NCBI RefSeq assembly: GCF_030758975.1
Contig: NZ_CP132359.1
Span: 496,001-560,000, forward strand
Direction of reading: 5' to 3'
Origin: Bosea beijingensis
Lineage (GTDB): Bacteria > Pseudomonadota > Alphaproteobacteria > Rhizobiales > Beijerinckiaceae
Length of the DNA stretch: 64,000 bases
The position numbers were made by a program, and so were the translations under genes. This document shows positions 1 to 64,000 of the stretch, piece by piece; position 1 is the stretch's first letter, and every line of letters begins with the position of its first letter. The notes below the pieces were generated by a model. It ran no database searches and was not told where the DNA came from. It worked only from the letters and a program-made list of their open reading frames with translations.

Positions 1-1329
1 GCCCAGCTCGCCGAGCGCCTTTCGGCCGAGGGCAAGCCGATCCCGCTGATCGCCGAGACCGGCGGCCAGAACGGCATGATCGTCGATTCCTCGGCTCTGG
101 CGGAACAGGTCGTCGCCGACGTCATCGCCTCGGCCTTCGATAGCGCCGGCCAGCGCTGCTCGGCCTTGCGCGTGCTCTGCCTGCAGCAGGATATTGCCGA
201 CCGCACGCTGCACATGCTGCAGGGCGCGCTCAAGGAACTCACCATCGGCCGTACCGACAAGCTCAGCGTCGATATCGGCCCGGTGATCAGCGAGGGCGCC
301 CAGCGCGAGATCGACGATCACGTCGCGCGGATGCGTGGCCTCGGCCGCAAGGTCGAGCAATTGCCACTGCCGGAAGCCGCGGCGAAGGGCACCTTCGTGC
401 CCCCGACCATCGTCGAGCTGAAGAGCCTGACCGACCTGAAGCGCGAGGTGTTCGGCCCCGTGCTCCACGTCATCCGCTATCAGCGCGACGATCTCGACAA
501 GCTGATCGACGAGGTCAACGGCTCCGGCTACGGCCTGACCTTCGGTCTGCATACGCGGCTCGACGAGACGATCGCCCATGTCACCAGCCGCATCAAGGCG
601 GGCAATCTCTACGTCAACCGCAACATCATCGGCGCGGTGGTCGGCGTGCAGCCCTTCGGCGGTCGCGGGCTTTCCGGCACCGGGCCGAAGGCCGGCGGGC
701 CGCTCTATATCGGCCGGCTCGTGCGCAAGGCCCCCGTGCCGCCGCAGCACAGCTCGGTCCATCTCGATCCGGCCCTGCTCGAATATGCGGGATGGCTTTC
801 GGGCAAGGGGCTGAAGGCGGAAGCCGATGCCGCGCGCGAGATCGGCGGCCATTCGGCGCTGGGCTTGAATGTCGAGCTGGCCGGCCCGGTCGGCGAGCGC
901 AATCTCTATGCGCTGCATCCGCGCGGCCGCATCTTGCTCGTGCCGCAGACGGAAGCCGGCCTCCATCAGCAGGTCGCGGCGGCGCTGGCGACGGGCAACC
1001 AACTCGTCATCGATGCGGCTCCCGGCCTGAAGGGCGCCCTGTCGGGTCTCCCAGCGGCGGTCGAAGCCCGCGTGAGCTGGACCTCGGACTGGGAAGCCGA
1101 CGGCCCGTTCTCTGGAGCGCTGGTCGAGGGCGACAGCAAGCGGATCGGCGAGATGAACCGCCGGATCGCCACGCTGTCTGGCCCCCTCGTGCTGGTCCAG
1201 GCGGCGAGCACCGAGGAGCTGAAGCGCGATCCCGATGCCTATTGCCTGAACTGGCTGCTGGAAGAGGTCTCGACCTCGATCAACACCACGGCCGCCGGCG
1301 GCAATGCCAGCTTGATGACCATCGGCTGA
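1..1329 (+). CDS. putA: Bifunctional proline dehydrogenase / P5C dehydrogenase PutA, C-terminal part (5' end outside window)
   Basis: The frame is open from base 1, so only the last 442 residues are visible. They cover the second half of the L-glutamate gamma-semialdehyde (P5C) dehydrogenase domain and the C-terminal tail of PutA, which oxidises proline to glutamate. The aldehyde dehydrogenase landmarks are clear: AETGGQN, then SAGQRCSA with the catalytic Cys encoded at 157-159, then EVFGPVLHV and the PFGGRGLSGTG cofactor and tetramer region. The roughly 200-residue extension after the ALDH core is typical of long PutA proteins. The proline dehydrogenase half must lie to the left. The gene is followed after 88 bp by a hydroxyproline dehydratase-like gene on the same strand, which fits an imino-acid catabolic locus. 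Confidence 0.93.
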   Translation, partial: AQLAERLSAEGKPIPLIAETGGQNGMIVDSSALAEQVVADVIASAFDSAGQRCSALRVLCLQQDIADRTLHMLQGALKELTIGRTDKLSVDIGPVISEGAQREIDDHVARMRGLGRKVEQLPLPEAAAKGTFVPPTIVELKSLTDLKREVFGPVLHVIRYQRDDLDKLIDEVNGSGYGLTFGLHTRLDETIAHVTSRIKAGNLYVNRNIIGAVVGVQPFGGRGLSGTGPKAGGPLYIGRLVRKAPVPPQHSSVHLDPALLEYAGWLSGKGLKAEADAAREIGGHSALGLNVELAGPVGERNLYALHPRGRILLVPQTEAGLHQQVAAALATGNQLVIDAAPGLKGALSGLPAAVEARVSWTSDWEADGPFSGALVEGDSKRIGEMNRRIATLSGPLVLVQAASTEELKRDPDAYCLNWLLEEVSTSINTTAAGGNASLMTIG

Positions 1330-1417
1330 GACGAACACGCGTTCAGGCGCCTCCCTTGCGGACGGCGTCTGAACCTGCGCAAGGCTGTGCCGAGACAGCG
1401 TGAGTTCAGGGGGAACG

Positions 1418-2425
1418 ATGCAGGCAGATCGCGTCATCCAGACCGTCGAGGCTCATACCGGCGGCGAGCCTTTCCGGATCGTGACAAGCGGCTTGCCGCG
1501 TCTGCCTGGCAAGACGATCGTCCAGCGGCGCGACTGGGTGAAGAACAATATCGATGAGATCCGGCAGGCGCTGATCTTCGAGCCGCGCGGCCATGCCGAC
1601 ATGTATGCGGGCTATCTGACCGAACCGGTCTCAGCCGAAGCCGATTTCGGCGTGATCTTCGTCCATAACGAGGGCTACAGCGACCATTGCGGCCACGGCG
1701 TCATCGCGCTCGCGACCGCGGCCGTCGAGCTTGGCTGGGTCAAGCGCACCGAGCCGGAGACGCGCGTCGGGATCGACGCGCCCTGCGGCTTCATAGAGGC
1801 CTTCGTGACCTGGGACGGCAAGCGCGCCGCCAGCGTGCGCTTCGTCAACGTCCCCTCCTATCTCGTCCATCGCGATGTCAACGTGGAGACGCCGAGCTTC
1901 GGCCGCGTCACCGGCGACATCGCCTTCGGCGGCGCCTTCTACTTCTATACCGATGGCCGCCCCTTCGGCCTCGCGATCCGGCGGGAGAATGCCGAGGCGC
2001 TGATCCGCTTCGGTGCCGAGGTGAAGATCGCCGCCAACGCGGCCTTTCCGGTCGTTCACCCGGACATCCCGGAGCTGAACCATATCTACGGCACGATCAT
2101 CGATGGCGATCCGCTCGACCCAAAGGCAACGCAGGCCAATTGCTGCATCTTCGCCGACCGGCAACTCGATCGCTCGCCGACCGGCTCCGGCACGGCCGGG
2201 CGCACCGCCCTGCTCCACGCCAAGGGCCTGCTCAAGCCCGGCGAGCTTCTAGTCAACGAGTCCATCGTCGGCTCGATCATGACGGGCCGCGTCCTGCAGG
2301 AGACGAAGCTGGGAGCGATCGAGGCGATCATCCCGGAAGTCTCGGGCAGCGCCCATATCTGCGGCCAGGCGACCTGGACCATCGATCGCGGCGACCCGCT
2401 GCGGCATGGTTTCCTGTTGCGATAG
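1418..2425 (+). CDS. Proline racemase superfamily; probable trans-3-hydroxy-L-proline dehydratase
   Basis: This 335-residue protein belongs to the proline racemase / hydroxyproline epimerase superfamily. The first catalytic cysteine is present in SDHCGHG (about Cys91). The second catalytic position reads DRSPTGSGT, with Thr (about 255) where racemases and 4-hydroxyproline 2-epimerases have Cys. In characterised members the Cys/Thr pair marks trans-3-hydroxy-L-proline dehydratases, which give delta-1-pyrroline-2-carboxylate, so that activity is preferred. A GTG at 1400 would add six residues, but the AGGGGGA Shine-Dalgarno at 1408-1414 sits correctly for the ATG at 1418. It lies just downstream of putA, consistent with a shared role in proline and hydroxyproline use. 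An epimerase activity cannot be wholly excluded from sequence. Confidence 0.85.
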   Translation: MQADRVIQTVEAHTGGEPFRIVTSGLPRLPGKTIVQRRDWVKNNIDEIRQALIFEPRGHADMYAGYLTEPVSAEADFGVIFVHNEGYSDHCGHGVIALATAAVELGWVKRTEPETRVGIDAPCGFIEAFVTWDGKRAASVRFVNVPSYLVHRDVNVETPSFGRVTGDIAFGGAFYFYTDGRPFGLAIRRENAEALIRFGAEVKIAANAAFPVVHPDIPELNHIYGTIIDGDPLDPKATQANCCIFADRQLDRSPTGSGTAGRTALLHAKGLLKPGELLVNESIVGSIMTGRVLQETKLGAIEAIIPEVSGSAHICGQATWTIDRGDPLRHGFLLR

Positions 2426-2436
2426 GACGTGCTGGA

Positions 2437-3027
2437 TCAGCCGCTCAACAGCAACTCGATCAGCCGCTTAGTGCTGTTGACGTCGTATTTCCGGAGCAGC
2501 CGCGCACGATAGATATCGACGGTGCGCGGGCTGATATTCAGCGCCTTCGCGACCTCCTTGCCCGTCTTGCCGTCGATCAGCAGCGCGGCAACATCGCGTT
2601 CGCGCGGGGTCAGCGACGTCCGCAGCGACTGGCCGTCGGCTTCGGCCTTTCCGAGTTCGGAGAACACCCAGAGCGTGTGCTCATGGGCATCGTCGGGCGT
2701 ATAGGTGAACCCACTGACCCTGACCCAGAACAGGTCGCCGTCGAGACGCCGCATCACGCGGTCGTCAGTGTAGCTGCGCTCAGTGGCCAGGCGCGTCCCG
2801 ACCCGCTTCCCGGTCTCCTCGTAGTCGGATTGCGTTGGGTAGAGCCGCGCGAAGGACTGGCCGACCAGATCGTCCATCGCTCCGCGAAACATCCCGGCGA
2901 AGACGTGGTTGCAGGCCAGGAGGATGCGGCTGCGGCCGATGACCAGCCCGACCGGGGCATTCTCGAAAGCCAGCCGAAAATCCACCTCCACCGGCAATCT
3001 CTCCCCGACCGCTGCCCGCCCGAACAC
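2437..3027 (-). CDS. PAS domain LuxR-type transcriptional regulator
   Basis: This 196-residue protein has an N-terminal PAS domain (about residues 15-125, with FENAPVGLVIG near the start). The C-terminal LuxR/NarL helix-turn-helix begins at LTPRERDVAALL (about 138) and includes the recognition region NISPRTVDIYRARLLRKY. No receiver domain is present, so the signal is probably a small ligand or redox cue sensed by PAS rather than phosphorylation. It converges on the hydroxyproline dehydratase gene and is divergent from the HAD gene at 3098, sharing a 70-bp promoter region. It may control the HAD gene or the upstream imino-acid genes; the target is not evident from sequence. Confidence 0.85.
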   Translation of the reverse strand: MFGRAAVGERLPVEVDFRLAFENAPVGLVIGRSRILLACNHVFAGMFRGAMDDLVGQSFARLYPTQSDYEETGKRVGTRLATERSYTDDRVMRRLDGDLFWVRVSGFTYTPDDAHEHTLWVFSELGKAEADGQSLRTSLTPRERDVAALLIDGKTGKEVAKALNISPRTVDIYRARLLRKYDVNSTKRLIELLLSG

Positions 3028-3097
3028 TTAAGTGTCCGATACCTATAGGATTAGGCGTTGAGGTCGCCTAGCCTCCTTGGAAGACAGGAACAGACCG

Positions 3098-3820
3098 ATG
3101 AAACTCACCGATTTCAAAGCCCTGACCTTCGATTGCTACGGCACGCTGATCGACTGGGAAACCGGCATGTTCGAGGGGCTGAAGCCGCTCATCAGCCGGC
3201 TCGCCACGCCGCCGACGCGCGATCAGGTGCTGGAGGCGCATGCGCGCCATGAATCGGCGCAGCAATTGCAGACGCCGGCGCGGCTCTACCGGGACCTGCT
3301 GCCGATCGTCTACAAGCGCCTCGCCGAGGAATGGGGCCTGCCCGTCACCTGGGACGAGTGCATCGCCTACGGCCAATCGGTCAAGAATTGGCCGGCCTTC
3401 CCGGATTCAGCCGAAGCGCTCCAGTATCTCAAGCGCCACTACAAGCTCGTGATCCTGTCCAATGTCGACAATGAGAGCTTCGCCGCGAGCAATGCCAAGC
3501 TCCAGGTTGCCTTCGACGCGATCTATACGGCCGAGGATATTGGCTCCTACAAGCCGTCGGAGCGCAATTTCGACTATATGCTCCGGAACCTCGAGACGCT
3601 CGGCATCCGGAAGGGCGAGGTCCTGCACACGGCCGAGAGCATGTTCCACGACCATGGCCCGGCGAACCGGCATGGCCTGGCCTCCTGCTGGATCTATCGC
3701 CGCCACGACAAGGACGGCTTCGGCGCGACGATGCATCCGGGCGACATGCCCAGATACGATTTCCGCTTCAACAGCATGGCCGATCTCGCCAGGGCGCATC
3801 GGGAAGCGCTCGACGGCTGA
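3098..3820 (+). CDS. HAD-superfamily hydrolase, haloacid dehalogenase type II-like
   Basis: The 240-residue protein has HAD motif I ([10 protein letters not shown], nucleophile Asp about 12), motif II (LSNVDNE) and a motif III Lys in [10 protein letters not shown]. Automated pipelines usually name such proteins haloacid dehalogenase type II. However, the C-terminal signature here is [12 protein letters not shown] rather than the SSNxxDxxGA of true L-2-haloacid dehalogenases, such as the second HAD gene of this window. The substrate is therefore uncertain and could be a phosphorylated metabolite. A TTG at 3077 would add seven residues. The ATG at 3098 is preferred because an AGGAA motif lies about 9 bp upstream and the HAD fold starts right after it. 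Confidence 0.8.
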
Positions 3821-3849
3821 CCGGCCCTGTCCGTCGGCTCGAAGGCGCC

Positions 3850-4524
3850 TCAACCCTCCAGCAGGCGAAACCGGGGGCCGCTGAACATCGCGTCCCCGGC
3901 CCTGCCTTCGACGATCTCCGGCAGCAGCGCCTTCCAGGCCTCGATCATGTCCGTGAAATAGCCGGGGTCCGGGCGCAGCACGGTCTGGACGCCCATGCCG
4001 CGCACCAGGCAGACCGTCAGGTTGAGGATGATGCGGGCCTCCCGCGCCGTGCGCCTCTCCGGATTGCAGAACTCCACCCAGGTCGCGTCGAGCGCCTCGT
4101 GGAAGCGCTTCACGACCGGGATCATCCGCTCGCGCAGTTCGGCATCGTTGCGCGCCTCGGTGATCATTTCCAGCGACAGGTAGAAGAAGCGCCCGGAAAA
4201 CAGCTCCCAGAGAAAGCCGACGAAGCCTTCGAGGGAGAGCTCGCCCTTCTGGACGCGCTGGGCGACGGCGCGGATCTCGGCGGTGCCGTCGTCGAGCAGG
4301 CGCTCCATCGCCGCCAGGATGATGTCCGCCCGGGCCGGGAAATGGTAGAGCAGCGCCCCGCGCGAGACTTGCGCGCGCTCGGCGATCTCCTGCGTCGTGG
4401 CCGCGTGGTAGCCGACATCGTGAATGACATCGAGCGTCGCCTGGATCAATCGCTCATAGGTCGCGACGCTGCGCGCCTGCTGCTGGCGCTCGGAGCGTGA
4501 AGCCTGCTTCATCTCTGCTGTCAT
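3850..4524 (-). CDS. TetR/AcrR family transcriptional regulator
   Basis: This is a 224-residue TetR-type repressor. The N-terminal helix-turn-helix spans roughly residues 20-70, with ATTQEIAERAQVSRGALLYHF as the core. It is followed by a variable ligand-binding domain rich in hydrophobic helices. The open frame extends 39 codons further upstream. The ATG at 4524 is preceded by AAGGGGAG, and the upstream extension is not TetR-like. The gene is divergent from the isochorismatase-family gene at 4656, so that gene is the likeliest target. The divergent region at 4525-4655 contains an AT-rich stretch suitable for overlapping promoters. Confidence 0.88.
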   Translation of the reverse strand: MTAEMKQASRSERQQQARSVATYERLIQATLDVIHDVGYHAATTQEIAERAQVSRGALLYHFPARADIILAAMERLLDDGTAEIRAVAQRVQKGELSLEGFVGFLWELFSGRFFYLSLEMITEARNDAELRERMIPVVKRFHEALDATWVEFCNPERRTAREARIILNLTVCLVRGMGVQTVLRPDPGYFTDMIEAWKALLPEIVEGRAGDAMFSGPRFRLLEG

Positions 4525-4655
4525 CTGACCGCTCCCCTTCCTGTCGCCTCGCACGAGCCAGGGCGCCACTGAAATAAAAACAATCTTGCCTGATTTTTTC
4601 AAGAGCATACCGTACCCTGGTCGCCGCACGAATGAGCGCACGAAGGGAGAAGACC

Positions 4656-5294
4656 ATGGCAGATGACGACTACAAGAATAGGAGCTACGGCGAGATTCCG
4701 GTCGGCTTCGGCAAGAAGCCGGGCATCGTCGTCGTCGATTTCCAGACCGGCTTCACCGATGCGCAATACCCACTCGGCGGAGCCCCGCTCGTCATGCGCG
4801 CCGTCGAGAACACGGCCAAGCTGCTGGAGGTCGCGCGCCGCTACAACGTGCCGGTCGCCAATTGCAACACGGCCTATATGAGCGAGCGGGAGATGCCCTA
4901 CTGGAAGATCACCGCCGTGCGCGACACCTTCCGCCACGACCATCCCAGCTCGGCCTTCGACCCGCGCATCTACGATCCCGACTACGACCTGACGATCTGC
5001 AAGAAGGCGCCGTCGATCTTCTTCAACACCGGCGTCAGCGACTATTTCAACAAGGAGCGCGTCGACACGGTGATCGTCACCGGCTGCAACACCTCGGGCT
5101 GCATCCGCGCCACCTCCATCGACAGCTTCAGCTATCGCTACCGCACCATCGTGCCCGAGGATTGCGTCGGCGACATCGAGGAGCAGCCGCATCGCGACAA
5201 TCTCCGCGATCTCGGCCGCCGTTACGTCGACGTCTCCGATCTCAAGACCGTGCTGGCCTATCTGGAAGACTGGCACCGCCAGAACGCAGCCTGA
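4656..5294 (+). CDS. Isochorismatase-family cysteine hydrolase (N-carbamoylsarcosine/maleamate amidohydrolase type)
   Basis: This 212-residue isochorismatase-fold hydrolase has the full catalytic triad: Asp28 in VVVDFQTGF, a Lys in TICKKAP (about 116-117), and the nucleophile Cys149 in TGCNTSGCIRAT. The TSGCxRA signature is shared by N-carbamoylsarcosine amidases and maleamate amidohydrolases, so hydrolysis of a small amide or carbamoyl compound is likely; the true substrate is unknown. The ATG at 4656 is chosen because AAGGGAGA lies 5-6 bp upstream; an earlier in-frame start at 4632 lacks such a site. The neighbouring divergent TetR gene is the probable regulator. Confidence 0.85.
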   Translation: MADDDYKNRSYGEIPVGFGKKPGIVVVDFQTGFTDAQYPLGGAPLVMRAVENTAKLLEVARRYNVPVANCNTAYMSEREMPYWKITAVRDTFRHDHPSSAFDPRIYDPDYDLTICKKAPSIFFNTGVSDYFNKERVDTVIVTGCNTSGCIRATSIDSFSYRYRTIVPEDCVGDIEEQPHRDNLRDLGRRYVDVSDLKTVLAYLEDWHRQNAA

Positions 5295-5333
5295 TCCCGC
5301 ATCCGGGCCGCTCTCGCTTCGCCCTGCGATAGA

Positions 5334-6224
5334 CTAGAGCGGCCCGAGATCGCGCACGATCAGGTTGTAGAGCGCCTGCGCGGCCGGGGTCAGCGTCTCG
5401 CCGCGTCGCCGGATCAGCGAGACCGGCCGGTCGACGATCGGGTTCACCAGCGGAATCTGCGCGAGATCGGGGCGCAGGTTCTCGACGAGCGACTCCACCA
5501 GGATCGCGATTCCCAGCCCTTCCGAGGCCAGCCCGATCGCGCTGGAGAAATACTCGACCACGAACTTGGTCTTCACCTCGATGCCCGAGCGTGAAAGCTG
5601 CGCTTCCATCAGCAGCCGGTTGCCGCTGCTGCCGCCGAGCGTAATCAGGTCATGGCCGGCGAGATCCGCCCAGGCGATGGTCTCGCGTGTCGCCAGCGGA
5701 TGGTCGTTGCGGCAATAGACGACAAAAGGGTCGCGGACCAAAATCTCGTTGTGCAGGTCCTGCTGGTTCGGCGGCTGGACATGCAGGCCGAACTCGGCCT
5801 GGCGCCGCCGCACCGCCTCGATCACCAGCGTGCTGGTCCGGTCAAGTATCTCAACGCGGTTGTTGGGATGGCGCGTGGCATAGCTGCGCAGGATGCGCGG
5901 CAGGCGCCCGTACATCAGCGAGGGCACCGAGGCGATCGTGATGTCACCGGTCGAGAAGCGCGACATCGTCTTCAGCCGCTCGAACGAGCGGTCGACGGCA
6001 TCGAGCATGCGCTGGGCTTCCGGCAGGAATTCGCGGCCGATGCTGGTCAGCGCGACGGTGCGGGTCGTCCGGTCGATCAGCTTCAGCCCGACATGGGCCT
6101 CCAGCCTCTGGATGCGCCGCGTCAGGCCGGTCTGCGTGACGTGCAGCTTCTCGGCCGCCTTGTTGAAGCTGCCGAGCTCCGCGATCTGGATGAAGGCCTC
6201 GATGCCGTCGATAGGATGTTTCAT
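5334..6224 (-). CDS. LysR-family transcriptional regulator
   Basis: This 296-residue LysR regulator has an N-terminal winged helix-turn-helix (residues 1-60; SFNKAAEKLHVTQTGLTRRIQRLE) and a C-terminal periplasmic-binding-protein-like effector domain (about 90-290). It is divergent from the 2-hydroxyacid dehydrogenase gene at 6352. That arrangement is typical for LysR proteins that activate the neighbouring catabolic operon and respond to its substrate. The 127-bp intergenic region starts with an AT-rich stretch (6225-6262) that would suit the regulator-binding site and promoter. Confidence 0.9.
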   Translation of the reverse strand: MKHPIDGIEAFIQIAELGSFNKAAEKLHVTQTGLTRRIQRLEAHVGLKLIDRTTRTVALTSIGREFLPEAQRMLDAVDRSFERLKTMSRFSTGDITIASVPSLMYGRLPRILRSYATRHPNNRVEILDRTSTLVIEAVRRRQAEFGLHVQPPNQQDLHNEILVRDPFVVYCRNDHPLATRETIAWADLAGHDLITLGGSSGNRLLMEAQLSRSGIEVKTKFVVEYFSSAIGLASEGLGIAILVESLVENLRPDLAQIPLVNPIVDRPVSLIRRRGETLTPAAQALYNLIVRDLGPL

Positions 6225-6351
6225 GATAAAAGATCATTGATATATGCCATTATTTCAGCATACGAGCATCGCTTCCTTGGTCAATAGTGTTCCCGAAAGG
6301 CGCCCAACCGCTGCGATGCGGGATGCGAGGCAGCCGTGAGGAAACGCAGAG

Positions 6352-7353
6352 ATGACCGATACCGGTGCCCGCAATCGTGGCAGGCGCGTGCTCGTCACGC
6401 ATGATCGTTTGGCCGAAAACGCCATCGAGCTTCTCAACGCGCATGACGTCGACGTCTTCTTCTCGCCGGCCTATGCGCCGAGCGAGCAGGTGGCCGCGCG
6501 TGCGGCCGAGTTGCAGGTCGACGCGCTGATCGTCCGCCAGGGCCGCGTCGACGACGCGATCATCGCAGCCTCGCCACGCCTGAAGGTCATCGCCAAGCAC
6601 GGCGTCGGCGTCGACAATATCGACCTGCAGGCGGCAGCCTCGCGCGACATCCCCGTCATCCGCGCCATGGGCTCGAACTCGCGCGCCGTCGCCGAACACA
6701 CCATCGCGCTGGCCCTGACCCTGCTGAAGGATATCCCGCGCCTCGACGCCGCCGTGAAGGCCGGCACCTGGCCGAAGCCGAGCTTCATCGGGCGCGACAT
6801 CGCCGGCACCGTGATCGGCCTCGTCGGTTTCGGCTCGATCGGCCAGCATGTCGCCCGGATGGCGCAGGGGCTCGGCATGACCGTTCTCCTGCACGACCCC
6901 CATGCCCGCACGGCGATCGCGCAGTTCGGCGGGGATTGCGAACGCGACCTCGACAGCCTCATTGCGGAAGCCGACATCGTCAGCCTGCATTGCCCGCTGA
7001 CCAACGCCACGCGCGATCTCCTCGATGCACGCCGCTTCGGCCTGATGAAGCCGAATGCCCTCGTCGTGAATACGGCGCGCGGCGCTCTGATCAACGAGGC
7101 GGCCCTTTGCGCCGCGCTGCTGGAAGGCCGGATCGCCGGCGCGGGGCTCGACAGCTTCGCCGTCGAGCCGCCGGCACCGGACAGCCCGCTCTGGGCGCTG
7201 CCCAACCTGATCGCCACCCCGCATATCGCCGGCGTCACCGCGGGATCGGCCAAGACGATGGCCGAGATCGCCGCCCGGCACGTCATCGCCGTGCTCGATG
7301 GAGAAGAGCCGGATGCGGCCAGCCTCGCGAGGTTGACCGAACTTGCAGCCTGA
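6352..7353 (+). CDS. D-isomer-specific 2-hydroxyacid dehydrogenase, phosphoglycerate dehydrogenase-like
   Basis: This 333-residue NAD-dependent dehydrogenase carries the Rossmann motif GLVGFGSIGQ (about residue 155). The catalytic Arg is in NTARGALINE, the Glu in DSFAVEPP, and the His in ATPHIAGVT. The length lacks the ACT-type regulatory domain of longer SerA proteins, so it is more likely a catabolic hydroxyacid or glyoxylate/hydroxypyruvate-type dehydrogenase than the biosynthetic enzyme. GAGGAAA lies about 8 bp before the ATG. It is the first gene of a probable operon with tctCBA and an RraA-like aldolase, so its substrate may be the imported hydroxy-carboxylate or a derivative of it. Confidence 0.85.
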   Translation: MTDTGARNRGRRVLVTHDRLAENAIELLNAHDVDVFFSPAYAPSEQVAARAAELQVDALIVRQGRVDDAIIAASPRLKVIAKHGVGVDNIDLQAAASRDIPVIRAMGSNSRAVAEHTIALALTLLKDIPRLDAAVKAGTWPKPSFIGRDIAGTVIGLVGFGSIGQHVARMAQGLGMTVLLHDPHARTAIAQFGGDCERDLDSLIAEADIVSLHCPLTNATRDLLDARRFGLMKPNALVVNTARGALINEAALCAALLEGRIAGAGLDSFAVEPPAPDSPLWALPNLIATPHIAGVTAGSAKTMAEIAARHVIAVLDGEEPDAASLARLTELAA

Positions 7354-7403
7354 AGATCCGGACCAGATACCGGACGACAAACAAGCAAACGGGAGGAAAT
7401 ACC

Positions 7404-8372
7404 ATGAAGGTTGTCTACAAGGCGCTCGCCGCGCTGGCCCTGACCGCGCTCGCGACGACGGCTTCGGCGCAGCAATATCCTGAGAAGCCGATCCGGCTGG
7501 TCATTCCGTTCCCGCCGGGCGGCGGCACCGACGTCGTCGCGCGCGTTATCGCCCAGAAGCTCGGCGAGAGCACCGGCTGGACGCTGGTGGCCGACAACAA
7601 GCCCGGCAGCGGCGGCAGCGTCGGCCTGAGCCTGGCCGGCAAGGCAGCCCCGGACGGCTACACCATCGTCCTCGCGCAGAACGCCAACCTCGTTATCAAC
7701 CCGATCCTCGGCAAGGCCAATTACGACCCGATCAAGGATTTCGCGCCGATCGGCCTCGTCGCCTCCGCGCCGCAGGTGCTGGTCGTCGCCAAGGATTCCC
7801 CGCTCAAGACGGTCGAGGATCTCATCGCCGCCGCCAAGGCCAAGGACGGCAAGCTCACCTTCGCCTCGCCGGGCGTCGGGACAAGCTCGCATCTGGCCGG
7901 TGAACTGATCCAGCAGATCGCGGGCGTGAAATTCCGCCACGTTCCCTACAAGGGTGCGGCCCAGGCCTTGCCGGACCTGCTCGGCGGGCGCGTCGATATC
8001 TACATCTCCTCGGTTCCCTCCGCGATGGTGCAGATCAAGGAAGGCGTGCTGCGCCCGATCGCGGTCTTCGCGAACAAGCGCGATGCCGACCTGCCGGATG
8101 TCCCGACCTTCGAGGAGAAGGGCCTGAAGAACTCCGAGGCCGTGACCTGGTGGGGCCTGGCGGCGCCCGCGGGCGTGCCTGCGCCGATCGTTGAGCGGAT
8201 CAATACCGAGCTCAACAAGGTGCTGCAGCAGCCCGACACCAAGGCCAAACTACGCTCGGCCGGCGCCGAGGCGCTCGGCGGCAGCGCCGAAGAGTTCGGT
8301 GCGTTGATCAAGTCCGACGTGCCGAAATGGACTGCGGTCATCAAAGCGGCCGACGTGAAGGTCTCCGACTGA
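7404..8372 (+). CDS. tctC: Tripartite tricarboxylate transporter substrate-binding protein (Bug/TctC)
   Basis: This is a 322-residue periplasmic solute-binding protein of the Bug family. Residues 1-22 form a signal peptide ending in ATTASA before QQYPEKPIR. The mature N-terminus has the family signature IPFPPGGGTDVVAR, which contacts carboxylate ligands, and a second ligand loop follows at about AQNANLVINP. The ATG at 7404 is preceded by GGGAGGA. The open frame runs far upstream but only through the neighbouring gene in the wrong frame. It is followed by tctB and tctA, so it captures a di- or tricarboxylate for that transporter. The ligand cannot be read from sequence. Confidence 0.92.
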   Translation: MKVVYKALAALALTALATTASAQQYPEKPIRLVIPFPPGGGTDVVARVIAQKLGESTGWTLVADNKPGSGGSVGLSLAGKAAPDGYTIVLAQNANLVINPILGKANYDPIKDFAPIGLVASAPQVLVVAKDSPLKTVEDLIAAAKAKDGKLTFASPGVGTSSHLAGELIQQIAGVKFRHVPYKGAAQALPDLLGGRVDIYISSVPSAMVQIKEGVLRPIAVFANKRDADLPDVPTFEEKGLKNSEAVTWWGLAAPAGVPAPIVERINTELNKVLQQPDTKAKLRSAGAEALGGSAEEFGALIKSDVPKWTAVIKAADVKVSD

Positions 8373-8499
8373 GCCGATGACGCTGGCCGGGAGACCACGC
8401 CACAGGGTGGCGGCTTCCCGGCCCAGCCCATGCCCATCCTGAAAGCCTGTGTCCCGGCGGCGCCGAGCGCGCCGCCCGGCATCACGTCGGATATCGGCC

Positions 8500-8955
8500 A
8501 TGAAAACCAGCATCTTCAAGAACCAGGATGCCCTCGCCGGCCTGCTGTTCATGGGGCTCGGCGCGCTCGGCTTCGCGATCGCGCTGGGCTACAAGTTCGG
8601 CACCACGATCGACATGGGGCCGGGCTATTTCCCGCGCATCCTCAGCCTCGTCCTGATCGGGTTCGGCATCGTCACCTTCCTCAGGGGGCTGCGCAGTTGC
8701 ATGCCCGTCGAAGGCGGCTGGGCCTGGCTGCCGCTCTTCCTGCTGAGCACCGCGCTCCTGCTCTTCGGCTTCCTGCTGGAGCGCCTGGGGCTCGTGCCGG
8801 CGCTTGCCGCACTGTTCTTCGTTTCGGCCCGTGCCGGCCACGAGTTCAAGGCGCTGGAGGTTCTGGTGCTAACGGTGGTGATGTCGATCTTCGCCGCCGC
8901 TGTCTTCGTCTGGGGCCTGAAGCTGCCCTACAGCCTCTTCGCCTGGAATTTCTGA
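8500..8955 (+). CDS. tctB: Tripartite tricarboxylate transporter small membrane subunit TctB
   Basis: This 151-residue integral membrane protein has about four hydrophobic segments (near residues 10-30, 42-62, 75-100 and 120-145). That matches the TctB small subunit of tripartite tricarboxylate transporters. A conserved-looking MGPGYFPRILSL stretch follows the first segment, as in the family. The ATG at 8500 gives the normal N-terminus; an upstream start at 8449 would add an arginine-rich leader unlike the family. It lies between tctC and tctA with only three bases separating it from tctA, so co-translation is likely. Confidence 0.88.
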   Translation: MKTSIFKNQDALAGLLFMGLGALGFAIALGYKFGTTIDMGPGYFPRILSLVLIGFGIVTFLRGLRSCMPVEGGWAWLPLFLLSTALLLFGFLLERLGLVPALAALFFVSARAGHEFKALEVLVLTVVMSIFAAAVFVWGLKLPYSLFAWNF

Positions 8956-8958
8956 GCC

Positions 8959-10476
8959 ATGGAGATCATCGATCACTTCGTGCTCGGCTTCGGCGTCGCG
9001 CTGTCGCTGCAGAACCTTGCCTATTGCTTCCTTGGCGTGCTGCTCGGCACCCTGATCGGCGTGCTGCCGGGCGTCGGCCCGCTGGTGACGATCTCGATGC
9101 TGCTGCCGGTGACCTTCGGCCTGCCGCCAGTCTCCGCCGTCATCATGCTCTCCGGCATCTATTACGGCGCGCAATATGGCGGCTCGACCACGGCGATCCT
9201 GGTCAACCTGCCGGGCGAGACCTCGTCGGCCGTCACCTGCCTAGACGGCTACCAGATGGCGCGTCGTGGCCGGGCCGGCGCCGCTCTTGCGATTGCCGCG
9301 CTCTCCTCCTTCGTTGCCGGCTGCATCGGCACGCTCCTGATCGTCGCGCTCGGCGTGCCGCTCGCCTCCTGGGCCCTGCGCTTCGGTGCCGAGGACTATT
9401 TCGCGCTGATGGTGCTCGGCCTCGTCGCCGCCTCCGTGCTGAGCCATGGCGACATGGTCAAGGCGCTCGCGATGGTCGTGGTCGGCCTGCTGATCGGCCT
9501 CGTCGGCACCGACGTGAACTCGGGTATCGAGCGCTACACCTTCGGCCTGCCCGAGCTCGCCGACGGCATCGGCTTCACCGTGCTCGCCGTCGGCATCTTC
9601 GCGATCTCCGAGGTCGTCATCAACCTGGAGCAGAAGGAGGCGCGCGAGGTCTTCACCAAGAATGTCGGCGGCCTGATGCCACGCTGGGACGACCTGAAGG
9701 CCTCGTTCCTGCCAACCTTGCGCGGCACCGCCATCGGCTCCTTCTTCGGCATCCTGCCCGGCACCGGCCCCTCGATCTCCTCCTTCTCCTCGTACATGCT
9801 GGAGAAGAAGCTGGCGAAGGACCCCTCCCGCTTCGGCCAGGGCGCGATCGAGGGCGTCGCCGCGCCGGAAGCCGCCAACAATGCGGCAGCGCAGACCGCC
9901 TTCATCCCGACGCTGACGCTCGGCATTCCCGGCAGCGCCACCATGGCGCTGATCCTCGGCGCGCTCATCATGAACGGCGTCCAGCCCGGCCCGACCGTGA
10001 TGGCGCGCAATCCCGAGCTATTCTGGGGCGTCATCGCCAGCATGTTCATCGGCAACGCCCTGCTCGTCGCGCTGAACCTGCCGCTGGTCGGTCTCTGGGT
10101 CCGCCTGCTCAGCATCCCCTATCGCTGGCTGTTCCCGGCGATCGTGATGTTCTGCGCGCTCGGCAATTACAGCCTCAACAACAGCGCCATCGACGTCTAT
10201 CTCTGCGCGGCGATCGGCGTGCTCGGCTATGTGCTGGCCAAGCTGAAATGCCCGCCGGCCCCGCTGGTGCTCGGCTATGTGCTCGGCCCGATGATGGAAG
10301 AGAACATCCGCCGGGCGCTGCTTCTGTCGGAAGGCGATCTCTCGATCTTCGTGAAGAGCCCGATCAGCCTGACCTTCCTGATCCTCTCGCTGCTGCTGCT
10401 CGTCAGCATGGCCCTGCCCGCCATCCGCCGCGGCAAGGCCCGCGTCGACCAGGAGGAGGAAGCCGGCGCGACCTGA
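8959..10476 (+). CDS. tctA: Tripartite tricarboxylate transporter large permease subunit TctA
   Basis: This 505-residue polytopic membrane protein has about 11-12 hydrophobic segments. It carries the TctA hallmarks GVLPGVGPLVTISMLLP and YYGAQYGGSTTAILVNLPGE near the N-terminus and GILPGTGPSISSF in the middle, which form the symmetric substrate-binding repeats. It forms the inner-membrane channel for the carboxylate delivered by TctC and is driven by an ion gradient. It directly follows tctB and precedes the RraA-like gene, completing the transporter of this putative catabolic operon. Confidence 0.93.
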   Translation: MEIIDHFVLGFGVALSLQNLAYCFLGVLLGTLIGVLPGVGPLVTISMLLPVTFGLPPVSAVIMLSGIYYGAQYGGSTTAILVNLPGETSSAVTCLDGYQMARRGRAGAALAIAALSSFVAGCIGTLLIVALGVPLASWALRFGAEDYFALMVLGLVAASVLSHGDMVKALAMVVVGLLIGLVGTDVNSGIERYTFGLPELADGIGFTVLAVGIFAISEVVINLEQKEAREVFTKNVGGLMPRWDDLKASFLPTLRGTAIGSFFGILPGTGPSISSFSSYMLEKKLAKDPSRFGQGAIEGVAAPEAANNAAAQTAFIPTLTLGIPGSATMALILGALIMNGVQPGPTVMARNPELFWGVIASMFIGNALLVALNLPLVGLWVRLLSIPYRWLFPAIVMFCALGNYSLNNSAIDVYLCAAIGVLGYVLAKLKCPPAPLVLGYVLGPMMEENIRRALLLSEGDLSIFVKSPISLTFLILSLLLLVSMALPAIRRGKARVDQEEEAGAT

Positions 10477-10561
10477 GCGCGCCGGCGCGTCACTCCCTCG
10501 CAGACCATCATTTCCTCAGCCGCTGCGCTGCCCGGTTCGGCGCGACAACCAAGGACATCCC

Positions 10562-11236
10562 ATGATCGGATTTCGCATCCTCAAGCGCCGCCGCCAGGTC
10601 GCCGCCGACCTCGTCGAGCGCTTCCGCACGGTACCGGTCGCCAATGTCAGCGATTCCATGTCGCGCATGACGGCCGGCGGCGCCTCGCTGCGTCCGCTCC
10701 ACCGCGGCGGCGTGATGGCCGGCCCCGCGCTCACCGTGAAGACGCGCCCTGGCGATAACCTGATGATCCACAAGGCGCTCGACCTTGCTTCTCCCGGCGA
10801 CGTGGTTGTCGTCGATGGCGGCGGTGACCTCACCAATGCGCTGATCGGCGAGTTGATGATCGCCCATGCTCGCACGCGCGGCATCGCCGGCATCGTGCTC
10901 CACGGCGCGGTGCGCGATTCCGCCTGGATTCGCGAGAATGACCTGCCGATCTATGCCGCCGGCATCAGTCATCGCGGCCCCTACAAGGACGGCCCCGGCG
11001 AAATCAACGTCCCGATCGCGATCGAGGGCATGGTGATCGAGCCCGGCGATCTCGTCATCGGCGACGATGACGGCATCCTCTGCGTACCCTTCGATCAGGC
11101 CGAGGCGATCTACGCCGCCGCACACAAGAAGCACGCGATGGAAGAAAAGAAGATGCAGGCCATCGAGCAGGGCAAGGACGATCGTAGCTGGATCGACGCC
11201 ACGCTCGCGCGGCTGGGCTGCGCGATCGAGGCGTGA
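10562..11236 (+). CDS. RraA-family protein, probable 4-hydroxy-4-methyl-2-oxoglutarate aldolase-type enzyme
   Basis: This is a 224-residue RraA-fold protein. The family contains both RraA, an RNase E inhibitor, and class II pyruvate aldolases for 4-hydroxy-4-methyl-2-oxoglutarate and 4-carboxy-4-hydroxy-2-oxoadipate. The aldolase active-site Arg-Asp is present in GAVRDSAWI, and the GDVVVVDG and GDLVIGDDDGI loops are intact. The context after a tricarboxylate transporter and a hydroxyacid dehydrogenase favours the aldolase, which would release pyruvate from a branched hydroxy-oxo acid. The start at 10562 leaves 85 bp after tctA. The same strand and lack of an obvious terminator suggest one operon. 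Confidence 0.8.
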   Translation: MIGFRILKRRRQVAADLVERFRTVPVANVSDSMSRMTAGGASLRPLHRGGVMAGPALTVKTRPGDNLMIHKALDLASPGDVVVVDGGGDLTNALIGELMIAHARTRGIAGIVLHGAVRDSAWIRENDLPIYAAGISHRGPYKDGPGEINVPIAIEGMVIEPGDLVIGDDDGILCVPFDQAEAIYAAAHKKHAMEEKKMQAIEQGKDDRSWIDATLARLGCAIEA

Positions 11237-11470
11237 CGCGGCGCAACTCCACCGAAGCGGCAGGCTGCTGAATGCTATGACACGGCAAGCCCGCCAGCCG
11301 GCGGGCCTCCTCGATGGGAACGCGAATCAGATGGTGTCTTCCGAGCGTCCGGAATCCACCGGATCAGCCCCCGGATTCGCATAACATATTGCGTGTTCTG
11401 CAGAATCGGCACGCTTGCTGCGCCCGAATCCTCGGCTATGCTGAAGCAAAGCAAAACTTTGGGAGGGGTT
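11237..11470. other. Intergenic region before a small ORF
   Basis: No gene was supported here. A 7-bp GC hairpin at 11289-11306 lacks a following T-run and is at best a weak terminator for the tct operon. The stretch from about 11380 to 11460 is less GC-rich than its surroundings and probably holds the promoter for the small ORF that follows. Confidence 0.4.
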
Positions 11471-11557
11471 ATGCTGCTCTGGTCGATGATCGTCTGGCTG
11501 GCTTGCGCCGCAATCTTTCTCGAATTGGTCGAGCGAGCTCCGGCCATCGACAACTAG
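11471..11557 (+). CDS. Putative 28-residue single-span membrane peptide
   Basis: This very short ORF starts with ATG directly after GGGAGGGGTT, a near-perfect Shine-Dalgarno. It encodes 28 residues: a hydrophobic helix (LLWSMIVWLACAAIFLELV) ending in an acidic/basic tail ERAPAIDN. The composition is that of a single transmembrane peptide. It sits alone between the RraA-like gene and the convergent pgm gene, with its own AT-richer upstream region. No family is recognised. The strong ribosome-binding site and transmembrane composition favour a real gene, but the short length keeps this tentative. Confidence 0.5.
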   Translation: MLLWSMIVWLACAAIFLELVERAPAIDN

Positions 11558-11644
11558 AACGTCCTGGAGAACACAGGGCAGGCAGCCCGTCCGCTACGCG
11601 CGACAGGCCGGCGGCGGTCGTCTCCCGCGCCGGCCCTCTGACAT

Positions 11645-13303
11645 TCAGGATGCCCCAGCCGCCGCGAAGGCCTGCCCGACGATCTTGCGCGCGTCCTCCT
11701 GGATCGCGGCGAGATGCGCCTCGTCCCGGAAGCTTTCGGCATAGATCTTGTAGACGTCCTCGGTGCCCGACGGGCGCGCCGCGAACCAGCCATCCGCCGC
11801 CGTGACCTTGACGCCGCCGATCGGGGCGTCGTTGCCCGGAGCCTTGCTCAGGATTGCCGTGATGGGCTGCCCGGCGAGCTCCTTCGTGGCGATCTGCTCG
11901 GCCGACAGGTTCTTCAGGACAGCCTTCTGGCTCGCGCTCGCCGGCGCGTCGACGCGCGCATAGCGGGGTTCGCCGAGTTCCGCGGTGAGCTTGCCGTAGA
12001 GCACGCCGGGATCGCTGCCGGTCTTCGCGGTGATCTCCGCGGCAAGCAGGCCGAGGATGATGCCGTCCTTGTCGGTGGTCCAGGCCGAGCCGTCCATGCG
12101 CAGGAAGGAGGCGCCGGCGCTCTCCTCGCCGGCGAAGCCGAAGCTGCCCGAGATCAGGCCGTCGACGAACCATTTGAAGCCGACCGGCACCTCGACGAGC
12201 TTCCGCCCGAGCTTCGCCGCGGCGCGATCGATGATCGCGCTCGATACCGCCGTCTTGCCGATCGCCGCATCCGCGCGCCAGCCCGGCCGGTTGGCGAAGA
12301 GATAGGCGCTCGCCGTCGCGAGATAGTGGTTCGGGTTCATCAACCCGCTGCTGCGCGTCACGATGCCGTGCCGGTCGGCGTCGGTATCGTTGGCGAAGGC
12401 GACGTCGAAGCGGTCGCGCATGCCGATCAGGCTCGCCATCGCGTAAGGCGACGAGCAGTCCATCCGGATCTTTCCGTCCCAGTCGGCGGTCATGAAGCCG
12501 AAGGCCGGATCAATCTCCTTGCTGACGATCGTCGCGTTCAGCCCGTAGCGGTCGATGATCGGCTGGTAATAGTCGAGCCCTGCCCCCCCGAGCGGATCGA
12601 TACCGATCACGACGCTGGCCCGGCGGATAGCCTCCATATCGACCACGCTGGCGAGGTCCGCGACATAGCCGGCGATGAAGTCGTGCCGGTGGACATGCTC
12701 GCTCTTCAGCGCGCGCTCATAGGGAATCCGCTGGATGCCGGCGAGCTTGTCGACGAGAAAGGCATTCGCCCGTTTCTCGATCCAGCCGGTGGCATCGGTA
12801 TCGGCCGGCCCGCCATGCGGCGGATTGTATTTCAGGCCGCCATCGGCCGGCGGGTTATGCGAGGGCGAGATCACGACGCCGTCGGCGAGCCCCGCCGAGC
12901 GGCCCCGGTTATGCACGATGATGGCGTGGGAGATGACGGGCGTCGGCGTGAAACCGAGCTTCTCGTCGATGATCGTGGCGACGCCGTTGGCGGCGAACAC
13001 TTCCAGCACCGTCTCGAAGGCATTGCGCGAGAGCGCATGCGTGTCGATCCCCAGGAAGAGCGGCCCGTCGATCCCCTGCTCGCGGCGGTAGAGGCAGATC
13101 GCCTGCGCGACGGCCAGGATATGCGCCTCGTTGAACGAGCGCAGCAGGGCCGACCCGCGATGGCCTGAGGTGCCGAAGGCGACCTGCTGCAAACGCTGCG
13201 CAGGATCCGGCTGCTCGTAATAGGCTTTGGTGAGGGCCGCCACGTCGACGAGTTGGCCGGGCTCGAGCCGCTTGCCGGCCAGGGGACTCACGTTATCGCT
13301 CAT
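11645..13303 (-). CDS. pgm: Phosphoglucomutase, alpha-D-glucose-phosphate specific
   Basis: This 552-residue enzyme interconverts glucose 1-phosphate and glucose 6-phosphate, linking glycolysis with glycogen and surface polysaccharide synthesis. The N-terminal substrate motif FGTSGHRGS, the phosphoserine loop VISPSHNPPADGG, the metal loop DTDADRHG and the sugar-binding GEESAGAS are all present. The length fits the E. coli Pgm type (about 546). The start at 13303 matches the family N-terminus; an in-frame ATG at 13339 adds 12 residues with no properly spaced ribosome site. It is monocistronic and converges on the small ORF at 11471. Confidence 0.94.
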   Translation of the reverse strand: MSDNVSPLAGKRLEPGQLVDVAALTKAYYEQPDPAQRLQQVAFGTSGHRGSALLRSFNEAHILAVAQAICLYRREQGIDGPLFLGIDTHALSRNAFETVLEVFAANGVATIIDEKLGFTPTPVISHAIIVHNRGRSAGLADGVVISPSHNPPADGGLKYNPPHGGPADTDATGWIEKRANAFLVDKLAGIQRIPYERALKSEHVHRHDFIAGYVADLASVVDMEAIRRASVVIGIDPLGGAGLDYYQPIIDRYGLNATIVSKEIDPAFGFMTADWDGKIRMDCSSPYAMASLIGMRDRFDVAFANDTDADRHGIVTRSSGLMNPNHYLATASAYLFANRPGWRADAAIGKTAVSSAIIDRAAAKLGRKLVEVPVGFKWFVDGLISGSFGFAGEESAGASFLRMDGSAWTTDKDGIILGLLAAEITAKTGSDPGVLYGKLTAELGEPRYARVDAPASASQKAVLKNLSAEQIATKELAGQPITAILSKAPGNDAPIGGVKVTAADGWFAARPSGTEDVYKIYAESFRDEAHLAAIQEDARKIVGQAFAAAGAS

Positions 13304-13434
13304 GTAGGCTCTCATTCCAGGCAAGTCAGGATGCGACATCCCTTATAGACGCCAGCATGAACAGAGTTGCAACGGAATGCGACAGGTTCGCGGCAGCGCA
13401 AGCAACAGGGCGAAGCCGGCCCACGAGACCAGGA

Positions 13435-14706
13435 TCACGCGCCGGCAGCGCGCTCCTTGGCAGCCCTCTCCTGCATCAGAGCCCGCTCCCTCGCGTTCTG
13501 CGTCAAGGCAACAGCGCTGTCGAAAGCCTCAGCCGCCTCCCGGTGGCGGCCGAGCTTGGCGAGCAGGTCGCCGCGTACGCCCGGCAGCAGATGATAGCGC
13601 CTGAGCGCCGGCTCGTCGGCCAGGGCCTCGACCAGCGCAAGGCCGGCTTCCGGCCCGTCCGCCATGCTGACCGCGACCGCGCGGTTGAGCGCCACGACCG
13701 GCGACGGCGCCACCTGACCGAGCACGGTGTAGAGCGCAACAATCCGCTTCCAGTCCGTCTCTTCGGCCGTCCGGGCGCGGGCATGGCAGGCGGCCAGCGC
13801 CGCCTGGAGCAGATAGGGGCCGGGAGCCACACCGGCGAGCCGCTGTGCCCGCTCCAGCGCCGCAAGGCCGCGCCCGATCAGCAAGCGGTCCCAGCGAGTT
13901 CGGTTCTGGTCGAGCAACAGGATCGGCTCGCCATCCGAACCGATGCGCGCCCGCAGCCGCGAAGCCTGCAATTCCATCAACGCGACGAGGCCATGCACTT
14001 CCGGTTCCTGCGGCGCGCGCGCCGCCAGGATGCGCCCGAGCCGCAGCGCCTCCTCGCACAGGCCCGGCCTGACCCAGTTCTCGCCGGCCGTGGCCGAATA
14101 GCCTTCGTTGAAGATGAGGTAGACGACCTCCAGAACGGAAGCGAGCCGCTCGCCGAGTTCGGCGCCAGCCGGCACCTCATAAGGCACCCTAGCCTCGCTC
14201 AGCGCCTTCTTGGCGCGCACGATGCGCTGCGCCATCGTCGGCTCCGGCACCAGGAAGGCGCGCGCGATCTCGTCGGTGGTCAGGCCACCGAGCAACCGCA
14301 GCGTCAGCGCGATCCGCGCTTCCTTGGGCAGGACAGGGTGGCAGGCGGTGAAGATCAGGCGCAGCAGGTCGTCGCCGACCTCATCGTCGAGCGCCTCGTC
14401 GAGATCCGGCATCGCCGGTCCTTCATTGTCGATATTGCGGCCGATCTCGCCCTGCTTGCGCCGGGCCATGATCTCGTGGCGGGCCGCATCGGTGGCGCGG
14501 TGCTTGGCGACCTGCATCAGCCAGGCCGCCGGATTGCGCGGCACGCCCTCTCCGGGCCACTGCTTCAGCGCCGCGACCAGTGCGTCCTGCGCCAGTTCCT
14601 CGGCCCGGCCGACATCGCGCGTTACCCGCGCGAGCCCCGCGATCAGCCGGGGCGCCTCCATGCGCCAGACTGTCTCGATGGTGCGGTGTGCATCGCTGCC
14701 CGACAT
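13435..14706 (-). CDS. RNA polymerase ECF sigma factor of the ECF42 type (DUF6596 C-terminal domain)
   Basis: This 423-residue protein begins with sigma region 2 (about 5-80; AEELAQDALVAALKQWP and AAWLMQVAKHRATDAAR). Sigma-4 follows (about 130-185; LRLLGGLTTDEIARAFLVPEPTMAQRIVRAK), and then a roughly 220-residue helical TPR-like C-terminal domain. The long C-terminal extension and adjacency to DGPF/YCII genes are the defining traits of ECF42 factors, which have no anti-sigma factor. It is the last gene of an apparent operon with two DGPF genes. A promoter of the expected ECF42 type lies at 15772-15800, suggesting self-activation. Confidence 0.9.
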   Translation of the reverse strand: MSGSDAHRTIETVWRMEAPRLIAGLARVTRDVGRAEELAQDALVAALKQWPGEGVPRNPAAWLMQVAKHRATDAARHEIMARRKQGEIGRNIDNEGPAMPDLDEALDDEVGDDLLRLIFTACHPVLPKEARIALTLRLLGGLTTDEIARAFLVPEPTMAQRIVRAKKALSEARVPYEVPAGAELGERLASVLEVVYLIFNEGYSATAGENWVRPGLCEEALRLGRILAARAPQEPEVHGLVALMELQASRLRARIGSDGEPILLLDQNRTRWDRLLIGRGLAALERAQRLAGVAPGPYLLQAALAACHARARTAEETDWKRIVALYTVLGQVAPSPVVALNRAVAVSMADGPEAGLALVEALADEPALRRYHLLPGVRGDLLAKLGRHREAAEAFDSAVALTQNARERALMQERAAKERAAGA

Positions 14707-14768
14707 GGGAAGCGATACACACCATCAGCCCGTCGGCTGGCAAGGGGCGCAGGCAAGGCGCCTGTCGA

Positions 14769-15194
14769 TCAGCCCTGGCCTTCGGACTCGGCCTTGAGCC
14801 GGTCCCACTGCGCCGCCGTCTCCGGCGTGACGATCTCGCCGAAATCGGCCAGCTCGAACAGCGGGCGGATCTCGATCTCGGACGGGCCGGGCATCGGATT
14901 GGGGCAGCGCTTGACCCAAGCGATCGCCTCGTCGAGCGATGCGCATTCCCAGAGCCAGTAGCCGGCGACGAGCTCCTTGGTCTCGGCGAAGGGCCCGTCG
15001 ACGACGGCGCGCTTGGTGCCGTCGAACTGGACGCGCGCGCCCTTCGCGCTGGGCTGCAGGCCATCGCCGCCCTTCATGATGCCGGCTTTCACCAGCTCCT
15101 CGTTATAGGCCATCATCGCCTCGAGCAGCTCCTGGGTCGGCGGCGCGCCGGCTTCGCTGTCCTTGGTCGCCTTGACCATCACCATGAAACGCAT
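14769..15194 (-). CDS. DGPF/YCII-domain protein, copy 1
   Basis: This 141-residue YCII-fold protein has the namesake motif VVDGPFAETKELVAGYW (about residues 69-85) and a MVMVKATKDSEAG N-terminus. Proteins of this family accompany ECF42 sigma factors; their biochemical role is unknown. The ATG at 15194 is preceded by AAAGGAGAAAACCG. The open frame extends far upstream, but only into the intergenic region and the neighbour. It is the middle gene of the three-gene unit and is closely related to copy 2 at 15278-15700, indicating tandem duplication. Confidence 0.9.
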   Translation of the reverse strand: MRFMVMVKATKDSEAGAPPTQELLEAMMAYNEELVKAGIMKGGDGLQPSAKGARVQFDGTKRAVVDGPFAETKELVAGYWLWECASLDEAIAWVKRCPNPMPGPSEIEIRPLFELADFGEIVTPETAAQWDRLKAESEGQG

Positions 15195-15277
15195 CGGTTT
15201 TCTCCTTTGAGAGGTTGAGAGGGACAGGCGCATCGTCTGCGCCGTCCTTTGAACTGGGCTTGAGGTATCGGACAGGC

Positions 15278-15700
15278 TCAGCCGGAACGCTTCTCGAATT
15301 CGGCGCGCAGGTTGTCCTTCCGTTCGCGCCGCTCCGGCGTCACCAGGTCTCCGAAATCCTCCATCTCGAAGACGGGCCTGAGCTCGATCTCGGTGTTGCC
15401 GTCGAAGGGCGCGCGCTTCAGCCACTCGACCGCCTCGTCGAAGGACTTCACCTGCCAGAGCCAGAAGCCAGCCAGCAGTTCTTTGGTCTCCGCGAAGGGG
15501 CCATCGGTGATCGCCCGCTCGCTGCCCGAGAAGCGCATGCGGATCCCCTTCGATGTCGGATGCAGGCCCTCGGCGGCCAGCAGGACGCCGGCCTTGATCA
15601 GTTCCTCGTTATAGACGCCCATCTTCGCGAAGCCCTCAGGGTCCGGCATCACGCCGGCTTCGCTGTCCTTGCTGGCCTTGACCAGAACCATCACGCGCAT
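15278..15700 (-). CDS. DGPF/YCII-domain protein, copy 2
   Basis: This 140-residue paralogue of the preceding DGPF gene shares the MVKASKDSEAG start, ITDGPFAETKELLAGFW in the middle and the FGDLVTPE ending. The ribosome-binding region and first codons (AAGGAGAAAACCGATGCG) are identical to those of copy 1, as expected after tandem duplication. It is the first gene of the ECF42 operon, about 65 nt downstream of the predicted promoter. Sequence divergence between the two copies is substantial, so the duplication is not recent and the two proteins may form a heteromer or have distinct ligands. Confidence 0.9.
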   Translation of the reverse strand: MRVMVLVKASKDSEAGVMPDPEGFAKMGVYNEELIKAGVLLAAEGLHPTSKGIRMRFSGSERAITDGPFAETKELLAGFWLWQVKSFDEAVEWLKRAPFDGNTEIELRPVFEMEDFGDLVTPERRERKDNLRAEFEKRSG

Positions 15701-15771
15701 CGGTTTTCTCCTTGGGTTTGGGAGAACCGGGCGGCTCCGGCGTCGACCGCCGAAACCCGTTCTCTGACTGC

Positions 15772-15800
15772 ACGTCGAACGGGCGCGACCGGAATCGACA
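15772..15800 (-). promoter_or_regulatory. Predicted ECF42-dependent promoter of the DGPF-sigma operon
   Basis: On the minus strand a TGTCGA (15800-15795) is separated by 17 bp from CGACGT (15777-15772). The TGTCGA -35 element with a CGA-containing -10 element matches the published ECF42 promoter as remembered. It lies about 70 bp before the first DGPF start codon, where an autoregulated promoter would be expected. Confidence 0.6.
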
Positions 15801-15882
15801 GCGCCGGGAATCTTTTTTCGATTTTTTTGCGGAGCCACCCGCGCCCTCATCGGAAAGCCAACGCGGGCGGCTCCGATCCGTT

Positions 15883-17223
15883 TCAGGCGCGGCGCGGCAG
15901 CGCCTCCAGGAAGCGGGCCGGCTCGCCCTGCGACGGGGTCGTCAGCTCACCCTCCCACATCACCTTGAGCCCACGCACGAAGGTGCCGACCGGCCAGCCG
16001 GTAACGGTGACGCCGTCATAGGGCGTCCAGCCGCATTTCGAGGCGCTCCACTCCTTGGTGATCGTCTCGCGGCGCTTGAGATCGACGATGGTGAAATCGG
16101 CATCATAGCCAACCGCGATCCGGCCCTTGCCCTCCAGCCCGAAGATGCGCTGCGGCCCGGCACTGCTGAGATCGACGAAGCGCTCCAGCGTCAGCCGGCC
16201 GGCATTCACATGGTCGAGCATGATCGGCACCAGCGTCTGCACGCCCGGCATGCCGGAATGGCTCGCCGGATAAGGGTGGTGCTTCTCCTCATGGGTATGC
16301 GGCGCATGGTCGGAGCCGAGCACGTCGACGATGCCCTGCTCGACGCCCCACCAGATGCGCTGGCGGTGGCTGTCGTCGCGGATCGGCGGGTTCATCTGGG
16401 CATAGGTGCCGAGCCGCTCGTAGCAATCGGGCGCGACCAGCGTCAGGTGGTTCGGCAGCACCTCGACCGTCGCGACATCCTTGTGATCCTTCAGGAAGAG
16501 CATCTCCTCAGCCGTAGAGATGTGCAGGATATGGACGCGCGCGCCGGTCTCGCGCGCGATCCGCACCAGCCGCTTGGTGCAGGTCAGCGCCACCTCGGGC
16601 GAACGCCAGACCGGATGGCTCGACGGATCGCCCTCGACACGCAGCGGCATGCGCTCACGCAGCATCATCTCGTCTTCGGAATGGAAGGCGGCGCGCCGGC
16701 GCGTGCGCTTCAGGATTTCGGCGACGCCCCTGTCGTCCTCGACCAGGAGGTCGCCTGTGGAGGAGCCCATGAAGACCTTGATGCCGGCCGCACCGGGAAG
16801 CCGCTCCAGTTCCGGCACATCATGGGCGTTCTCATGCGTGCCGCCAACCCAGAAGGCGAAGTCGCAATGCATGCGATGGCGCCCGCGCCGGATCTTGTCG
16901 GCCAGCGCCTCCGGCGTCGTCGTCTGCGGGATCGTGTTCGGCATCTCGAAGACGCAGGTCACGCCGCCCAGCGCGGCCGAACGCGAACCGCTCTCCAGGT
17001 CCTCCTTGTGGTCGAGCCCCGGCTCGCGGAAATGCACCTGCGAGTCGATCACGCCGGGCAGGATGTGGAGGCCGGTGCAATCGACGACCTCTCCGGCCGA
17101 AGCCTGCGAGAGATCGCCCAGAGCCATGATCTTGCCGCCGGTGACGCCGACATCGCGCGCGACGCGGCCGTCCTGGTTCACCACCGTGCCGCCCTTGAGG
17201 ATGACGTCGTAGGTCTGGGGCAT
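15883..17223 (-). CDS. pyrC: Dihydroorotase, class I (amidohydrolase superfamily)
   Basis: This 446-residue amidohydrolase has the metal-binding HFREPG near residue 64 and a likely carbamylated Lys in AGIKVFMGSSTGDL. Further ligands are AFHSEDE and HILHIS, with the catalytic Asp in LGSDHAPHT. These features and the length fit class I dihydroorotases of pyrimidine synthesis (carbamoyl-aspartate to dihydroorotate). Allantoinase and hydantoinase relatives are possible alternatives but less likely given HFREPG and SDHAPH. No other pyrimidine genes are adjacent. The start at 17223 gives the usual family N-terminus (YDVILKGGTVV). Confidence 0.85.
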   Translation of the reverse strand: MPQTYDVILKGGTVVNQDGRVARDVGVTGGKIMALGDLSQASAGEVVDCTGLHILPGVIDSQVHFREPGLDHKEDLESGSRSAALGGVTCVFEMPNTIPQTTTPEALADKIRRGRHRMHCDFAFWVGGTHENAHDVPELERLPGAAGIKVFMGSSTGDLLVEDDRGVAEILKRTRRRAAFHSEDEMMLRERMPLRVEGDPSSHPVWRSPEVALTCTKRLVRIARETGARVHILHISTAEEMLFLKDHKDVATVEVLPNHLTLVAPDCYERLGTYAQMNPPIRDDSHRQRIWWGVEQGIVDVLGSDHAPHTHEEKHHPYPASHSGMPGVQTLVPIMLDHVNAGRLTLERFVDLSSAGPQRIFGLEGKGRIAVGYDADFTIVDLKRRETITKEWSASKCGWTPYDGVTVTGWPVGTFVRGLKVMWEGELTTPSQGEPARFLEALPRRA

Positions 17224-17374
17224 GGCGTGTCTCCGGGAGGTTGAGCAAAGACTGGATGCAGCCTACCTATCGGCCAACGCGCCGTCCCGGAAGCCCAAAC
17301 AGTTTTCGGGTGGCGCCAGTGTCTCCTTTTCGGCTGTCGAGACCTCGACCCGAAACCAGAACTGGAACGGCCTC

Positions 17375-18274
17375 ATGTCCGTCACACGATTGATCGATCG
17401 CGGCGTCATCCGCGTCAGCGGCGACGACACGCGCGACTTCCTGCAGAACCTCGTGACAAACGATCTCGATCCGGTCGTGCCCGGACAGGCCGGCTACGGC
17501 GCGCTGCTGACGCCGCAAGGCAAGATGATCTGCGATTTCTTCATCCTCGCGCTGGCGCCGGAGGATGGCGGCGGCTTCCTGCTTGACACGCCCCTGCTCC
17601 AGACCGCCGATCTGATGAAACGCCTGAAGCTCTACAAGCTGCGCGCCAAGGTCGCGCTGGAGGATCTAACCGAGAAGAGCGCGGTCATCGCCTCGGCAGA
17701 CGGCGCGCCGCTGCCCACTGACGCCGGCTTCATCTATGACGACCCGCGCCTGCCGCCGCTCGGCCAGCGCGCCATCACCGATGCAGAGGGCGTCGAGGCG
17801 CTCGTCACCGCCGAGCCGGAGGCCTATCACGCCCGCCGCATCGCGCTCGGCATTCCCGCGGGCGGGCGCGACTTCGCCTATGGCGACACCTTTCCGCATG
17901 AGGCCCTGCTCGACCAGATCGGCGGCGTCTCCTTCAAGAAGGGGTGCTATATCGGGCAGGAGGTCGTCTCCCGCATGCAGCATCGCGGCACGGCCCGCAC
18001 CCGCGTCGTGCCGATCGTCTTCGACGAGGGCATCGCCGCCGAGACCGGCGCGGACGCCACGGCCGGCGGCAAGCCGCTCGGCAGCATCGGCTCGGGCGCC
18101 AATGGGCGGGCGCTCGCCATGCTCCGTCTCGACCGGCTCGCCGATGCGCTCGCTGCAGGCACGCCTCCGCTCGGCGGCGGAATGCCCTTCCATCTCGCGG
18201 AGAAGCCCGGCTTCATCCGCTTTCCCTTCCCCGGCGAAGCAGGCTTCGGAGCCGTCGCAGGAGCTGCCCCATGA
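17375..18274 (+). CDS. ygfZ: Folate-binding protein YgfZ (CAF17/GcvT-like)
   Basis: This 299-residue GcvT-fold protein contains the YgfZ signature KKGCYIGQEVVSRMQHRG at about residues 189-206, including the conserved Cys. YgfZ uses tetrahydrofolate and assists assembly or repair of certain Fe-S cluster enzymes. The ATG at 17375 begins the conserved N-terminus (LIDRGVIRVSG); the open frame upstream to 17222 is not conserved-looking. Its stop overlaps the tag start (ATGA), giving a translationally coupled ygfZ-tag-HD trio. Confidence 0.92.
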   Translation: MSVTRLIDRGVIRVSGDDTRDFLQNLVTNDLDPVVPGQAGYGALLTPQGKMICDFFILALAPEDGGGFLLDTPLLQTADLMKRLKLYKLRAKVALEDLTEKSAVIASADGAPLPTDAGFIYDDPRLPPLGQRAITDAEGVEALVTAEPEAYHARRIALGIPAGGRDFAYGDTFPHEALLDQIGGVSFKKGCYIGQEVVSRMQHRGTARTRVVPIVFDEGIAAETGADATAGGKPLGSIGSGANGRALAMLRLDRLADALAAGTPPLGGGMPFHLAEKPGFIRFPFPGEAGFGAVAGAAP

Positions 18275-18915
18275 GCGACACCGTCATCGTCGGCGAGGAG
18301 CGCATCGCGATCCAGGGCGCGGACGGCAAGTTCCGTTGCCGCTGGCCGGGCACCGACCCGCTCTATCTCACCTATCACGACACCGAATGGGGCGTGCCGG
18401 AATATGATTCCCGCGCGCTCTGGGAAAAGCTGATCCTCGACGGCTTTCAGGCCGGCCTGTCCTGGATCACCATCCTCCGGAAGCGCGACGCCTTCCGCGC
18501 CGGCTTCGCCAATTTTGATCCCGAGACCGTCGCCCGCTTCACCGAAGCCGATGTCCAGCGCCTGCTCGCCGACCCCGGCATCATCCGCCATCGCGGCAAG
18601 ATCGAGGGCACGATCAAGAGCGCGCAAGCCTATCTCAAGCTGAGCGAGCGCGAGCCCTTCGCCGATTTCCTCTGGAAGCATCTCGACGGCCGCGTGCTGC
18701 AGAACAGCTACCGCACGCAAGGCGAGGTCCCGACCCAGACCAAGGTATCCGAGACGGTCTCGAAAGAGCTGAAGAAGGCGGGCTTCACCTTCTGCGGCCC
18801 GACGATCGTCTACGCTTTCATGGAAGCCTGCGGGCTGGTCAACGACCACCTGACCGACTGCTTCCGCTGGAGCGAATGCGCCGCGCTCGCCCGCGACTCG
18901 CGCCCCGCCGCCTGA
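18271..18915 (+). CDS. tag: DNA-3-methyladenine glycosylase I
   Basis: This 214-residue Tag-type glycosylase removes 3-methyladenine from DNA. Characteristic segments are RCRWPGTDPLYLTYHDTEWG near the start, WEKLILDGFQAGLSWITILRKR (helix-hairpin-helix region), and FCGPTIVYAFMEACGLVNDH. The zinc-binding Cys and His residues expected in Tag are present at the N-terminus and C-terminus (Cys in FRCRW; His in NDHLTDC). It overlaps ygfZ by four bases and the HD gene by one base, so the three are translated together. Confidence 0.94.
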   Translation: MSDTVIVGEERIAIQGADGKFRCRWPGTDPLYLTYHDTEWGVPEYDSRALWEKLILDGFQAGLSWITILRKRDAFRAGFANFDPETVARFTEADVQRLLADPGIIRHRGKIEGTIKSAQAYLKLSEREPFADFLWKHLDGRVLQNSYRTQGEVPTQTKVSETVSKELKKAGFTFCGPTIVYAFMEACGLVNDHLTDCFRWSECAALARDSRPAA

Positions 18916-19544
18916 TGGCCCGCAAGCCGGAACCGCCCCGCGCCTGGCAGCGCATGCTCTCGGGCCGCAGGCTCGACCTGCTCGACCCCTCCCCGCTCGA
19001 CATCGAGATCGAGGACATCGCCCATGGCCTTGCCCGCGTCGCTCGCTGGAACGGGCAGACGCGCGGCGCCCACTCCTTCTCGGTCGCGCAACACTCGCTG
19101 CTGGTCGAGGCGATCGCAGCCCATCTCAATCCGGATTGGAACGACGGCTGGCGCCTGATGGCGCTGCTGCATGACGCGCCCGAATACGTCATCGGCGACA
19201 TGATCTCGCCGTTCAAGGTGGTGATGGGCGACGCCTATAAGAGCGTGGAACTGCGCCTGCTGGCGGCGATCCACCTGCGCTTCGGCCTGCCGGCGGCGAC
19301 GCCGGCCACCTTGAAGAAGAAGGTCAAGGAGGCTGATACCATCGCCGCCTTCTTCGAGGCGACGCGCCTGGCCGGCTTCGGCCGCGAGGAGGCCCTCAAA
19401 TTCTTCGGCCGGCCGCAGGCGCTGCCGGCCGAAGTCCTGGCATGGCTCGATCCGCTCGACACCGAGGCGGCGCAGGCGCGCTTCCTGGCGCGCTTCGCCG
19501 CGCTCGGCGGGGCCGGGCTTACTGCGTCAGGCGCACCGCGCTGA
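18915..19544 (+). CDS. HD-domain phosphohydrolase (YfbR-like)
   Basis: This 209-residue HD-family protein has His53/His60 in HSFSVAQHS, His86-Asp87 in LLHDAPEYVIGD, and a later Asp in KEADTIAAFFEA. This resembles the YfbR-like 5'-nucleotidase group. The start ATG shares its A with the tag stop codon (TGATG). Its last 26 bases overlap tail-to-tail with the convergent TadG-like gene (19519-20877). The probable job is hydrolysis of a nucleotide monophosphate; coupling to tag may link it to nucleotide sanitation, but that is inference. Confidence 0.82.
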   Translation: MARKPEPPRAWQRMLSGRRLDLLDPSPLDIEIEDIAHGLARVARWNGQTRGAHSFSVAQHSLLVEAIAAHLNPDWNDGWRLMALLHDAPEYVIGDMISPFKVVMGDAYKSVELRLLAAIHLRFGLPAATPATLKKKVKEADTIAAFFEATRLAGFGREEALKFFGRPQALPAEVLAWLDPLDTEAAQARFLARFAALGGAGLTASGAPR

Positions 19545-20877
19545 TCTCGTTGGCGATTGCCTTGAAGATCGGATCGAGCTGCGCGGCGTTCTGCACGTCG
19601 TAATACATGCCGGGGTTGCTCGCGCATCCCCTGAGCAGGTCGGCATCGCCATCGATCACGCGGATCGTATAGATATTGATGCCTGTCGCCTTGGCATTCG
19701 CGCAGGCCGCCTTGGTGCGGGCATCGATATCGTTGCCAGTGGCGGTGAAGCGGTTCTCCGTATTGTCGCCGTCGGTGAGCAAAATCATGTACTTCTTGAG
19801 GTTCGGCTCGGTCGCAGGCTTCGCCTCGGTGAAGGGCACGCTCGGTGTCAAGGTCGCCCAGCCCCAAACGGCACCGATCGTGACGTTCGTGTTGCCAGCC
19901 GACGTCATCGCGTCGACCCGTGCTCCCAGAGCCGTCCAATCGGAGCTCAGCGGCATGATTTCCGCAAGCGAAGTCTGACTGCACCAAAATGCCGGATACT
20001 GCTCGGCAGTGGCTGCCGATCCGCCATCCTTGGTATCGTAATCCTGATTACGATCGGTAATGCAGCCTTGGCCGGCTACCGACCAATTTGCTTTCGTAAT
20101 TGTATTGTAAGAACACGTCCGACCCCTCGAGTCGCAAGTCAAATTACCTGTATCATATACATAAATATCGGTATTGTTGACATAACAATTCTGCTTATTG
20201 CTGCTACAAGTGACGTTTCGCGTCAGACCATAACGCATCCACGCCTCATCCTTGAACGTTCTCGCAATGCGGACCTGTGTATTGAACGGAACGATCGAGA
20301 CGCGGATCTGATCGGTCGTGATCGCGGCGTCCTTCATGATCTTGAGCAGGCTCTTCGAAGCCGTCTTCAGATTGGTCATCTTGTTCGAGTTCGCCATCGA
20401 ACCCGTGTTGTCTAGCACGAGTGCGAGCTCGATCTTGTTGGTTCCCCAGGTCGACTGGCTATTCGTCCCCACGGGCAACTGGTTCACGCCGAGCACGCTG
20501 GAGATGGTCGTCGGCACGACGGCCTTGGCGTCGATCTTGATCGTCCGCGCCGTCCGGTCGATCGCCACCGTAACGCCGGTGAACTCCTTTTTCACGTCGG
20601 GCGGCAGGTTCTCGAGGACCCACGCGTCGATGCGGCTCTTGAGCTGTCCATCCGTCAGCTTCTGCGCATCGCGCGCCGCCATCAGCGCTGCGGAGTCGAT
20701 CGCCGCACTGAGCGCCTGCCGGGCGTTGCTGGCGCGGGAATAGTCGATCGCGACGCCGACGACGCCCATCAGCGGAATGAGCGTGAGCCCGAACAGCATC
20801 AGGAAGTTGCCGCCCTCGTCCCGGCGGAAGCGCCGGATCAGCTCAGGCAGGGATCCGATCTTCATCATCTGTCTCAT
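19519..20877 (-). CDS. TadG-like pilus-associated protein with von Willebrand factor A domain
   Basis: This 452-residue protein has an N-terminal prepilin-like/TadE-G hydrophobic helix after basic residues (FRRDEGGNFLMLFGLTLIPLMGVVGVAIDYSRA, about 18-51). A vWA domain follows, with the MIDAS-like start ALVLDNTGSM (about 152) and a second metal motif LLTDGDNTEN (about 367). Between these lies a Cys-rich, AT-richer insert (about 226-285; VTCSSNKQNC, LTCDSRGRTC, GQGCITD). Such proteins are exported and associate with Flp/Tad pili, yet no tad genes are nearby. Start codons at 20877, 20868 or 20865 are all possible. The 3' end overlaps the convergent HD gene. Confidence 0.83.
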   Translation of the reverse strand: MRQMMKIGSLPELIRRFRRDEGGNFLMLFGLTLIPLMGVVGVAIDYSRASNARQALSAAIDSAALMAARDAQKLTDGQLKSRIDAWVLENLPPDVKKEFTGVTVAIDRTARTIKIDAKAVVPTTISSVLGVNQLPVGTNSQSTWGTNKIELALVLDNTGSMANSNKMTNLKTASKSLLKIMKDAAITTDQIRVSIVPFNTQVRIARTFKDEAWMRYGLTRNVTCSSNKQNCYVNNTDIYVYDTGNLTCDSRGRTCSYNTITKANWSVAGQGCITDRNQDYDTKDGGSAATAEQYPAFWCSQTSLAEIMPLSSDWTALGARVDAMTSAGNTNVTIGAVWGWATLTPSVPFTEAKPATEPNLKKYMILLTDGDNTENRFTATGNDIDARTKAACANAKATGINIYTIRVIDGDADLLRGCASNPGMYYDVQNAAQLDPIFKAIANEISAVRLTQ

Positions 20878-21060
20878 CCAGGGCCAAATTGCCGCACTCG
20901 ACCCTGGGAGCGTTGGCGGCCGGAACTTACGAATTGCTGAAGCCGATTTGCGGAAGTCGCGCCTATCTGCACATTTTGAATCGAAAGGCTATGCCGTTAC
21001 GTCATTTTGCGTTCAACGCTCGCAAGACACAACCTATGGGAGCAATTATGGCTTCCTGCC

Positions 21061-21136
21061 CGGAAACAGGATTATTTCCGATAATGAATAAGTGATCATC
21101 ACTTTATCCAGATTTTGCAAAACGCATTTTTGCTCA
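21061..21136. promoter_or_regulatory. Cluster of inverted repeats upstream of malate synthase
   Basis: Three palindromes lie close together before aceB. They are CGGAAA-N8-TTTCCG (21061-21080), a perfect 15-bp AAGTGAT-C-ATCACTT (21090-21104), and TTTTGCAAAA (21113-21122) followed by an imperfect TTTGCTCA (21129-21136). TTTGCAAA half-sites resemble those bound by RamB/ScfR-type acyl-CoA-responsive regulators of the glyoxylate cycle. The 20878-21167 gap is AT-rich and otherwise empty of convincing genes. Confidence 0.5.
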
Positions 21137-21167
21137 ATGATGCCTCATCGTGATCGGAGGACCAGCC

Positions 21168-22775
<1,608 letters not shown>

Positions 22776-22801
22776 GCTCGGCTCGGATCGGTGATATCGG
22801 G

Positions 22802-22831
22802 AGGGCGCCGCGGCATCGCGGCGCCCTTTCG
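22802..22831 (+). terminator. Rho-independent terminator of aceB
   Basis: A perfect 11-bp stem (AGGGCGCCGCG / CGCGGCGCCCT) with a GCAT loop is followed by TTTCGTTT. It lies 26 bp after the aceB stop. Confidence 0.85.
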
Positions 22832-22840
22832 TTTGAGCGA

Positions 22841-23002
22841 TCAGTGCAGGTGCCACCAGACGCGTGCGCCGATCAGCGCCGCGAGCAGGACGACCGACCC
22901 GAACAGATGCAGCAGATCGGCCTTCCAGCCGCCCGCCGATGTCCGGCGGACGGTCCGGTAGACCACCGCCCGGCGGCGGCGATAGGCGCCGATCGTGGTC
23001 AT
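22841..23002 (-). CDS. Small hypothetical membrane protein, 53 residues
   Basis: This short ORF is preceded on the minus strand by AAGGGAGG seven bases before ATG. It encodes an arginine-rich N-terminus (YRRRRAVVYRTVRR) followed by one hydrophobic span (about residues 31-46; LHLFGSVVLLAALIGA) and a VWWHLH tail. The positive-inside rule predicts a single-pass inner-membrane protein with a cytoplasmic N-terminus. It lies just downstream of the decayed dapA-like fragment and converges on aceB, whose terminator ends 10 bp away. No family is recognised; the clear ribosome-binding site supports reality. Confidence 0.6.
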   Translation of the reverse strand: MTTIGAYRRRRAVVYRTVRRTSAGGWKADLLHLFGSVVLLAALIGARVWWHLH

Positions 23003-23050
23003 GCAAACCTCCCTTCGCTTCGCGGCGGGCGCGGCTACGCCGCTGCGGAG

Positions 23051-23545
23051 TCAGGCACGGCGAGCCGCGACCGCCGCGCCATTGCGCTCGGTCTTCGTCG
23101 CCATGCCGACCGGCGGATGCGGCAGGTCCTCGATCGCATCGCAAAGCAGCGACACGCATTCCGGGCGCGGCAGCGCGAGCGGCGCGCGGCAGGTCGCGCC
23201 GACCTCCGGATGCAGCATCGACAGGGCGAGCTTGATCAGGACGGGATCGGGCTCTCGCGCCAGCAAGTCGAGCAACGGCACCGGCCGCCGCTGCAGGATC
23301 TGCGCCTGGCCGTAGAATTCGGAACGTGCCGCGCTCTCCAGCCGCGCCAGCCAGTGCGGCGCGAGATTGCCGACGCTGGTGATCGCCCCGCAACCGCCTG
23401 CGAGCAGATAGGCGGGGATGGTGTCGGCCGCCCCGGTCAATCGTATGAAGCGGCGGTCGCGCAGGCGGGCGATCCGGTCGCAGCGGACGAGATCGCCCCG
23501 CCGCTCGAGGATGCCGACGATCGCGTCCGCGGCGCTTTGACATCC
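23051..23545 (-). pseudogene. Truncated dapA/4-hydroxy-tetrahydrodipicolinate synthase-family fragment
   Basis: The minus-strand frame encodes a segment starting near SAADAIVGILERRGDL and continuing through TIPAYLLAGGCGAITSVGNLAPHWLARL. The latter is the diagnostic C-terminal half of DapA-family aldolases (GxxGxISVxxNxxP). The N-terminal half, including the catalytic Tyr region, is absent. Where the family has the Schiff-base Lys (usually G-I-K-E-A) the sequence reads G-I-L-E-R. The fragment is cut off by the divergent DUF3616 gene at 23593, so no start codon with a ribosome site is apparent. It is interpreted as a decayed remnant; translation from an internal GTG or ATG cannot be excluded but would give no active aldolase. 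Confidence 0.7.
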
Positions 23546-23592
23546 ACGGGTCCCGCGCGCTCAATCCGTGCCCCTCCCTCCGGATTCGCCCG

Positions 23593-24636
23593 ATGCGGTA
23601 CCGCCTCCTCGCCACCCTGATCGCCGCAAGCCTGCTCGGCCCCTCATTCGCCCAGGCCGCAACGCTCGCACCGGAACAGCGCTTCAGGACGCTCGGGGAC
23701 TTTTCCGCGAAAAAGCCTGGCAGGCCGGCGCGCGATGTCAGCGGCCTCGCCTGCATGCCCGCCGCGAACGGCGTGCAGCGCTGCCTGCTGATCAATGACG
23801 AAGGCTCCTTCGCCCAGTTCGCCCGCATCGCCGAGAACCGCATCACCCCGGACGCGACGCTGCCGATCATCGGGACCGAAGCCACGCCAGATACGCTGGG
23901 TCAGCCGCCGCAAGGCATCTGCAAGATGCCCGGGCGCTTCGCCGAGCTCGACGGCGAGGCGGTCGCCTATGCCGATGGCGCCTTCTATGTCGCCGGCTCG
24001 CATGGCTGCTCGCGCAAAAAGGGCGAGTTCCGCCTCTCGTCCTTCCACCTCGCCCGCATCAAGGTCGATGCCGAAGGCACCACCACCGGCAAGGTCGAAT
24101 TGACCTATCGCCTGAGCGACATGCTGCGCAGAGCAGGACCGGCCGGCGCCTTTTTCGGCCGGGGCCTGATGGACGATAATGGCCTCAACATCGAGGGCAT
24201 CGCGGTCACCGGCGACACGCTCTGGGCGGGCTTGCGCGCGCCCTCGCTCGGCAATCGCGGCTTCCTCGTCGGCGCCTCGCTCAAGGCCCTGTTCGCGCCA
24301 GGCCATGCACAGACGACGGAAACGCCACGCATTGTCGAATTGCCGGCCGGTAGCAACCGCGGCATCCGCGACCTCGCGCCCCTGCCCGACGGCCGCCTGC
24401 TCGCCCTGCTCGGCCCGGCGCAGGAGCAGGCCCTGCCCTATTCCCTGATGCTGATCGACCCGGCCAGACCCGACGCAGCGACGTCGCTGGGCGACCTGCC
24501 GGCCCGGAGCGGCGACAAGGCGGAATCCCTGACCGTCCTTCCGCCGGACGACAAGGGTTTCGCGGTGCTCGTCGGCTATGACGGCCCCAAGAACGGGCAT
24601 TTCGAATCCTACCGCCTTCCGCTCGAGCCTCGCTGA
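23593..24636 (+). CDS. Secreted DUF3616-like protein (phytase-esterase-like beta-propeller)
   Basis: This 347-residue protein starts with a signal peptide (MRYRLLATLIAASLLG, cleavage near FAQA-A). The body has recurrent short motifs typical of a beta-propeller: DVSGLACMP, LINDEGSFAQF, ELDGEAVAYADGAFYVAGSHGCSRK, NIEGIAVTGDTLWAGLRAP, and SDK-type KAESLTVLP. This is the DUF3616 family related to esterase-like phytases. The exported location is predicted to be the periplasm. The substrate is unknown. It is separated by four bases from the NUDIX gene and probably co-transcribed with it. Confidence 0.75.
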   Translation: MRYRLLATLIAASLLGPSFAQAATLAPEQRFRTLGDFSAKKPGRPARDVSGLACMPAANGVQRCLLINDEGSFAQFARIAENRITPDATLPIIGTEATPDTLGQPPQGICKMPGRFAELDGEAVAYADGAFYVAGSHGCSRKKGEFRLSSFHLARIKVDAEGTTTGKVELTYRLSDMLRRAGPAGAFFGRGLMDDNGLNIEGIAVTGDTLWAGLRAPSLGNRGFLVGASLKALFAPGHAQTTETPRIVELPAGSNRGIRDLAPLPDGRLLALLGPAQEQALPYSLMLIDPARPDAATSLGDLPARSGDKAESLTVLPPDDKGFAVLVGYDGPKNGHFESYRLPLEPR

Positions 24637-24640
24637 CCCC

Positions 24641-25201
24641 ATGGATTTTCGAAACGACCTCTCCCGCGCCGTCGAGCGCTATCGCGCAGAAATCGCCGAC
24701 CCGCGCGAGCACCTCGCCTTGCTGCGCTGGCAGATGGCGCAGGGCCATGCGCTCGACCGGCGCGACACCTTCCCCGGCCATCTCACCACCAGCGCCTTCG
24801 TGCTTTCGCCCGATCATGCGCAGGTGCTGCTGATCGATCACGTCGTGATCGGCCGCTGGCTCCAGCCCGGCGGCCATTGGGAGGAAGCCGAGCAGTTCCA
24901 TCTTTCCGCCGCGCGCGAGGCGATCGAGGAAACCGGCGTGCAGGGCCTTGTCCTGCATCCCTGGCATCAGGGCGGCGACCTGCCCTTCACCATCGACAGC
25001 CATGACGTGCCGGGCAAGCCGTCACGCGGCGAGCCCGCACATATCCATCACGACCTGCAATATCTCTTCCTCGCCGACCCGGCCCTGCCGCTCGTCGCAC
25101 AGGTCGAAGAGGTTCATGCCGCCGCCTGGAAGCCGATCGATGCGCTCGCCGAAATCGCGCCGCGTGCGCTGGAGCGGTTGTCCAACCTGCCGCCTTCCTG
25201 A
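24641..25201 (+). CDS. NUDIX hydrolase
   Basis: This 186-residue protein has a complete Nudix box: GHWEEAEQFHLSAAREAIEETGV fits G-x5-E-x7-REUxEExGU. It therefore hydrolyses a nucleoside diphosphate linked to another moiety; the substrate is not evident. The long N-terminal stretch (about 45 residues, ERYRAEIADPREHLALLRWQM) and the WLQPGGH entry resemble a group of NUDIX proteins with a helical N-terminal extension. The ATG at 24641 lies 4 bp after the stop of the DUF3616 gene, suggesting co-translation. The upstream in-frame start at 24578 would overlap that gene and is rejected. Confidence 0.87.
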   Translation: MDFRNDLSRAVERYRAEIADPREHLALLRWQMAQGHALDRRDTFPGHLTTSAFVLSPDHAQVLLIDHVVIGRWLQPGGHWEEAEQFHLSAAREAIEETGVQGLVLHPWHQGGDLPFTIDSHDVPGKPSRGEPAHIHHDLQYLFLADPALPLVAQVEEVHAAAWKPIDALAEIAPRALERLSNLPPS

Positions 25202-25360
25202 CCGTTGCGGCGCAACAACAGCAGGGCGAATTGCGGAAACGACTATGGCTCTTTTATCGCGGCAGGATCAGGCTCCCGACATGGTTCAGTTGAGGATGAA
25301 GTAGTTATTGCAATTGATTTGCATTAGCGTATCAATCCGAGACCTCCCCGGAGCACATCT

Positions 25361-26263
25361 ATGTCTTCGAAAGCCATCGCTCTCGCCCTGATCGCCGCTG
25401 CGCTCTCGGCCCCGGCCATCGCCGCCGACCTCTCGTCCCGCAAGGGAGCTCCCGCCGAGCCATTCCCCAACGCCTTTGCCTGTACGGAAGGCAAGAGCAT
25501 TCCGACCGACGTATTCGGCTTCACCACCGGCTCCGATGTCGCAGCCGTCGGCGATTTCGGCCCGAGCCTGACCTATGGCGGCGCCTTCGGCGCCCGCTCG
25601 GGCAGCTCGAACGGCCATGGCCTGACCTTGCAGGGCTCCTACGGCCTCTTCCCCTGCTTCGAGATCGGTCCCTATGTGCTGGGTAATATTACCAGCGCCT
25701 CGGCCGGGGGCGTCAGCGCCGACTCGCGCGCCTTCGGCGCCGGCGTCGAGATGAAGTACAAGCTGCTGGGGCGCGACATGCACGGCCTCGGCCTGACGCT
25801 GGTCATCGACCCCAGCCTCAACCGCACGGACCCGGACGGCGCCGGCCGCTTCACCACCTACAACACGGGCTTCCGCCTCTTCGCCGACAAGACGCTGATC
25901 CCGAACACGCTCCATGCCGCGCTGAACATCTCGCATGACCTGACCTGGACCGGCCCCTCGCCCTACCAGCGCGCCTCGACCTTCACGGTAGCCGGCTCGC
26001 TCGCCTGGCAGGTGTCAGACGGGCTTTATCTGAGCGGCGAGGTCCGCCATATGCGCGCTCATAACGAGCTCGGCTTCGGAAAGGAGGCAGGCTATGCCAC
26101 CTTCGTTGGCCCAGGCATCTTCTGGCAAGCTACCGACCAGCTCGCCCTCTCGGCCGCCTACAACATCCAGGTCGCCGGCAAGGCCAAGGGCCAGCCCGGC
26201 GATCTCGACCTTACCAATTTCAGCCAGCATCTGGTGAAGGTGAAGCTCGGCTACAGCTTCTGA
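25361..26263 (+). CDS. Outer-membrane beta-barrel protein, hypothetical
   Basis: This 300-residue protein has a signal peptide of about 21 residues (cleavage after PAIAA). Alternating hydrophobic and polar strands follow, ending in LVKVKLGYSF, with the C-terminal Phe typical of outer-membrane barrels. Two Cys residues (in FACTEGK and FPCFEIG) could form a periplasmic disulfide. No specific porin family is recognised. The 158-bp upstream region is AT-rich (TTGCAATTGATTTGC) and should hold its own promoter. A strong hairpin terminator follows at 26291-26324. The role is probably diffusion of small solutes or surface structure, and this is inference. Confidence 0.7.
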   Translation: MSSKAIALALIAAALSAPAIAADLSSRKGAPAEPFPNAFACTEGKSIPTDVFGFTTGSDVAAVGDFGPSLTYGGAFGARSGSSNGHGLTLQGSYGLFPCFEIGPYVLGNITSASAGGVSADSRAFGAGVEMKYKLLGRDMHGLGLTLVIDPSLNRTDPDGAGRFTTYNTGFRLFADKTLIPNTLHAALNISHDLTWTGPSPYQRASTFTVAGSLAWQVSDGLYLSGEVRHMRAHNELGFGKEAGYATFVGPGIFWQATDQLALSAAYNIQVAGKAKGQPGDLDLTNFSQHLVKVKLGYSF

Positions 26264-26290
26264 AGCAGTTCGGACGACGCATCGGCGGAA

Positions 26291-26324
26291 GAGCGGCAGC
26301 CGCGAAGCTGCCGCTCCTTTCGTT
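26291..26324 (+). terminator. Rho-independent terminator after the outer-membrane protein gene
   Basis: A perfect 10-bp stem GAGCGGCAGC / GCTGCCGCTC with a 6-nt loop is followed by CTTTCGTTT. Confidence 0.85.
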
Positions 26325-26341
26325 TCAGCGCGCCTTGCGCG

Positions 26342-26368
26342 TTGACATACTCCCCCTCAGTACCATAG
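26342..26368 (+). promoter_or_regulatory. frm promoter overlapped by a CsoR/RcnR-type operator
   Basis: A consensus TTGACA -35 (26342-26347) is followed by a C-tract flanked by inverted ATAC/GTAC arms (ATACTCCCCCTCAGTAC, 26347-26363) and a weak -10 near 26364. A G/C-tract with ATAC/GTAT-like flanks is the usual operator form for FrmR/RcnR-family repressors. It lies about 30 bp before the frmR start, so bound FrmR would block the promoter. Confidence 0.7.
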
Positions 26369-26396
26369 CGTCGTGGCAACCCGAGCCTCGGTACCC

Positions 26397-26681
26397 ATGC
26401 CTCATACGCCGGAAGAGAAGAAGCGCGCGGTCACGCGGCTGCGCCGGATCAAGGGGCAGACCGATGCCCTGATCGCCGCCGTCGAGCGCGGCGAGGAATG
26501 CGGTGCCCTGCTCCAGCAGCTCGCGGCGCTTCGTGGCGCCGCGACCGGATTGATGGCCGAGGTTCTGGAAAGCCATCTGCGCGAGACCATGGCCCGTCCC
26601 GCCGAGGCGGCGCAGTCGGCAGCCACTGACAACGATGAAATCGCCGCGATCATGCGGGTCATCCGCCCCTATCTGAAATGA
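26397..26681 (+). CDS. frmR: Formaldehyde-responsive transcriptional repressor FrmR
   Basis: This 94-residue all-helical regulator of the CsoR/RcnR family begins [20 protein letters not shown]. It has Pro2 and Cys35 (in [10 protein letters not shown]), the two residues that formaldehyde crosslinks in E. coli FrmR. The segment [15 protein letters not shown] also matches FrmR. It should repress its own promoter and the frmA-frmB genes until formaldehyde is present. A GTG at 26373 would add eight residues and destroy the Pro2 position, so ATG at 26397 is chosen. The gap to frmA is 25 bp. Confidence 0.93.
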
Positions 26682-26706
26682 ACATCCGCAAGGAAGGAAC
26701 CACCCG

Positions 26707-27819
<1,113 letters not shown>

Positions 27820-28299
27820 ATGCGGATAGCTGGCGACATTTTCGTTCGACAGCCTAAGCCACAGACTTTGAAGGCTTGGGAGCCATTCTGGGATTGCGTT
27901 GATATCCTGTTTGAATTTCAGAACTCGGATATTGATGACGAGCACCCAGAATGGCGCACCAACTGGATTGCAGGCTTGGCCCTGCTACGGTGCGTTGGCC
28001 ATGTCTTAGCCAAAGTGGATGCCTTAACCTCTTCAAGACATCGCACCATGATCGACGCGGCATACAAGGCATGGAAGCTCCCCGGTCAAGCAAATGACAT
28101 ATTCTTTGGGTTTATCGAGAACGAACGAAATAATATTCTTAAAACTTATACGATAGGCGCGCGTATCGAAATTATGAATGGCAATCCAACATTGATTTAT
28201 GGCGATGGCGAAGATGCCCTTCAGGCCTATAGATTAGCCGTTTATTGGTGGCGGCATCAATTAGAGCAGATTGAATTTCAATTGGAGAATGCTCGGTAA
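27820..28299 (+). CDS. AT-rich orphan gene inserted between frmA and frmB
   Basis: This 159-residue ORF has base and codon use very unlike its neighbours, with TTA, ATA and AAA codons abundant in an otherwise strongly GC-biased region. The protein is predicted to be mostly helical. It contains WRTNWIAGLALLRCVGHVLAKVDAL and FFGFIENERNNILKTY; the latter has an R-N followed by a basic/aromatic end, faintly reminiscent of HEPN-type RN-x-H motifs but without the His. No family is identified. The start ATG abuts the frmA stop, and its stop TAA shares its last A with the frmB ATG. It therefore sits in perfect translational coupling within the operon despite its foreign composition. Confidence 0.8.
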   Translation: MRIAGDIFVRQPKPQTLKAWEPFWDCVDILFEFQNSDIDDEHPEWRTNWIAGLALLRCVGHVLAKVDALTSSRHRTMIDAAYKAWKLPGQANDIFFGFIENERNNILKTYTIGARIEIMNGNPTLIYGDGEDALQAYRLAVYWWRHQLEQIEFQLENAR

Positions 28300-29135
28300 T
28301 GGAACTGCTCTCCTCCTCGAAGGCCTTCGGCGGCTCGCAGCGCGTCTACCGGCATGACAGCGCGGCTTGCGCCTGCCCGATGAATTTCGCGATCTACCTG
28401 CCGCATCAGATCGAGGACGGGCCGGTTCCGCTGCTCTGGTATCTCTCGGGCCTGACCTGCACGCACCAGAACGTCATGGACAAGGGCGAGTATCGCGCTG
28501 CCGCCGCCGCCAACGGCATCGCCATCATCTGCCCGGATACCAGCCCGCGCGGCGAAGGCGTGCCGGACGAGCCGGATAACTGGCAGTTCGGCTCCGGCGC
28601 CGGCTTCTATCTCGACGCAACGCAGGAACCCTATGCCAGGAACTACCGCATGGAGACTTACATCCGCGACGAACTGCCGGAACTGATCGGCCGGCATTTT
28701 CCGGTCGACATGAACAGGCAGGGCATCTTCGGCCATTCCATGGGCGGACACGGCGCGATCACGCTCGCGCTCAAGAACCCTGACCGCTACCGCTCCGTTT
28801 CCGCCTTCGCGCCGATCGCCCAGCCCTCGACGGCCGGCTGGTCGCGCCCGGCATTCGAGAAATACCTGGGACCGGACGAGACCACATGGCGTGCCTATGA
28901 CACGACCCTGCTGATCGCCGATGGTCACCGTATCCGCGACCTTCTGGTCGACCAGGGCACGGCCGACGGCTTCCTCGAGGAGGGCCTGCGCCCGCAATTG
29001 CTCGATATCGCCTGCGCCGCTGCCGGCATCCCGCTCCAGCTCACGATGCGCGACGGCTACGACCATTCCTACAACTTCATCTCGACCTTCATGGCCCAAC
29101 ACATTGCCTGGCATGCCGAGCGCCTGACCGCCTGA
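28299..29135 (+). CDS. frmB: S-formylglutathione hydrolase
   Basis: This 278-residue alpha/beta hydrolase of the esterase D type hydrolyses S-formylglutathione to formate and glutathione, the step after FrmA. The nucleophile Ser is in FGHSMGGHGA (about 148). The acid Asp is probably in VDQGTADGFL and the catalytic His in YDHSYNF. The oxyanion region LTCTHQNVMDKG is conserved. Its ATG shares one base with the stop of the AT-rich ORF upstream, so ribosomes probably re-initiate from it. Formate produced here could be activated by Fhs, encoded at 35723. Confidence 0.95.
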   Translation: MELLSSSKAFGGSQRVYRHDSAACACPMNFAIYLPHQIEDGPVPLLWYLSGLTCTHQNVMDKGEYRAAAAANGIAIICPDTSPRGEGVPDEPDNWQFGSGAGFYLDATQEPYARNYRMETYIRDELPELIGRHFPVDMNRQGIFGHSMGGHGAITLALKNPDRYRSVSAFAPIAQPSTAGWSRPAFEKYLGPDETTWRAYDTTLLIADGHRIRDLLVDQGTADGFLEEGLRPQLLDIACAAAGIPLQLTMRDGYDHSYNFISTFMAQHIAWHAERLTA

Positions 29136-29213
29136 CGCTGCCACAGCGGAACGGCCCCTACCCAGGCCGCGTTGAGAGCAGCACAGCCTCAACCGGCCTC
29201 GGGGGATCGTTCC

Positions 29214-29636
29214 ATGGCCAAGCGCCGCATGCCGCAGAGCGACCGCTCGCTCTTCACCCGCCTGTCGCAAACCGTCTCGCATTGGGCCGGACGGCCGCAA
29301 ACCTTCATCGGCGCGGCTGCCCTCATCGTGCTCTGGGCGCTCTCCGGCCCGTTCTTCGGCTATAACGACACCTGGCAATTGGTGGTGAACACGTCGACGA
29401 CGGTCGTCACCTTCCTGATGGTCTTCATCATCCAGAACAGCCAGAACCGCGACACGGCTGCGATGCAGATCAAGCTCGACGAACTAATCTGCCGGCTGGA
29501 AGGCGCCCGCGAGGAACTGCTCGATCTCGAAGAACTCGATGAGGACAAGCTCGAAGCGATCCGCGACGAGTTCGAGGCCATGGCGGCCAAGGCCCGAAAG
29601 CTCGCCTCGTCGGCTCCCGAAAAACCGTCGGCATAG
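29214..29636 (+). CDS. Low-affinity iron permease-family membrane protein
   Basis: This 140-residue protein has two hydrophobic spans (about residues 30-48, IGAAALIVLWALSGPFFG, and 58-76, STTVVTFLMVFIIQNSQNRD). An acidic C-terminal helix follows, rich in Glu and Asp (EELLDLEELDEDKLEAI). The VVTFLMVFIIQNSQNRD segment is the hallmark of the small prokaryotic relatives of yeast Fet4 (low-affinity iron permease family). Transport has not been shown for most bacterial members. ATG at 29214 is preceded by GGGGGA at 8 bp. It may be its own transcription unit after frmB. Confidence 0.8.
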   Translation: MAKRRMPQSDRSLFTRLSQTVSHWAGRPQTFIGAAALIVLWALSGPFFGYNDTWQLVVNTSTTVVTFLMVFIIQNSQNRDTAAMQIKLDELICRLEGAREELLDLEELDEDKLEAIRDEFEAMAAKARKLASSAPEKPSA

Positions 29637-29728
29637 GCTGGCGCTCCGTCGCACGCGCCCTCTTGCCGCGCGCCTGAATCGTCCGGTCCTAATCCTCGTT
29701 CAATCGCCGGTAAGGTTAGCTTTTAGGG

Positions 29729-29743
29729 TTAAGTGTCATTTAA
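29729..29743. promoter_or_regulatory. CtrA-type box upstream of the Omp25-like gene
   Basis: TTAA-GTGTCAT-TTAA fits the full CtrA consensus TTAA-N7-TTAA exactly and lies 81 bp before the start codon. CtrA is the cell-cycle master regulator of alphaproteobacteria and controls several outer-membrane protein genes. Confidence 0.65.
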
Positions 29744-29823
29744 GACTTCGCTGCCATGGTCCTGTCGTGGGTAACACGCGCGGGCTGCGTTCTCTGCGCC
29801 GCGCAAATGCGAAGGACACTGCC

Positions 29824-30693
29824 ATGGGCAGCCTGAAAACTCTCGCGCTGGCGGGCGGCCTGGCCCTCGGCGTTTCCGCCGCAGCACAAGCTGCCGATCT
29901 TGCCTATGCGCCGCCTCCCCCACCGCCGGAGCCGCTCGGCCTCAAGGGCACGATCTCGAGCGGCATCTATCTGCGCGGCGATATCGGCGTCGGCGTCCAG
30001 AGCGTCGGCAAGTACCAACAGGACGACGTCGCGCAGTTCGGCGGCGCCTTCTTCGGCAAGAGCGACAATGCCGCCTTCTTCGGTGGGCTCGGCGTCGGCT
30101 ATCGCTTCAACAATTGGCTGCGCTTCGACGTCACCGGCGAATATCGCGGTGCCGGCCAGATCGGCGTGAACGACATCGTCTTCAACCCGTTCAACAACGG
30201 CAACCAGACCAATACCTACAAGGGCAACCTGACCTCGCTGGTCACCCTGTTCAACGGCTATTTCGACCTCGGCACCTGGAACTGCCTGACGCCCTATATC
30301 GGCGCCGGTATCGGTTTCTCGCAGAACCGCATCAGCGGGCTGACCGATCAGGGAGCCCTGCTCGGCAACTTCGTCGGCCCGACGCTGGGCTATGCCAATA
30401 GCGGCAGCAAGACCGACCTCGCCTGGGCGCTCATGGCCGGCGTCGGCTACGAGGTGAACAAGAACCTGACCCTCGAAGCCGGCTATCGCTACATGAACCT
30501 CGGCGATGCCCAGTCCGGCCGCCTGATCAACGCCTTCACCGGCCAGATCCAGGCCCCCCTCAAGGCCAAGGACATCGAGAGCCACGATTTCCGCATCGGC
30601 ATGCGCTGGAACTTCGGCGACCCGAACTGCTGCGGCCCGGTCGAGCGCGAGCCGGTCGCCTACGCCCCGCCGCCGGTGGTGCGCAAGTACTGA
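29824..30693 (+). CDS. Omp25/Omp31-family outer-membrane beta-barrel protein
   Basis: This 289-residue protein has a signal peptide (MGSLKTLALAGGLALGVSAAAQA) and a proline-rich mature N-terminus (YAPPPPPPEP). An 8-stranded-type barrel follows, with repeated aromatic strands (YIGAGIGFSQN, AGVGYEVNKNLTLEAGYRYMNLG, DFRIGMRWNF). This is the surface-antigen porin-like family common in Hyphomicrobiales. The tail after the last strand is CCGPVEREPVAYAPPPVVRKY, an unusual repeat of the YAPPP motif found at the N-terminus. ATG at 29824 has AAGGA upstream. It has a CtrA-type box upstream and a good terminator downstream. Confidence 0.88.
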   Translation: MGSLKTLALAGGLALGVSAAAQAADLAYAPPPPPPEPLGLKGTISSGIYLRGDIGVGVQSVGKYQQDDVAQFGGAFFGKSDNAAFFGGLGVGYRFNNWLRFDVTGEYRGAGQIGVNDIVFNPFNNGNQTNTYKGNLTSLVTLFNGYFDLGTWNCLTPYIGAGIGFSQNRISGLTDQGALLGNFVGPTLGYANSGSKTDLAWALMAGVGYEVNKNLTLEAGYRYMNLGDAQSGRLINAFTGQIQAPLKAKDIESHDFRIGMRWNFGDPNCCGPVEREPVAYAPPPVVRKY

Positions 30694-30717
30694 TCCGAAG
30701 CATCGGATGAAGACGAG

Positions 30718-30745
30718 AACGGCGCGGATCACTCCGCGCCGTTTT
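30718..30745 (+). terminator. Rho-independent terminator after the Omp25-like gene
   Basis: Stem AACGGCGCGGA / TCCGCGCCGTT with a TCAC loop is followed by TT. It lies between the convergent omp and gpmI genes and may act in both directions. Confidence 0.8.
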
Positions 30746-30752
30746 GCTTGTG

Positions 30753-32267
30753 TCAGCGCAGCCGCGACTCACCCGTCATCTCGGCTGGCTGCGCAAGCCC
30801 CATCAGCGCGAGCAGCGTCGGCGCGATATCGGCGAGGCGCCCATCGGCGAGCCCCCTGCCCTGCCCGCCCACGAGCAAGAGCGGCACCGGATTGGTGGTG
30901 TGCGCCGTATGCGGCTTGCCGGTCACCGGATCGACCATCAGTTCGGCATTGCCGTGGTCGGCCGTAACCAGCATCGCCCCGCCCTGCCGCCCGACGGCCT
31001 CGGCGATGGCGCCAAGTCCGGCATCGACCGTCTCGACCGCCTTGATCGCCGCGGCGAGCACCCCGGTATGGCCGACCATGTCGGGATTGGCGAAATTGAG
31101 CACGACGAGATCGTAGCGACCGGAATCGATCGCCTCGACCGCCTTCCGGGTCAGTTCCGGCGCCGACATCTCCGGCTGCAGGTCATAGGTCGCGACCTTG
31201 GGCGACGGCACCATCACCCGGTCCTCGCCTGGATAGGGCGTCTCCTCGCCGCCATTGAAGAAATAAGTGACGTGCGGATATTTCTCGGTCTCCGCCATCC
31301 GCACCTGCTTGAGCCCCGCCTTGGCGACGGTCTCGCCAAGCCCGTTGGCCAGCGTCTGGGCTGCGAACAGCATCGGCATGACCTTGTCGAGCTCGGCGCT
31401 GTAGGAGGTCATGCTGACCGCCTTGACCAGCGCCGGCCGCCGCGGCCGAACGAAGCCGGCGAAATCCGGCTCCAGCACGGCGGCGAGGATCTCGCGGATG
31501 CGGTCCGAGCGGAAATTGAAGCTGAGCAGACCATCGCCATCCTTCATCCCGGCATAGCCGCCGATCGCGGCCGGCAGGATGAACTCGTCCGTGACGTTCT
31601 GCGCATAGGCGGCAGCGATCGCAGCCTGTGCATCCGGGAAGCGCTCGCCCTCCCCCAGCACCATCGCGCGCCAGGCCTTCTCGACCCGCTCCCAGCGATT
31701 GTCGCGGTCCATTGCGTAATAGCGGCCGGAAACGCTGGCGATGGAGGCGCCCGCCGGCAACGCGGCGGCGAAGGCCTTCACGTAGCCGGCCGCCGATTGC
31801 GGCGGCGTATCGCGCCCGTCGGTGAAGACATGGACATGCACGGTGACGCCCTGCGCGGTCAGGATGCGGGCGAGCGCGACCGCATGGTCCTGATGGGCAT
31901 GGACGCCGCCCGGCGACACGAGGCCGATGAGATGGCAGGCGCCGCCGCTCGCCTTCAAACCGGCAACCAGGCCGGTCGCCTCCAGGGCCACCGCGATCGA
32001 ACCGTCGGCGATCGCCTGGTTGATGCGCGGCAAGTCCTGCATCACCACCCGGCCGGCGCCGAGATTGAGATGGCCGACCTCGGAGTTGCCCATCTGCCCC
32101 GGCGGCAAGCCGACATCGAGGCCCGAAGTGTGCAGGAAGGCATGCGGGTTCGCCGCCCAGAGCCGGTCGAAATTTGGCGTGTTTGCCAGCTTGACGGCGT
32201 TGTTCTCGCTCTCTTCGCGCCAGCCCCAGCCATCGAGGATCATCAGCATCACGGGGCGAGGCGGCAT
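30753..32267 (-). CDS. gpmI: 2,3-bisphosphoglycerate-independent phosphoglycerate mutase
   Basis: This 504-residue enzyme of the alkaline phosphatase superfamily interconverts 3- and 2-phosphoglycerate in glycolysis and gluconeogenesis. The N-terminal metal site LMILDGWGWRE, the catalytic Ser in GQMGNSEVGHLNLGAGR (about 60), and the C-terminal metal ligands VTADHGNAELM and HTAHTTNPVP are present. The open frame extends 34 codons upstream, but ATG at 32267 starts directly before the conserved N-terminus and has an AGGT ribosome site. It is monocistronic and is followed by the shared terminator at 30718-30745. Confidence 0.95.
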   Translation of the reverse strand: MPPRPVMLMILDGWGWREESENNAVKLANTPNFDRLWAANPHAFLHTSGLDVGLPPGQMGNSEVGHLNLGAGRVVMQDLPRINQAIADGSIAVALEATGLVAGLKASGGACHLIGLVSPGGVHAHQDHAVALARILTAQGVTVHVHVFTDGRDTPPQSAAGYVKAFAAALPAGASIASVSGRYYAMDRDNRWERVEKAWRAMVLGEGERFPDAQAAIAAAYAQNVTDEFILPAAIGGYAGMKDGDGLLSFNFRSDRIREILAAVLEPDFAGFVRPRRPALVKAVSMTSYSAELDKVMPMLFAAQTLANGLGETVAKAGLKQVRMAETEKYPHVTYFFNGGEETPYPGEDRVMVPSPKVATYDLQPEMSAPELTRKAVEAIDSGRYDLVVLNFANPDMVGHTGVLAAAIKAVETVDAGLGAIAEAVGRQGGAMLVTADHGNAELMVDPVTGKPHTAHTTNPVPLLLVGGQGRGLADGRLADIAPTLLALMGLAQPAEMTGESRLR

Positions 32268-32362
32268 TGGCTTGACCTGTCGGCAATAGTGAAAGGTGTC
32301 TGTGCGGATACCACGCGCCACGACGCCGATGCGAGTGTTAAGAGTCGACTTTGGAATTCGAG

Positions 32363-32473
32363 CCCTCATCCTGAGGAGCGCCGCAGGCGCGTCTCGAAAG
32401 ATGCTTCAGGAGGTTCCGGAATCATCCGGGGCATCCTTCGCGACGCCGCTGACGCGGCTCCTCAGGATGGGGG
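32363..32473. repeat. Intergenic palindromic repeat, family A
   Basis: Two long arms of imperfect inverted repeat lie between gpmI and the dehalogenase gene. The left arm starts CCCTCATCCTGAGGAGC and ends GTCTCGAAAGATGC (32363-32404). The right arm starts GCATCCTTCGCGACG and ends GGCTCCTCAGGATGGGGG (32431-32473). This sequence pattern is a widespread chromosomal repeat of Hyphomicrobiales. A short one-arm remnant (CATCCTGAGGAGCCG) occurs at about 47142-47156. Confidence 0.8.
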
Positions 32474-32509
32474 CTGAGTTCCGGCAAAGGGCAGCCATGG
32501 AGGATCGCG

Positions 32510-33259
32510 ATGTCGATCAAGGCGCTGGTTTTCGATGCCTATGGCACGCTCTTCGACGTCCAGTCGGTCGCCGCCGTCACCGACGCGGCCTTTCCCGGGC
32601 ATGGCGCGACGATCACCCAGATCTGGCGCTTGAAGCAGCTCGAATACACCTGGCTGCGCGCCCTGATGGATCGCTACGAGGACTTCTGGACCGTTACCCG
32701 CGACTCCCTTGATTTCACGCTCAGGACGCTCGGCCTCGCCTCCTCGCCCGAGCTCGTGGCCAGGATCGCGGCCGCCTATGACGCGCTGCTGCTCTACCCC
32801 GAGGCCCGCTCCGCGCTCGAAGGCCTCGCCTCCCACCGCCTCGCCATCTTCTCGAATGGCAGCCCGGACATGTTGAAGCGGCTCGTCGCCCATGCCGGCA
32901 TCACCGACCTGCTGGAGACCGTCATCAGCGTCGATGAGATCGGCGTCTACAAGCCCGATCCGCGCGGCTACGCACATGTCGAGAAGCGGCTCGGCCTCGC
33001 CCGCGACGAAATCCTCTTCGTCTCCTCGAACGGCTTCGACATCGCCGGTGCCAAGGCGCATGGCTTCCATGTCGCGCGCATCGAGCGCGTGCCGGCAGGC
33101 AGCCTGCGCAATGAACTTGCCGCCGCGTCGACGATCGACCCCGCGCTCATGTTCAGGGCACTCCGGATGCAGCCGGAGCAGCTCGGCTTCCAGGCCGATG
33201 CGACCATTGCCGCGCTGACCGATCTCGTCTCCTATGTCGCCGGACTGAGCCAGGCCTGA
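32510..33259 (+). CDS. (S)-2-haloacid dehalogenase, type II
   Basis: This 249-residue HAD enzyme has the full L-2-haloacid dehalogenase signature. The nucleophile Asp9 is in VFDAYGTLFDV, a conserved Ser in IFSNGSPDML, a Lys in YKPDPRGY, and SSNGFDIAGAKAHGF completes the active site. An Arg that binds the carboxylate/halide (LRALMDRYEDFW region) is also present. It hydrolyses L-2-haloalkanoic acids to D-2-hydroxyacids. It matches the characterised family far better than the HAD gene at 3098. The GST gene follows after 22 bp on the same strand, which may link it to handling of halogenated electrophiles; this is inference. Confidence 0.88.
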   Translation: MSIKALVFDAYGTLFDVQSVAAVTDAAFPGHGATITQIWRLKQLEYTWLRALMDRYEDFWTVTRDSLDFTLRTLGLASSPELVARIAAAYDALLLYPEARSALEGLASHRLAIFSNGSPDMLKRLVAHAGITDLLETVISVDEIGVYKPDPRGYAHVEKRLGLARDEILFVSSNGFDIAGAKAHGFHVARIERVPAGSLRNELAAASTIDPALMFRALRMQPEQLGFQADATIAALTDLVSYVAGLSQA

Positions 33260-33281
33260 CGCGCCGCTCGTGGAGACCCCG

Positions 33282-33968
33282 ATGATCAAGCTCTACTATC
33301 ATCCCTCGCCGAACCCGGCGAAGATCGCGCTCTTCCTGGAGGAAGCCGGCCTGCCCTACGAGATGGTGCCGGTCGACACCCGCAAGGGCGACCAGTTCAA
33401 GCCGGACTTCCTCGCCATCAATCCCAACGCCAAGACGCCTGCCCTGACCGACGGCGACGTCACAATCTTCGATTCCAACGCGATCCTGCTCTATCTCGCC
33501 GAGAAGACCGGCCAGTTCCTGCCCGAGCATACGCCGAAGGCGCGCGGCGAGATGCTGTCCTGGCTGATGTTCGTCGCGACCGGCATCGGCCCCTATTGCG
33601 GCCAGGCCGTGCATTTCAGCCGCTTCGCGCCGGAAAAGCTGCATTATGCCATCAACCGCTATGCCCGCGAGGCCGAGCGGCACTGGGGCATCGTCAACGA
33701 CCTGCTCGCCAGCCGCCGCTACATGCTCGGTGACCGCTACACGCTGGTCGACATGTCGATCTGGGGCTGGGCGACGCGGCTCTCGTTCGCCATCGGCGAG
33801 ACCTGGCCGGAGATGCTCCCGCATGTGAAGCGCCATCTCGACGAGATCTCGGCTCGCCCTGCCGCACAGCGCGCCGTCGCGCTGAAGGACCAGTTCGCCT
33901 TCAAGACGGATTTCGATGCCGAGGCCCGGAAGTTCCTCTTCCCGCAGAACGCCCATCTGGCCGGCTGA
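33282..33968 (+). CDS. Glutathione S-transferase
   Basis: This 228-residue GST has an N-terminal thioredoxin-fold domain (MIKLYYHPSPNPAKIALFLEE, with the likely catalytic Ser about 9). The glutathione-binding NPNAKTPAL and DSNAILLYLAEK follow. The helical C-terminal domain contains LGDRYTLVDMSIWGW. The pattern is of the beta or nu-like bacterial classes (YghU/YfcG relatives), whose substrates vary. It lies 22 bp after the haloacid dehalogenase gene and is probably co-transcribed. ATG at 33282 is preferred over an upstream start at 33270, which adds only four residues. Confidence 0.88.
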   Translation: MIKLYYHPSPNPAKIALFLEEAGLPYEMVPVDTRKGDQFKPDFLAINPNAKTPALTDGDVTIFDSNAILLYLAEKTGQFLPEHTPKARGEMLSWLMFVATGIGPYCGQAVHFSRFAPEKLHYAINRYAREAERHWGIVNDLLASRRYMLGDRYTLVDMSIWGWATRLSFAIGETWPEMLPHVKRHLDEISARPAAQRAVALKDQFAFKTDFDAEARKFLFPQNAHLAG

Positions 33969-33989
33969 GCGGCGGCCGGCGCCCTCCTC

Positions 33990-35429
33990 TCAAACGCCGG
34001 CTTCGCCAACCCCCAGCGCATCGAACGGCGCGTCCAGCGTGAAGACGAGCCCTTCGGGAAGATAGGCGCTGGCCGTGCCGGTGCGCGCCGCCGGAAAGGA
34101 ACGCTCGATCAGGCGCGAGCCGAAACCCTTCCGCGACGGCGGCGCAACCTGCGGCCCGCCGCTCTCGCGCCAGCGCAACCGGAACTGCCGGACGCCTTCG
34201 ATCTCCCCGACACCCCAGCTCAGCGAAACCACACCGGTATCGTTGGAGAGCGCACCGTATTTCACGGCATTCGTGGTGAGCTCATGCAGGATGAGCGTCA
34301 GCGCCAGTGCAGCCTTCGGCCCCAGCACGACCTCTTCCCCCGCGATGCGGAAACGCCCCGGATCGCCCTGCAGGGCGATGATGCTCTGTGCGATGTCCTG
34401 GACCGTGGCATCGGCCCGCCGGCCGCCCACCAGCAGGTCATGCGCGCGGGCGAGCGCGGCCAGCCGGGCGCTGAAGGTCTCGCGCGCCGCCTCGAGCGTG
34501 CCGGCGCTGCGCAATGTCTGGGACGCCAGCGCCTGGATCATGGCCATCGTGTTCTTCACGCGATGCGCCAGCTCCTGCATCAGCAGGCGCTGCTCGGCCT
34601 CTGCCTCCTTGCGCTCGGTGACGTCGCGATGCGCGCCGATCAGGCGCAGCGGCTCGCCGCTCTCTCCGCGTTCGATCTGTGCCGTCGCCGCGATCCAGCG
34701 GATCTGTCCATCCGACGGCCTGATGATCCTGTACTCGGCCTGATAAGCCGTGGCACTTCCCTGCACCGCCTCCTGAAAATGCGCCACGACCGTCGCCCGA
34801 TCTTCGGGATGGATGCGCCTGACCCAGTCTTCATGGGTTTCCTGCACGGCCTCAGGCGGCAACCCGTGAATCTGCAGATATTCCGGTGAGCGACGGTTGC
34901 GGAACCCCGAACGCAGATCGACCTCCAGCCCGCCGACTCCGCCGATCTTCTGGACCTGTGCGAGCTCTGCCTCGCGCCGGCGCAAGGTCATCTCGGCCTG
35001 CATACGCTCGGTCGTCTCGGTAACGATCGCGAGCACGCCTACGACCTCGCCGGCCTCGTCGAGGACCGGGCTGTAATCGACATTCAGCCAGACATCCTCC
35101 GCCGCGCCATTGCGGTAGAACACGAAAGGCAGGTCGCGATAGGAAGGCGAATCGCCAGCGTAGACGCGGTCCATCACCGCGCGGTTGAAATCGGCGACCT
35201 CCGGCCAGGCCTCGAAGACGCTCATGCCGAAATTTGCAGGGTGCCGCGCCCCGGCGATGATCGCATAGGCGTCGTTGTACAGCATAAGCCCCTGCCGGCC
35301 CCATAGCAGCGTCATCGCGGCCGGGGACAACAGGACGAGCTGCAAGGCATTGCGCAGCACGCCCGGCCAATCCCGCGGCGGGCCAAGCGCGATCTCGCGG
35401 CCGGTCCAGCCGCGCAGCCGTTCTGCCAT
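33990..35429 (-). CDS. HWE-family sensor histidine kinase with PAS domains
   Basis: This roughly 479-residue soluble kinase has an N-terminal PAS-like region (PPRDWPGVLRNALQLVLLSP, typical of HWE kinases), a second PAS/PAC fold (about 175-300), and the HWE phosphoacceptor segment QELAHRVKNTMAMIQALA. An ATPase domain follows, containing LILHELTTNAVKYGAL and the WRES of the HWE signature. No transmembrane segment is seen, so the input is cytoplasmic, perhaps light or redox sensed by PAS. No response regulator is adjacent, so it is an orphan. ATG at 35429 is chosen; TTG at 35465, preceded by a GGGGGGA motif, is a plausible alternative adding 12 residues. Confidence 0.87.
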   Translation of the reverse strand: MAERLRGWTGREIALGPPRDWPGVLRNALQLVLLSPAAMTLLWGRQGLMLYNDAYAIIAGARHPANFGMSVFEAWPEVADFNRAVMDRVYAGDSPSYRDLPFVFYRNGAAEDVWLNVDYSPVLDEAGEVVGVLAIVTETTERMQAEMTLRRREAELAQVQKIGGVGGLEVDLRSGFRNRRSPEYLQIHGLPPEAVQETHEDWVRRIHPEDRATVVAHFQEAVQGSATAYQAEYRIIRPSDGQIRWIAATAQIERGESGEPLRLIGAHRDVTERKEAEAEQRLLMQELAHRVKNTMAMIQALASQTLRSAGTLEAARETFSARLAALARAHDLLVGGRRADATVQDIAQSIIALQGDPGRFRIAGEEVVLGPKAALALTLILHELTTNAVKYGALSNDTGVVSLSWGVGEIEGVRQFRLRWRESGGPQVAPPSRKGFGSRLIERSFPAARTGTASAYLPEGLVFTLDAPFDALGVGEAGV

Positions 35430-35722
35430 CTCGCCCTGCCCGACAGGCCAGGTTCGCTTCTCCAAGGTCGTATCCCCCCAACCGACCGGAACGAGAAGCC
35501 GCGCCCCGGCGCAGGCTTCACGGGCCGCCACATGCAGCCCTTGAACCACTCCCAAACGAGTAACAGGCGCCGCGGTTCCCGCGCATGTAAAATGACATAT
35601 CGGCTTGTGCATCATGCCCGCCCCGCCGGCAAAAGCGCTGGCGGCGGCGGGGTTTTCGGGCCAGTGTCCGCGCGGTTCCGCGCTCGGGAGACGCGGGAAG
35701 GAAAAAGCCTCCGAGAGGACGA

Positions 35723-37396
35723 ATGCCGACCGATATCGAGATCGCGCGCGTAGCCACGCTGCAGCCCATCGCCACGATCGCCGAAAAGGCGGGCATCCCC
35801 TCCGAGGCCCTGAACCCGTACGGCAAATACATCGCCAAGATCGATACCCACGCGATCCCCGGCTTCCAGGCGAAGCCGGACGGCAAGCTGATCCTGGTCA
35901 CCGCGATCAGCCCGACTCCGGCCGGCGAAGGCAAGACCACGACGACCGTCGGCCTCGGCGACGGCCTCTCCCGCATCGGCAAGCGTGCGATGATCGCGCT
36001 GCGCGAGCCTTCGCTCGGGCCGAGCTTCGGCATGAAGGGCGGCGCCGCCGGAGGCGGCTATGCCCAGGTCGTGCCGATGGAGCAGATCAACCTGCATTTC
36101 ACCGGCGATTTCCACGCGATCACCAGCGCCCATAACCTTCTGGCGGCGATGATCGACAACCATGTCTACTGGGGCAACGGCCTCGGGCTCGACACCCGCC
36201 ATATCGCCTGGCGCCGCGTCATGGACATGAACGACCGTGCGCTGCGCTCGATCGTCTCCTCGCTCGGCGGCGCCAGCAACGGCTTCCCGCGCGAGGACGG
36301 CTTCGACATCACCGTCGCCTCCGAGGTCATGGCGATCTTCTGTCTCGCCCGCGACGCCGCCGATCTGGAGGCACGCCTCGGCCGCATCGTCATCGGCCGC
36401 ACCCGCGACAAGCGCCTCGTCATCGCCGCCGACATCAAGGCGACCGGCGCGATGAGCGTACTGCTCAAGGACGCGCTGATGCCGAACCTCGTGCAGACGC
36501 TGGAGGGCACGCCCGCCTTCGTCCATGGCGGCCCCTTCGCCAACATCGCCCATGGCTGCAACTCGGTGATCGCGACCAAGGCCGCGCTGAAGCTCGCCGA
36601 CTACGTCGTCACCGAGGCCGGCTTCGGGGCCGATCTCGGCGCCGAGAAATTCTTCGACATCAAATGCCGCAAGGCCGGATTGAAGCCTGCCGCCGCCGTC
36701 GTCGTCGCCACCGTCCGCGCCCTCAAGATGCATGGCGGCCTTGCCAAGGACGCGCTCGGCCGCGAGGATCTGAAGGCGCTGGAGGTCGGGCTCGCCAACC
36801 TCTCCCGCCATGTCAACAATCTCAGGAAGTTCGGCGTGCCACCGATCGTGGCGATCAACCACTTCACCACCGACACCGCCGCCGAGCATGAATTGATCCG
36901 CAACTATTGCCGCAACCATCTCGGCGTCGAGGCGGTGATCTGCCGGCACTGGGCCGAGGGCGGTGCCGGCACCGAAGAGCTCGCCCGGAAGGTCGCCGCG
37001 CTCGCCGACGAGGGCGAGGCCGATTTCGCCCCGCTCTATCCCGACGCGATGCCGCTGCGGCAGAAGCTGGAGACGATCGCGCGCGAGATCTACGGCGCCG
37101 AGGGCGTCAGCGTCGATGCCAAGCTCAAGGCCCGCTTCGCCGAACTGGAGGAGGCAGGCTTCGGCAGCCTGCCGGTCTGCGTCGCCAAGACCCAGTATTC
37201 CTTCTCGGCCGACCCGACTTTGCGCGGCGCGCCCTCCGGCCATACCGTTCCTTTGCGCGAACTCAGGCTTTCGGCCGGCGCAGGCTTCGTCGTCGCGATC
37301 TGCGGGGACATCATGACCATGCCCGGCCTGCCGCGCGAGCCCGCCGCCGAGCGCATCCATATCGACGAGCAGGGGCGCATCGAAGGGCTGTTCTGA
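35723..37396 (+). CDS. fhs: Formate-tetrahydrofolate ligase
   Basis: This 557-residue ATP-dependent ligase makes 10-formyl-tetrahydrofolate from formate and tetrahydrofolate. The P-loop [16 protein letters not shown] (about 73-88), [23 protein letters not shown] (formyl phosphate and folate region) and [19 protein letters not shown] are all conserved. Length is normal. It would consume the formate produced by the frmA/frmB pathway encoded about 7 kb away. AGGACG lies before the ATG at 35723. The gene is followed by a palindromic repeat rather than a T-run terminator. Confidence 0.96.
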
Positions 37397-37419
37397 AGGC
37401 TGCCGCTGTTCTGAAGCGG

Positions 37420-37470
37420 GTCATCCCGTGCGCGCAGCGGCATTCCGCGCCGCAGCGCGCACGGTATGAC
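37420..37470. repeat. Intergenic palindromic repeat, family B, copy 1
   Basis: Inverted arms GTCATCCCGTGCGCGCAGCG (37420-37439) and CGCAGCGCGCACGGTATGAC (37451-37470) start 24 bp after the fhs stop. The unit is preceded by CTGAAGCG, the same lead-in as copy 2 after the GGDEF gene at about 39342. It lacks a T-run, so it is a repeat element rather than a canonical terminator. Confidence 0.75.
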
Positions 37471-37576
37471 GATCCTGCCCCAAGGCGGGAACATCGTTAA
37501 TGCCCCAGCGGGTTTCTTAAAGCTTACGCAACGGATGGCTCTCTACCTTGCGCTACCCCGCAAGGAATCCGATCCG

Positions 37577-39337
37577 ATGAGCCAGACCGAAACCGGTCTG
37601 CCCCGCACGCACAGCCTGAAAGCCCGTGTCATGGGCTGGACGTTCGCCGTTCTGGTGGCAATCGCCATTCCGGCCGGCGCGGCCTTCCTGTGGCTCGTCG
37701 ACGCGACCGTTGTGAAGCTCGGCACGCTCGTCGCCGAGAAGCAGATTCTGTTCGATCGCTATCGCGGGCTTGAGGCCCTGATGCGCGAGGTCTCGCTGGC
37801 CGAGACGGTCGCCCGCGCACCGGCGATCGTCGACTGGGCGGAGAATGAGGACGATCCGCGAAAAGCCGAACGCGGGCTGGCCGAACTCGAACATTACCGC
37901 CAGTCCTTCCGGGACCGCAGCTATTTCACCGTCCTCGGCGGCTCGGGCAATTACTACTTCAACGACAAGGACAACAGCTACGAGCACGCGCGCAAGCGCT
38001 ACACGCTCTCGGCCGCCAATCCGCGTGACGGCTGGTACTACAAGACCGCCGCGCTCGGCACCGGCTGCCACCTCAATGTCGACAATGACGACAATCTCCG
38101 GGTCACCAAGGTCTGGATCAACTGCATCATCCGCAAGGATGGCCGCGTGCTGGGGATCATCGGCACCGGGCTCGACCTGACGCAGTTCATCCGCGAGGTC
38201 GTCGACATCCCGCAGACCGGCGTCCAGAGCATGTTCGTCGACCGCAGCGGCGCCGTGCAGGCCCATCGCGACGCCAGCCTCGTCGACTTCCACAGCCTGA
38301 CCAAGGACATCTCCTCCAAGAAGACGATCTACCAGCTCGTCGACAACGATCCGGACCGCAGTCTGCTCGGCCAGATGATCGCCCGAGTCGGAGCTGGCGA
38401 CGACCTCGTGCAGTCGCGCTTCATGACGGTCGACGGCAAACGCGTGCTCGTCGGCGTCGGCTATCTCGACCGCCTCGGCTGGTTCAACGTCACGGTGATG
38501 GATATCGACCGCATCATCGACCGCAGCCTGTTCCTGCCGCTCGGCCTGCTATTCGGCGCCGTCCTGCTGGCGGCCGCGGCCCTGATGACCCTGCTGTTCA
38601 AGCGCGCCGTGCTCGACCGGCTGGCCCGCGTCGAGCATGCCGCGAGCCATGTCCGCGCCCGTGAGTTCCGCGCCGTCGCGATCGATGCCGGGCGCGACGA
38701 GATCGGCCGGTTGTCGCAGGCCTTCGGCACGATGGCACGCAGCATCGAGGAGAATACAGTCCGGCTCGAAGAGGCCGTGCGCGAACGCACCGAGCAGCTC
38801 GAGCGGCTCGCCCATGCCGATCCGCTGACCGGCGTGTTCAACCGCCGCGGCTTCGAGCGCGCCTTCGCGAAGAGCCGCAGCCGAGCCGGACGCACCGGAC
38901 ATCAGGCCGGCCTGCTGCTGGTCGATCTCGACAATCTCAAGCCGCTCAACGACCGCCACGGCCACCAAAGCGGCGACGAGGTCATCGCCGAACTCGCCCG
39001 GCGGATGACGACGCTGCTGCGCGACCGCGACATCTGCGCCCGCTGGGGCGGCGACGAATTCATCCTGCTGCTGGATAATGTCGATCGCGACGGGTTGTCG
39101 GCCATCGCCACCGCGATCGTCGCCGCCGCCGCGGAGCGCCCCGTTACTCTCGCCAGCGGAGAAACCGTCCCGGTCACGACCAGCATCGGCGCAGCCATCC
39201 TGGAGCCTTCCGACACGTTGAGCGAAGCCACGCGCCGGGCCGACGAGGCGCTTTATGTCGCCAAGCGCAACGGCCGCAACGGCTTCACCGTCAGCCCGCC
39301 GGAGGAGCTGCCGCTGCTCCGGCGCAGCAGCGGCTGA
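37577..39337 (+). CDS. Membrane diguanylate cyclase with double-Cache-like sensor, HAMP and GGDEF domains
   Basis: This 586-residue protein has a first transmembrane helix (about 20-42, FAVLVAIAIPAGAAFLWLVDA). A periplasmic sensor region of about 270 residues follows, then a second helix (about 325-350, LPLGLLFGAVLLAAAALMTLLF), a HAMP linker and a C-terminal GGDEF domain. The catalytic motif is intact (ARWGGDEFILLL), and an RxxD inhibitory site (RDRD) sits exactly five residues before it. It should therefore make c-di-GMP and be feedback inhibited. ATG at 37577 has AAGGAA upstream. Family B palindromes lie on both sides of the gene. Confidence 0.9.
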   Translation: MSQTETGLPRTHSLKARVMGWTFAVLVAIAIPAGAAFLWLVDATVVKLGTLVAEKQILFDRYRGLEALMREVSLAETVARAPAIVDWAENEDDPRKAERGLAELEHYRQSFRDRSYFTVLGGSGNYYFNDKDNSYEHARKRYTLSAANPRDGWYYKTAALGTGCHLNVDNDDNLRVTKVWINCIIRKDGRVLGIIGTGLDLTQFIREVVDIPQTGVQSMFVDRSGAVQAHRDASLVDFHSLTKDISSKKTIYQLVDNDPDRSLLGQMIARVGAGDDLVQSRFMTVDGKRVLVGVGYLDRLGWFNVTVMDIDRIIDRSLFLPLGLLFGAVLLAAAALMTLLFKRAVLDRLARVEHAASHVRAREFRAVAIDAGRDEIGRLSQAFGTMARSIEENTVRLEEAVRERTEQLERLAHADPLTGVFNRRGFERAFAKSRSRAGRTGHQAGLLLVDLDNLKPLNDRHGHQSGDEVIAELARRMTTLLRDRDICARWGGDEFILLLDNVDRDGLSAIATAIVAAAAERPVTLASGETVPVTTSIGAAILEPSDTLSEATRRADEALYVAKRNGRNGFTVSPPEELPLLRRSSG

Positions 39338-39341
39338 AGCG

Positions 39342-39398
39342 CATTATCCCGTGTCTGCGCCGCAGCGTTGCGCGCTGCAGCGCGCACGGGATGACACG
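39342..39398. repeat. Intergenic palindromic repeat, family B, copy 2
   Basis: Copy 2 of the family B repeat begins CATTATCCCGTGTCTGCGC (39342) and ends GCAGCGCGCACGGGATGAC before ACG (to 39398). It shares CGCGCACGG-ATGAC and the CTGAAGCG lead-in with copy 1. It lies just after the GGDEF stop codon and between convergent genes. Confidence 0.75.
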
Positions 39399-39400
39399 CC

Positions 39401-40438
39401 TCAGGCGAAGTCGAGCTGGACCTTGATCGCCTTCGACTTGTCGGCGGCGAGGTCGAAGGCCTCTACGGCACGGTCGACCGGGATCGACGCCGTCAGCAAC
39501 GGCGAAAGATCGATCGAGCCCGAGCCGATCATCGCCACCGCCCAGTCGAACTCCTCGTGGAAGCGGAAGGAGCCGCGCAGGTCGAATTCCTTGGCGACGA
39601 CGACGTTCATCGGCAGCGTGAACTGGCCGCCGACGCCGATCTGGACGATGACGCCGCCCGGTCTGACCACGTCGAAGGCCCCCGTCAGAGCGTGCTGGTT
39701 GCCGGAGGCCTCGAACATCACGTCGAAGGCGCCCTTCTCCGCGCCGTACTCGGCCTTCAGCCGCTCCGGCTCGGCCGCGACATTGACCGTCGCCGTCGCA
39801 CCCATCTTGCGTGCCACCGGCAATGGCCCGTCGACCACGTCGGTCGCGACGATCTCGGAGGCGCCCGCCGCCTTGGCGGCGAGAATGGTGAGCGCGCCGA
39901 TTGGCCCCGCCCCCGTCACCAGAACGCGCTTGCCGAGCAGCGGCCCGGCGCGCTTGGCGGCATGGAGGCAGACCGAAAGCGGCTCGGCGAAGGCGGCCTC
40001 GGCCGCGGTCACGCGCGGCGCCACCTTCACCGCCTGCCGCTCCTCGACCACGAGCACATCGCGGAAGCCACCCTGCACATGCGGGAAGCGCATCGCCGAA
40101 CCGTAGAACAGCATGTCGGTGCAGTGCTGCTGCAAGCCCATCTGGCAATAGCGGCAATGGCCGCAGGCACGGCTCGGATTGACCGCAACGCGGTCGCCCG
40201 GCTTCACCCGCGAGACCTCGCCGCCGGTCGCCTCGACCCGGCCGGCGATCTCATGGCCGAGGATCATCGGCTCGCGAACGCGGATCGTGCCGAAGCCGCC
40301 ATGCAGATAGTAATGCAGGTCCGAGCCGCAGATGCCGCCGGCCTCGATCCGGACGCGCACGTCGCGCGGCCCGAGTTCAGGCGCGGTCGTCGGCTCGACC
40401 CGCAGATCCTTCTCGGCATGAATGACGACGGCACGCAT
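39401..40438 (-). CDS. idnD: Zinc-dependent alcohol dehydrogenase, L-idonate 5-dehydrogenase-like
   Basis: This 345-residue medium-chain dehydrogenase has the catalytic zinc ligands in GGICGSDLHYYLHGGFG and GHEIAG. The structural zinc site is ACGHCRYCQMGLQQHC, and the NAD motif is VTGAGPIGAL. The GSDLHYYLHGGFG loop is characteristic of L-idonate 5-dehydrogenases. It is divergent from an SDR of the gluconate 5-dehydrogenase type at 40569, the same pairing as idnD-idnO, so a route from L-idonate through 5-ketogluconate to gluconate is probable. ATG at 40438 starts the conserved N-terminus; an upstream start at 40480 is unlikely. Confidence 0.85.
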   Translation of the reverse strand: MRAVVIHAEKDLRVEPTTAPELGPRDVRVRIEAGGICGSDLHYYLHGGFGTIRVREPMILGHEIAGRVEATGGEVSRVKPGDRVAVNPSRACGHCRYCQMGLQQHCTDMLFYGSAMRFPHVQGGFRDVLVVEERQAVKVAPRVTAAEAAFAEPLSVCLHAAKRAGPLLGKRVLVTGAGPIGALTILAAKAAGASEIVATDVVDGPLPVARKMGATATVNVAAEPERLKAEYGAEKGAFDVMFEASGNQHALTGAFDVVRPGGVIVQIGVGGQFTLPMNVVVAKEFDLRGSFRFHEEFDWAVAMIGSGSIDLSPLLTASIPVDRAVEAFDLAADKSKAIKVQLDFA

Positions 40439-40568
40439 GGCACGCTCCCGAATTCGCCGCGCGACGGCACGCGGCACCATTGTCTAATCGATTGAAACCT
40501 GCTTACCCAAAGCAGCGCCCCGTGCGCAAACCGAAATCGCCGCATCCGGCATTTTGCGAGGATATGCC

Positions 40569-41336
40569 ATGTCGCTGTCGCTGTTCAGTCTCGCCGGCAA
40601 GATCGCGCTCGTCACCGGCTCGGGCCAGGGCATCGGTCTCGCGCTGGCTGAAGGACTATCCGATGCGGGCGCCCATGTCGTGCTGAACGGCCGCGACAAG
40701 GCGAAGCTGGAGCGTGCCCAGCAGACGCTGCTTCAGGCCGGTCGCAAGGCCTCCATCGCCCCCTTCGACGTCACCGACCAGGCCGCGGTCGAGGCCGGCG
40801 TCGCAGCCATCGAAGCCGAGATCGGCCCGATCGACATCCTGATCAACAATGCCGGCATGCAGAAGCGCGCGCCGATCACCGAATTCCCGGTCGAGGGCTG
40901 GCACGAGGTGATCAACACCAACCTGCATTCGGTGTTCTACGTCACCCAGGCCGTGACCAAGCGCATGGTGCCGCGCAAGCGCGGCAAGATCATCAGCATC
41001 GGCTCGGTGATGAGCGAACTCGGCCGCGCCACCATCATTCCCTATACGGCGTCCAAGGGCGCGGTGAAGATGATGACCCGGGGCCTCGCCGCCGAGCTCG
41101 GCAAGCACAACATCCAGGCCAACGCCATCGGCCCCGGCTATTTCGCCACCGAGATCAACGCCGCGCTGATCGCCGACGAGGCCTTCTCGAACTGGGTCTG
41201 CAGCCGCACGCCGGCCGGGCGCTGGGGCGAGACGAAGGAGCTGGCGGGTGCCGCGATCTTCCTGTCCTCGGCGGCGAGCGATTACGTCAACGGCCACCTG
41301 CTGATGGTCGATGGTGGGCTGACTTCGGTGGTGTGA
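40569..41336 (+). CDS. idnO: SDR oxidoreductase, gluconate 5-dehydrogenase-like
   Basis: This 255-residue short-chain dehydrogenase has the cofactor motif TGSGQGIGLALAEG, NNAG, and the catalytic Ser-Tyr-Lys in SIGSVMSELGRATIIPYTASKGAV. The SVMSELGR segment is shared with 5-keto-D-gluconate reductases (IdnO/Gno). It is divergent from the idonate dehydrogenase-like gene, with a 130-bp promoter region between them. The pair would interconvert idonate, 5-ketogluconate and gluconate. No transporter or kinase for gluconate is seen nearby. ATG at 40569 has a GAGGATA ribosome site. Confidence 0.87.
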   Translation: MSLSLFSLAGKIALVTGSGQGIGLALAEGLSDAGAHVVLNGRDKAKLERAQQTLLQAGRKASIAPFDVTDQAAVEAGVAAIEAEIGPIDILINNAGMQKRAPITEFPVEGWHEVINTNLHSVFYVTQAVTKRMVPRKRGKIISIGSVMSELGRATIIPYTASKGAVKMMTRGLAAELGKHNIQANAIGPGYFATEINAALIADEAFSNWVCSRTPAGRWGETKELAGAAIFLSSAASDYVNGHLLMVDGGLTSVV

Positions 41337-41355
41337 GGTCCACCCACAATCTCAT

Positions 41356-41450
41356 CGTCATTCCGGACAAGCGGCGAAGCCGCGCCGATCCGGAATCCAT
41401 CGAAGGGCTCAGCACTCTATGATGGATTCCGGGTCAAGCCCGAGATGACG
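41356..41450. repeat. Intergenic palindromic repeat, family C
   Basis: Left arm CGTCATTCCGGACAAGCGG to GATCCGGAATCCAT (41356-41400) and right arm ATGGATTCCGGGTCAAGCCCGAGATGACG (41422-41450) form an imperfect palindrome. It lies between the convergent idnO and glmM. The GTCATTCCGG/ATGACG ends resemble the family D element at 63054. Confidence 0.75.
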
Positions 41451-41461
41451 GATTTCAGAGA

Positions 41462-42805
41462 TCAGGCCGCGGCCTTCGTCACCGCCTCGACGACATCGTC
41501 GACCGCGCGCTCGACCAGGTCGCGGTCGTCGCCTTCGGCCATCACGCGGATCACCGGCTCGGTGCCGGAGGGGCGGATCACCAGGCGGCCACTCTCGCCG
41601 AGAAGCTGCTTTGCCGCCTCGATCGCGCTGACCACCGGCTGCTCCTCCAGCGGGCGCCCTTTCTTGTAGCGGACGTTCTTGAGGATCTGCGGCAGCGGCT
41701 CGAAGCAGTGGCAGACCTCGGAAACCGGCCTGTCCATCCGCTTGACCACGGCAAGCAGTTGCAGCGCCGCGACGAGCCCGTCGCCGGTCGTGCCGAAATC
41801 CGAGAGGATGATGTGGCCGGACTGCTCGCCGCCCAGGTTGAAGCCATGGTTGCGCATATGCTCCAGCACATAGCGGTCGCCGACCGCGGTCCGCGCCAGC
41901 GTGAGGCCGAGCCCCGCGAGATAACGTTCCAGGCCGAGATTGGACATGATGGTCGCGACGATGCCCGGCGCCGAAAGCCGGCCATCCTCCAGCCAGGAGC
42001 GCGCGATCACCGCCATGAGCTGGTCGCCATCGACGATCTGCCCCTGCTCGTCCACGACCAGCACGCGGTCGGCGTCGCCGTCGAGCGCGATACCGACATC
42101 GGCGCGCAATTCCCGGACCTTCGCCACCAGCGTCGCCGGATGGGTCGAGCCGATATCACGGTTGATGTTGAATCCATCGGGCTCGTCGCCGATGACGATG
42201 ACCTCGGCGCCCAGCTCCCAGAGCGCCTGCGGCGCCACCTTGTAGCCGGCACCGTTGGCGCAATCGAGCACGATGCGCAGGCCTTCCAGGCTCATGTTGC
42301 GCGGCATGGTGCGCTTGGCGAACTCGACATAGCGCGCATCGGCGCTGTCGATGCGCTTGGCCCGGCCGAGCTTCGGCGAACCGGAGAGGCGGGGCGTCAG
42401 ATCACCATCGATCAGTTCCTCGATCTCGCGCTCGACCTCGTCGTTGAGCTTGTAGCCGTCCGGCCCGAACAGCTTAATGCCGTTATCCTCGTAAGCGTTG
42501 TGCGAGGCCGAGATCATCACGCCGAGATCGGCGCGCATCGAGCGCGTCAGCATCGCGACCGCCGGCGTCGGCATCGGGCCGAGCAGCATGACGTCCATGC
42601 CGACCGAGGTGAAGCCTGCGACCATGGCGTACTCGATCATGTAGCCGGAAAGGCGGGTATCCTTGCCGATCACCACCCGGTGGCGATGCTCGCCGCGGCG
42701 GAAGGCGATGCCCGTGGCCTGGCCGACCTTCAGGGCTAGGTCCGGCGTGATGACGCCGTTCGCACGCCCGCGAATGCCGTCCGTTCCAAAATACTTGCGC
42801 GTCAT
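41462..42805 (-). CDS. glmM: Phosphoglucosamine mutase
   Basis: This 447-residue enzyme converts glucosamine 6-phosphate to glucosamine 1-phosphate for UDP-GlcNAc, peptidoglycan and lipopolysaccharide synthesis. The N-terminus [12 protein letters not shown], phosphoserine loop [15 protein letters not shown], metal loop [11 protein letters not shown] and C-terminal [12 protein letters not shown] are present. The open frame extends upstream to 42955, but ATG at 42805 is the family N-terminus. It follows ftsH on the same strand. A hairpin terminator (42917-42945) separates the two, so glmM probably has its own promoter. Confidence 0.96.
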
Positions 42806-42916
42806 CGTGATTCGGTTCCGAGAGGCGGATCGCGTCCGTTTCGGGCGTTCTATAGCCAAAAAACCTTTCCGCCTTCTCACAAATTGTGACGGAACGTGAC
42901 ATCGGTTCCGGCCAAC

Positions 42917-42945
42917 GAAAAAGGGCGGCCTAACGGCCGCCCTTT
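42917..42945 (-). terminator. Rho-independent terminator of ftsH
   Basis: On the minus strand AAAGGGCGGCC-GTTA-GGCCGCCCTTT is followed by a T-run (TTTTTCG). It lies 22 bp after the ftsH stop and upstream of glmM. Confidence 0.85.
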
Positions 42946-42966
42946 CGCATTCCATAGAAACCCGCC

Positions 42967-44892
<1,926 letters not shown>

Positions 44893-45003
44893 TCCCAGTC
44901 CGATCGGGCCTGCCGGTGCAACCGGATGAGGCCTAGAGTTTCCCGACTACCAATTTAGGTGTCGCGCACGCCGTTGCCAAGGGAAAGCAATGACGTGGCG
45001 GCA

Positions 45004-46059
45004 CTATGACGCCGAAGGGTGAACGCCGCGTCTGCGCGGCGGCTCCGGTTGCAGCGTCAGCACGCCATCGCGGCCGAGCGAGAGCATGCAGCCCGACAAG
45101 GTCCGCCGCAGGGCCGAACCGGCTCGTGCCGCCGCGATCAGGGCCGCGCCGCAAGCCTCCAGCCGCTCCAGGCGGCCCTGTCCCTCGCCACCCGGCACGA
45201 CGCCATCGAAGGCCAGCACAAGAACCCGCAACGCAATCTCCTCCGGCTCCGACACCAGCGTGGAGAAGCACAGGCGCAAGCCCTTATCCGTCGCGGCATG
45301 CGGCAGTATCACCTTCGCCAGCACCTCGCGAGCCCGTTGCGCGGCAGCCTCGTCGAGCCGCGCCATCCGCTCCGCCAAACGGCCGAACCGCTCCGCCGTC
45401 AGCCCCTGCTCCGCCAGGGCCGGCATGACCTCGCGCCAGCGCACGCGCTCGAAGCGGGGATCGCTGTTGCTGGGGTCACGCACGAAGGGCAGTCCGCGCG
45501 CCTCGGCCATCGCAACCAGCCGCGCTTTGGGGAAGCCGAGCAGCGGCCGGGCCAGCGGAACCCCGTTGACCTCGCTCCGCGCCCTCATGCCCGCAAGTCC
45601 GGATGGGCCTGAGCCATGGGCAAGCCGCATCAGCATGGTCTCGGCCTGGTCGTCCAGGGTATGGGCCGTGACCAGCGTCGCGCCGCCGAGCCGCCTCGCC
45701 TCGTTGGCCAGCAGGGCATAGCGGGCGCGCCGTGCTTCAGCCTGAACGGCGCTGGTCGGTTTCATCCCCTCCCAACGCAAGGTCGCATGGCCGACGCCGA
45801 GCCTTGCGCAGAGAGCTGCCACGGCAGCGGCCTCCCCGGCCGATTCCGGGCGCAAGCCGTGATCGACGGTCGCGGCATGGAGAGCCGGCCGGCCGGGCAT
45901 CTGTGCCCATCCGGCCAGCAACGCCAGCAGCGCCAGCGAATCCGGCCCGCCGGAAACGGCGACGAGCAGGGCCGTCTCCCCCGACAGCCTTTCAAAAGCA
46001 ACGCCGGCCTCGGCGGGCGAGACCGGCGCGGAATGCGTTGCGATCGGGGCCGCGCTCAA
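45004..46059 (-). CDS. tilS: tRNA(Ile)-lysidine synthase
   Basis: This 351-residue enzyme converts C34 of tRNA-Ile(CAU) to lysidine. The PP-loop SGGPDSLALLALLAG is at about residues 35-50, and the substrate segment with TVDHGLRPES follows. It is shorter than the 432-residue E. coli protein. It retains the catalytic domain and part of the C-terminal region, as is usual in alphaproteobacteria. Its start overlaps the cpoB stop (4 bases), and ftsH lies 111 bp downstream. Confidence 0.93.
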   Translation of the reverse strand: MSAAPIATHSAPVSPAEAGVAFERLSGETALLVAVSGGPDSLALLALLAGWAQMPGRPALHAATVDHGLRPESAGEAAAVAALCARLGVGHATLRWEGMKPTSAVQAEARRARYALLANEARRLGGATLVTAHTLDDQAETMLMRLAHGSGPSGLAGMRARSEVNGVPLARPLLGFPKARLVAMAEARGLPFVRDPSNSDPRFERVRWREVMPALAEQGLTAERFGRLAERMARLDEAAAQRAREVLAKVILPHAATDKGLRLCFSTLVSEPEEIALRVLVLAFDGVVPGGEGQGRLERLEACGAALIAAARAGSALRRTLSGCMLSLGRDGVLTLQPEPPRRRGVHPSAS

Positions 46060-47000
46060 GCGCAGCCGGAGCGGCGGCGTTCGCGGGCAATGCCCTGGCG
46101 CACGGAATTGGAGGCGGAGGGATAGTCGATACCGACCTTGGCATAGGTCGCGCAGGCCTGCTCCTTGGCGCCGAGCCCGTTGAGGGACATGCCGAGCTTG
46201 AGCAGGCTGTCCGGCGCCTTGGCCGCCTTCGGCGAGCCTTGCGAAATCTTCAGGAACTGCTCGGCCGCCTCGCGATAGCGCTGGCGCTGGAGATAGCTCT
46301 CGCCCAGCCAGTAGGTCGCATCGACGGCCTGCCGGTCGCGCGGATAGCTCTGCAGGAACTGACGGAAGCCCATCTCGGCCTGCTCGTATTCCTTGCGCTG
46401 GAGCGAGGCGAAGGCGAGGTCGTAGGCCTCCTTGGCGCTCTGCGGGCCGCTCGCGGCGGCGACGCTCGCGCCGCGCGGCCTGTCCTGCGGTATCCCGCCT
46501 TGCGGCACCGGCCGCCCGACGCCCTGCAGGTCGAGCGGCTGCCCCGTCGCCGGGCCAGCGGCATAGTCATCCTCGATGATGCCGGCGATCGCGCCGCCAC
46601 CGCCGAGCTGCTGGGGAGCACCGGCAGCGCCCTGCTGCATCGTCGGGTCGAAGGCATCGCTGCGGCGCTGCCGCTGCGGCGCTGCGCCTGCAGGCGGGGC
46701 GCCCGTCGGACCGGGCGCGGCCGTATTCGGACGCCCGCCGCCACCCTTCTCGTTCAGGCGGAAATCGACATCCTCCTGGAACTTGCGGAGCTGCTCGGAG
46801 AGCCGTCGATTCTCGAACTGGAGCTGCTCGATCTGGCCTGACATCTGACGCAACTGGTTCTCCAGCCGCGTGGTGCGGACCAGCAGATCGGCCGCATCCT
46901 GCGCCGAAGCAGGCGCGATGCCGCCGGCCAGCGCGGCGGAGAGCGCCAGGGCGGCCAGTCCCGGACGGGAGAGATGGCGGGCTAGGAGAGAACGAAGCAT
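46056..47000 (-). CDS. cpoB: Tol-Pal system protein CpoB/YbgF
   Basis: This 314-residue periplasmic protein has a signal peptide (about 1-33, ending IAPASAQ). A short coiled coil follows (about 38-80, RLENQLRQMSGQIEQLQFENRRLSEQ shape), then a Pro/Gly/Ala-rich linker (about 85-175) and C-terminal TPR repeats (about 180-300). CpoB links Tol-Pal with peptidoglycan synthesis at the division site. Normally it follows pal in a tol-pal cluster. Here it starts the leftward cpoB-tilS-ftsH block, and tolQRAB lie about 11 kb to the right, facing away. It overlaps tilS by four bases. Confidence 0.92.
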   Translation of the reverse strand: MLRSLLARHLSRPGLAALALSAALAGGIAPASAQDAADLLVRTTRLENQLRQMSGQIEQLQFENRRLSEQLRKFQEDVDFRLNEKGGGGRPNTAAPGPTGAPPAGAAPQRQRRSDAFDPTMQQGAAGAPQQLGGGGAIAGIIEDDYAAGPATGQPLDLQGVGRPVPQGGIPQDRPRGASVAAASGPQSAKEAYDLAFASLQRKEYEQAEMGFRQFLQSYPRDRQAVDATYWLGESYLQRQRYREAAEQFLKISQGSPKAAKAPDSLLKLGMSLNGLGAKEQACATYAKVGIDYPSASNSVRQGIARERRRSGCA

Positions 47001-47234
47001 CGCTGAAACCGGTTTCCGTACATGTCGCGCGCGTCTCTATACCATCAGCGCACCACGGCCAAAATATGAACGTTTTCATGGCCGGCCTGATGACAGGGCG
47101 CGTCCGGGGCCCGAAAATCCTTCCCGTCCTTTCCCAACCCCCATCCTGAGGAGCCGAGGCGAAGCGGGAATTCGCGCCGTCCCCCGCAAACACCACTGGC
47201 GCTTTGCGGGCGCGTTCCCTACATTGGCGGAGCG
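47001..47234. other. Intergenic region before the 6S RNA
   Basis: No gene was supported. The region carries divergent promoters for cpoB (leftward) and 6S RNA (rightward), and a one-arm remnant of repeat family A near 47142-47156 (CATCCTGAGGAGCCG). Confidence 0.4.
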
Positions 47235-47393
47235 GGGCTGCCTGGTGCGTGAGAGACAGCATTCCCCGGGCCCATACGACTCCCTAGGGAGCTGTCCCTG
47301 ACCGGATCCATCGGAACCGGACACACGGCGCCCACCTACTTTAGTAGGTGTCCCGGGATTCAAAACTCCACGGCCGAGGTGGCTCCGCAGCCC
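47235..47393 (+). ncRNA. ssrS: 6S RNA
   Basis: The sequence contains the alphaproteobacterial 6S core. It has GCCTGGTGCGTGAGAGAC at the start, the ACAGCATTCCCCGGGCC and CTCCCTAGGGAGCTGTCCC central strands, and GTAGGTGTCCCGGGATTC followed by ACTCCACGG near the end. Ends close through GGGCTGC (47235-47241) pairing with GCAGCCC (47387-47393), giving about 159 nt. 6S RNA binds the sigma-70 holoenzyme and acts as a mimic of open promoter DNA. The location directly upstream of fau is the conserved synteny of this RNA. Confidence 0.9.
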
Positions 47394-47395
47394 TT

Positions 47396-47983
47396 ATGAC
47401 GACGACGTCCGACACGCTGGTCACGCCCTCCCCGCGCAAGGCGATCCTCCGCGCCGAGGCGCTGGCCCGCCGCGACGCGCTCGATCTCGACAACCGGCTG
47501 GAATGGGATGCCGGGATCGCAGCCCATGCGCTGAGCCTGCCCGTCTGGAAGGGCAGCAGCGGCCCGGTTTCCGCCTATTGGCCGATGCGCTCGGAGGCCG
47601 ATCCCCGCCCGATCCTCGAAGCCCTTCGCGAGCGCGGATTGCCGCTCTGCCTGCCGGCGATCGTCGAGAAGCGCATGGTCTTCCGGCGCTGGGCGCCCTA
47701 TGAACCGATCGTGCCCGGTGGCTTCGGCACGCTGGTTCCCACGCCCGACCAGTCTGAGCTGAACCCTGCGATCCTGCTCGTGCCGCTCGCTGCCTTCGAC
47801 CGGCGCGGCTACCGTATCGGCTACGGCAAGGGCTATTACGACCGTGCTCTGACCGAGCTCGGCCCGACCGTCAGCATCGGCATCGGTTACGCCGCACAGG
47901 AGGTCGACGCCGTCCCGGACGAACCGCATGACCGGCGCCTCGACTGGATCGTGACCGAGCGCGAAGCGATTCGTTGCGGTTGA
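47396..47983 (+). CDS. fau: 5-formyltetrahydrofolate cyclo-ligase
   Basis: This 195-residue ATP-dependent enzyme converts 5-formyl-THF to 5,10-methenyl-THF. The conserved substrate site is RIGYGKGYYDRAL (about 142-154), with SAYWPMRSEADPRP and LVPLAAFD also matching the family. ATG at 47396 begins only 2 nt after the predicted 3' end of 6S RNA, so it has no separate leader. The mRNA must read through the 6S gene, and the 6S 3' arm probably serves as the ribosome-binding context. An in-frame upstream start at 47348 lies inside the 6S RNA and is rejected. Confidence 0.93.
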   Translation: MTTTSDTLVTPSPRKAILRAEALARRDALDLDNRLEWDAGIAAHALSLPVWKGSSGPVSAYWPMRSEADPRPILEALRERGLPLCLPAIVEKRMVFRRWAPYEPIVPGGFGTLVPTPDQSELNPAILLVPLAAFDRRGYRIGYGKGYYDRALTELGPTVSIGIGYAAQEVDAVPDEPHDRRLDWIVTEREAIRCG

Positions 47984-48038
47984 TTCCCGCGCGCCTTCGC
48001 GCGAGGGAGAAAGCCTTCACGGTTTTCGAGTCTGTTTC

Positions 48039-48863
48039 ATGCGTCTTCTCTTCCTCGGCGATATCGTCGGCCGCCCCGGCCGGATTGCGGTTCAGGAGCG
48101 GCTCCCTGCCTTGCGCGAGGCCTGGAAGCTCGACTGCGTCGTCATCAACGGCGAGAACTCCGCCGGCGGCTTCGGCATCACCGAGGCGATCTGCGACGAG
48201 ATCCTCGCCGCCGGCGCCGATGTCGTGACGCTCGGCAACCATTCCTGGGACCAGCGCGAGGCCCTCGTCTTCATCAACAGGCAGGACCGGCTGATCCGCC
48301 CGGCCAATTACCCGCCCGGCACGCCCGGCCGCGGCGCCGCCGTGATCGAGGCGCGCAATGGCGCCCGCGTCCTCGTCGTCAACGTCATGGGCCGGCTGTT
48401 CATGGATGCGCTCGACGATCCCTTCGCGGCGGTCGAGCGCGAGCTCTCGGCCTGCCCGCTCGGCGAAGTCGCGGACGCCGTCATCGTCGACGTCCATGCC
48501 GAGGCGACCAGCGAGAAGCAGGCCATGGGCTATTTCCTGGACGGCCGCGCCAGCCTCGTCGTTGGCACCCACACCCATGCACCGACCTCCGACACCCGCA
48601 TCCTGCCCGCCGGCACGGCCTACCAGTCCGACGCAGGCATGTGCGGCGACTACGATTCCGTGCTCGGCATGCAGAAGGACGAGCCGGTGCGCCGCTTCCT
48701 GCAGAAGGTGCCTGGCGCCCGCCTCGAGCCGGCGACCGGCGAAGGCACGCTCTCCGGCGTCGCGGTCGATATCGACGATGCGACCGGCCTGGCCAAAGCG
48801 GTCTGGGCGGTGCGCGTCGGCCCGCATCTCAGCCAGGCCGTGCCGGAAGCCTGGATTTCCTGA
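48039..48863 (+). CDS. YmdB-type metallophosphoesterase
   Basis: This 274-residue metallophosphoesterase of the TIGR00282 group has the metal-binding motifs GDIVGRPG (about 8), INGENSAGGFG, LGNHSWDQ, VDVHAEATSEKQAMG and VVGTHTHAPTSD. In Bacillus the homologue hydrolyses 2',3'-cAMP and affects biofilm decisions; the alphaproteobacterial role is not defined. The ATG at 48039 follows fau after 55 bp on the same strand. The usual neighbour yebC follows. A cyclic-nucleotide phosphodiesterase is the most likely activity. Confidence 0.9.
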   Translation: MRLLFLGDIVGRPGRIAVQERLPALREAWKLDCVVINGENSAGGFGITEAICDEILAAGADVVTLGNHSWDQREALVFINRQDRLIRPANYPPGTPGRGAAVIEARNGARVLVVNVMGRLFMDALDDPFAAVERELSACPLGEVADAVIVDVHAEATSEKQAMGYFLDGRASLVVGTHTHAPTSDTRILPAGTAYQSDAGMCGDYDSVLGMQKDEPVRRFLQKVPGARLEPATGEGTLSGVAVDIDDATGLAKAVWAVRVGPHLSQAVPEAWIS

Positions 48864-48964
48864 CGCTTTACGGCCCGCGCAGCGCTTGCGCGCGGGCGGA
48901 GCCGGCGCCTATAAGGCCGGCTTCCAGCGCTTTCCGCCGCAACCTCTGAAGGTAACGAGCTCCC

Positions 48965-49711
48965 ATGGCCGGCCATTCACAGTTCAAGAACATCATGCAC
49001 CGCAAGGGCAAGCAGGATGCCGTGCGCTCCAAGCTGTTCTCGAAACTGGCCCGCGAAATCACCGTCGCCGCCAAGCTGGGCATGCCCGACATCAACATGA
49101 ACCCGCGCCTGCGCATGGCCGTGCTTGCCGCGCGCGCCGAGAACATGCCCAAGGACAACATCCAGCGCGCCATCAACAAGGCCGCCGGCGGCGAAGGCGA
49201 CAACTATGACGAGGTCCGTTACGAGGGCTACGGCCCGGGCGGCGCCGCCGTCATCGTCGAGGCGCTGACCGACAACCGCAACCGCACCGCTTCCGCCGTG
49301 CGCTCCTACTTCACCAAGTCGGGCGGTGCGCTGGGCGAGAGCAACTCCGTCTCCTTCATGTTCAACCGCGTCGGCGAGATCAGCTACTCGTCCGAGGCCG
49401 GCGACGCCGACAAGGTGATGGAAGCCGCGATCGAGGCCGGCGCCGACGATGTGATCTCGGACGAGAACGGCCACACCATCCTCTGCGCCTTCGATGCTCT
49501 GAACGAGGTCTCCAAGGCGCTCGAAGCGTCGCTGGGTGCTCCGGCCTCTGCCAAGCCCGTCTGGCGCCCGACGACGAGCGCCCCGCTCGACGAAGACAAG
49601 GCCGCCTCGATGATGCGTTTGATGGAAGCCCTCGACAACGACGACGACGTCCAGAACGTCTTCGCCAATTTCGAGATCGCCGACGACATCATGGCCAAGC
49701 TCAGCGCCTGA
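48965..49711 (+). CDS. yebC: YebC/PmpR-family DNA-binding regulator
   Basis: This 248-residue protein of the YebC family begins [15 protein letters not shown] and contains [21 protein letters not shown] and the acidic [10 protein letters not shown] region. Family members act as transcription regulators, and recent work also implicates them in relieving ribosome stalling. Length is typical. It follows the YmdB-type gene and precedes the ruv genes, a common alphaproteobacterial order, though here an intruding TauE gene on the other strand separates them. A hairpin at 49736-49760 may end transcription. Confidence 0.96.
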
Positions 49712-49735
49712 GCCGAAGCCAACGCCTTCTGCATC

Positions 49736-49760
49736 ATGGCCGGGCTCGTCCCGGCCATTT
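49736..49760. terminator. Bidirectional hairpin terminator between yebC and the TauE gene
   Basis: ATGGCCGGG-CTCGT-CCCGGCCAT is a perfect 9-bp stem followed by a short TTT. The sequence is also a common alphaproteobacterial intergenic hairpin. It lies between convergent genes. Confidence 0.65.
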
Positions 49761-49814
49761 GCGTCTTTGCAGCCTCGCCATAGCGCTGAAAACGCGGATG
49801 CTCCGCGACGTCTC

Positions 49815-50594
49815 CTACCGCCCGATCACCACGTCCCAGAGCGGCAGGCTGATCAGCGCGCTGAGAAAGATCACCAGATAGGCCCCGCGCCGGAACGTCT
49901 CCTCCGAGGCCAGCCGGAAGCCATGGGTGCCGGCCCAGAGCCCGATGCCGTAGACGGCGAAGAGTGGCACTGCCATCAGCAAGGCGCCTCCGGTCAGGAT
50001 TCCCTTCCACCATAGCACCGCGCCGCTGATCAGCGTCGAGACGCCGAAGAAGGCCTGCAGGTTGGCCCGCGTCTTGTGCCGGTCGTTGCGCTGGGCGCCG
50101 AGCCAGAACACGGCGAGCGGCATGCCACCGATCGAGGCCATGCCGTTGAACAGCCCGGACAGCGCGCCGACACCGAGCGAAAGCGGGATCGTCGGTCGCC
50201 CGTGATAGCGCCAGCCCGACGCCATCAATGCGACCGCGATCAGCACCAGCGTGGCCAGCACCCAGCGCATCGTCTCGCGGTCGAGCCAGATCAGCAGCCA
50301 GATGCCGGCAGGCAGCGCCAGCGTCGCAGTCAGCAGCAGCGGCAGGATTTCGCGCCATTCGGCCGTCCTGGCGCTGCGGGCCGCGATCGGCAATGCGAAG
50401 GGCAGATCGATGAACCAGATCAGGCCCAGCGCCGCGACCGGCCCGAGCACGACCGAGGCCAGCGGCATGAACACCATGGCGAAGCCGAAGCCGGTGAAGC
50501 CGCGCACCAGCCCGCCGAGCAGCGTCGCGGCCAGCAGGACGGCGATGCCGTCGGCGCTGACGCCCGGCATGAAGGAAGACAGGATCGAGGACAT
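49815..50594 (-). CDS. TauE/SafE-family sulfite exporter-like membrane protein
   Basis: This roughly 259-residue membrane protein has about eight hydrophobic spans. The N-terminal half carries the GLVRGFTGFGFAMVFMPL repeat motif, and the second half carries GALSGLFNGMASIGGMPLAVF, the two internal repeats of TauE/SafE permeases. They move small anions such as sulfite or sulfoacetate; the substrate here is unknown. ATG at 50594 begins the hydrophobic N-terminus. An upstream in-frame start at 50675 is possible but would add an unlikely basic leader. It interrupts the yebC-ruvC order on the opposite strand. Confidence 0.8.
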   Translation of the reverse strand: MSSILSSFMPGVSADGIAVLLAATLLGGLVRGFTGFGFAMVFMPLASVVLGPVAALGLIWFIDLPFALPIAARSARTAEWREILPLLLTATLALPAGIWLLIWLDRETMRWVLATLVLIAVALMASGWRYHGRPTIPLSLGVGALSGLFNGMASIGGMPLAVFWLGAQRNDRHKTRANLQAFFGVSTLISGAVLWWKGILTGGALLMAVPLFAVYGIGLWAGTHGFRLASEETFRRGAYLVIFLSALISLPLWDVVIGR

Positions 50595-50758
50595 GGAGCC
50601 GGCTGAGGAGAAGAAAGATGCGACGGACCATGCCCGCAGGCCTGCGGCAAGAACAACTTTCCTTTTTGATGTCATCGATCAGGGGAATTCATCCCGCCCG
50701 GTCGCGTGCTCGTCTCGGCGCGGGACAAATCCGAAACATCCGCTAGTTTGCAGGCATC

Positions 50759-51274
50759 ATGGCTCCTCCGATTCGCATCCTCGGCATCGATCCCGGCCTC
50801 CGGAAAACCGGCTGGGGCATCGTGATTTCGGAAGGCAGCAAGCTCTCCTTCGTCGCCTGCGGCTGCGTCGAGAGCGACGGCGCCCTGCCGCTCGGCCAGC
50901 GCCTTCGGCAATTGCATGAGGGCCTCAACAAGGTTCTTGTCACGCATCGCCCGCACGAGGCCGCCGTCGAGGAGACCTTCATCAACCGCGACCCGCAATC
51001 GGCGCTGAAGCTCGGCCAGGCCCGCGGCATCGCGCTGGTCGTGCCGGCGCTCGCCGGGCTCGATGTCGCGGAATATGCCGCCAACCTCGTCAAGAAGACC
51101 GTGGTCGGCGTCGGCCATGCCGACAAGAAGCAGGTCCAGGCGATGATCCGGGTGCTGCTGCCAAAGGCCGAGACCTCCTCGGCCGACGCGGCGGATGCGC
51201 TCGCCGTCGCGATCTGCCATGCCCAGCATCGCGGCATGAAGGCGCTGGTCGCGCAGATGCGCGTGGCAGGATGA
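50759..51274 (+). CDS. ruvC: Crossover junction endodeoxyribonuclease RuvC
   Basis: This 171-residue RNase H-fold nuclease resolves Holliday junctions. The acidic active-site residues are seen in [14 protein letters not shown] (Asp about 9), [22 protein letters not shown] (Glu about 68), and [17 protein letters not shown] (two Asp near the end). It is followed after 25 bp by ruvA, then a GNAT gene and ruvB, all overlapping, so the Ruv proteins are co-expressed. The start ATG at 50759 gives the conserved N-terminus. Confidence 0.95.
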
Positions 51275-51299
51275 TGATGGCGGCCGGGGGAACGAGACG

Positions 51300-51917
51300 A
51301 TGATCGGCAAGCTTAAGGGCCTGATCGATTCCTATGGCGAGGACCACGTCATCATCGACGTGCAGGGCGTCGGCTATGTCGTGCAGTGCTCGGCGCGCAC
51401 GCTCCAGCGCCTGCCCCAGCCCGGCGAGGCTGCCGCGCTCTCGATCGAGACCCATGTCCGCGAGGATGCGATCCGCCTCTACGGCTTCATGTCCGACAAT
51501 GAGCGCGACTGGTTCCGCCTGATGCAGGTCGTGCAGGGCGTCGGCGCCAAGGTCGCGCTGGCGATCCTCTCGACGCTCGATCCGGGTGGGCTCGCTACTG
51601 CCATCGCCACCAACGACAAGGCTGCGATCGCGCGCGCTCCGGGCGTCGGCCCCAAGCTGGCGCAGCGCCTCTGCGCCGAGCTCAAGGACAAGGCCCCGGC
51701 CTTCGGCCATATCGATCCGGGCGTGGTCCAGCTCTCCGGCGCGCTGGAGGACAGGAAGCTGCCGCAGCCGATCGCCGACGCCGTGTCCGCGCTCGCCAAT
51801 CTCGGCTATCCTCAGGCCCAGGCGGTGGCCGCCGTGGCGGCTGCGGCCAAGGCCGCCGGCGATGGGGCCGGCACGGCCCAGCTCATCAAGCTGGGCCTGA
51901 AGGAACTGGCCAAGTGA
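51300..51917 (+). CDS. ruvA: Holliday junction branch migration protein RuvA
   Basis: This 205-residue protein forms the tetramer that holds the Holliday junction. The OB-fold N-terminus starts [13 protein letters not shown], the helix-hairpin-helix segments include [13 protein letters not shown] and [19 protein letters not shown], and the C-terminal RuvB-binding domain ends ELAK. The stop overlaps the GTG start of the following GNAT gene (GTGA). It should act together with RuvB encoded downstream. Confidence 0.96.
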
Positions 51918-52401
51918 GCGAAACGCCCGACGAGCTTCAATTGCGCGTCGTCACCGACAAGACCGAGCTCTGCCGCATCATGCTGGCGAGCTGGGGCTCG
52001 CAGAGCATGATGATCGACCTCCACGTCTATGACGTCGCCGAGATCGACGCGCTCGGCCTCTACGAGCCTTCGGGCCGCACCGCGGCGCTGGCGAGCTGGA
52101 CGCTCCGTGGCGACACCGCCTATCTCTGCGCGCTCCATTCGTTGAGGCCCGGCGAAGGTGTCGCGATCCAGATGCTCGACGCCGTCATCTTCGCGGCGCG
52201 CAAGGCCGGCGCCAAGAAGCTCAAGGCGATGCTGACCAATGACAACATGCCGGGCATGACCTTCTACCAGCGCCGCGGCTTCCGCCTCTCGGGCCTTTAT
52301 CTCGAGGCGATCGACGCCTATCGCTCGGTCGTGCCTGATATCATCAAGACGGGGTACAAGGACATTCCGATTCACGACGCCATCGAGCTGGAGATCGTGC
52401 T

Positions 52402-52405
<4 letters not shown>
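51914..52405 (+). CDS. GNAT-family N-acetyltransferase nested between ruvA and ruvB
   Basis: This 163-residue protein has GNAT-like motifs: a central sheet region with [49 protein letters not shown] and the acetyl-CoA loop [12 protein letters not shown]. The start is GTG overlapping the ruvA stop (GTGA), and the end overlaps the ruvB GTG start in the same way. It is therefore co-translated with both. The substrate is unknown. Its placement inside the ruvAB operon suggests modification of a protein or nucleotide in DNA repair, but this is inference. Confidence 0.82.
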
Positions 52406-53454
<1,049 letters not shown>

Positions 53455-53463
53455 AGCCGGGTT

Positions 53464-53482
53464 CCACGCCGGCACGGCGTGG
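53464..53482. terminator. Possible weak hairpin after ruvB
   Basis: CCACGCCG-GCA-CGGCGTGG is a perfect stem 9 bp after the ruvB stop. No T-run follows, so this is a weak candidate. Confidence 0.3.
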
Positions 53483-53650
53483 ATACGAGCCTGGCGAGGA
53501 GAGCCGCACCCGGTGCCACTGCCCGAGCAGGGCCGCTATGCGGCTTGCCCGGATCATGACGATTGAAGTGGTTCGACTTTCTCGCTCATATGGCGGATGC
53601 GCGGCTAGTCATCCACGCCTCACCAGGTAGATACGCTTCGGAGACCGAAC

Positions 53651-54178
53651 ATGTCCTTCAGCCGCCTCGCCGGCCCGGCCGCGCTGGCGCTTCTCCTTGC
53701 GGCGGCGACCGCCCAGGCCGGCGACAAGACCCCGGCAGGCACCGTGATGGACGCCTATGCCGTCACGCGCAAGACGCTGGCCTCGTCGGGCGAGCCGCCC
53801 TGGCGCCCGCCGCATCGCGACAAGCTCATGAGCAAGAGCCTCGCTGCGCTCTTCGCCCGCGACGATCTCTATCAGGACGAGGCCGGCGAGATCGGCCATA
53901 TCGGCGCCGACCCCTTCATCAGCGGCCAGGACGGCGAGGTAAAGTTCCTCAAGGTCACCGTCGCCGGGCCGCCCGAAAACGGCCGGGCTCTGGTCAACGC
54001 CAGCTTCCGCAGTTTCAAGCAGCCCGTCACGGTGCGCTTCCGCATGATCCAGGAAGGCGGCGGCTGGCGCATCGACGACATCGTCAACCGCGTCGAGGGC
54101 AAGGATTATTCGGTCCGCGAAGAGCTCTCCAAGTCCTATGACTGCGGCTCCTTCATGAACAAGCCCTGCAAGCGCTGA
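53651..54178 (+). CDS. Secreted hypothetical protein, DUF3828-like
   Basis: This 175-residue protein has a signal peptide (about 1-23, SRLAGPAALALLLAAATAQA). The mature part contains DAYAVTRKTLASSGEPPWRPP, GHIGADPFISGQDGEVKFLKVTVAGPP, and RFRMIQEGGGWRIDDIVNRVEG near the end. Alternating strands and the GGWRIDDI motif recall NTF2-like or DUF3828 periplasmic proteins. Two Cys residues (YDCGSF, NKPCKR) lie at the C-terminus and could form a disulfide. The function is unknown. It stands alone between ruvB and the basic protein gene on the other strand. Confidence 0.72.
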   Translation: MSFSRLAGPAALALLLAAATAQAGDKTPAGTVMDAYAVTRKTLASSGEPPWRPPHRDKLMSKSLAALFARDDLYQDEAGEIGHIGADPFISGQDGEVKFLKVTVAGPPENGRALVNASFRSFKQPVTVRFRMIQEGGGWRIDDIVNRVEGKDYSVREELSKSYDCGSFMNKPCKR

Positions 54179-54200
54179 GCGCCCGCAGGGCTGGATATCG

Positions 54201-54713
54201 CTATGACTGCCGCGCGATCTTCGAGCGCATCAGCGCCGGTCGCGCCCCGGCATCGTTCAGCGCGCCGGATTTCGCCGCCTTCGGATTCTCGACCGGACGC
54301 ATGCCCTTGCCGGCCGTGCGGCTGGCAGGGCGTTCGGCCGCAAGCTGGCGCTGCTTGAGCGCGAGCGCCTTGCGCGCAAGGCTGCGCTGGCTCGGCAGCT
54401 TAGCCTTCTCCTCCCGGCGCGTGCGCTCGGCCCCGACCCGCTTCAGCGCCGCGGTCAGCGCGTCCGCCTTCGCCTTGGTGCCGGTATTGTCGCTGGCGGC
54501 CTTGGCGCCCTTCGGCTCGGCCTTGCCGCGCATCTCGCGCTTCTGCCGCCGCGCGCCGTCGCGCGCCTTGTCGCGCCGTTCACGCAGCTTGCCGGCGAGG
54601 TCCCGCAACTCGTCATCCGGAAGAGCCCCGATCGCGCCGCGCTGGCTGCGGGCGACGAGGTCGGCCTCGGCCTTGTCGAGCAGCCGCGCGGTCGCCTTGC
54701 TGGATTGCGCCAT
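54201..54713 (-). CDS. Highly basic, Lys/Arg/Ala-rich hypothetical protein
   Basis: This 170-residue protein is dominated by Lys, Arg and Ala (RERRDKARDGARRQKREMRGK, KALALKQRQLAAERPA) and is predicted to be an extended helix with a disordered C-terminal tail. It is strongly basic, which suggests nucleic-acid binding or cell-envelope association. No domain is recognised. ATG at 54713 is preceded by AGGGAGA about 8 bp away; an in-frame start at 54764 is unlikely. It is convergent with the secreted-protein gene and divergent from ybgC. A strong compositional bias can create long frames, but the ribosome site and lack of stops favour a real gene. Confidence 0.6.
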   Translation of the reverse strand: MAQSSKATARLLDKAEADLVARSQRGAIGALPDDELRDLAGKLRERRDKARDGARRQKREMRGKAEPKGAKAASDNTGTKAKADALTAALKRVGAERTRREEKAKLPSQRSLARKALALKQRQLAAERPASRTAGKGMRPVENPKAAKSGALNDAGARPALMRSKIARQS

Positions 54714-54840
54714 GACAGGTTCTCCCTTGCTGTGATCACGCAACGGGCAACGTCCCGCCGGCAAAGCAGTTCCAGCCTTTCCGAAGCCGCATCTCCTGGT
54801 CTATGGCAGCGGCAAGCATTCCAAACCGCGCCGGAGCACC

Positions 54841-55245
54841 ATGAGCAGGGTCCATCGCATCGAGGTCCGCGTCTATTACGAGGACACCGATTTTTCCGGC
54901 GTCGTCTATCACGCATCCTATCTGCGCTTCATGGAGCGCGGCCGCACCGAGCTGATCCGCGCGCTCGGCGTCGAACAGCGCGAGCTCTTCGATGGCGAGA
55001 CGGCGCTCGGCTTCGCGGTCCGCAAGATGACCATCGATTTCCTGCGGCCGGCCGTGATGGACAACCTGCTGACGGTCGAGACCCGTTCGATCGCGGCCCG
55101 CGGCGCCACCATGGACCTCGAACAGCGCGTGCTGCGCGGCGAGGACGTGCTGATCACGGCGCAGGTCATGGTCGCCTGCGTCGGCGGCGGCCGGGCCCGG
55201 CGCATCCCGGACGGCCTGCGCAAGCGCCTGATGCTCGACGACTGA
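54841..55245 (+). CDS. ybgC: Tol-Pal system-associated acyl-CoA thioesterase YbgC
   Basis: This 134-residue hot-dog thioesterase has the YbgC active-site region YYEDTDFSGVVYHASYLRFMERGRTE (catalytic Asp about 18). YbgC hydrolyses short or long acyl-CoAs and is encoded with tol genes in many bacteria. Here tolQ lies about 2.8 kb downstream, separated by a TetR gene, a DUF2852 gene and an orphan on the other strand. These look like insertions into an older ybgC-tolQ junction. The start at 54841 is conserved. Confidence 0.92.
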   Translation: MSRVHRIEVRVYYEDTDFSGVVYHASYLRFMERGRTELIRALGVEQRELFDGETALGFAVRKMTIDFLRPAVMDNLLTVETRSIAARGATMDLEQRVLRGEDVLITAQVMVACVGGGRARRIPDGLRKRLMLDD

Positions 55246-55277
55246 GCGCCTGCAACAGTCGACGCAGCCCCTGCCCG

Positions 55278-55298
55278 CATGTTAGCGCTCCTTACATG
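55278..55298. promoter_or_regulatory. Operator-like inverted repeat overlapping the tetR start
   Basis: CATGTTAG-CGCTC-CTTACATG, with 7 of 8 half-site positions symmetric, includes the tetR start codon. Its 19-bp core ATGTTA...TTACAT matches the ATGTAA...TTACAT palindrome before the next gene (56002-56020). This suggests an autoregulatory site. Confidence 0.6.
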
Positions 55299-55952
55299 AG
55301 CTGGAAGCGCGACCGCCCCGAGACACCCCGCGGCTATCACCACGGCAACCTCAAGGAGGAGCTGGTGAAGGCTGCGCTCGGGCTGATCGGAGAGAAGGGC
55401 CCGAACGGCTTCACCTTTGCCGAGGCCGCTCGCATGGCCGGCGTCAGCCCGGCCGCGCCCTATCGCCATTTCCGCGACCGCGACGAGCTCCTGGCCGATG
55501 TCGCCGCGCGCGGCTTCCAAGCCTTCGAGGCGGCGCTGTCGCGCGCCTGGGACCAGGGCCGGCCCGACCCGGAAACCGCCTTCCACCGGCTCGGCCGCGC
55601 CTATCTCGCCTTCGCCCATGACGAGCCCGCCTATTACTCGGCGATGTTCGAGGCCGGCGTGCCGCTCGATGCCAGCCCCGAATTGCGCGCCGCCGCCGAT
55701 CGCGCCTTCGCCGGCCTGCGTCAGGCCTCCGAAGCGCTGATCGCCCAGCTCCCGCAGGGAAAGCGCCCGCCAGCCCTGATGATGGCGCTGCATGTCTGGT
55801 CGATGTCGCATGGCGTCGCCGCCCTGTTCGGCCGCGCCGATGGCGGGCGTCGCCCGCTGCCGATGTCGGCCGCCGAACTCCTGGAAGCCGGCATGCTGAT
55901 CTATCTCCAGGGGCTCGGCATCGGCCGCAACGGCCCTTCCACGCCCGGCTGA
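55296..55952 (+). CDS. TetR/AcrR family transcriptional regulator (WHG-type C-terminal domain)
   Basis: This 218-residue regulator has the N-terminal HTH GYHHGNLKEELVKAALGLIGEKG to AEAARMAGVSPAAPYRHFRDRDELLADVA (about 13-65). A C-terminal helical ligand domain follows, including MMALHVWSMSHGVAALFG, which is typical of the TetR_C WHG group. The start ATG lies inside an inverted repeat whose half-sites match the operator before the DUF2852 gene downstream. It probably represses both itself and that gene. The open frame to 54705 overlaps ybgC in another frame and is rejected. Confidence 0.9.
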   Translation: MSWKRDRPETPRGYHHGNLKEELVKAALGLIGEKGPNGFTFAEAARMAGVSPAAPYRHFRDRDELLADVAARGFQAFEAALSRAWDQGRPDPETAFHRLGRAYLAFAHDEPAYYSAMFEAGVPLDASPELRAAADRAFAGLRQASEALIAQLPQGKRPPALMMALHVWSMSHGVAALFGRADGGRRPLPMSAAELLEAGMLIYLQGLGIGRNGPSTPG

Positions 55953-56001
55953 TTTTTTCCGCGAGCCCACTCCTTGACAAGCGGCGGGGTCGAGCGCATC
56001 T

Positions 56002-56020
56002 ATGTAAATGTGATTTACAT
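56002..56020. promoter_or_regulatory. Perfect 19-bp palindrome in the DUF2852 gene promoter
   Basis: ATGTAAAT-GTG-ATTTACAT is a perfect inverted repeat. It begins 22 bp after a TTGACA -35 element (55974-55979) and overlaps the expected -10 region and transcript start, where repressor binding would block transcription. It matches the repeat at the start of tetR just upstream. Confidence 0.7.
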
Positions 56021-56044
56021 TCACGCTGATGCAGTGAGGGAGCA

Positions 56045-56503
56045 ATGCCGATCGTCGAGAAGCTGGACGAATATGGGAGGGGTGCCTGGATCGCCTTCGC
56101 GGTTCTCGGCTTCATCCTGTTCTGGCCCCTGGGTCTTGCGACCCTGGCCTTTCTTTTCTGGAGTGGACGCATGGGTTGTGGATATGCCGGAGACCGGTAC
56201 GAGCACCGGATGAACCGCCTTCAGGGCAAGATGGACCGCCTGCGCGAGCGCATGACCGGCCGTGAAGGCGGCTTCGGTGGCGGCTTCGGCGGCTGGGGCC
56301 GCGGCGGCCCTTCCAGCGGCAACCGCGCCTTCGACGAGTACCGCTCGGAGACGCTACGCCGGCTCGAGGACGAGCAGCGCGAGTTCCACGACTTCCTCGG
56401 CCGCCTGCGCATGGCCCGCGACAAGGCCGAGTTCGATCAGTTCATGAACGAGCGCCGTAACAACCCGCCGGCCAACACCCCGGCCCAGCCCGACGCGGCC
56501 TGA
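56045..56503 (+). CDS. DUF2852-domain membrane protein
   Basis: This 152-residue protein has one N-terminal hydrophobic segment (about 12-40, GAWIAFAVLGFILFWPLGLATLAFLFWSG). A basic stretch and a Gly-rich linker follow (about 73-92, GGFGGGFGGWGRGG). The C-terminal DUF2852 signature is FDEYRSETLRRLEDEQREFHDF, followed by RMARDKAEFDQFMNERR. DUF2852 is largely confined to alphaproteobacteria and has no known function. The perfect palindrome in its promoter and the adjacent TetR gene indicate tight repression by a small ligand. A hairpin terminator follows. Confidence 0.88.
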   Translation: MPIVEKLDEYGRGAWIAFAVLGFILFWPLGLATLAFLFWSGRMGCGYAGDRYEHRMNRLQGKMDRLRERMTGREGGFGGGFGGWGRGGPSSGNRAFDEYRSETLRRLEDEQREFHDFLGRLRMARDKAEFDQFMNERRNNPPANTPAQPDAA

Positions 56504-56527
56504 TCGTCAGGCATCGCGACCGCCACG

Positions 56528-56560
56528 CGGCCCGCTTCGATCTGTCGAGGCGGGCCGTTT
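56528..56560 (+). terminator. Hairpin terminator after the DUF2852 gene
   Basis: Stem CGGCCCGC-TTCGA / TCGAG-GCGGGCCG with a TCTG loop is followed by TTT. It lies 25 bp after the stop. Confidence 0.75.
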
Positions 56561-56758
56561 GGTATGCCGCATACCCATTTCAGCAGACCCGCCTGGCGCG
56601 CATCGATACGCAGTCATGCTGCGGCTGGCGAAACTGCCCAGCCGCTGTCTTAGCGCAACGTGAATGCCAGACGGTGCCCTATCCGTTTGAAATGCGCAGA
56701 TACGTCGGGCCGGTGAGATGGATCATCATGAGGCGCGGACGACAGGAGGAGCGATATT

Positions 56759-57595
56759 CTAGTCCTTCGTGGCGAAGATATCGAGCCTGCCCGCCCCGGG
56801 TGACTGCTCGTAACCTGCAGTGCCGCCATAGTCGAGTGGCAAGTCCCAGACATCCTTGGTACCCGATTTCCAGCGGATCACCAGGCCTTCATCCTCGAAG
56901 GACCAGGTCCCCGATCCCGTCTGTCCGTTGAAGACATCGCGCCAGGTTACCGTCGTCTCCCCGAACTTATAGGCATAACGCGCGGTGCGCTTGTTCATCC
57001 AAACGGTCCAGAGGCCCTCCGGCGACGTCTGGCCGCTGGAATACGCCTTGCCGTAGCACCAGAGATCGATATTGACCCACCCTACGAGGTTCGGCGGACT
57101 GGGCCAGGTCGAGCTGGTCCATTTGATGAAATCCTGTCCGAAATTGACACCGCCTTGGCCCGCCTCGATCTTGTGCAGCCTTCCGCCTTTCACGCCGACC
57201 GCGACCCCCAGATGCATGTTCTTGCCGATCTGGAAGCCGAGGATATCGCCGTAGTCGGGCTCGACACCGGAGCCCGCATCGACCCATGCATAAGGCTTCG
57301 GCCCCTTCAGCGTCGCCTCTTTCAGGGTGGGTATGATGTTGCCGAGATAGGATCCGTTGGTCGAGAAGCGTGAGCACTCTCCTGCGAAGTCGTTACAGAA
57401 AGTGCGTTGCCAGTTCGAGTTTTCGCCCTCCTTCTGGCGATTCTCGAACACCTTCTTCATGCGGCCGTCCTCGCCTTTCTTCAGCGGACCGGGGCCGACC
57501 ATGTTGTCGAAGGCCAGCGAATTATCGCGGGATCCGAAGCCGGAAGGTGGCACCTTGGCGCAGAACTGGCGCGCTCGATCACGAGCTTTGCTCAT
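56759..57595 (-). CDS. Orphan putative cysteine peptidase/amidase with tryptophan-rich C-terminal domain
   Basis: This 278-residue protein is not recognised at family level, and its GC is visibly lower than its neighbours. The N-terminal half has a possible NlpC/P60 or CHAP-like arrangement: Cys in TFCNDFAGECSRF, then DYGDILGFQIG, then His in NMHLGVAVGVKGG, the spacing expected of a Cys-His hydrolase. The C-terminal half has a repeating tryptophan pattern (GLWTVWMNKRTARYAY, VTWRDVFNGQTGSGTW, RWKSGTKDVWDLPLD). No signal peptide is seen. The ATG at 57595 is chosen; a TTG at 57634 would add 13 residues. It could be a lysis or antibacterial effector, but that is inference. Confidence 0.6.
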   Translation of the reverse strand: MSKARDRARQFCAKVPPSGFGSRDNSLAFDNMVGPGPLKKGEDGRMKKVFENRQKEGENSNWQRTFCNDFAGECSRFSTNGSYLGNIIPTLKEATLKGPKPYAWVDAGSGVEPDYGDILGFQIGKNMHLGVAVGVKGGRLHKIEAGQGGVNFGQDFIKWTSSTWPSPPNLVGWVNIDLWCYGKAYSSGQTSPEGLWTVWMNKRTARYAYKFGETTVTWRDVFNGQTGSGTWSFEDEGLVIRWKSGTKDVWDLPLDYGGTAGYEQSPGAGRLDIFATKD

Positions 57596-58012
57596 CGGCT
57601 CGAATTCCACGTTAAGCGATACCGGGCTCGGCAACTATCGACCGCACATGACGCTGGGTCAATCGGCGCCGTTGCTCCCCAAGAACTTTCCCTTTCCTGC
57701 CGACTGGCGCCGGGTCGACCTCTCCGCCATGACGCCGCAGCCGCTGCGCACGAGCGCTTATCTCCCGGCGTATACCCGACATTAACCTTGCCGGATGCTT
57801 AACTCGGTCTGGAGCATGCGTTCCGTGGGAAACCCCGTTTCGGCCCATCTTTCGCCGGATTCACGCGCGATTGGAGGGATACGGCATTTCCCCGGATCGC
57901 GGATCGGGCGGCGGCGTGGGTCTCCCGCGACGCAAGCGGCGGGGTTTGGGCCGGGGCTGGAGGCTTAAGCGTCCAGCCCCGGCCGTACCGCCTGGGTGAG
58001 AAGGATGACAGG
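57596..58012. other. Intergenic region upstream of tolQ
   Basis: No convincing gene. A 45-codon plus-strand frame ending at 57785 has no ribosome site. The region holds the start area of the minus-strand orphan gene, the tolQ promoter area, and a long perfect hairpin at 57949-57984 in the tolQ leader. Confidence 0.4.
57949..57984 (+). promoter_or_regulatory. Long perfect hairpin in the tolQ 5' leader
   Basis: GGCCGGGGCTGGA pairs perfectly with TCCAGCCCCGGCC (13 bp) around a 10-nt loop GGCTTAAGCG. It ends 28 bp before the tolQ start and just before the AAGGATG ribosome-binding region. No T-run follows, so it is more likely a stabilising or regulatory leader structure than a terminator. Confidence 0.6.
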
Positions 58013-58723
<711 letters not shown>

Positions 58724-58734
58724 GGGGCTGACCG

Positions 58735-59184
58735 ATGGGTATGTCAGCCGCTTCAGGCGCAAAGGGCGGTTCCGGCCGCCGGGGCCGGCGCGGACGCCGC
58801 CACGGCGCCATCGCCGAGATCAACATGACGCCGTTCATCGACGTCATGCTGGTGTTGCTCATCATCTTCATGGTCGCCGCGCCGCTGATCGCGACCGGCG
58901 TGCCGCTCGACCTGCCGCAGACCGGCGCCAAGCCGATCAATGTCGACCAGAAGCCCTTGACCATCGCCATCGACAGCAAGGGCCAGATCTTTCTGCAGGA
59001 CGAGCCAACGCTCGAGCCCGACCTCGCCGCCAAGCTCCAGGGCCTGGCCAAGCAGGGCTTCGACGAGCGCATCTATGTTCGCGGCGACAAGCAGGTCGAT
59101 TACGGCCGCGTCGCCTCGGTGATGTCGACCATCACCGCCGCCGGCTTCAAGCGGGTCGCGCTCGTCACCGAGCCGAGCCGCTGA
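58735..59184 (+). CDS. tolR: Tol-Pal system protein TolR
   Basis: This 149-residue protein has a basic Gly/Arg-rich N-terminus (RRGRRGRRHG) and one transmembrane helix (about 35-55). The conserved Asp is in TPFIDVMLVLLIIFMVAAPL and is part of the proton channel with TolQ. A periplasmic domain follows. It overlaps no neighbour but lies 11 bp after tolQ and 28 bp before tolA on the same strand. Confidence 0.94.
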   Translation: MGMSAASGAKGGSGRRGRRGRRHGAIAEINMTPFIDVMLVLLIIFMVAAPLIATGVPLDLPQTGAKPINVDQKPLTIAIDSKGQIFLQDEPTLEPDLAAKLQGLAKQGFDERIYVRGDKQVDYGRVASVMSTITAAGFKRVALVTEPSR

Positions 59185-59212
59185 AGGTTGAGAGAGTAAG
59201 GACGTTAAGGGC

Positions 59213-60421
59213 GTGAAGCTTTCGACCTCCGAACCTGGCATGCTGGTGTCGGCGCTCGGCCACGCGACGTTCCTCGTCGCGGGGCTGCTGGCGTTCTCGT
59301 CGCCTGCGCCGCTGCCGGAGAACGAAGAGGCGATCGCCGTCGAGGTGATCGATCCCAGCGCGCTGAACCAGGTGACGCGCGGCGAGCGCAGCGCCGAGAA
59401 GGTCCAGGCCCAGCCGACGCCCCGCGCCGAGCGCCAGTCCGAAAGGGTCGAGCGCAAGGAGGCCGGCGAAGCCAAGGCCGATGCGCCGGCCCCGCCCTCG
59501 CGCCCGCCGGAATTGAAGACCGCCGAGAACAACGCCACGACGCCTCCGCCGCCGGCCCGCCCGGTCGAGCCGCCCAAGCCCGAGGCCAAGCAGCCCGAGC
59601 CCGCCAAGCAGCCGCCGCAGAAGAGCGAGGCCGCCGCCGCGCGCGAGGCCGAGCAGAAGCGCGAGGAACAGGCGCGCCTTCAGGAAGAGGCCGAACTCGC
59701 CTCCAAGGCGAAGCAGGCCGAGGAGGAGGCGAAGGCTGCCGCCAAGGCAAAGGCGGAAGCCGACGCTCAGGCCGCCAAGCGTGCCGCCGATGCCAAGGCC
59801 AAGGCCGAGGCGCTCGCCAAGGCGGAAGCCGAGAAGGCGGCCAAGGAAAAGGCGGAAGCTGCCGCCAAGGCGAAGGCAGAGGCCGAGCAGAAGGCCAAGC
59901 TCGCTGCCGAGGCGAAGGCCAAGCAGGAAGCCGAGGCCAAGGCGAAGAAGGAGGCGGAGATCGCCAAGAACTTCAACGCCAACGATATCGCCAAGCTGCT
60001 CCAGTCGAAGGAGAAGGCGCAGTCGTCCGGCTCTTCGGCGCCGCAGGTCAACCGTACGGCCTCGCTCGGCACCGAGCGCGGTTCCTCGCAGAAGCTCAGC
60101 CCCTCGCTCCGGTCCCAGCTCATCGGCATCATTCAGGAGCAGCTCCTGAAGTGCTGGAACGTGCCGATCGCGCTCGCCAACGCCCAGGGCAGCAGCAATG
60201 TCGTGCCCTCCGTGCGGATGAAACTGAACACCGACGGCTCGCTCATCGGCCAGCCCGGCGTGATCAATTCGTCCTCGGACCCGCTGTTCAGGGTCGCCGC
60301 CGATTCGGCGCTGACCGCCACCCGCCGCTGCGCGCCCTTGCGCATTCCGGCTCAATTCGCCTCCTATTACGACGACTGGCGTGATGTCGTCGTCAATTTC
60401 GACGCCAGGGACGTTATGTGA
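59213..60421 (+). CDS. tolA: Cell envelope protein TolA
   Basis: This 402-residue protein has an N-terminal transmembrane helix (about 10-30, [18 protein letters not shown]). A Pro-rich stretch follows, then a long Ala/Lys/Glu coiled coil (about 130-260, with KAKAEAEAKAA-type repeats), and then a C-terminal domain (about 295-402) with [16 protein letters not shown] and RRCAPLRIP. It bridges the inner membrane to the outer-membrane Pal. The start is GTG. The A/K/E coiled coil is low-complexity, so its alignment length is unreliable. The stop overlaps the tolB start by four bases. Confidence 0.93.
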
Positions 60422-61764
60422 CCCCGATGATCGACCATACTCCCCTCCCCTTCCTCGCGGCCGCGCCGACGCGCCGCCGCCTCCTCGCCACAGCCGGCGC
60501 GGCGCTGCTCGTGCCCGCCGCAGCAAAGGCCGAGCTCGTCATCAACCTGACGGGCGGCGCCTTCCAGCCGATGCCGATCGCCATTGCCGATTTCGGCGGC
60601 GAAGGCGGCGTGCTCGTCTCCGGCGTCATCACCAACAACCTGAAGCGCTGCGGCTATTTCACGCCGATCGACAAGGGCCGCTTCCCGGAGGCGAACCCAC
60701 CCTTCGACGCCGCCCCGCGCTTCGACGCCTGGAAGGCTGCGGGCGTGCAGGCCCTCGTCACCGGCCGCGTCGCGCGCGAGGCCGGCCGCATCCGCGCCGA
60801 GTTCCGGCTCTGGGACGTCGCGACCGGCACCCAGACCGACGGCCAGCAGTATTTCACCGACCCGAGCAATGCCCGCCGCGTCGGCCATATCATCTCGGAC
60901 GCGATCTTCTCGAAGGTCACCGGGCTCGGCGGCTTCTTCGACACCCGCGTCGTCTTCGTAGACGAATCCGGGCCGAAGGAGACGCGCCGCAAGCGCCTCG
61001 CCATCATGGACCAGGACGGCGCCAATGTGCGCTACCTCACCAATGGCGACACCTCGGTGGTGACGCCGCGCTATTCGCCGGTCTCGCAGGACGTCACCTT
61101 CATGACCCAGCGCCAGGGCGAGCAGCCGCGCGTGCAGGTCCTGAACATCGAAACCGGCCAGCGCCAGATCGTCGGCAACTTCCCCGACATGAGCTCGAGC
61201 CCGCGCTTTGCGCCGAACGGCCAGCGCGTCGTGCTCTCGCTCCAGCAGGGCGGCAACGCCAATCTCTACGCCATCGATATCGGCTCGCGCTCGACCACGC
61301 GCCTGACCTCGACGGCGGCGATCGACACCTCGCCTTCCTATGCGCCGGACGGCTCGCGCATCGTCTTCGAAAGCGATCGCGGTGGCCAGCAGCAGCTTTA
61401 TGTGATGGGCGCCGGCGGTGGCGAGGGCCAGCGCATCTCCTTCGGCCAGGGCCGCTATTCGCAGCCTTCCTGGTCGCCGCGCGGCGACCTCATCGCCTTC
61501 ACCCGCCAGGGCGGCGGCGGCTTCGCCATCGGCGTGATGCGGCCGGACGGCTCCGGCGAGCGCATCCTGACCGAGGGCTTCCACAACGAAGCCCCGAACT
61601 GGGCGCCGAACGGCCAGTACATCATGTTCTTCCGCGATCCGGGCGGCCAGTCCGGCGGCAAGCTCTATATGGTCGACATCACCGGCCGCGTCGAAGTACC
61701 CGTGCCGACCCCGGCCTTCGCCTCCGACCCGACCTGGTCGCCCTTGCTGAGCGGCCAGCGCTGA
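60418..61764 (+). CDS. tolB: Tol-Pal system beta-propeller protein TolB
   Basis: This 448-residue periplasmic protein has a six-bladed propeller (repeats [45 protein letters not shown]) after an N-terminal TolB domain. The N-terminus has [22 protein letters not shown], a twin-arginine-like signal. TolB normally docks to Pal. GTG at 60418 overlaps tolA; ATG at 60427 is also possible. It is the last gene of the operon, and pal, which usually follows, is absent here. A strong terminator follows at 61797-61826. Confidence 0.95.
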
Positions 61765-61796
61765 AGCGCAGGCGGTCTTCAGCCTCATCCTCTATG

Positions 61797-61826
61797 AAAG
61801 CCGCCCGACCATCTCGGGCGGCTTTT
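61797..61826 (+). terminator. Rho-independent terminator of the tolQRAB operon
   Basis: Stem AAAGCCGCCCGA / TCGGGCGGCTTT with a short loop continues into a TTTTGCG tail. It lies 33 bp after the tolB stop and shows that the operon ends without pal. Confidence 0.85.
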
Positions 61827-61846
61827 GCGTTTCGTGACCGATCAAC

Positions 61847-62647
61847 TCAGTCGCGATAGACCGGCTCCTCGGCGTCGAGCTGACGCCGGATCGACGCCAG
61901 ATGCAGCCGAGCCGATTCCGGATCGCCCTCACGCATCTGGCGATAGGCCGCTTCCGCGATCTCCGGCTTCACCGCTCTGACCTCACGACCCGTCGCGAGC
62001 GCCAGCGCCTGCACCTCGCAGGCCCGCTCCAGATAGTAGAGATCATCCCAGGCCTCTGCGATATTCGGCCCGAGCACCATGACGCCGTGATGCTTCATGA
62101 AAACGATGTCGGCATCGCCGACCGCCGCCGCGATGCGGTCGCCCTCGCGCTCGTCCAGCGCCAGCCCGTTATAGTCGCGATCGACGGCGGTGCGGCCGTA
62201 GAACTTGAGCGCGGTCTGCCCGGCGAAGATCAGCGGATCGCCCTCAGTCATCGAGAGCGCCGTCGCATAAGGCATATGCGTATGGAAGGCGACCTTGGCC
62301 CGCGGGACGTTCTTGTGGATGCGGGCATGGATGTAGAAGGCCGTCGCCTCCGGCTGCCCCTCGCCCGAGACGACATTGCCGTGGAAGTCGCAGATCAGCA
62401 GCTTCGACGCCGTCAGCTCCCGGAAGGCCCAGCCATAGGGGTTGACGATGAAGAGGTCGTCATAGCCCGGCACCAGCGCCGAGAAATGGTTGCAGATGCC
62501 CTCCTCGAAGCCATAACGCGCAGCCATCCGGAAGGTCGCGGCGAGATCCCGGCGCGCTTCCCAGACGATGTCGGAATCGAGATCGGGCTGGTTCGGGCCA
62601 CGAAGGGGCGTCACGCTCGCGGCGCCGGACTTGAGGGAATGAGCCAT
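61847..62647 (-). CDS. Class II aldolase/adducin-family protein
   Basis: This 266-residue protein has the class II aldolase head. GICNHFSALVPG provides the phosphate/substrate loop, the zinc histidines are in FHTHMPYATAL, and a third His lies in MKHHGVMVLG. A Glu active-site residue is likely in SGEGQPEATAFYIHARIH. The substrate, such as a fuculose-phosphate-like compound, is unknown; many members act in small-molecule catabolism. ATG at 62647 has GGAGA upstream; the upstream extension to 62755 is rejected. Confidence 0.86.
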   Translation of the reverse strand: MAHSLKSGAASVTPLRGPNQPDLDSDIVWEARRDLAATFRMAARYGFEEGICNHFSALVPGYDDLFIVNPYGWAFRELTASKLLICDFHGNVVSGEGQPEATAFYIHARIHKNVPRAKVAFHTHMPYATALSMTEGDPLIFAGQTALKFYGRTAVDRDYNGLALDEREGDRIAAAVGDADIVFMKHHGVMVLGPNIAEAWDDLYYLERACEVQALALATGREVRAVKPEIAEAAYRQMREGDPESARLHLASIRRQLDAEEPVYRD

Positions 62648-62788
62648 CGCGATCTCCGGTCGGGACAGGAAGACGGGCCGAGGCAGGCCTGATCCCCTAA
62701 CGATAGACCGGAGAGCGCGAAAGTTGCGCTGCAATTCTGCGCCCCGTTTGCGCAATTTTTTCGCGCTGCGCCGAAGCTGGGCTCGCCG

Positions 62789-63004
62789 TCAGGCCTCGCG
62801 CCGGCTGCGCCATCTCACGGCGTAAGGCAGGATGAACATGTAGAGCCCGCTGAACAGCAGCAGGAAGAGTGGCAGCAGCGGCGAATAGACGATCCAGGCC
62901 GGCGGCTCACCACGCGCCATCGCGGCGAAATTTGCGAGAACGGTCGCGGTGAAGATGATCGAGAGCCAGCGATGGCCCTGCCGGATTGCGGCGTTCCAGG
63001 TCAA
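62789..63004 (-). CDS. Small two-span membrane protein, hypothetical
   Basis: This 71-residue protein has two hydrophobic segments (about 14-30 WLSIIFTATVLANFAAM and 40-58 YSPLLPLFLLLFSGLYMFILP) with a basic C-terminus (YAVRWRSRREA). The start is TTG, directly preceded by AAAGGAGGT at about 5 bp, a near-perfect ribosome site that justifies the rare start codon. No family with known function is recognised. It is alone between the class II aldolase gene and repeat family D. Confidence 0.68.
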   Translation of the reverse strand: MTWNAAIRQGHRWLSIIFTATVLANFAAMARGEPPAWIVYSPLLPLFLLLFSGLYMFILPYAVRWRSRREA

Positions 63005-63053
63005 GCAGACCTCCTTTGATCAGGGGATGAGAAGTGCCGCCCCTTAGGGCAAC

Positions 63054-63196
63054 ACCCTTGTCATTCCGGGGCTTCGCGCAGCGAAGAAACCGGAACCCAC
63101 GACTGGGTACTCCGCTTGCAATCCGGCATGGAAAGTGCTCACCCAGTCGTGGGTTCCGGGTTCGCGCCTATGGCGCGCCCCGGAATGACAAGGGTG
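63054..63196. repeat. Intergenic palindromic repeat, family D
   Basis: A long nested inverted repeat. The outer arms are CACCCTTGTCATTCCGGGG (from 63053) and CCCCGGAATGACAAGGGTG (to about 63196). The inner arms are CGGAACCCACGACTGGGT (63091-63108) and ACCCAGTCGTGGGTTCCGG (63141-63159). The two sets are nested around an unpaired centre, so the unit could fold as one long hairpin. The GTCATTCCGG end is shared with family C at 41356. Confidence 0.85.
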
Positions 63197-63222
63197 GTTC
63201 TGACCGGAAGCGACCCCACGCC

Positions 63223-63642
63223 TCAGTCGGCGCGCGCCGCGACCTCTTCCAGCTTGCCGAAGAACTGCTGCCAGCCCGCCTTGGCGCCGCCGAAGGCCTG
63301 CTTCTGCTCCGGCCGGAATCCGACCTGCTCCATGCGCAGATGCGTGCCCTTCACTGAGGGAGTGAGCGTGAAGGTCACCACGCTCTTGAGGGCATAGGCC
63401 GGGTCGTCATGCGCGAAGTCCCAGCTATAGGAAAGAGACCGGTTCGGCTCGACCGTCAGCACCTCGCAATCGAGCACGCCGCCCCAGTCGCCACGCAGAT
63501 TGAAGCGGTGGCCGACGCTCGGCACGAAATCGTTCTTCATCAGCCATTCGGCGATCAGGTGCGGCTGCGTCAGCGCGCGCCAGAGCTTTTCCGGCGGATG
63601 GGGCATCTCGCGCTCGACGACGACGGAGCGGGTTTCAGTCAT
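63223..63642 (-). CDS. SRPBCC/AHSA1-family protein
   Basis: This 139-residue START-like fold protein contains the AHSA1-type REMPHPPEKLWRALTQPHLIAEWLMKNDFVPSVGHRFNLRGDW and a C-terminal helix (GWQQFFGKLEEVA). Such proteins bind hydrophobic ligands; function is unknown here. Its start overlaps the ArsR gene stop by four bases (ATGA), a very common ArsR-SRPBCC pairing. Control by the upstream ArsR is therefore probable. Confidence 0.88.
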   Translation of the reverse strand: MTETRSVVVEREMPHPPEKLWRALTQPHLIAEWLMKNDFVPSVGHRFNLRGDWGGVLDCEVLTVEPNRSLSYSWDFAHDDPAYALKSVVTFTLTPSVKGTHLRMEQVGFRPEQKQAFGGAKAGWQQFFGKLEEVAARAD

Positions 63643-63962
63643 TGGTCCATCCTCTTGAGCAGGTCTTCGAGATCGTCGAACCGGCTTTCCCAGTATCCGG
63701 CCATGCGGTTCGTCCAGTCGGCGAGAGGTGCGAGCGCCGCGAGTTGCGCGCTGTAATGCGTCTGGCGGCCCTGATGGCGGTCCCGCACCAGCCCCGCCTG
63801 CTTCAGCACGGCCAGATGCTTCGAGACCGCCGGCTGCGACACGCCGGCCTGCGCCGTCAGCGCCACGACCGTCTGCTCGCCCTGGCTGCACAGGCGTTCA
63901 AAAATCCCCCGCCGCGTCGGATCGGCCAGCGTCTTGAAGAGCAGGTCATATGTGTCGGGCAT
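63639..63962 (-). CDS. ArsR-family transcriptional regulator
   Basis: This 107-residue winged-helix repressor has the HTH TLADPTRRGIFERLCSQGEQTVVALTAQAGVSQPAVSKHLAVLKQAGLVRDRHQGRQTHY. The ArsR metal box Cys (ELCVCDL) is absent, so it does not look like a metal sensor; a ligand or redox input is more likely. The start at 63962 is preceded by an AT-rich inverted repeat at 63972-63987. It is co-transcribed with the AHSA1 gene downstream. Confidence 0.9.
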   Translation of the reverse strand: MPDTYDLLFKTLADPTRRGIFERLCSQGEQTVVALTAQAGVSQPAVSKHLAVLKQAGLVRDRHQGRQTHYSAQLAALAPLADWTNRMAGYWESRFDDLEDLLKRMDQ

Positions 63963-63971
63963 CGATAATCC

Positions 63972-63987
63972 ATAACCAATTGGCTAT
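63972..63987. promoter_or_regulatory. Operator-like inverted repeat before the ArsR gene
   Basis: ATAACCAA-TTGGCTAT is a 16-bp repeat, with 7 of 8 half-site positions symmetric. It lies 9 bp upstream of the arsR start, in the AT-rich window edge where the -10 element should be. Confidence 0.6.
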
Positions 63988-64000
63988 GAATAAACCCATA

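Follow-up and report, generated by a model that had tools for sequence, protein, structure and literature searches.

A foreign gene of a conserved protein family has exactly replaced the spacer between frmA and frmB in Bosea beijingensis, and a diverged relative of this gene occupies the same junction in another bacterial family. The window, meaning the whole 64,000-nucleotide stretch of DNA that was analysed, contains this guest as an open reading frame of 159 codons (159 aa) between frmA and frmB, with all three genes on the + strand. An alternative upstream start for frmR (GTG at 26373) is possible. The features of the locus are as follows.

26400..26681, + strand: frmR-type repressor (DUF156 family; Pfam PF02583, E 1.5e-19)
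26707..27819, + strand: frmA, class III alcohol / S-(hydroxymethyl)glutathione dehydrogenase (Pfam PF00107 and PF08240)
27817..27822, + strand: left junction TGA-ATG, the guest ATG (27820) standing immediately after the frmA TGA (27817-27819)
27820..28299, + strand: guest gene, AT-rich, 159 aa (open reading frame, homologues, empty sites in relatives, GC and GC3)
27988..28002, + strand: guest codons R57 to H61 (R57 and H61 invariant in 168/168 filled alignment rows)
28126..28149, + strand: RX4KX[YF] motif, R103-N-N-I-L-K108-T-Y110 (168/169 rows)
28284..28301, + strand: guest 3' end, now the frmB ribosome-binding region (GGAG 11 nt before the ATG; stop-start overlap TAATG)
28299..29135, + strand: frmB, S-formylglutathione hydrolase (Pfam PF00756, E 7.5e-53)

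The last A of the guest TAA (28297-28299) is the first base of the frmB ATG at 28299. The guest has a GC content of 0.467, as against 0.653 for frmA and 0.651 for frmB, and a third-position GC (GC3) of 0.49, as against 0.91 and 0.85. When the window was scanned in sliding segments of 480 bp (n=2118), a single segment fell below the GC of the guest, and that segment overlaps the guest itself. That the guest is a real gene follows from its 154 homologues and the strict conservation of residues among them.

FrmB is present in 45 of the 61 genomes of the genus set, including that of the window, and the frmA-frmB spacers were read at the 29 best matches of the 44 other genomes with FrmB (loci L053-L081). 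At each of these loci frmA adjoins frmB, a spacer of 109-230 bp begins after the same frmA TGA, and the guest is absent (0/29). Because the spacer is present at all 29 same-genus loci read, the spacer in the window has been swapped exactly, from the frmA stop codon to the frmB start codon; no remnant of the relatives' spacer was found in the window. In all 29 relatives the frmB ATG is preceded, at a distance of 7-11 nt, by an AAGG core (7-9 nt in 28 of them), which is lost in the window and replaced by the GGAG inside the guest, 11 nt upstream, together with the TAATG overlap. In the relative L081 the core likewise lies 11 nt from the frmB ATG. A target-site duplication was considered on account of the AATG at both ends of the insert, but was rejected, as the spacer of the relatives has been replaced and the insert has no common left end with the Parvibaculum copies described below.

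As a separate observation, an extragenic palindrome core (GTCATTCCGG, CCGGAATGAC or half of it) is matched ahead of frmB in 21 of the 29 same-genus spacers. Full palindrome cores occur in the window at 41357, 63060 and 63180, and none lies near frm.

A wider sample of the class comprised 385 genomes, of which 113 have FrmB at E<=1e-40. At 89 of the 114 frmB places outside the window the upstream DNA was read, and 26 of these were dropped (no frmA at 60% identity in the stretch read), leaving 63 pairs with frmA upstream of frmB on the same strand. In 56 of the 63 the gap is shorter than 300 bp and nowhere stays open for 80 codons on that strand. In the seven pairs that exceed this, the longest open reading frames were judged by eye to encode VOC (L180, L254), Gfa-like (L215), cupin (L190) and diacylglycerol-kinase-like (L207, L219) proteins, with one of unclear type (L233). 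The guest lies between frmA and frmB in 0/63 class-wide pairs read, and a profile search of the 385 genomes returned two matches, one being that of the window and the other in a genome without a listed FrmB. The frmA-frmB junction is thus normally empty but accepts guests.

These comparisons bear on an earlier, sequence-only reading of the window, which had described a gene of lower GC and unusual codons touching the frmA stop and overlapping the frmB start by one base, at a place where frm operons normally hold no gene. Both the composition and the boundaries hold, as does the normal vacancy of the place, and the comparison with related genomes that the reading had proposed found the guest absent. 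Its view that the gene had been accommodated rather than inserted at random accords with the exact stop-to-start exchange. The further proposal that frmB can be translated only by perfect coupling is consistent with the loss of the AAGG core and with the TAATG overlap; the word "only" goes beyond these observations, as the 11-nt spacing is also found in L081.

The place is not unique to the window. Forty Parvibaculaceae genomes were searched, of which 22 have FrmB and three have a homologue of the guest; one of the three homologues (in G496) is not at frm, and the other two, in the Parvibaculum metagenome-assembled genomes L016 and L019, lie between frmA and frmB and share 34% and 33% identity with the window protein, respectively. 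The frmB loci read in this family numbered 23, from 22 genomes, with the weak match L130 left out. Two of these hold the guest, 11 have a one-base overlap of frmA and frmB, five have a gap of 2-19 bp by the aligned start (L122 and L124 have an ATG also overlapping the stop), three have a gap of 575-591 bp (L120, L121, L125), and two lack frmA on the contig. The L121 gap contains a GNAT acetyltransferase gene (by Pfam); that of L125 reads alike, and the opening part of the L120 gap is like that of L121. The L016 guest overlaps both of its neighbours, with its start on the frmA stop and with its TAA on the frmB ATG; in L019 there are 14 nt between the guest and frmB. Both guests are AT-rich (GC 0.45 each). 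Among 51 homologue loci checked, L016 and L019 are the only ones with frm flanks on both sides; in L024 the contig ends in an frmA fragment, which lies ~2.7 kb away from the guest on the other strand. Presence at the junction is therefore not conserved as it would be for a component of the frm system, at 0/29 loci in the genus, 2/23 in Parvibaculaceae and 0/63 class-wide.

A tree of 83 of the 169 alignment rows, with 200 bootstrap trees, groups the window copy with P0002 and P0066 (97/89), P0002 being its nearest relative, and places the Parvibaculum rows apart (100/98); the frm copies are united in 0% of the bootstrap trees. The tree thus favours two origins of the guest at the frmA-frmB junction. 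The Parvibaculum branch is long and its placement unsure, and the well-supported branches taken alone would be compatible with one origin.

The protein had been called an orphan, which is not the case: 154 other proteins match it at E<=0.01 (155 counting the window's own). The family appears to be undescribed in the sense that no convincing Pfam, PHROG, NCBIfam or PADLOC model was found among 36 members scanned. The window protein alone has no Pfam match up to E 10. With the 36 members searched up to E 1, no Pfam family matched more than three members, the best E was 0.023, and no HEPN family appeared. PADLOC gave only three single-member matches (E 0.0095-0.05), so that no member was recognised as a known anti-phage protein, and PHROGs and NCBIfam gave single-member matches at most. 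A sequence search of solved structures returned one match, to an Ig-like protein at E 0.38.

The family alignment comprises 169 rows (matches of at least 100 aa, duplicates removed, from 211), in all of which R103, N104 and K108 are invariant. For R103 and N104 this invariance arises partly by selection, since both were part of the search pattern for genome-contig loci, which did not include K108. The predicted fold is a helical bundle with a beta-hairpin at residues 114-127. By this prediction helix 2 would end with R57 and H61, and helix 4 with R103, N104 and K108; in an up-down bundle both helix ends would be expected to face the same end of the molecule.

The resemblance of the motif to that of HEPN proteins, which had been proposed loosely from the sequence, stands; membership of the guest in the HEPN superfamily is unproven, and the protein is best termed HEPN-like. 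HepT toxins are described (PMC7641770) as carrying RX4HXY. The Rx4-6H catalytic motif was found in none of the guest family rows, RX4K being present in 169/169 and RX4H in 0. Anantharaman et al. (PMC3710099) note that some HEPN families are without this histidine and have another conserved histidine upstream, a pattern that the upstream H61 of the guest would fit. In profile comparisons by hhalign, the match to 29 HepT sequences was insignificant (E 0.35), with its best segment on the motif; those to AbiV (0.077), AbiU2 (0.17) and DUF3644 (0.56) were insignificant and off the motif. PD-Lambda-5_A gave 0.19, and two unrelated null families gave 0.4 and 0.6. The fold matches of the guest are at the level of a generic helical bundle; the MtlR entries 3brj and 3c8g, named in PMC3710099, are not among the fold matches listed, which is no evidence of absence. 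No MNT gene adjoins the guest, as would be found in an HEPN/MNT pair, its neighbours being frmA and frmB.

The neighbourhoods of the homologues are frequently of a defence type. Defence-type genes were counted in 43 homologue loci (L003-L036, L042-L044, L046-L049, L082 and L083; left out were L002, L037-L041, L045, L051 and L106, L045 being the same record as L027 by match), and 19 of the 43 have such a gene within the flanks read (up to 8 kb). In 10 of the 43 the gene was tested or annotated: DUF3644/PDC-S19 (L004, L006, and L042 by Pfam), PD-Lambda-5_A (L005, L012), DrmB (L020), ThsA (L030), a C5 methylase (L025), Vsr (L032) and AbiE (L083, by record annotation). Nine further loci (L003, L007, L023, L028, L031, L033, L036, L043, L048) were assigned by clustering with tested neighbours. 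The PADLOC scan of neighbours covered 122 of 124 chosen open reading frames, those longer than 900 aa being left out, with 25 of 147 families listed, and therefore yields no figures for single loci. As a small control, one of 24 long open reading frames of the window matches PADLOC at E<=1e-15 (IetA model). PD-Lambda-5 is presented in PMC9519451 as an experimentally found broad anti-phage system. Homologues are also found on eight IMG/VR contigs and two plasmids, with none among 50,697 named phage records. Insertion at tRNA genes was considered and rejected: among 15 loci scanned, a tRNA adjoins the guest in L004 and lies ~1.7 kb off in L012.

Several individual loci are described here for their arrangement. 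Within the 61 genomes of the genus set, the family is matched in two, including that of the window; the other homologue, L002, is distant (36% identity) and overlaps both of its neighbours. It is nested between 126-aa and 387-aa genes with overlaps of 4 and 1 bases (L002:137-2922), downstream of a helix-turn-helix gene (by Pfam) and a small gene that is toxin-like by eye, and the downstream 387-aa neighbour has a CRNDFLHG motif by eye and no Pfam or PADLOC match. On three alphaproteobacterial contigs homologues adjoin rpmD of the spc ribosomal-protein operon (L029:5209-5721, L015:2514-3002, L037:6082-6324), on the strand of the operon in L029 and opposite to it in L015 and L037. The L015 homologue has an in-frame stop and that of L037 is truncated; L029 and L015 separate in the tree, for which L037 is too short. 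In L017 (5327-8215) the homologue overlaps the end of an SRAP gene (PF02586), and a second gene at 7529-8215 is very similar to the SRAP gene by eye, so that the guest lies between two copies. In L018 the guest (5884-6435) and a fumarate hydratase gene share an ATGA, in which the stop of the former overlaps the start of the latter; the DNA of this record is high in GC, so that its title, Oceanobacillus, looks misassigned.

The explanation favoured here, at roughly even confidence, is that the guest is a laterally acquired, probably defence-related and loosely HEPN-like gene, now co-expressed as frmRA-X-B. It would be a horizontally acquired, single-gene member of a family whose genes frequently neighbour anti-phage defence genes and occur on IMG/VR contigs and plasmids as well, and in an ancestor of the strain it would have replaced the whole frmA-frmB spacer to give frmR-frmA-guest-frmB. 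No promoter- or terminator-like match was found inside the guest by a simple scan, so transcription of the gene should start at the FrmR-controlled promoter, and translation would proceed by stop-start coupling on both sides. Its most likely function would be within the mobile defence repertoire, as an effector or accessory that is directed at RNA in the manner of HEPN proteins: the protein would bind or act on RNA as a defence or growth-control effector, or as the partner of one. On this view a permissive and regulated junction houses the gene, which would not serve the oxidation of formaldehyde. A more far-reaching version, which must be called doubtful, holds that a mobile family of single genes for defence or growth control, whose HEPN-like site has lysine for histidine (RX4KX[YF]) and an R/H pair upstream, has repeatedly become a scarless cistron of the formaldehyde operon. 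If true, a defence effector would stand under formaldehyde (FrmR) control, as an operon-embedded and metabolite-inducible effector.

The sequence-only reading had left a toxin-like guest and a formaldehyde-related function side by side. The defence-type genes near many homologues speak against the latter, as does the limitation of frm flanks on both sides to L016 and L019 of the 51 loci. A formaldehyde-related role, for example as a non-catalytic HEPN-like post-transcriptional regulator of frm, seems unlikely, if worth keeping in view. In its favour, a second lineage has a homologue at this junction, acquired separately according to the best tree, and an frmA fragment lies ~2.7 kb from the L024 guest; control by FrmR would make the guest formaldehyde-inducible; and a precedent is offered by MtlR, described in PMC3710099 as an HEPN family of mannitol operons that is partly non-catalytic and partly without the catalytic motif, for which such regulation has been proposed. 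Against this, the guest is missing from all 29 same-genus loci, from 21 of 23 Parvibaculaceae loci and from all 63 class-wide pairs read, and flanking by both frmA and frmB is confined to two of the 51 loci. Unrelated genes, too, are found at the junction (GNAT by Pfam; VOC-like, cupin-like and Gfa-like by eye), which weakens any specific link to formaldehyde.

It is improbable that the family, or an element carrying it, actively targets operon stop-start junctions for scarless insertion. The exact boundaries in the window and in L016 would fit such targeting, as would the TA before the frmB ATG in all three frm copies, the overlaps with both neighbours in L002, with the upstream gene in L017 and L043 and with the downstream fumarase gene in L018, and two arrivals beside rpmD that lie apart in the tree. 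Against it stand the lack of a recombinase and of a shared left end, the 14 nt that separate guest and frmB in L019 and, in most of the 53 loci scanned, a guest that overlaps neither neighbour; selection for operon compatibility would explain tight ends equally well. Descent from an ancestral frm gene that nearly all relatives have lost, which could be argued from the position common to two families and from the supported branches, compatible with one origin given the long and uncertainly placed Parvibaculum branch, is very improbable in view of the separate grouping of the window (97/89) and Parvibaculum (100/98) copies, joined in none of 200 bootstrap trees, the low GC3, and the near-universal absence of the gene from the frm operons read. 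The chance of an assembly or contamination artefact is negligible: its unusual base composition is all that would suggest one, whereas the genome is a single contig of 5.56 Mb, the reading frame is intact with the invariant residues of the family, and the same architecture is found in two other genomes.

The locus shows cleanly, to the base, how a foreign gene has taken the place of an operon spacer, and this seems to have happened at this junction on two independent occasions. It thereby becomes possible to test which properties let an operon junction admit a guest. By its invariant residues and neighbours, the guest family is also a defined candidate for phage-defence and RNase assays.

Compared with known systems, the guest differs from the HEPN superfamily (HepT of HEPN/MNT, AbiV, MtlR) by the lysine in place of histidine in all 169 rows, by the additional predicted beta-hairpin, and in having neither a significant profile match nor an adjoining MNT gene. 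It sits inside the frmR-frmA-frmB operon and should be co-expressed with it, but is absent from nearly all frm operons examined. A further comparison is with the accessories of defence islands such as PDC-S19/DUF3644 and PD-Lambda-5: the guest family differs from these in having no significant sequence similarity to them and no constant partner, and resembles them in its neighbourhoods and its sporadic occurrence.
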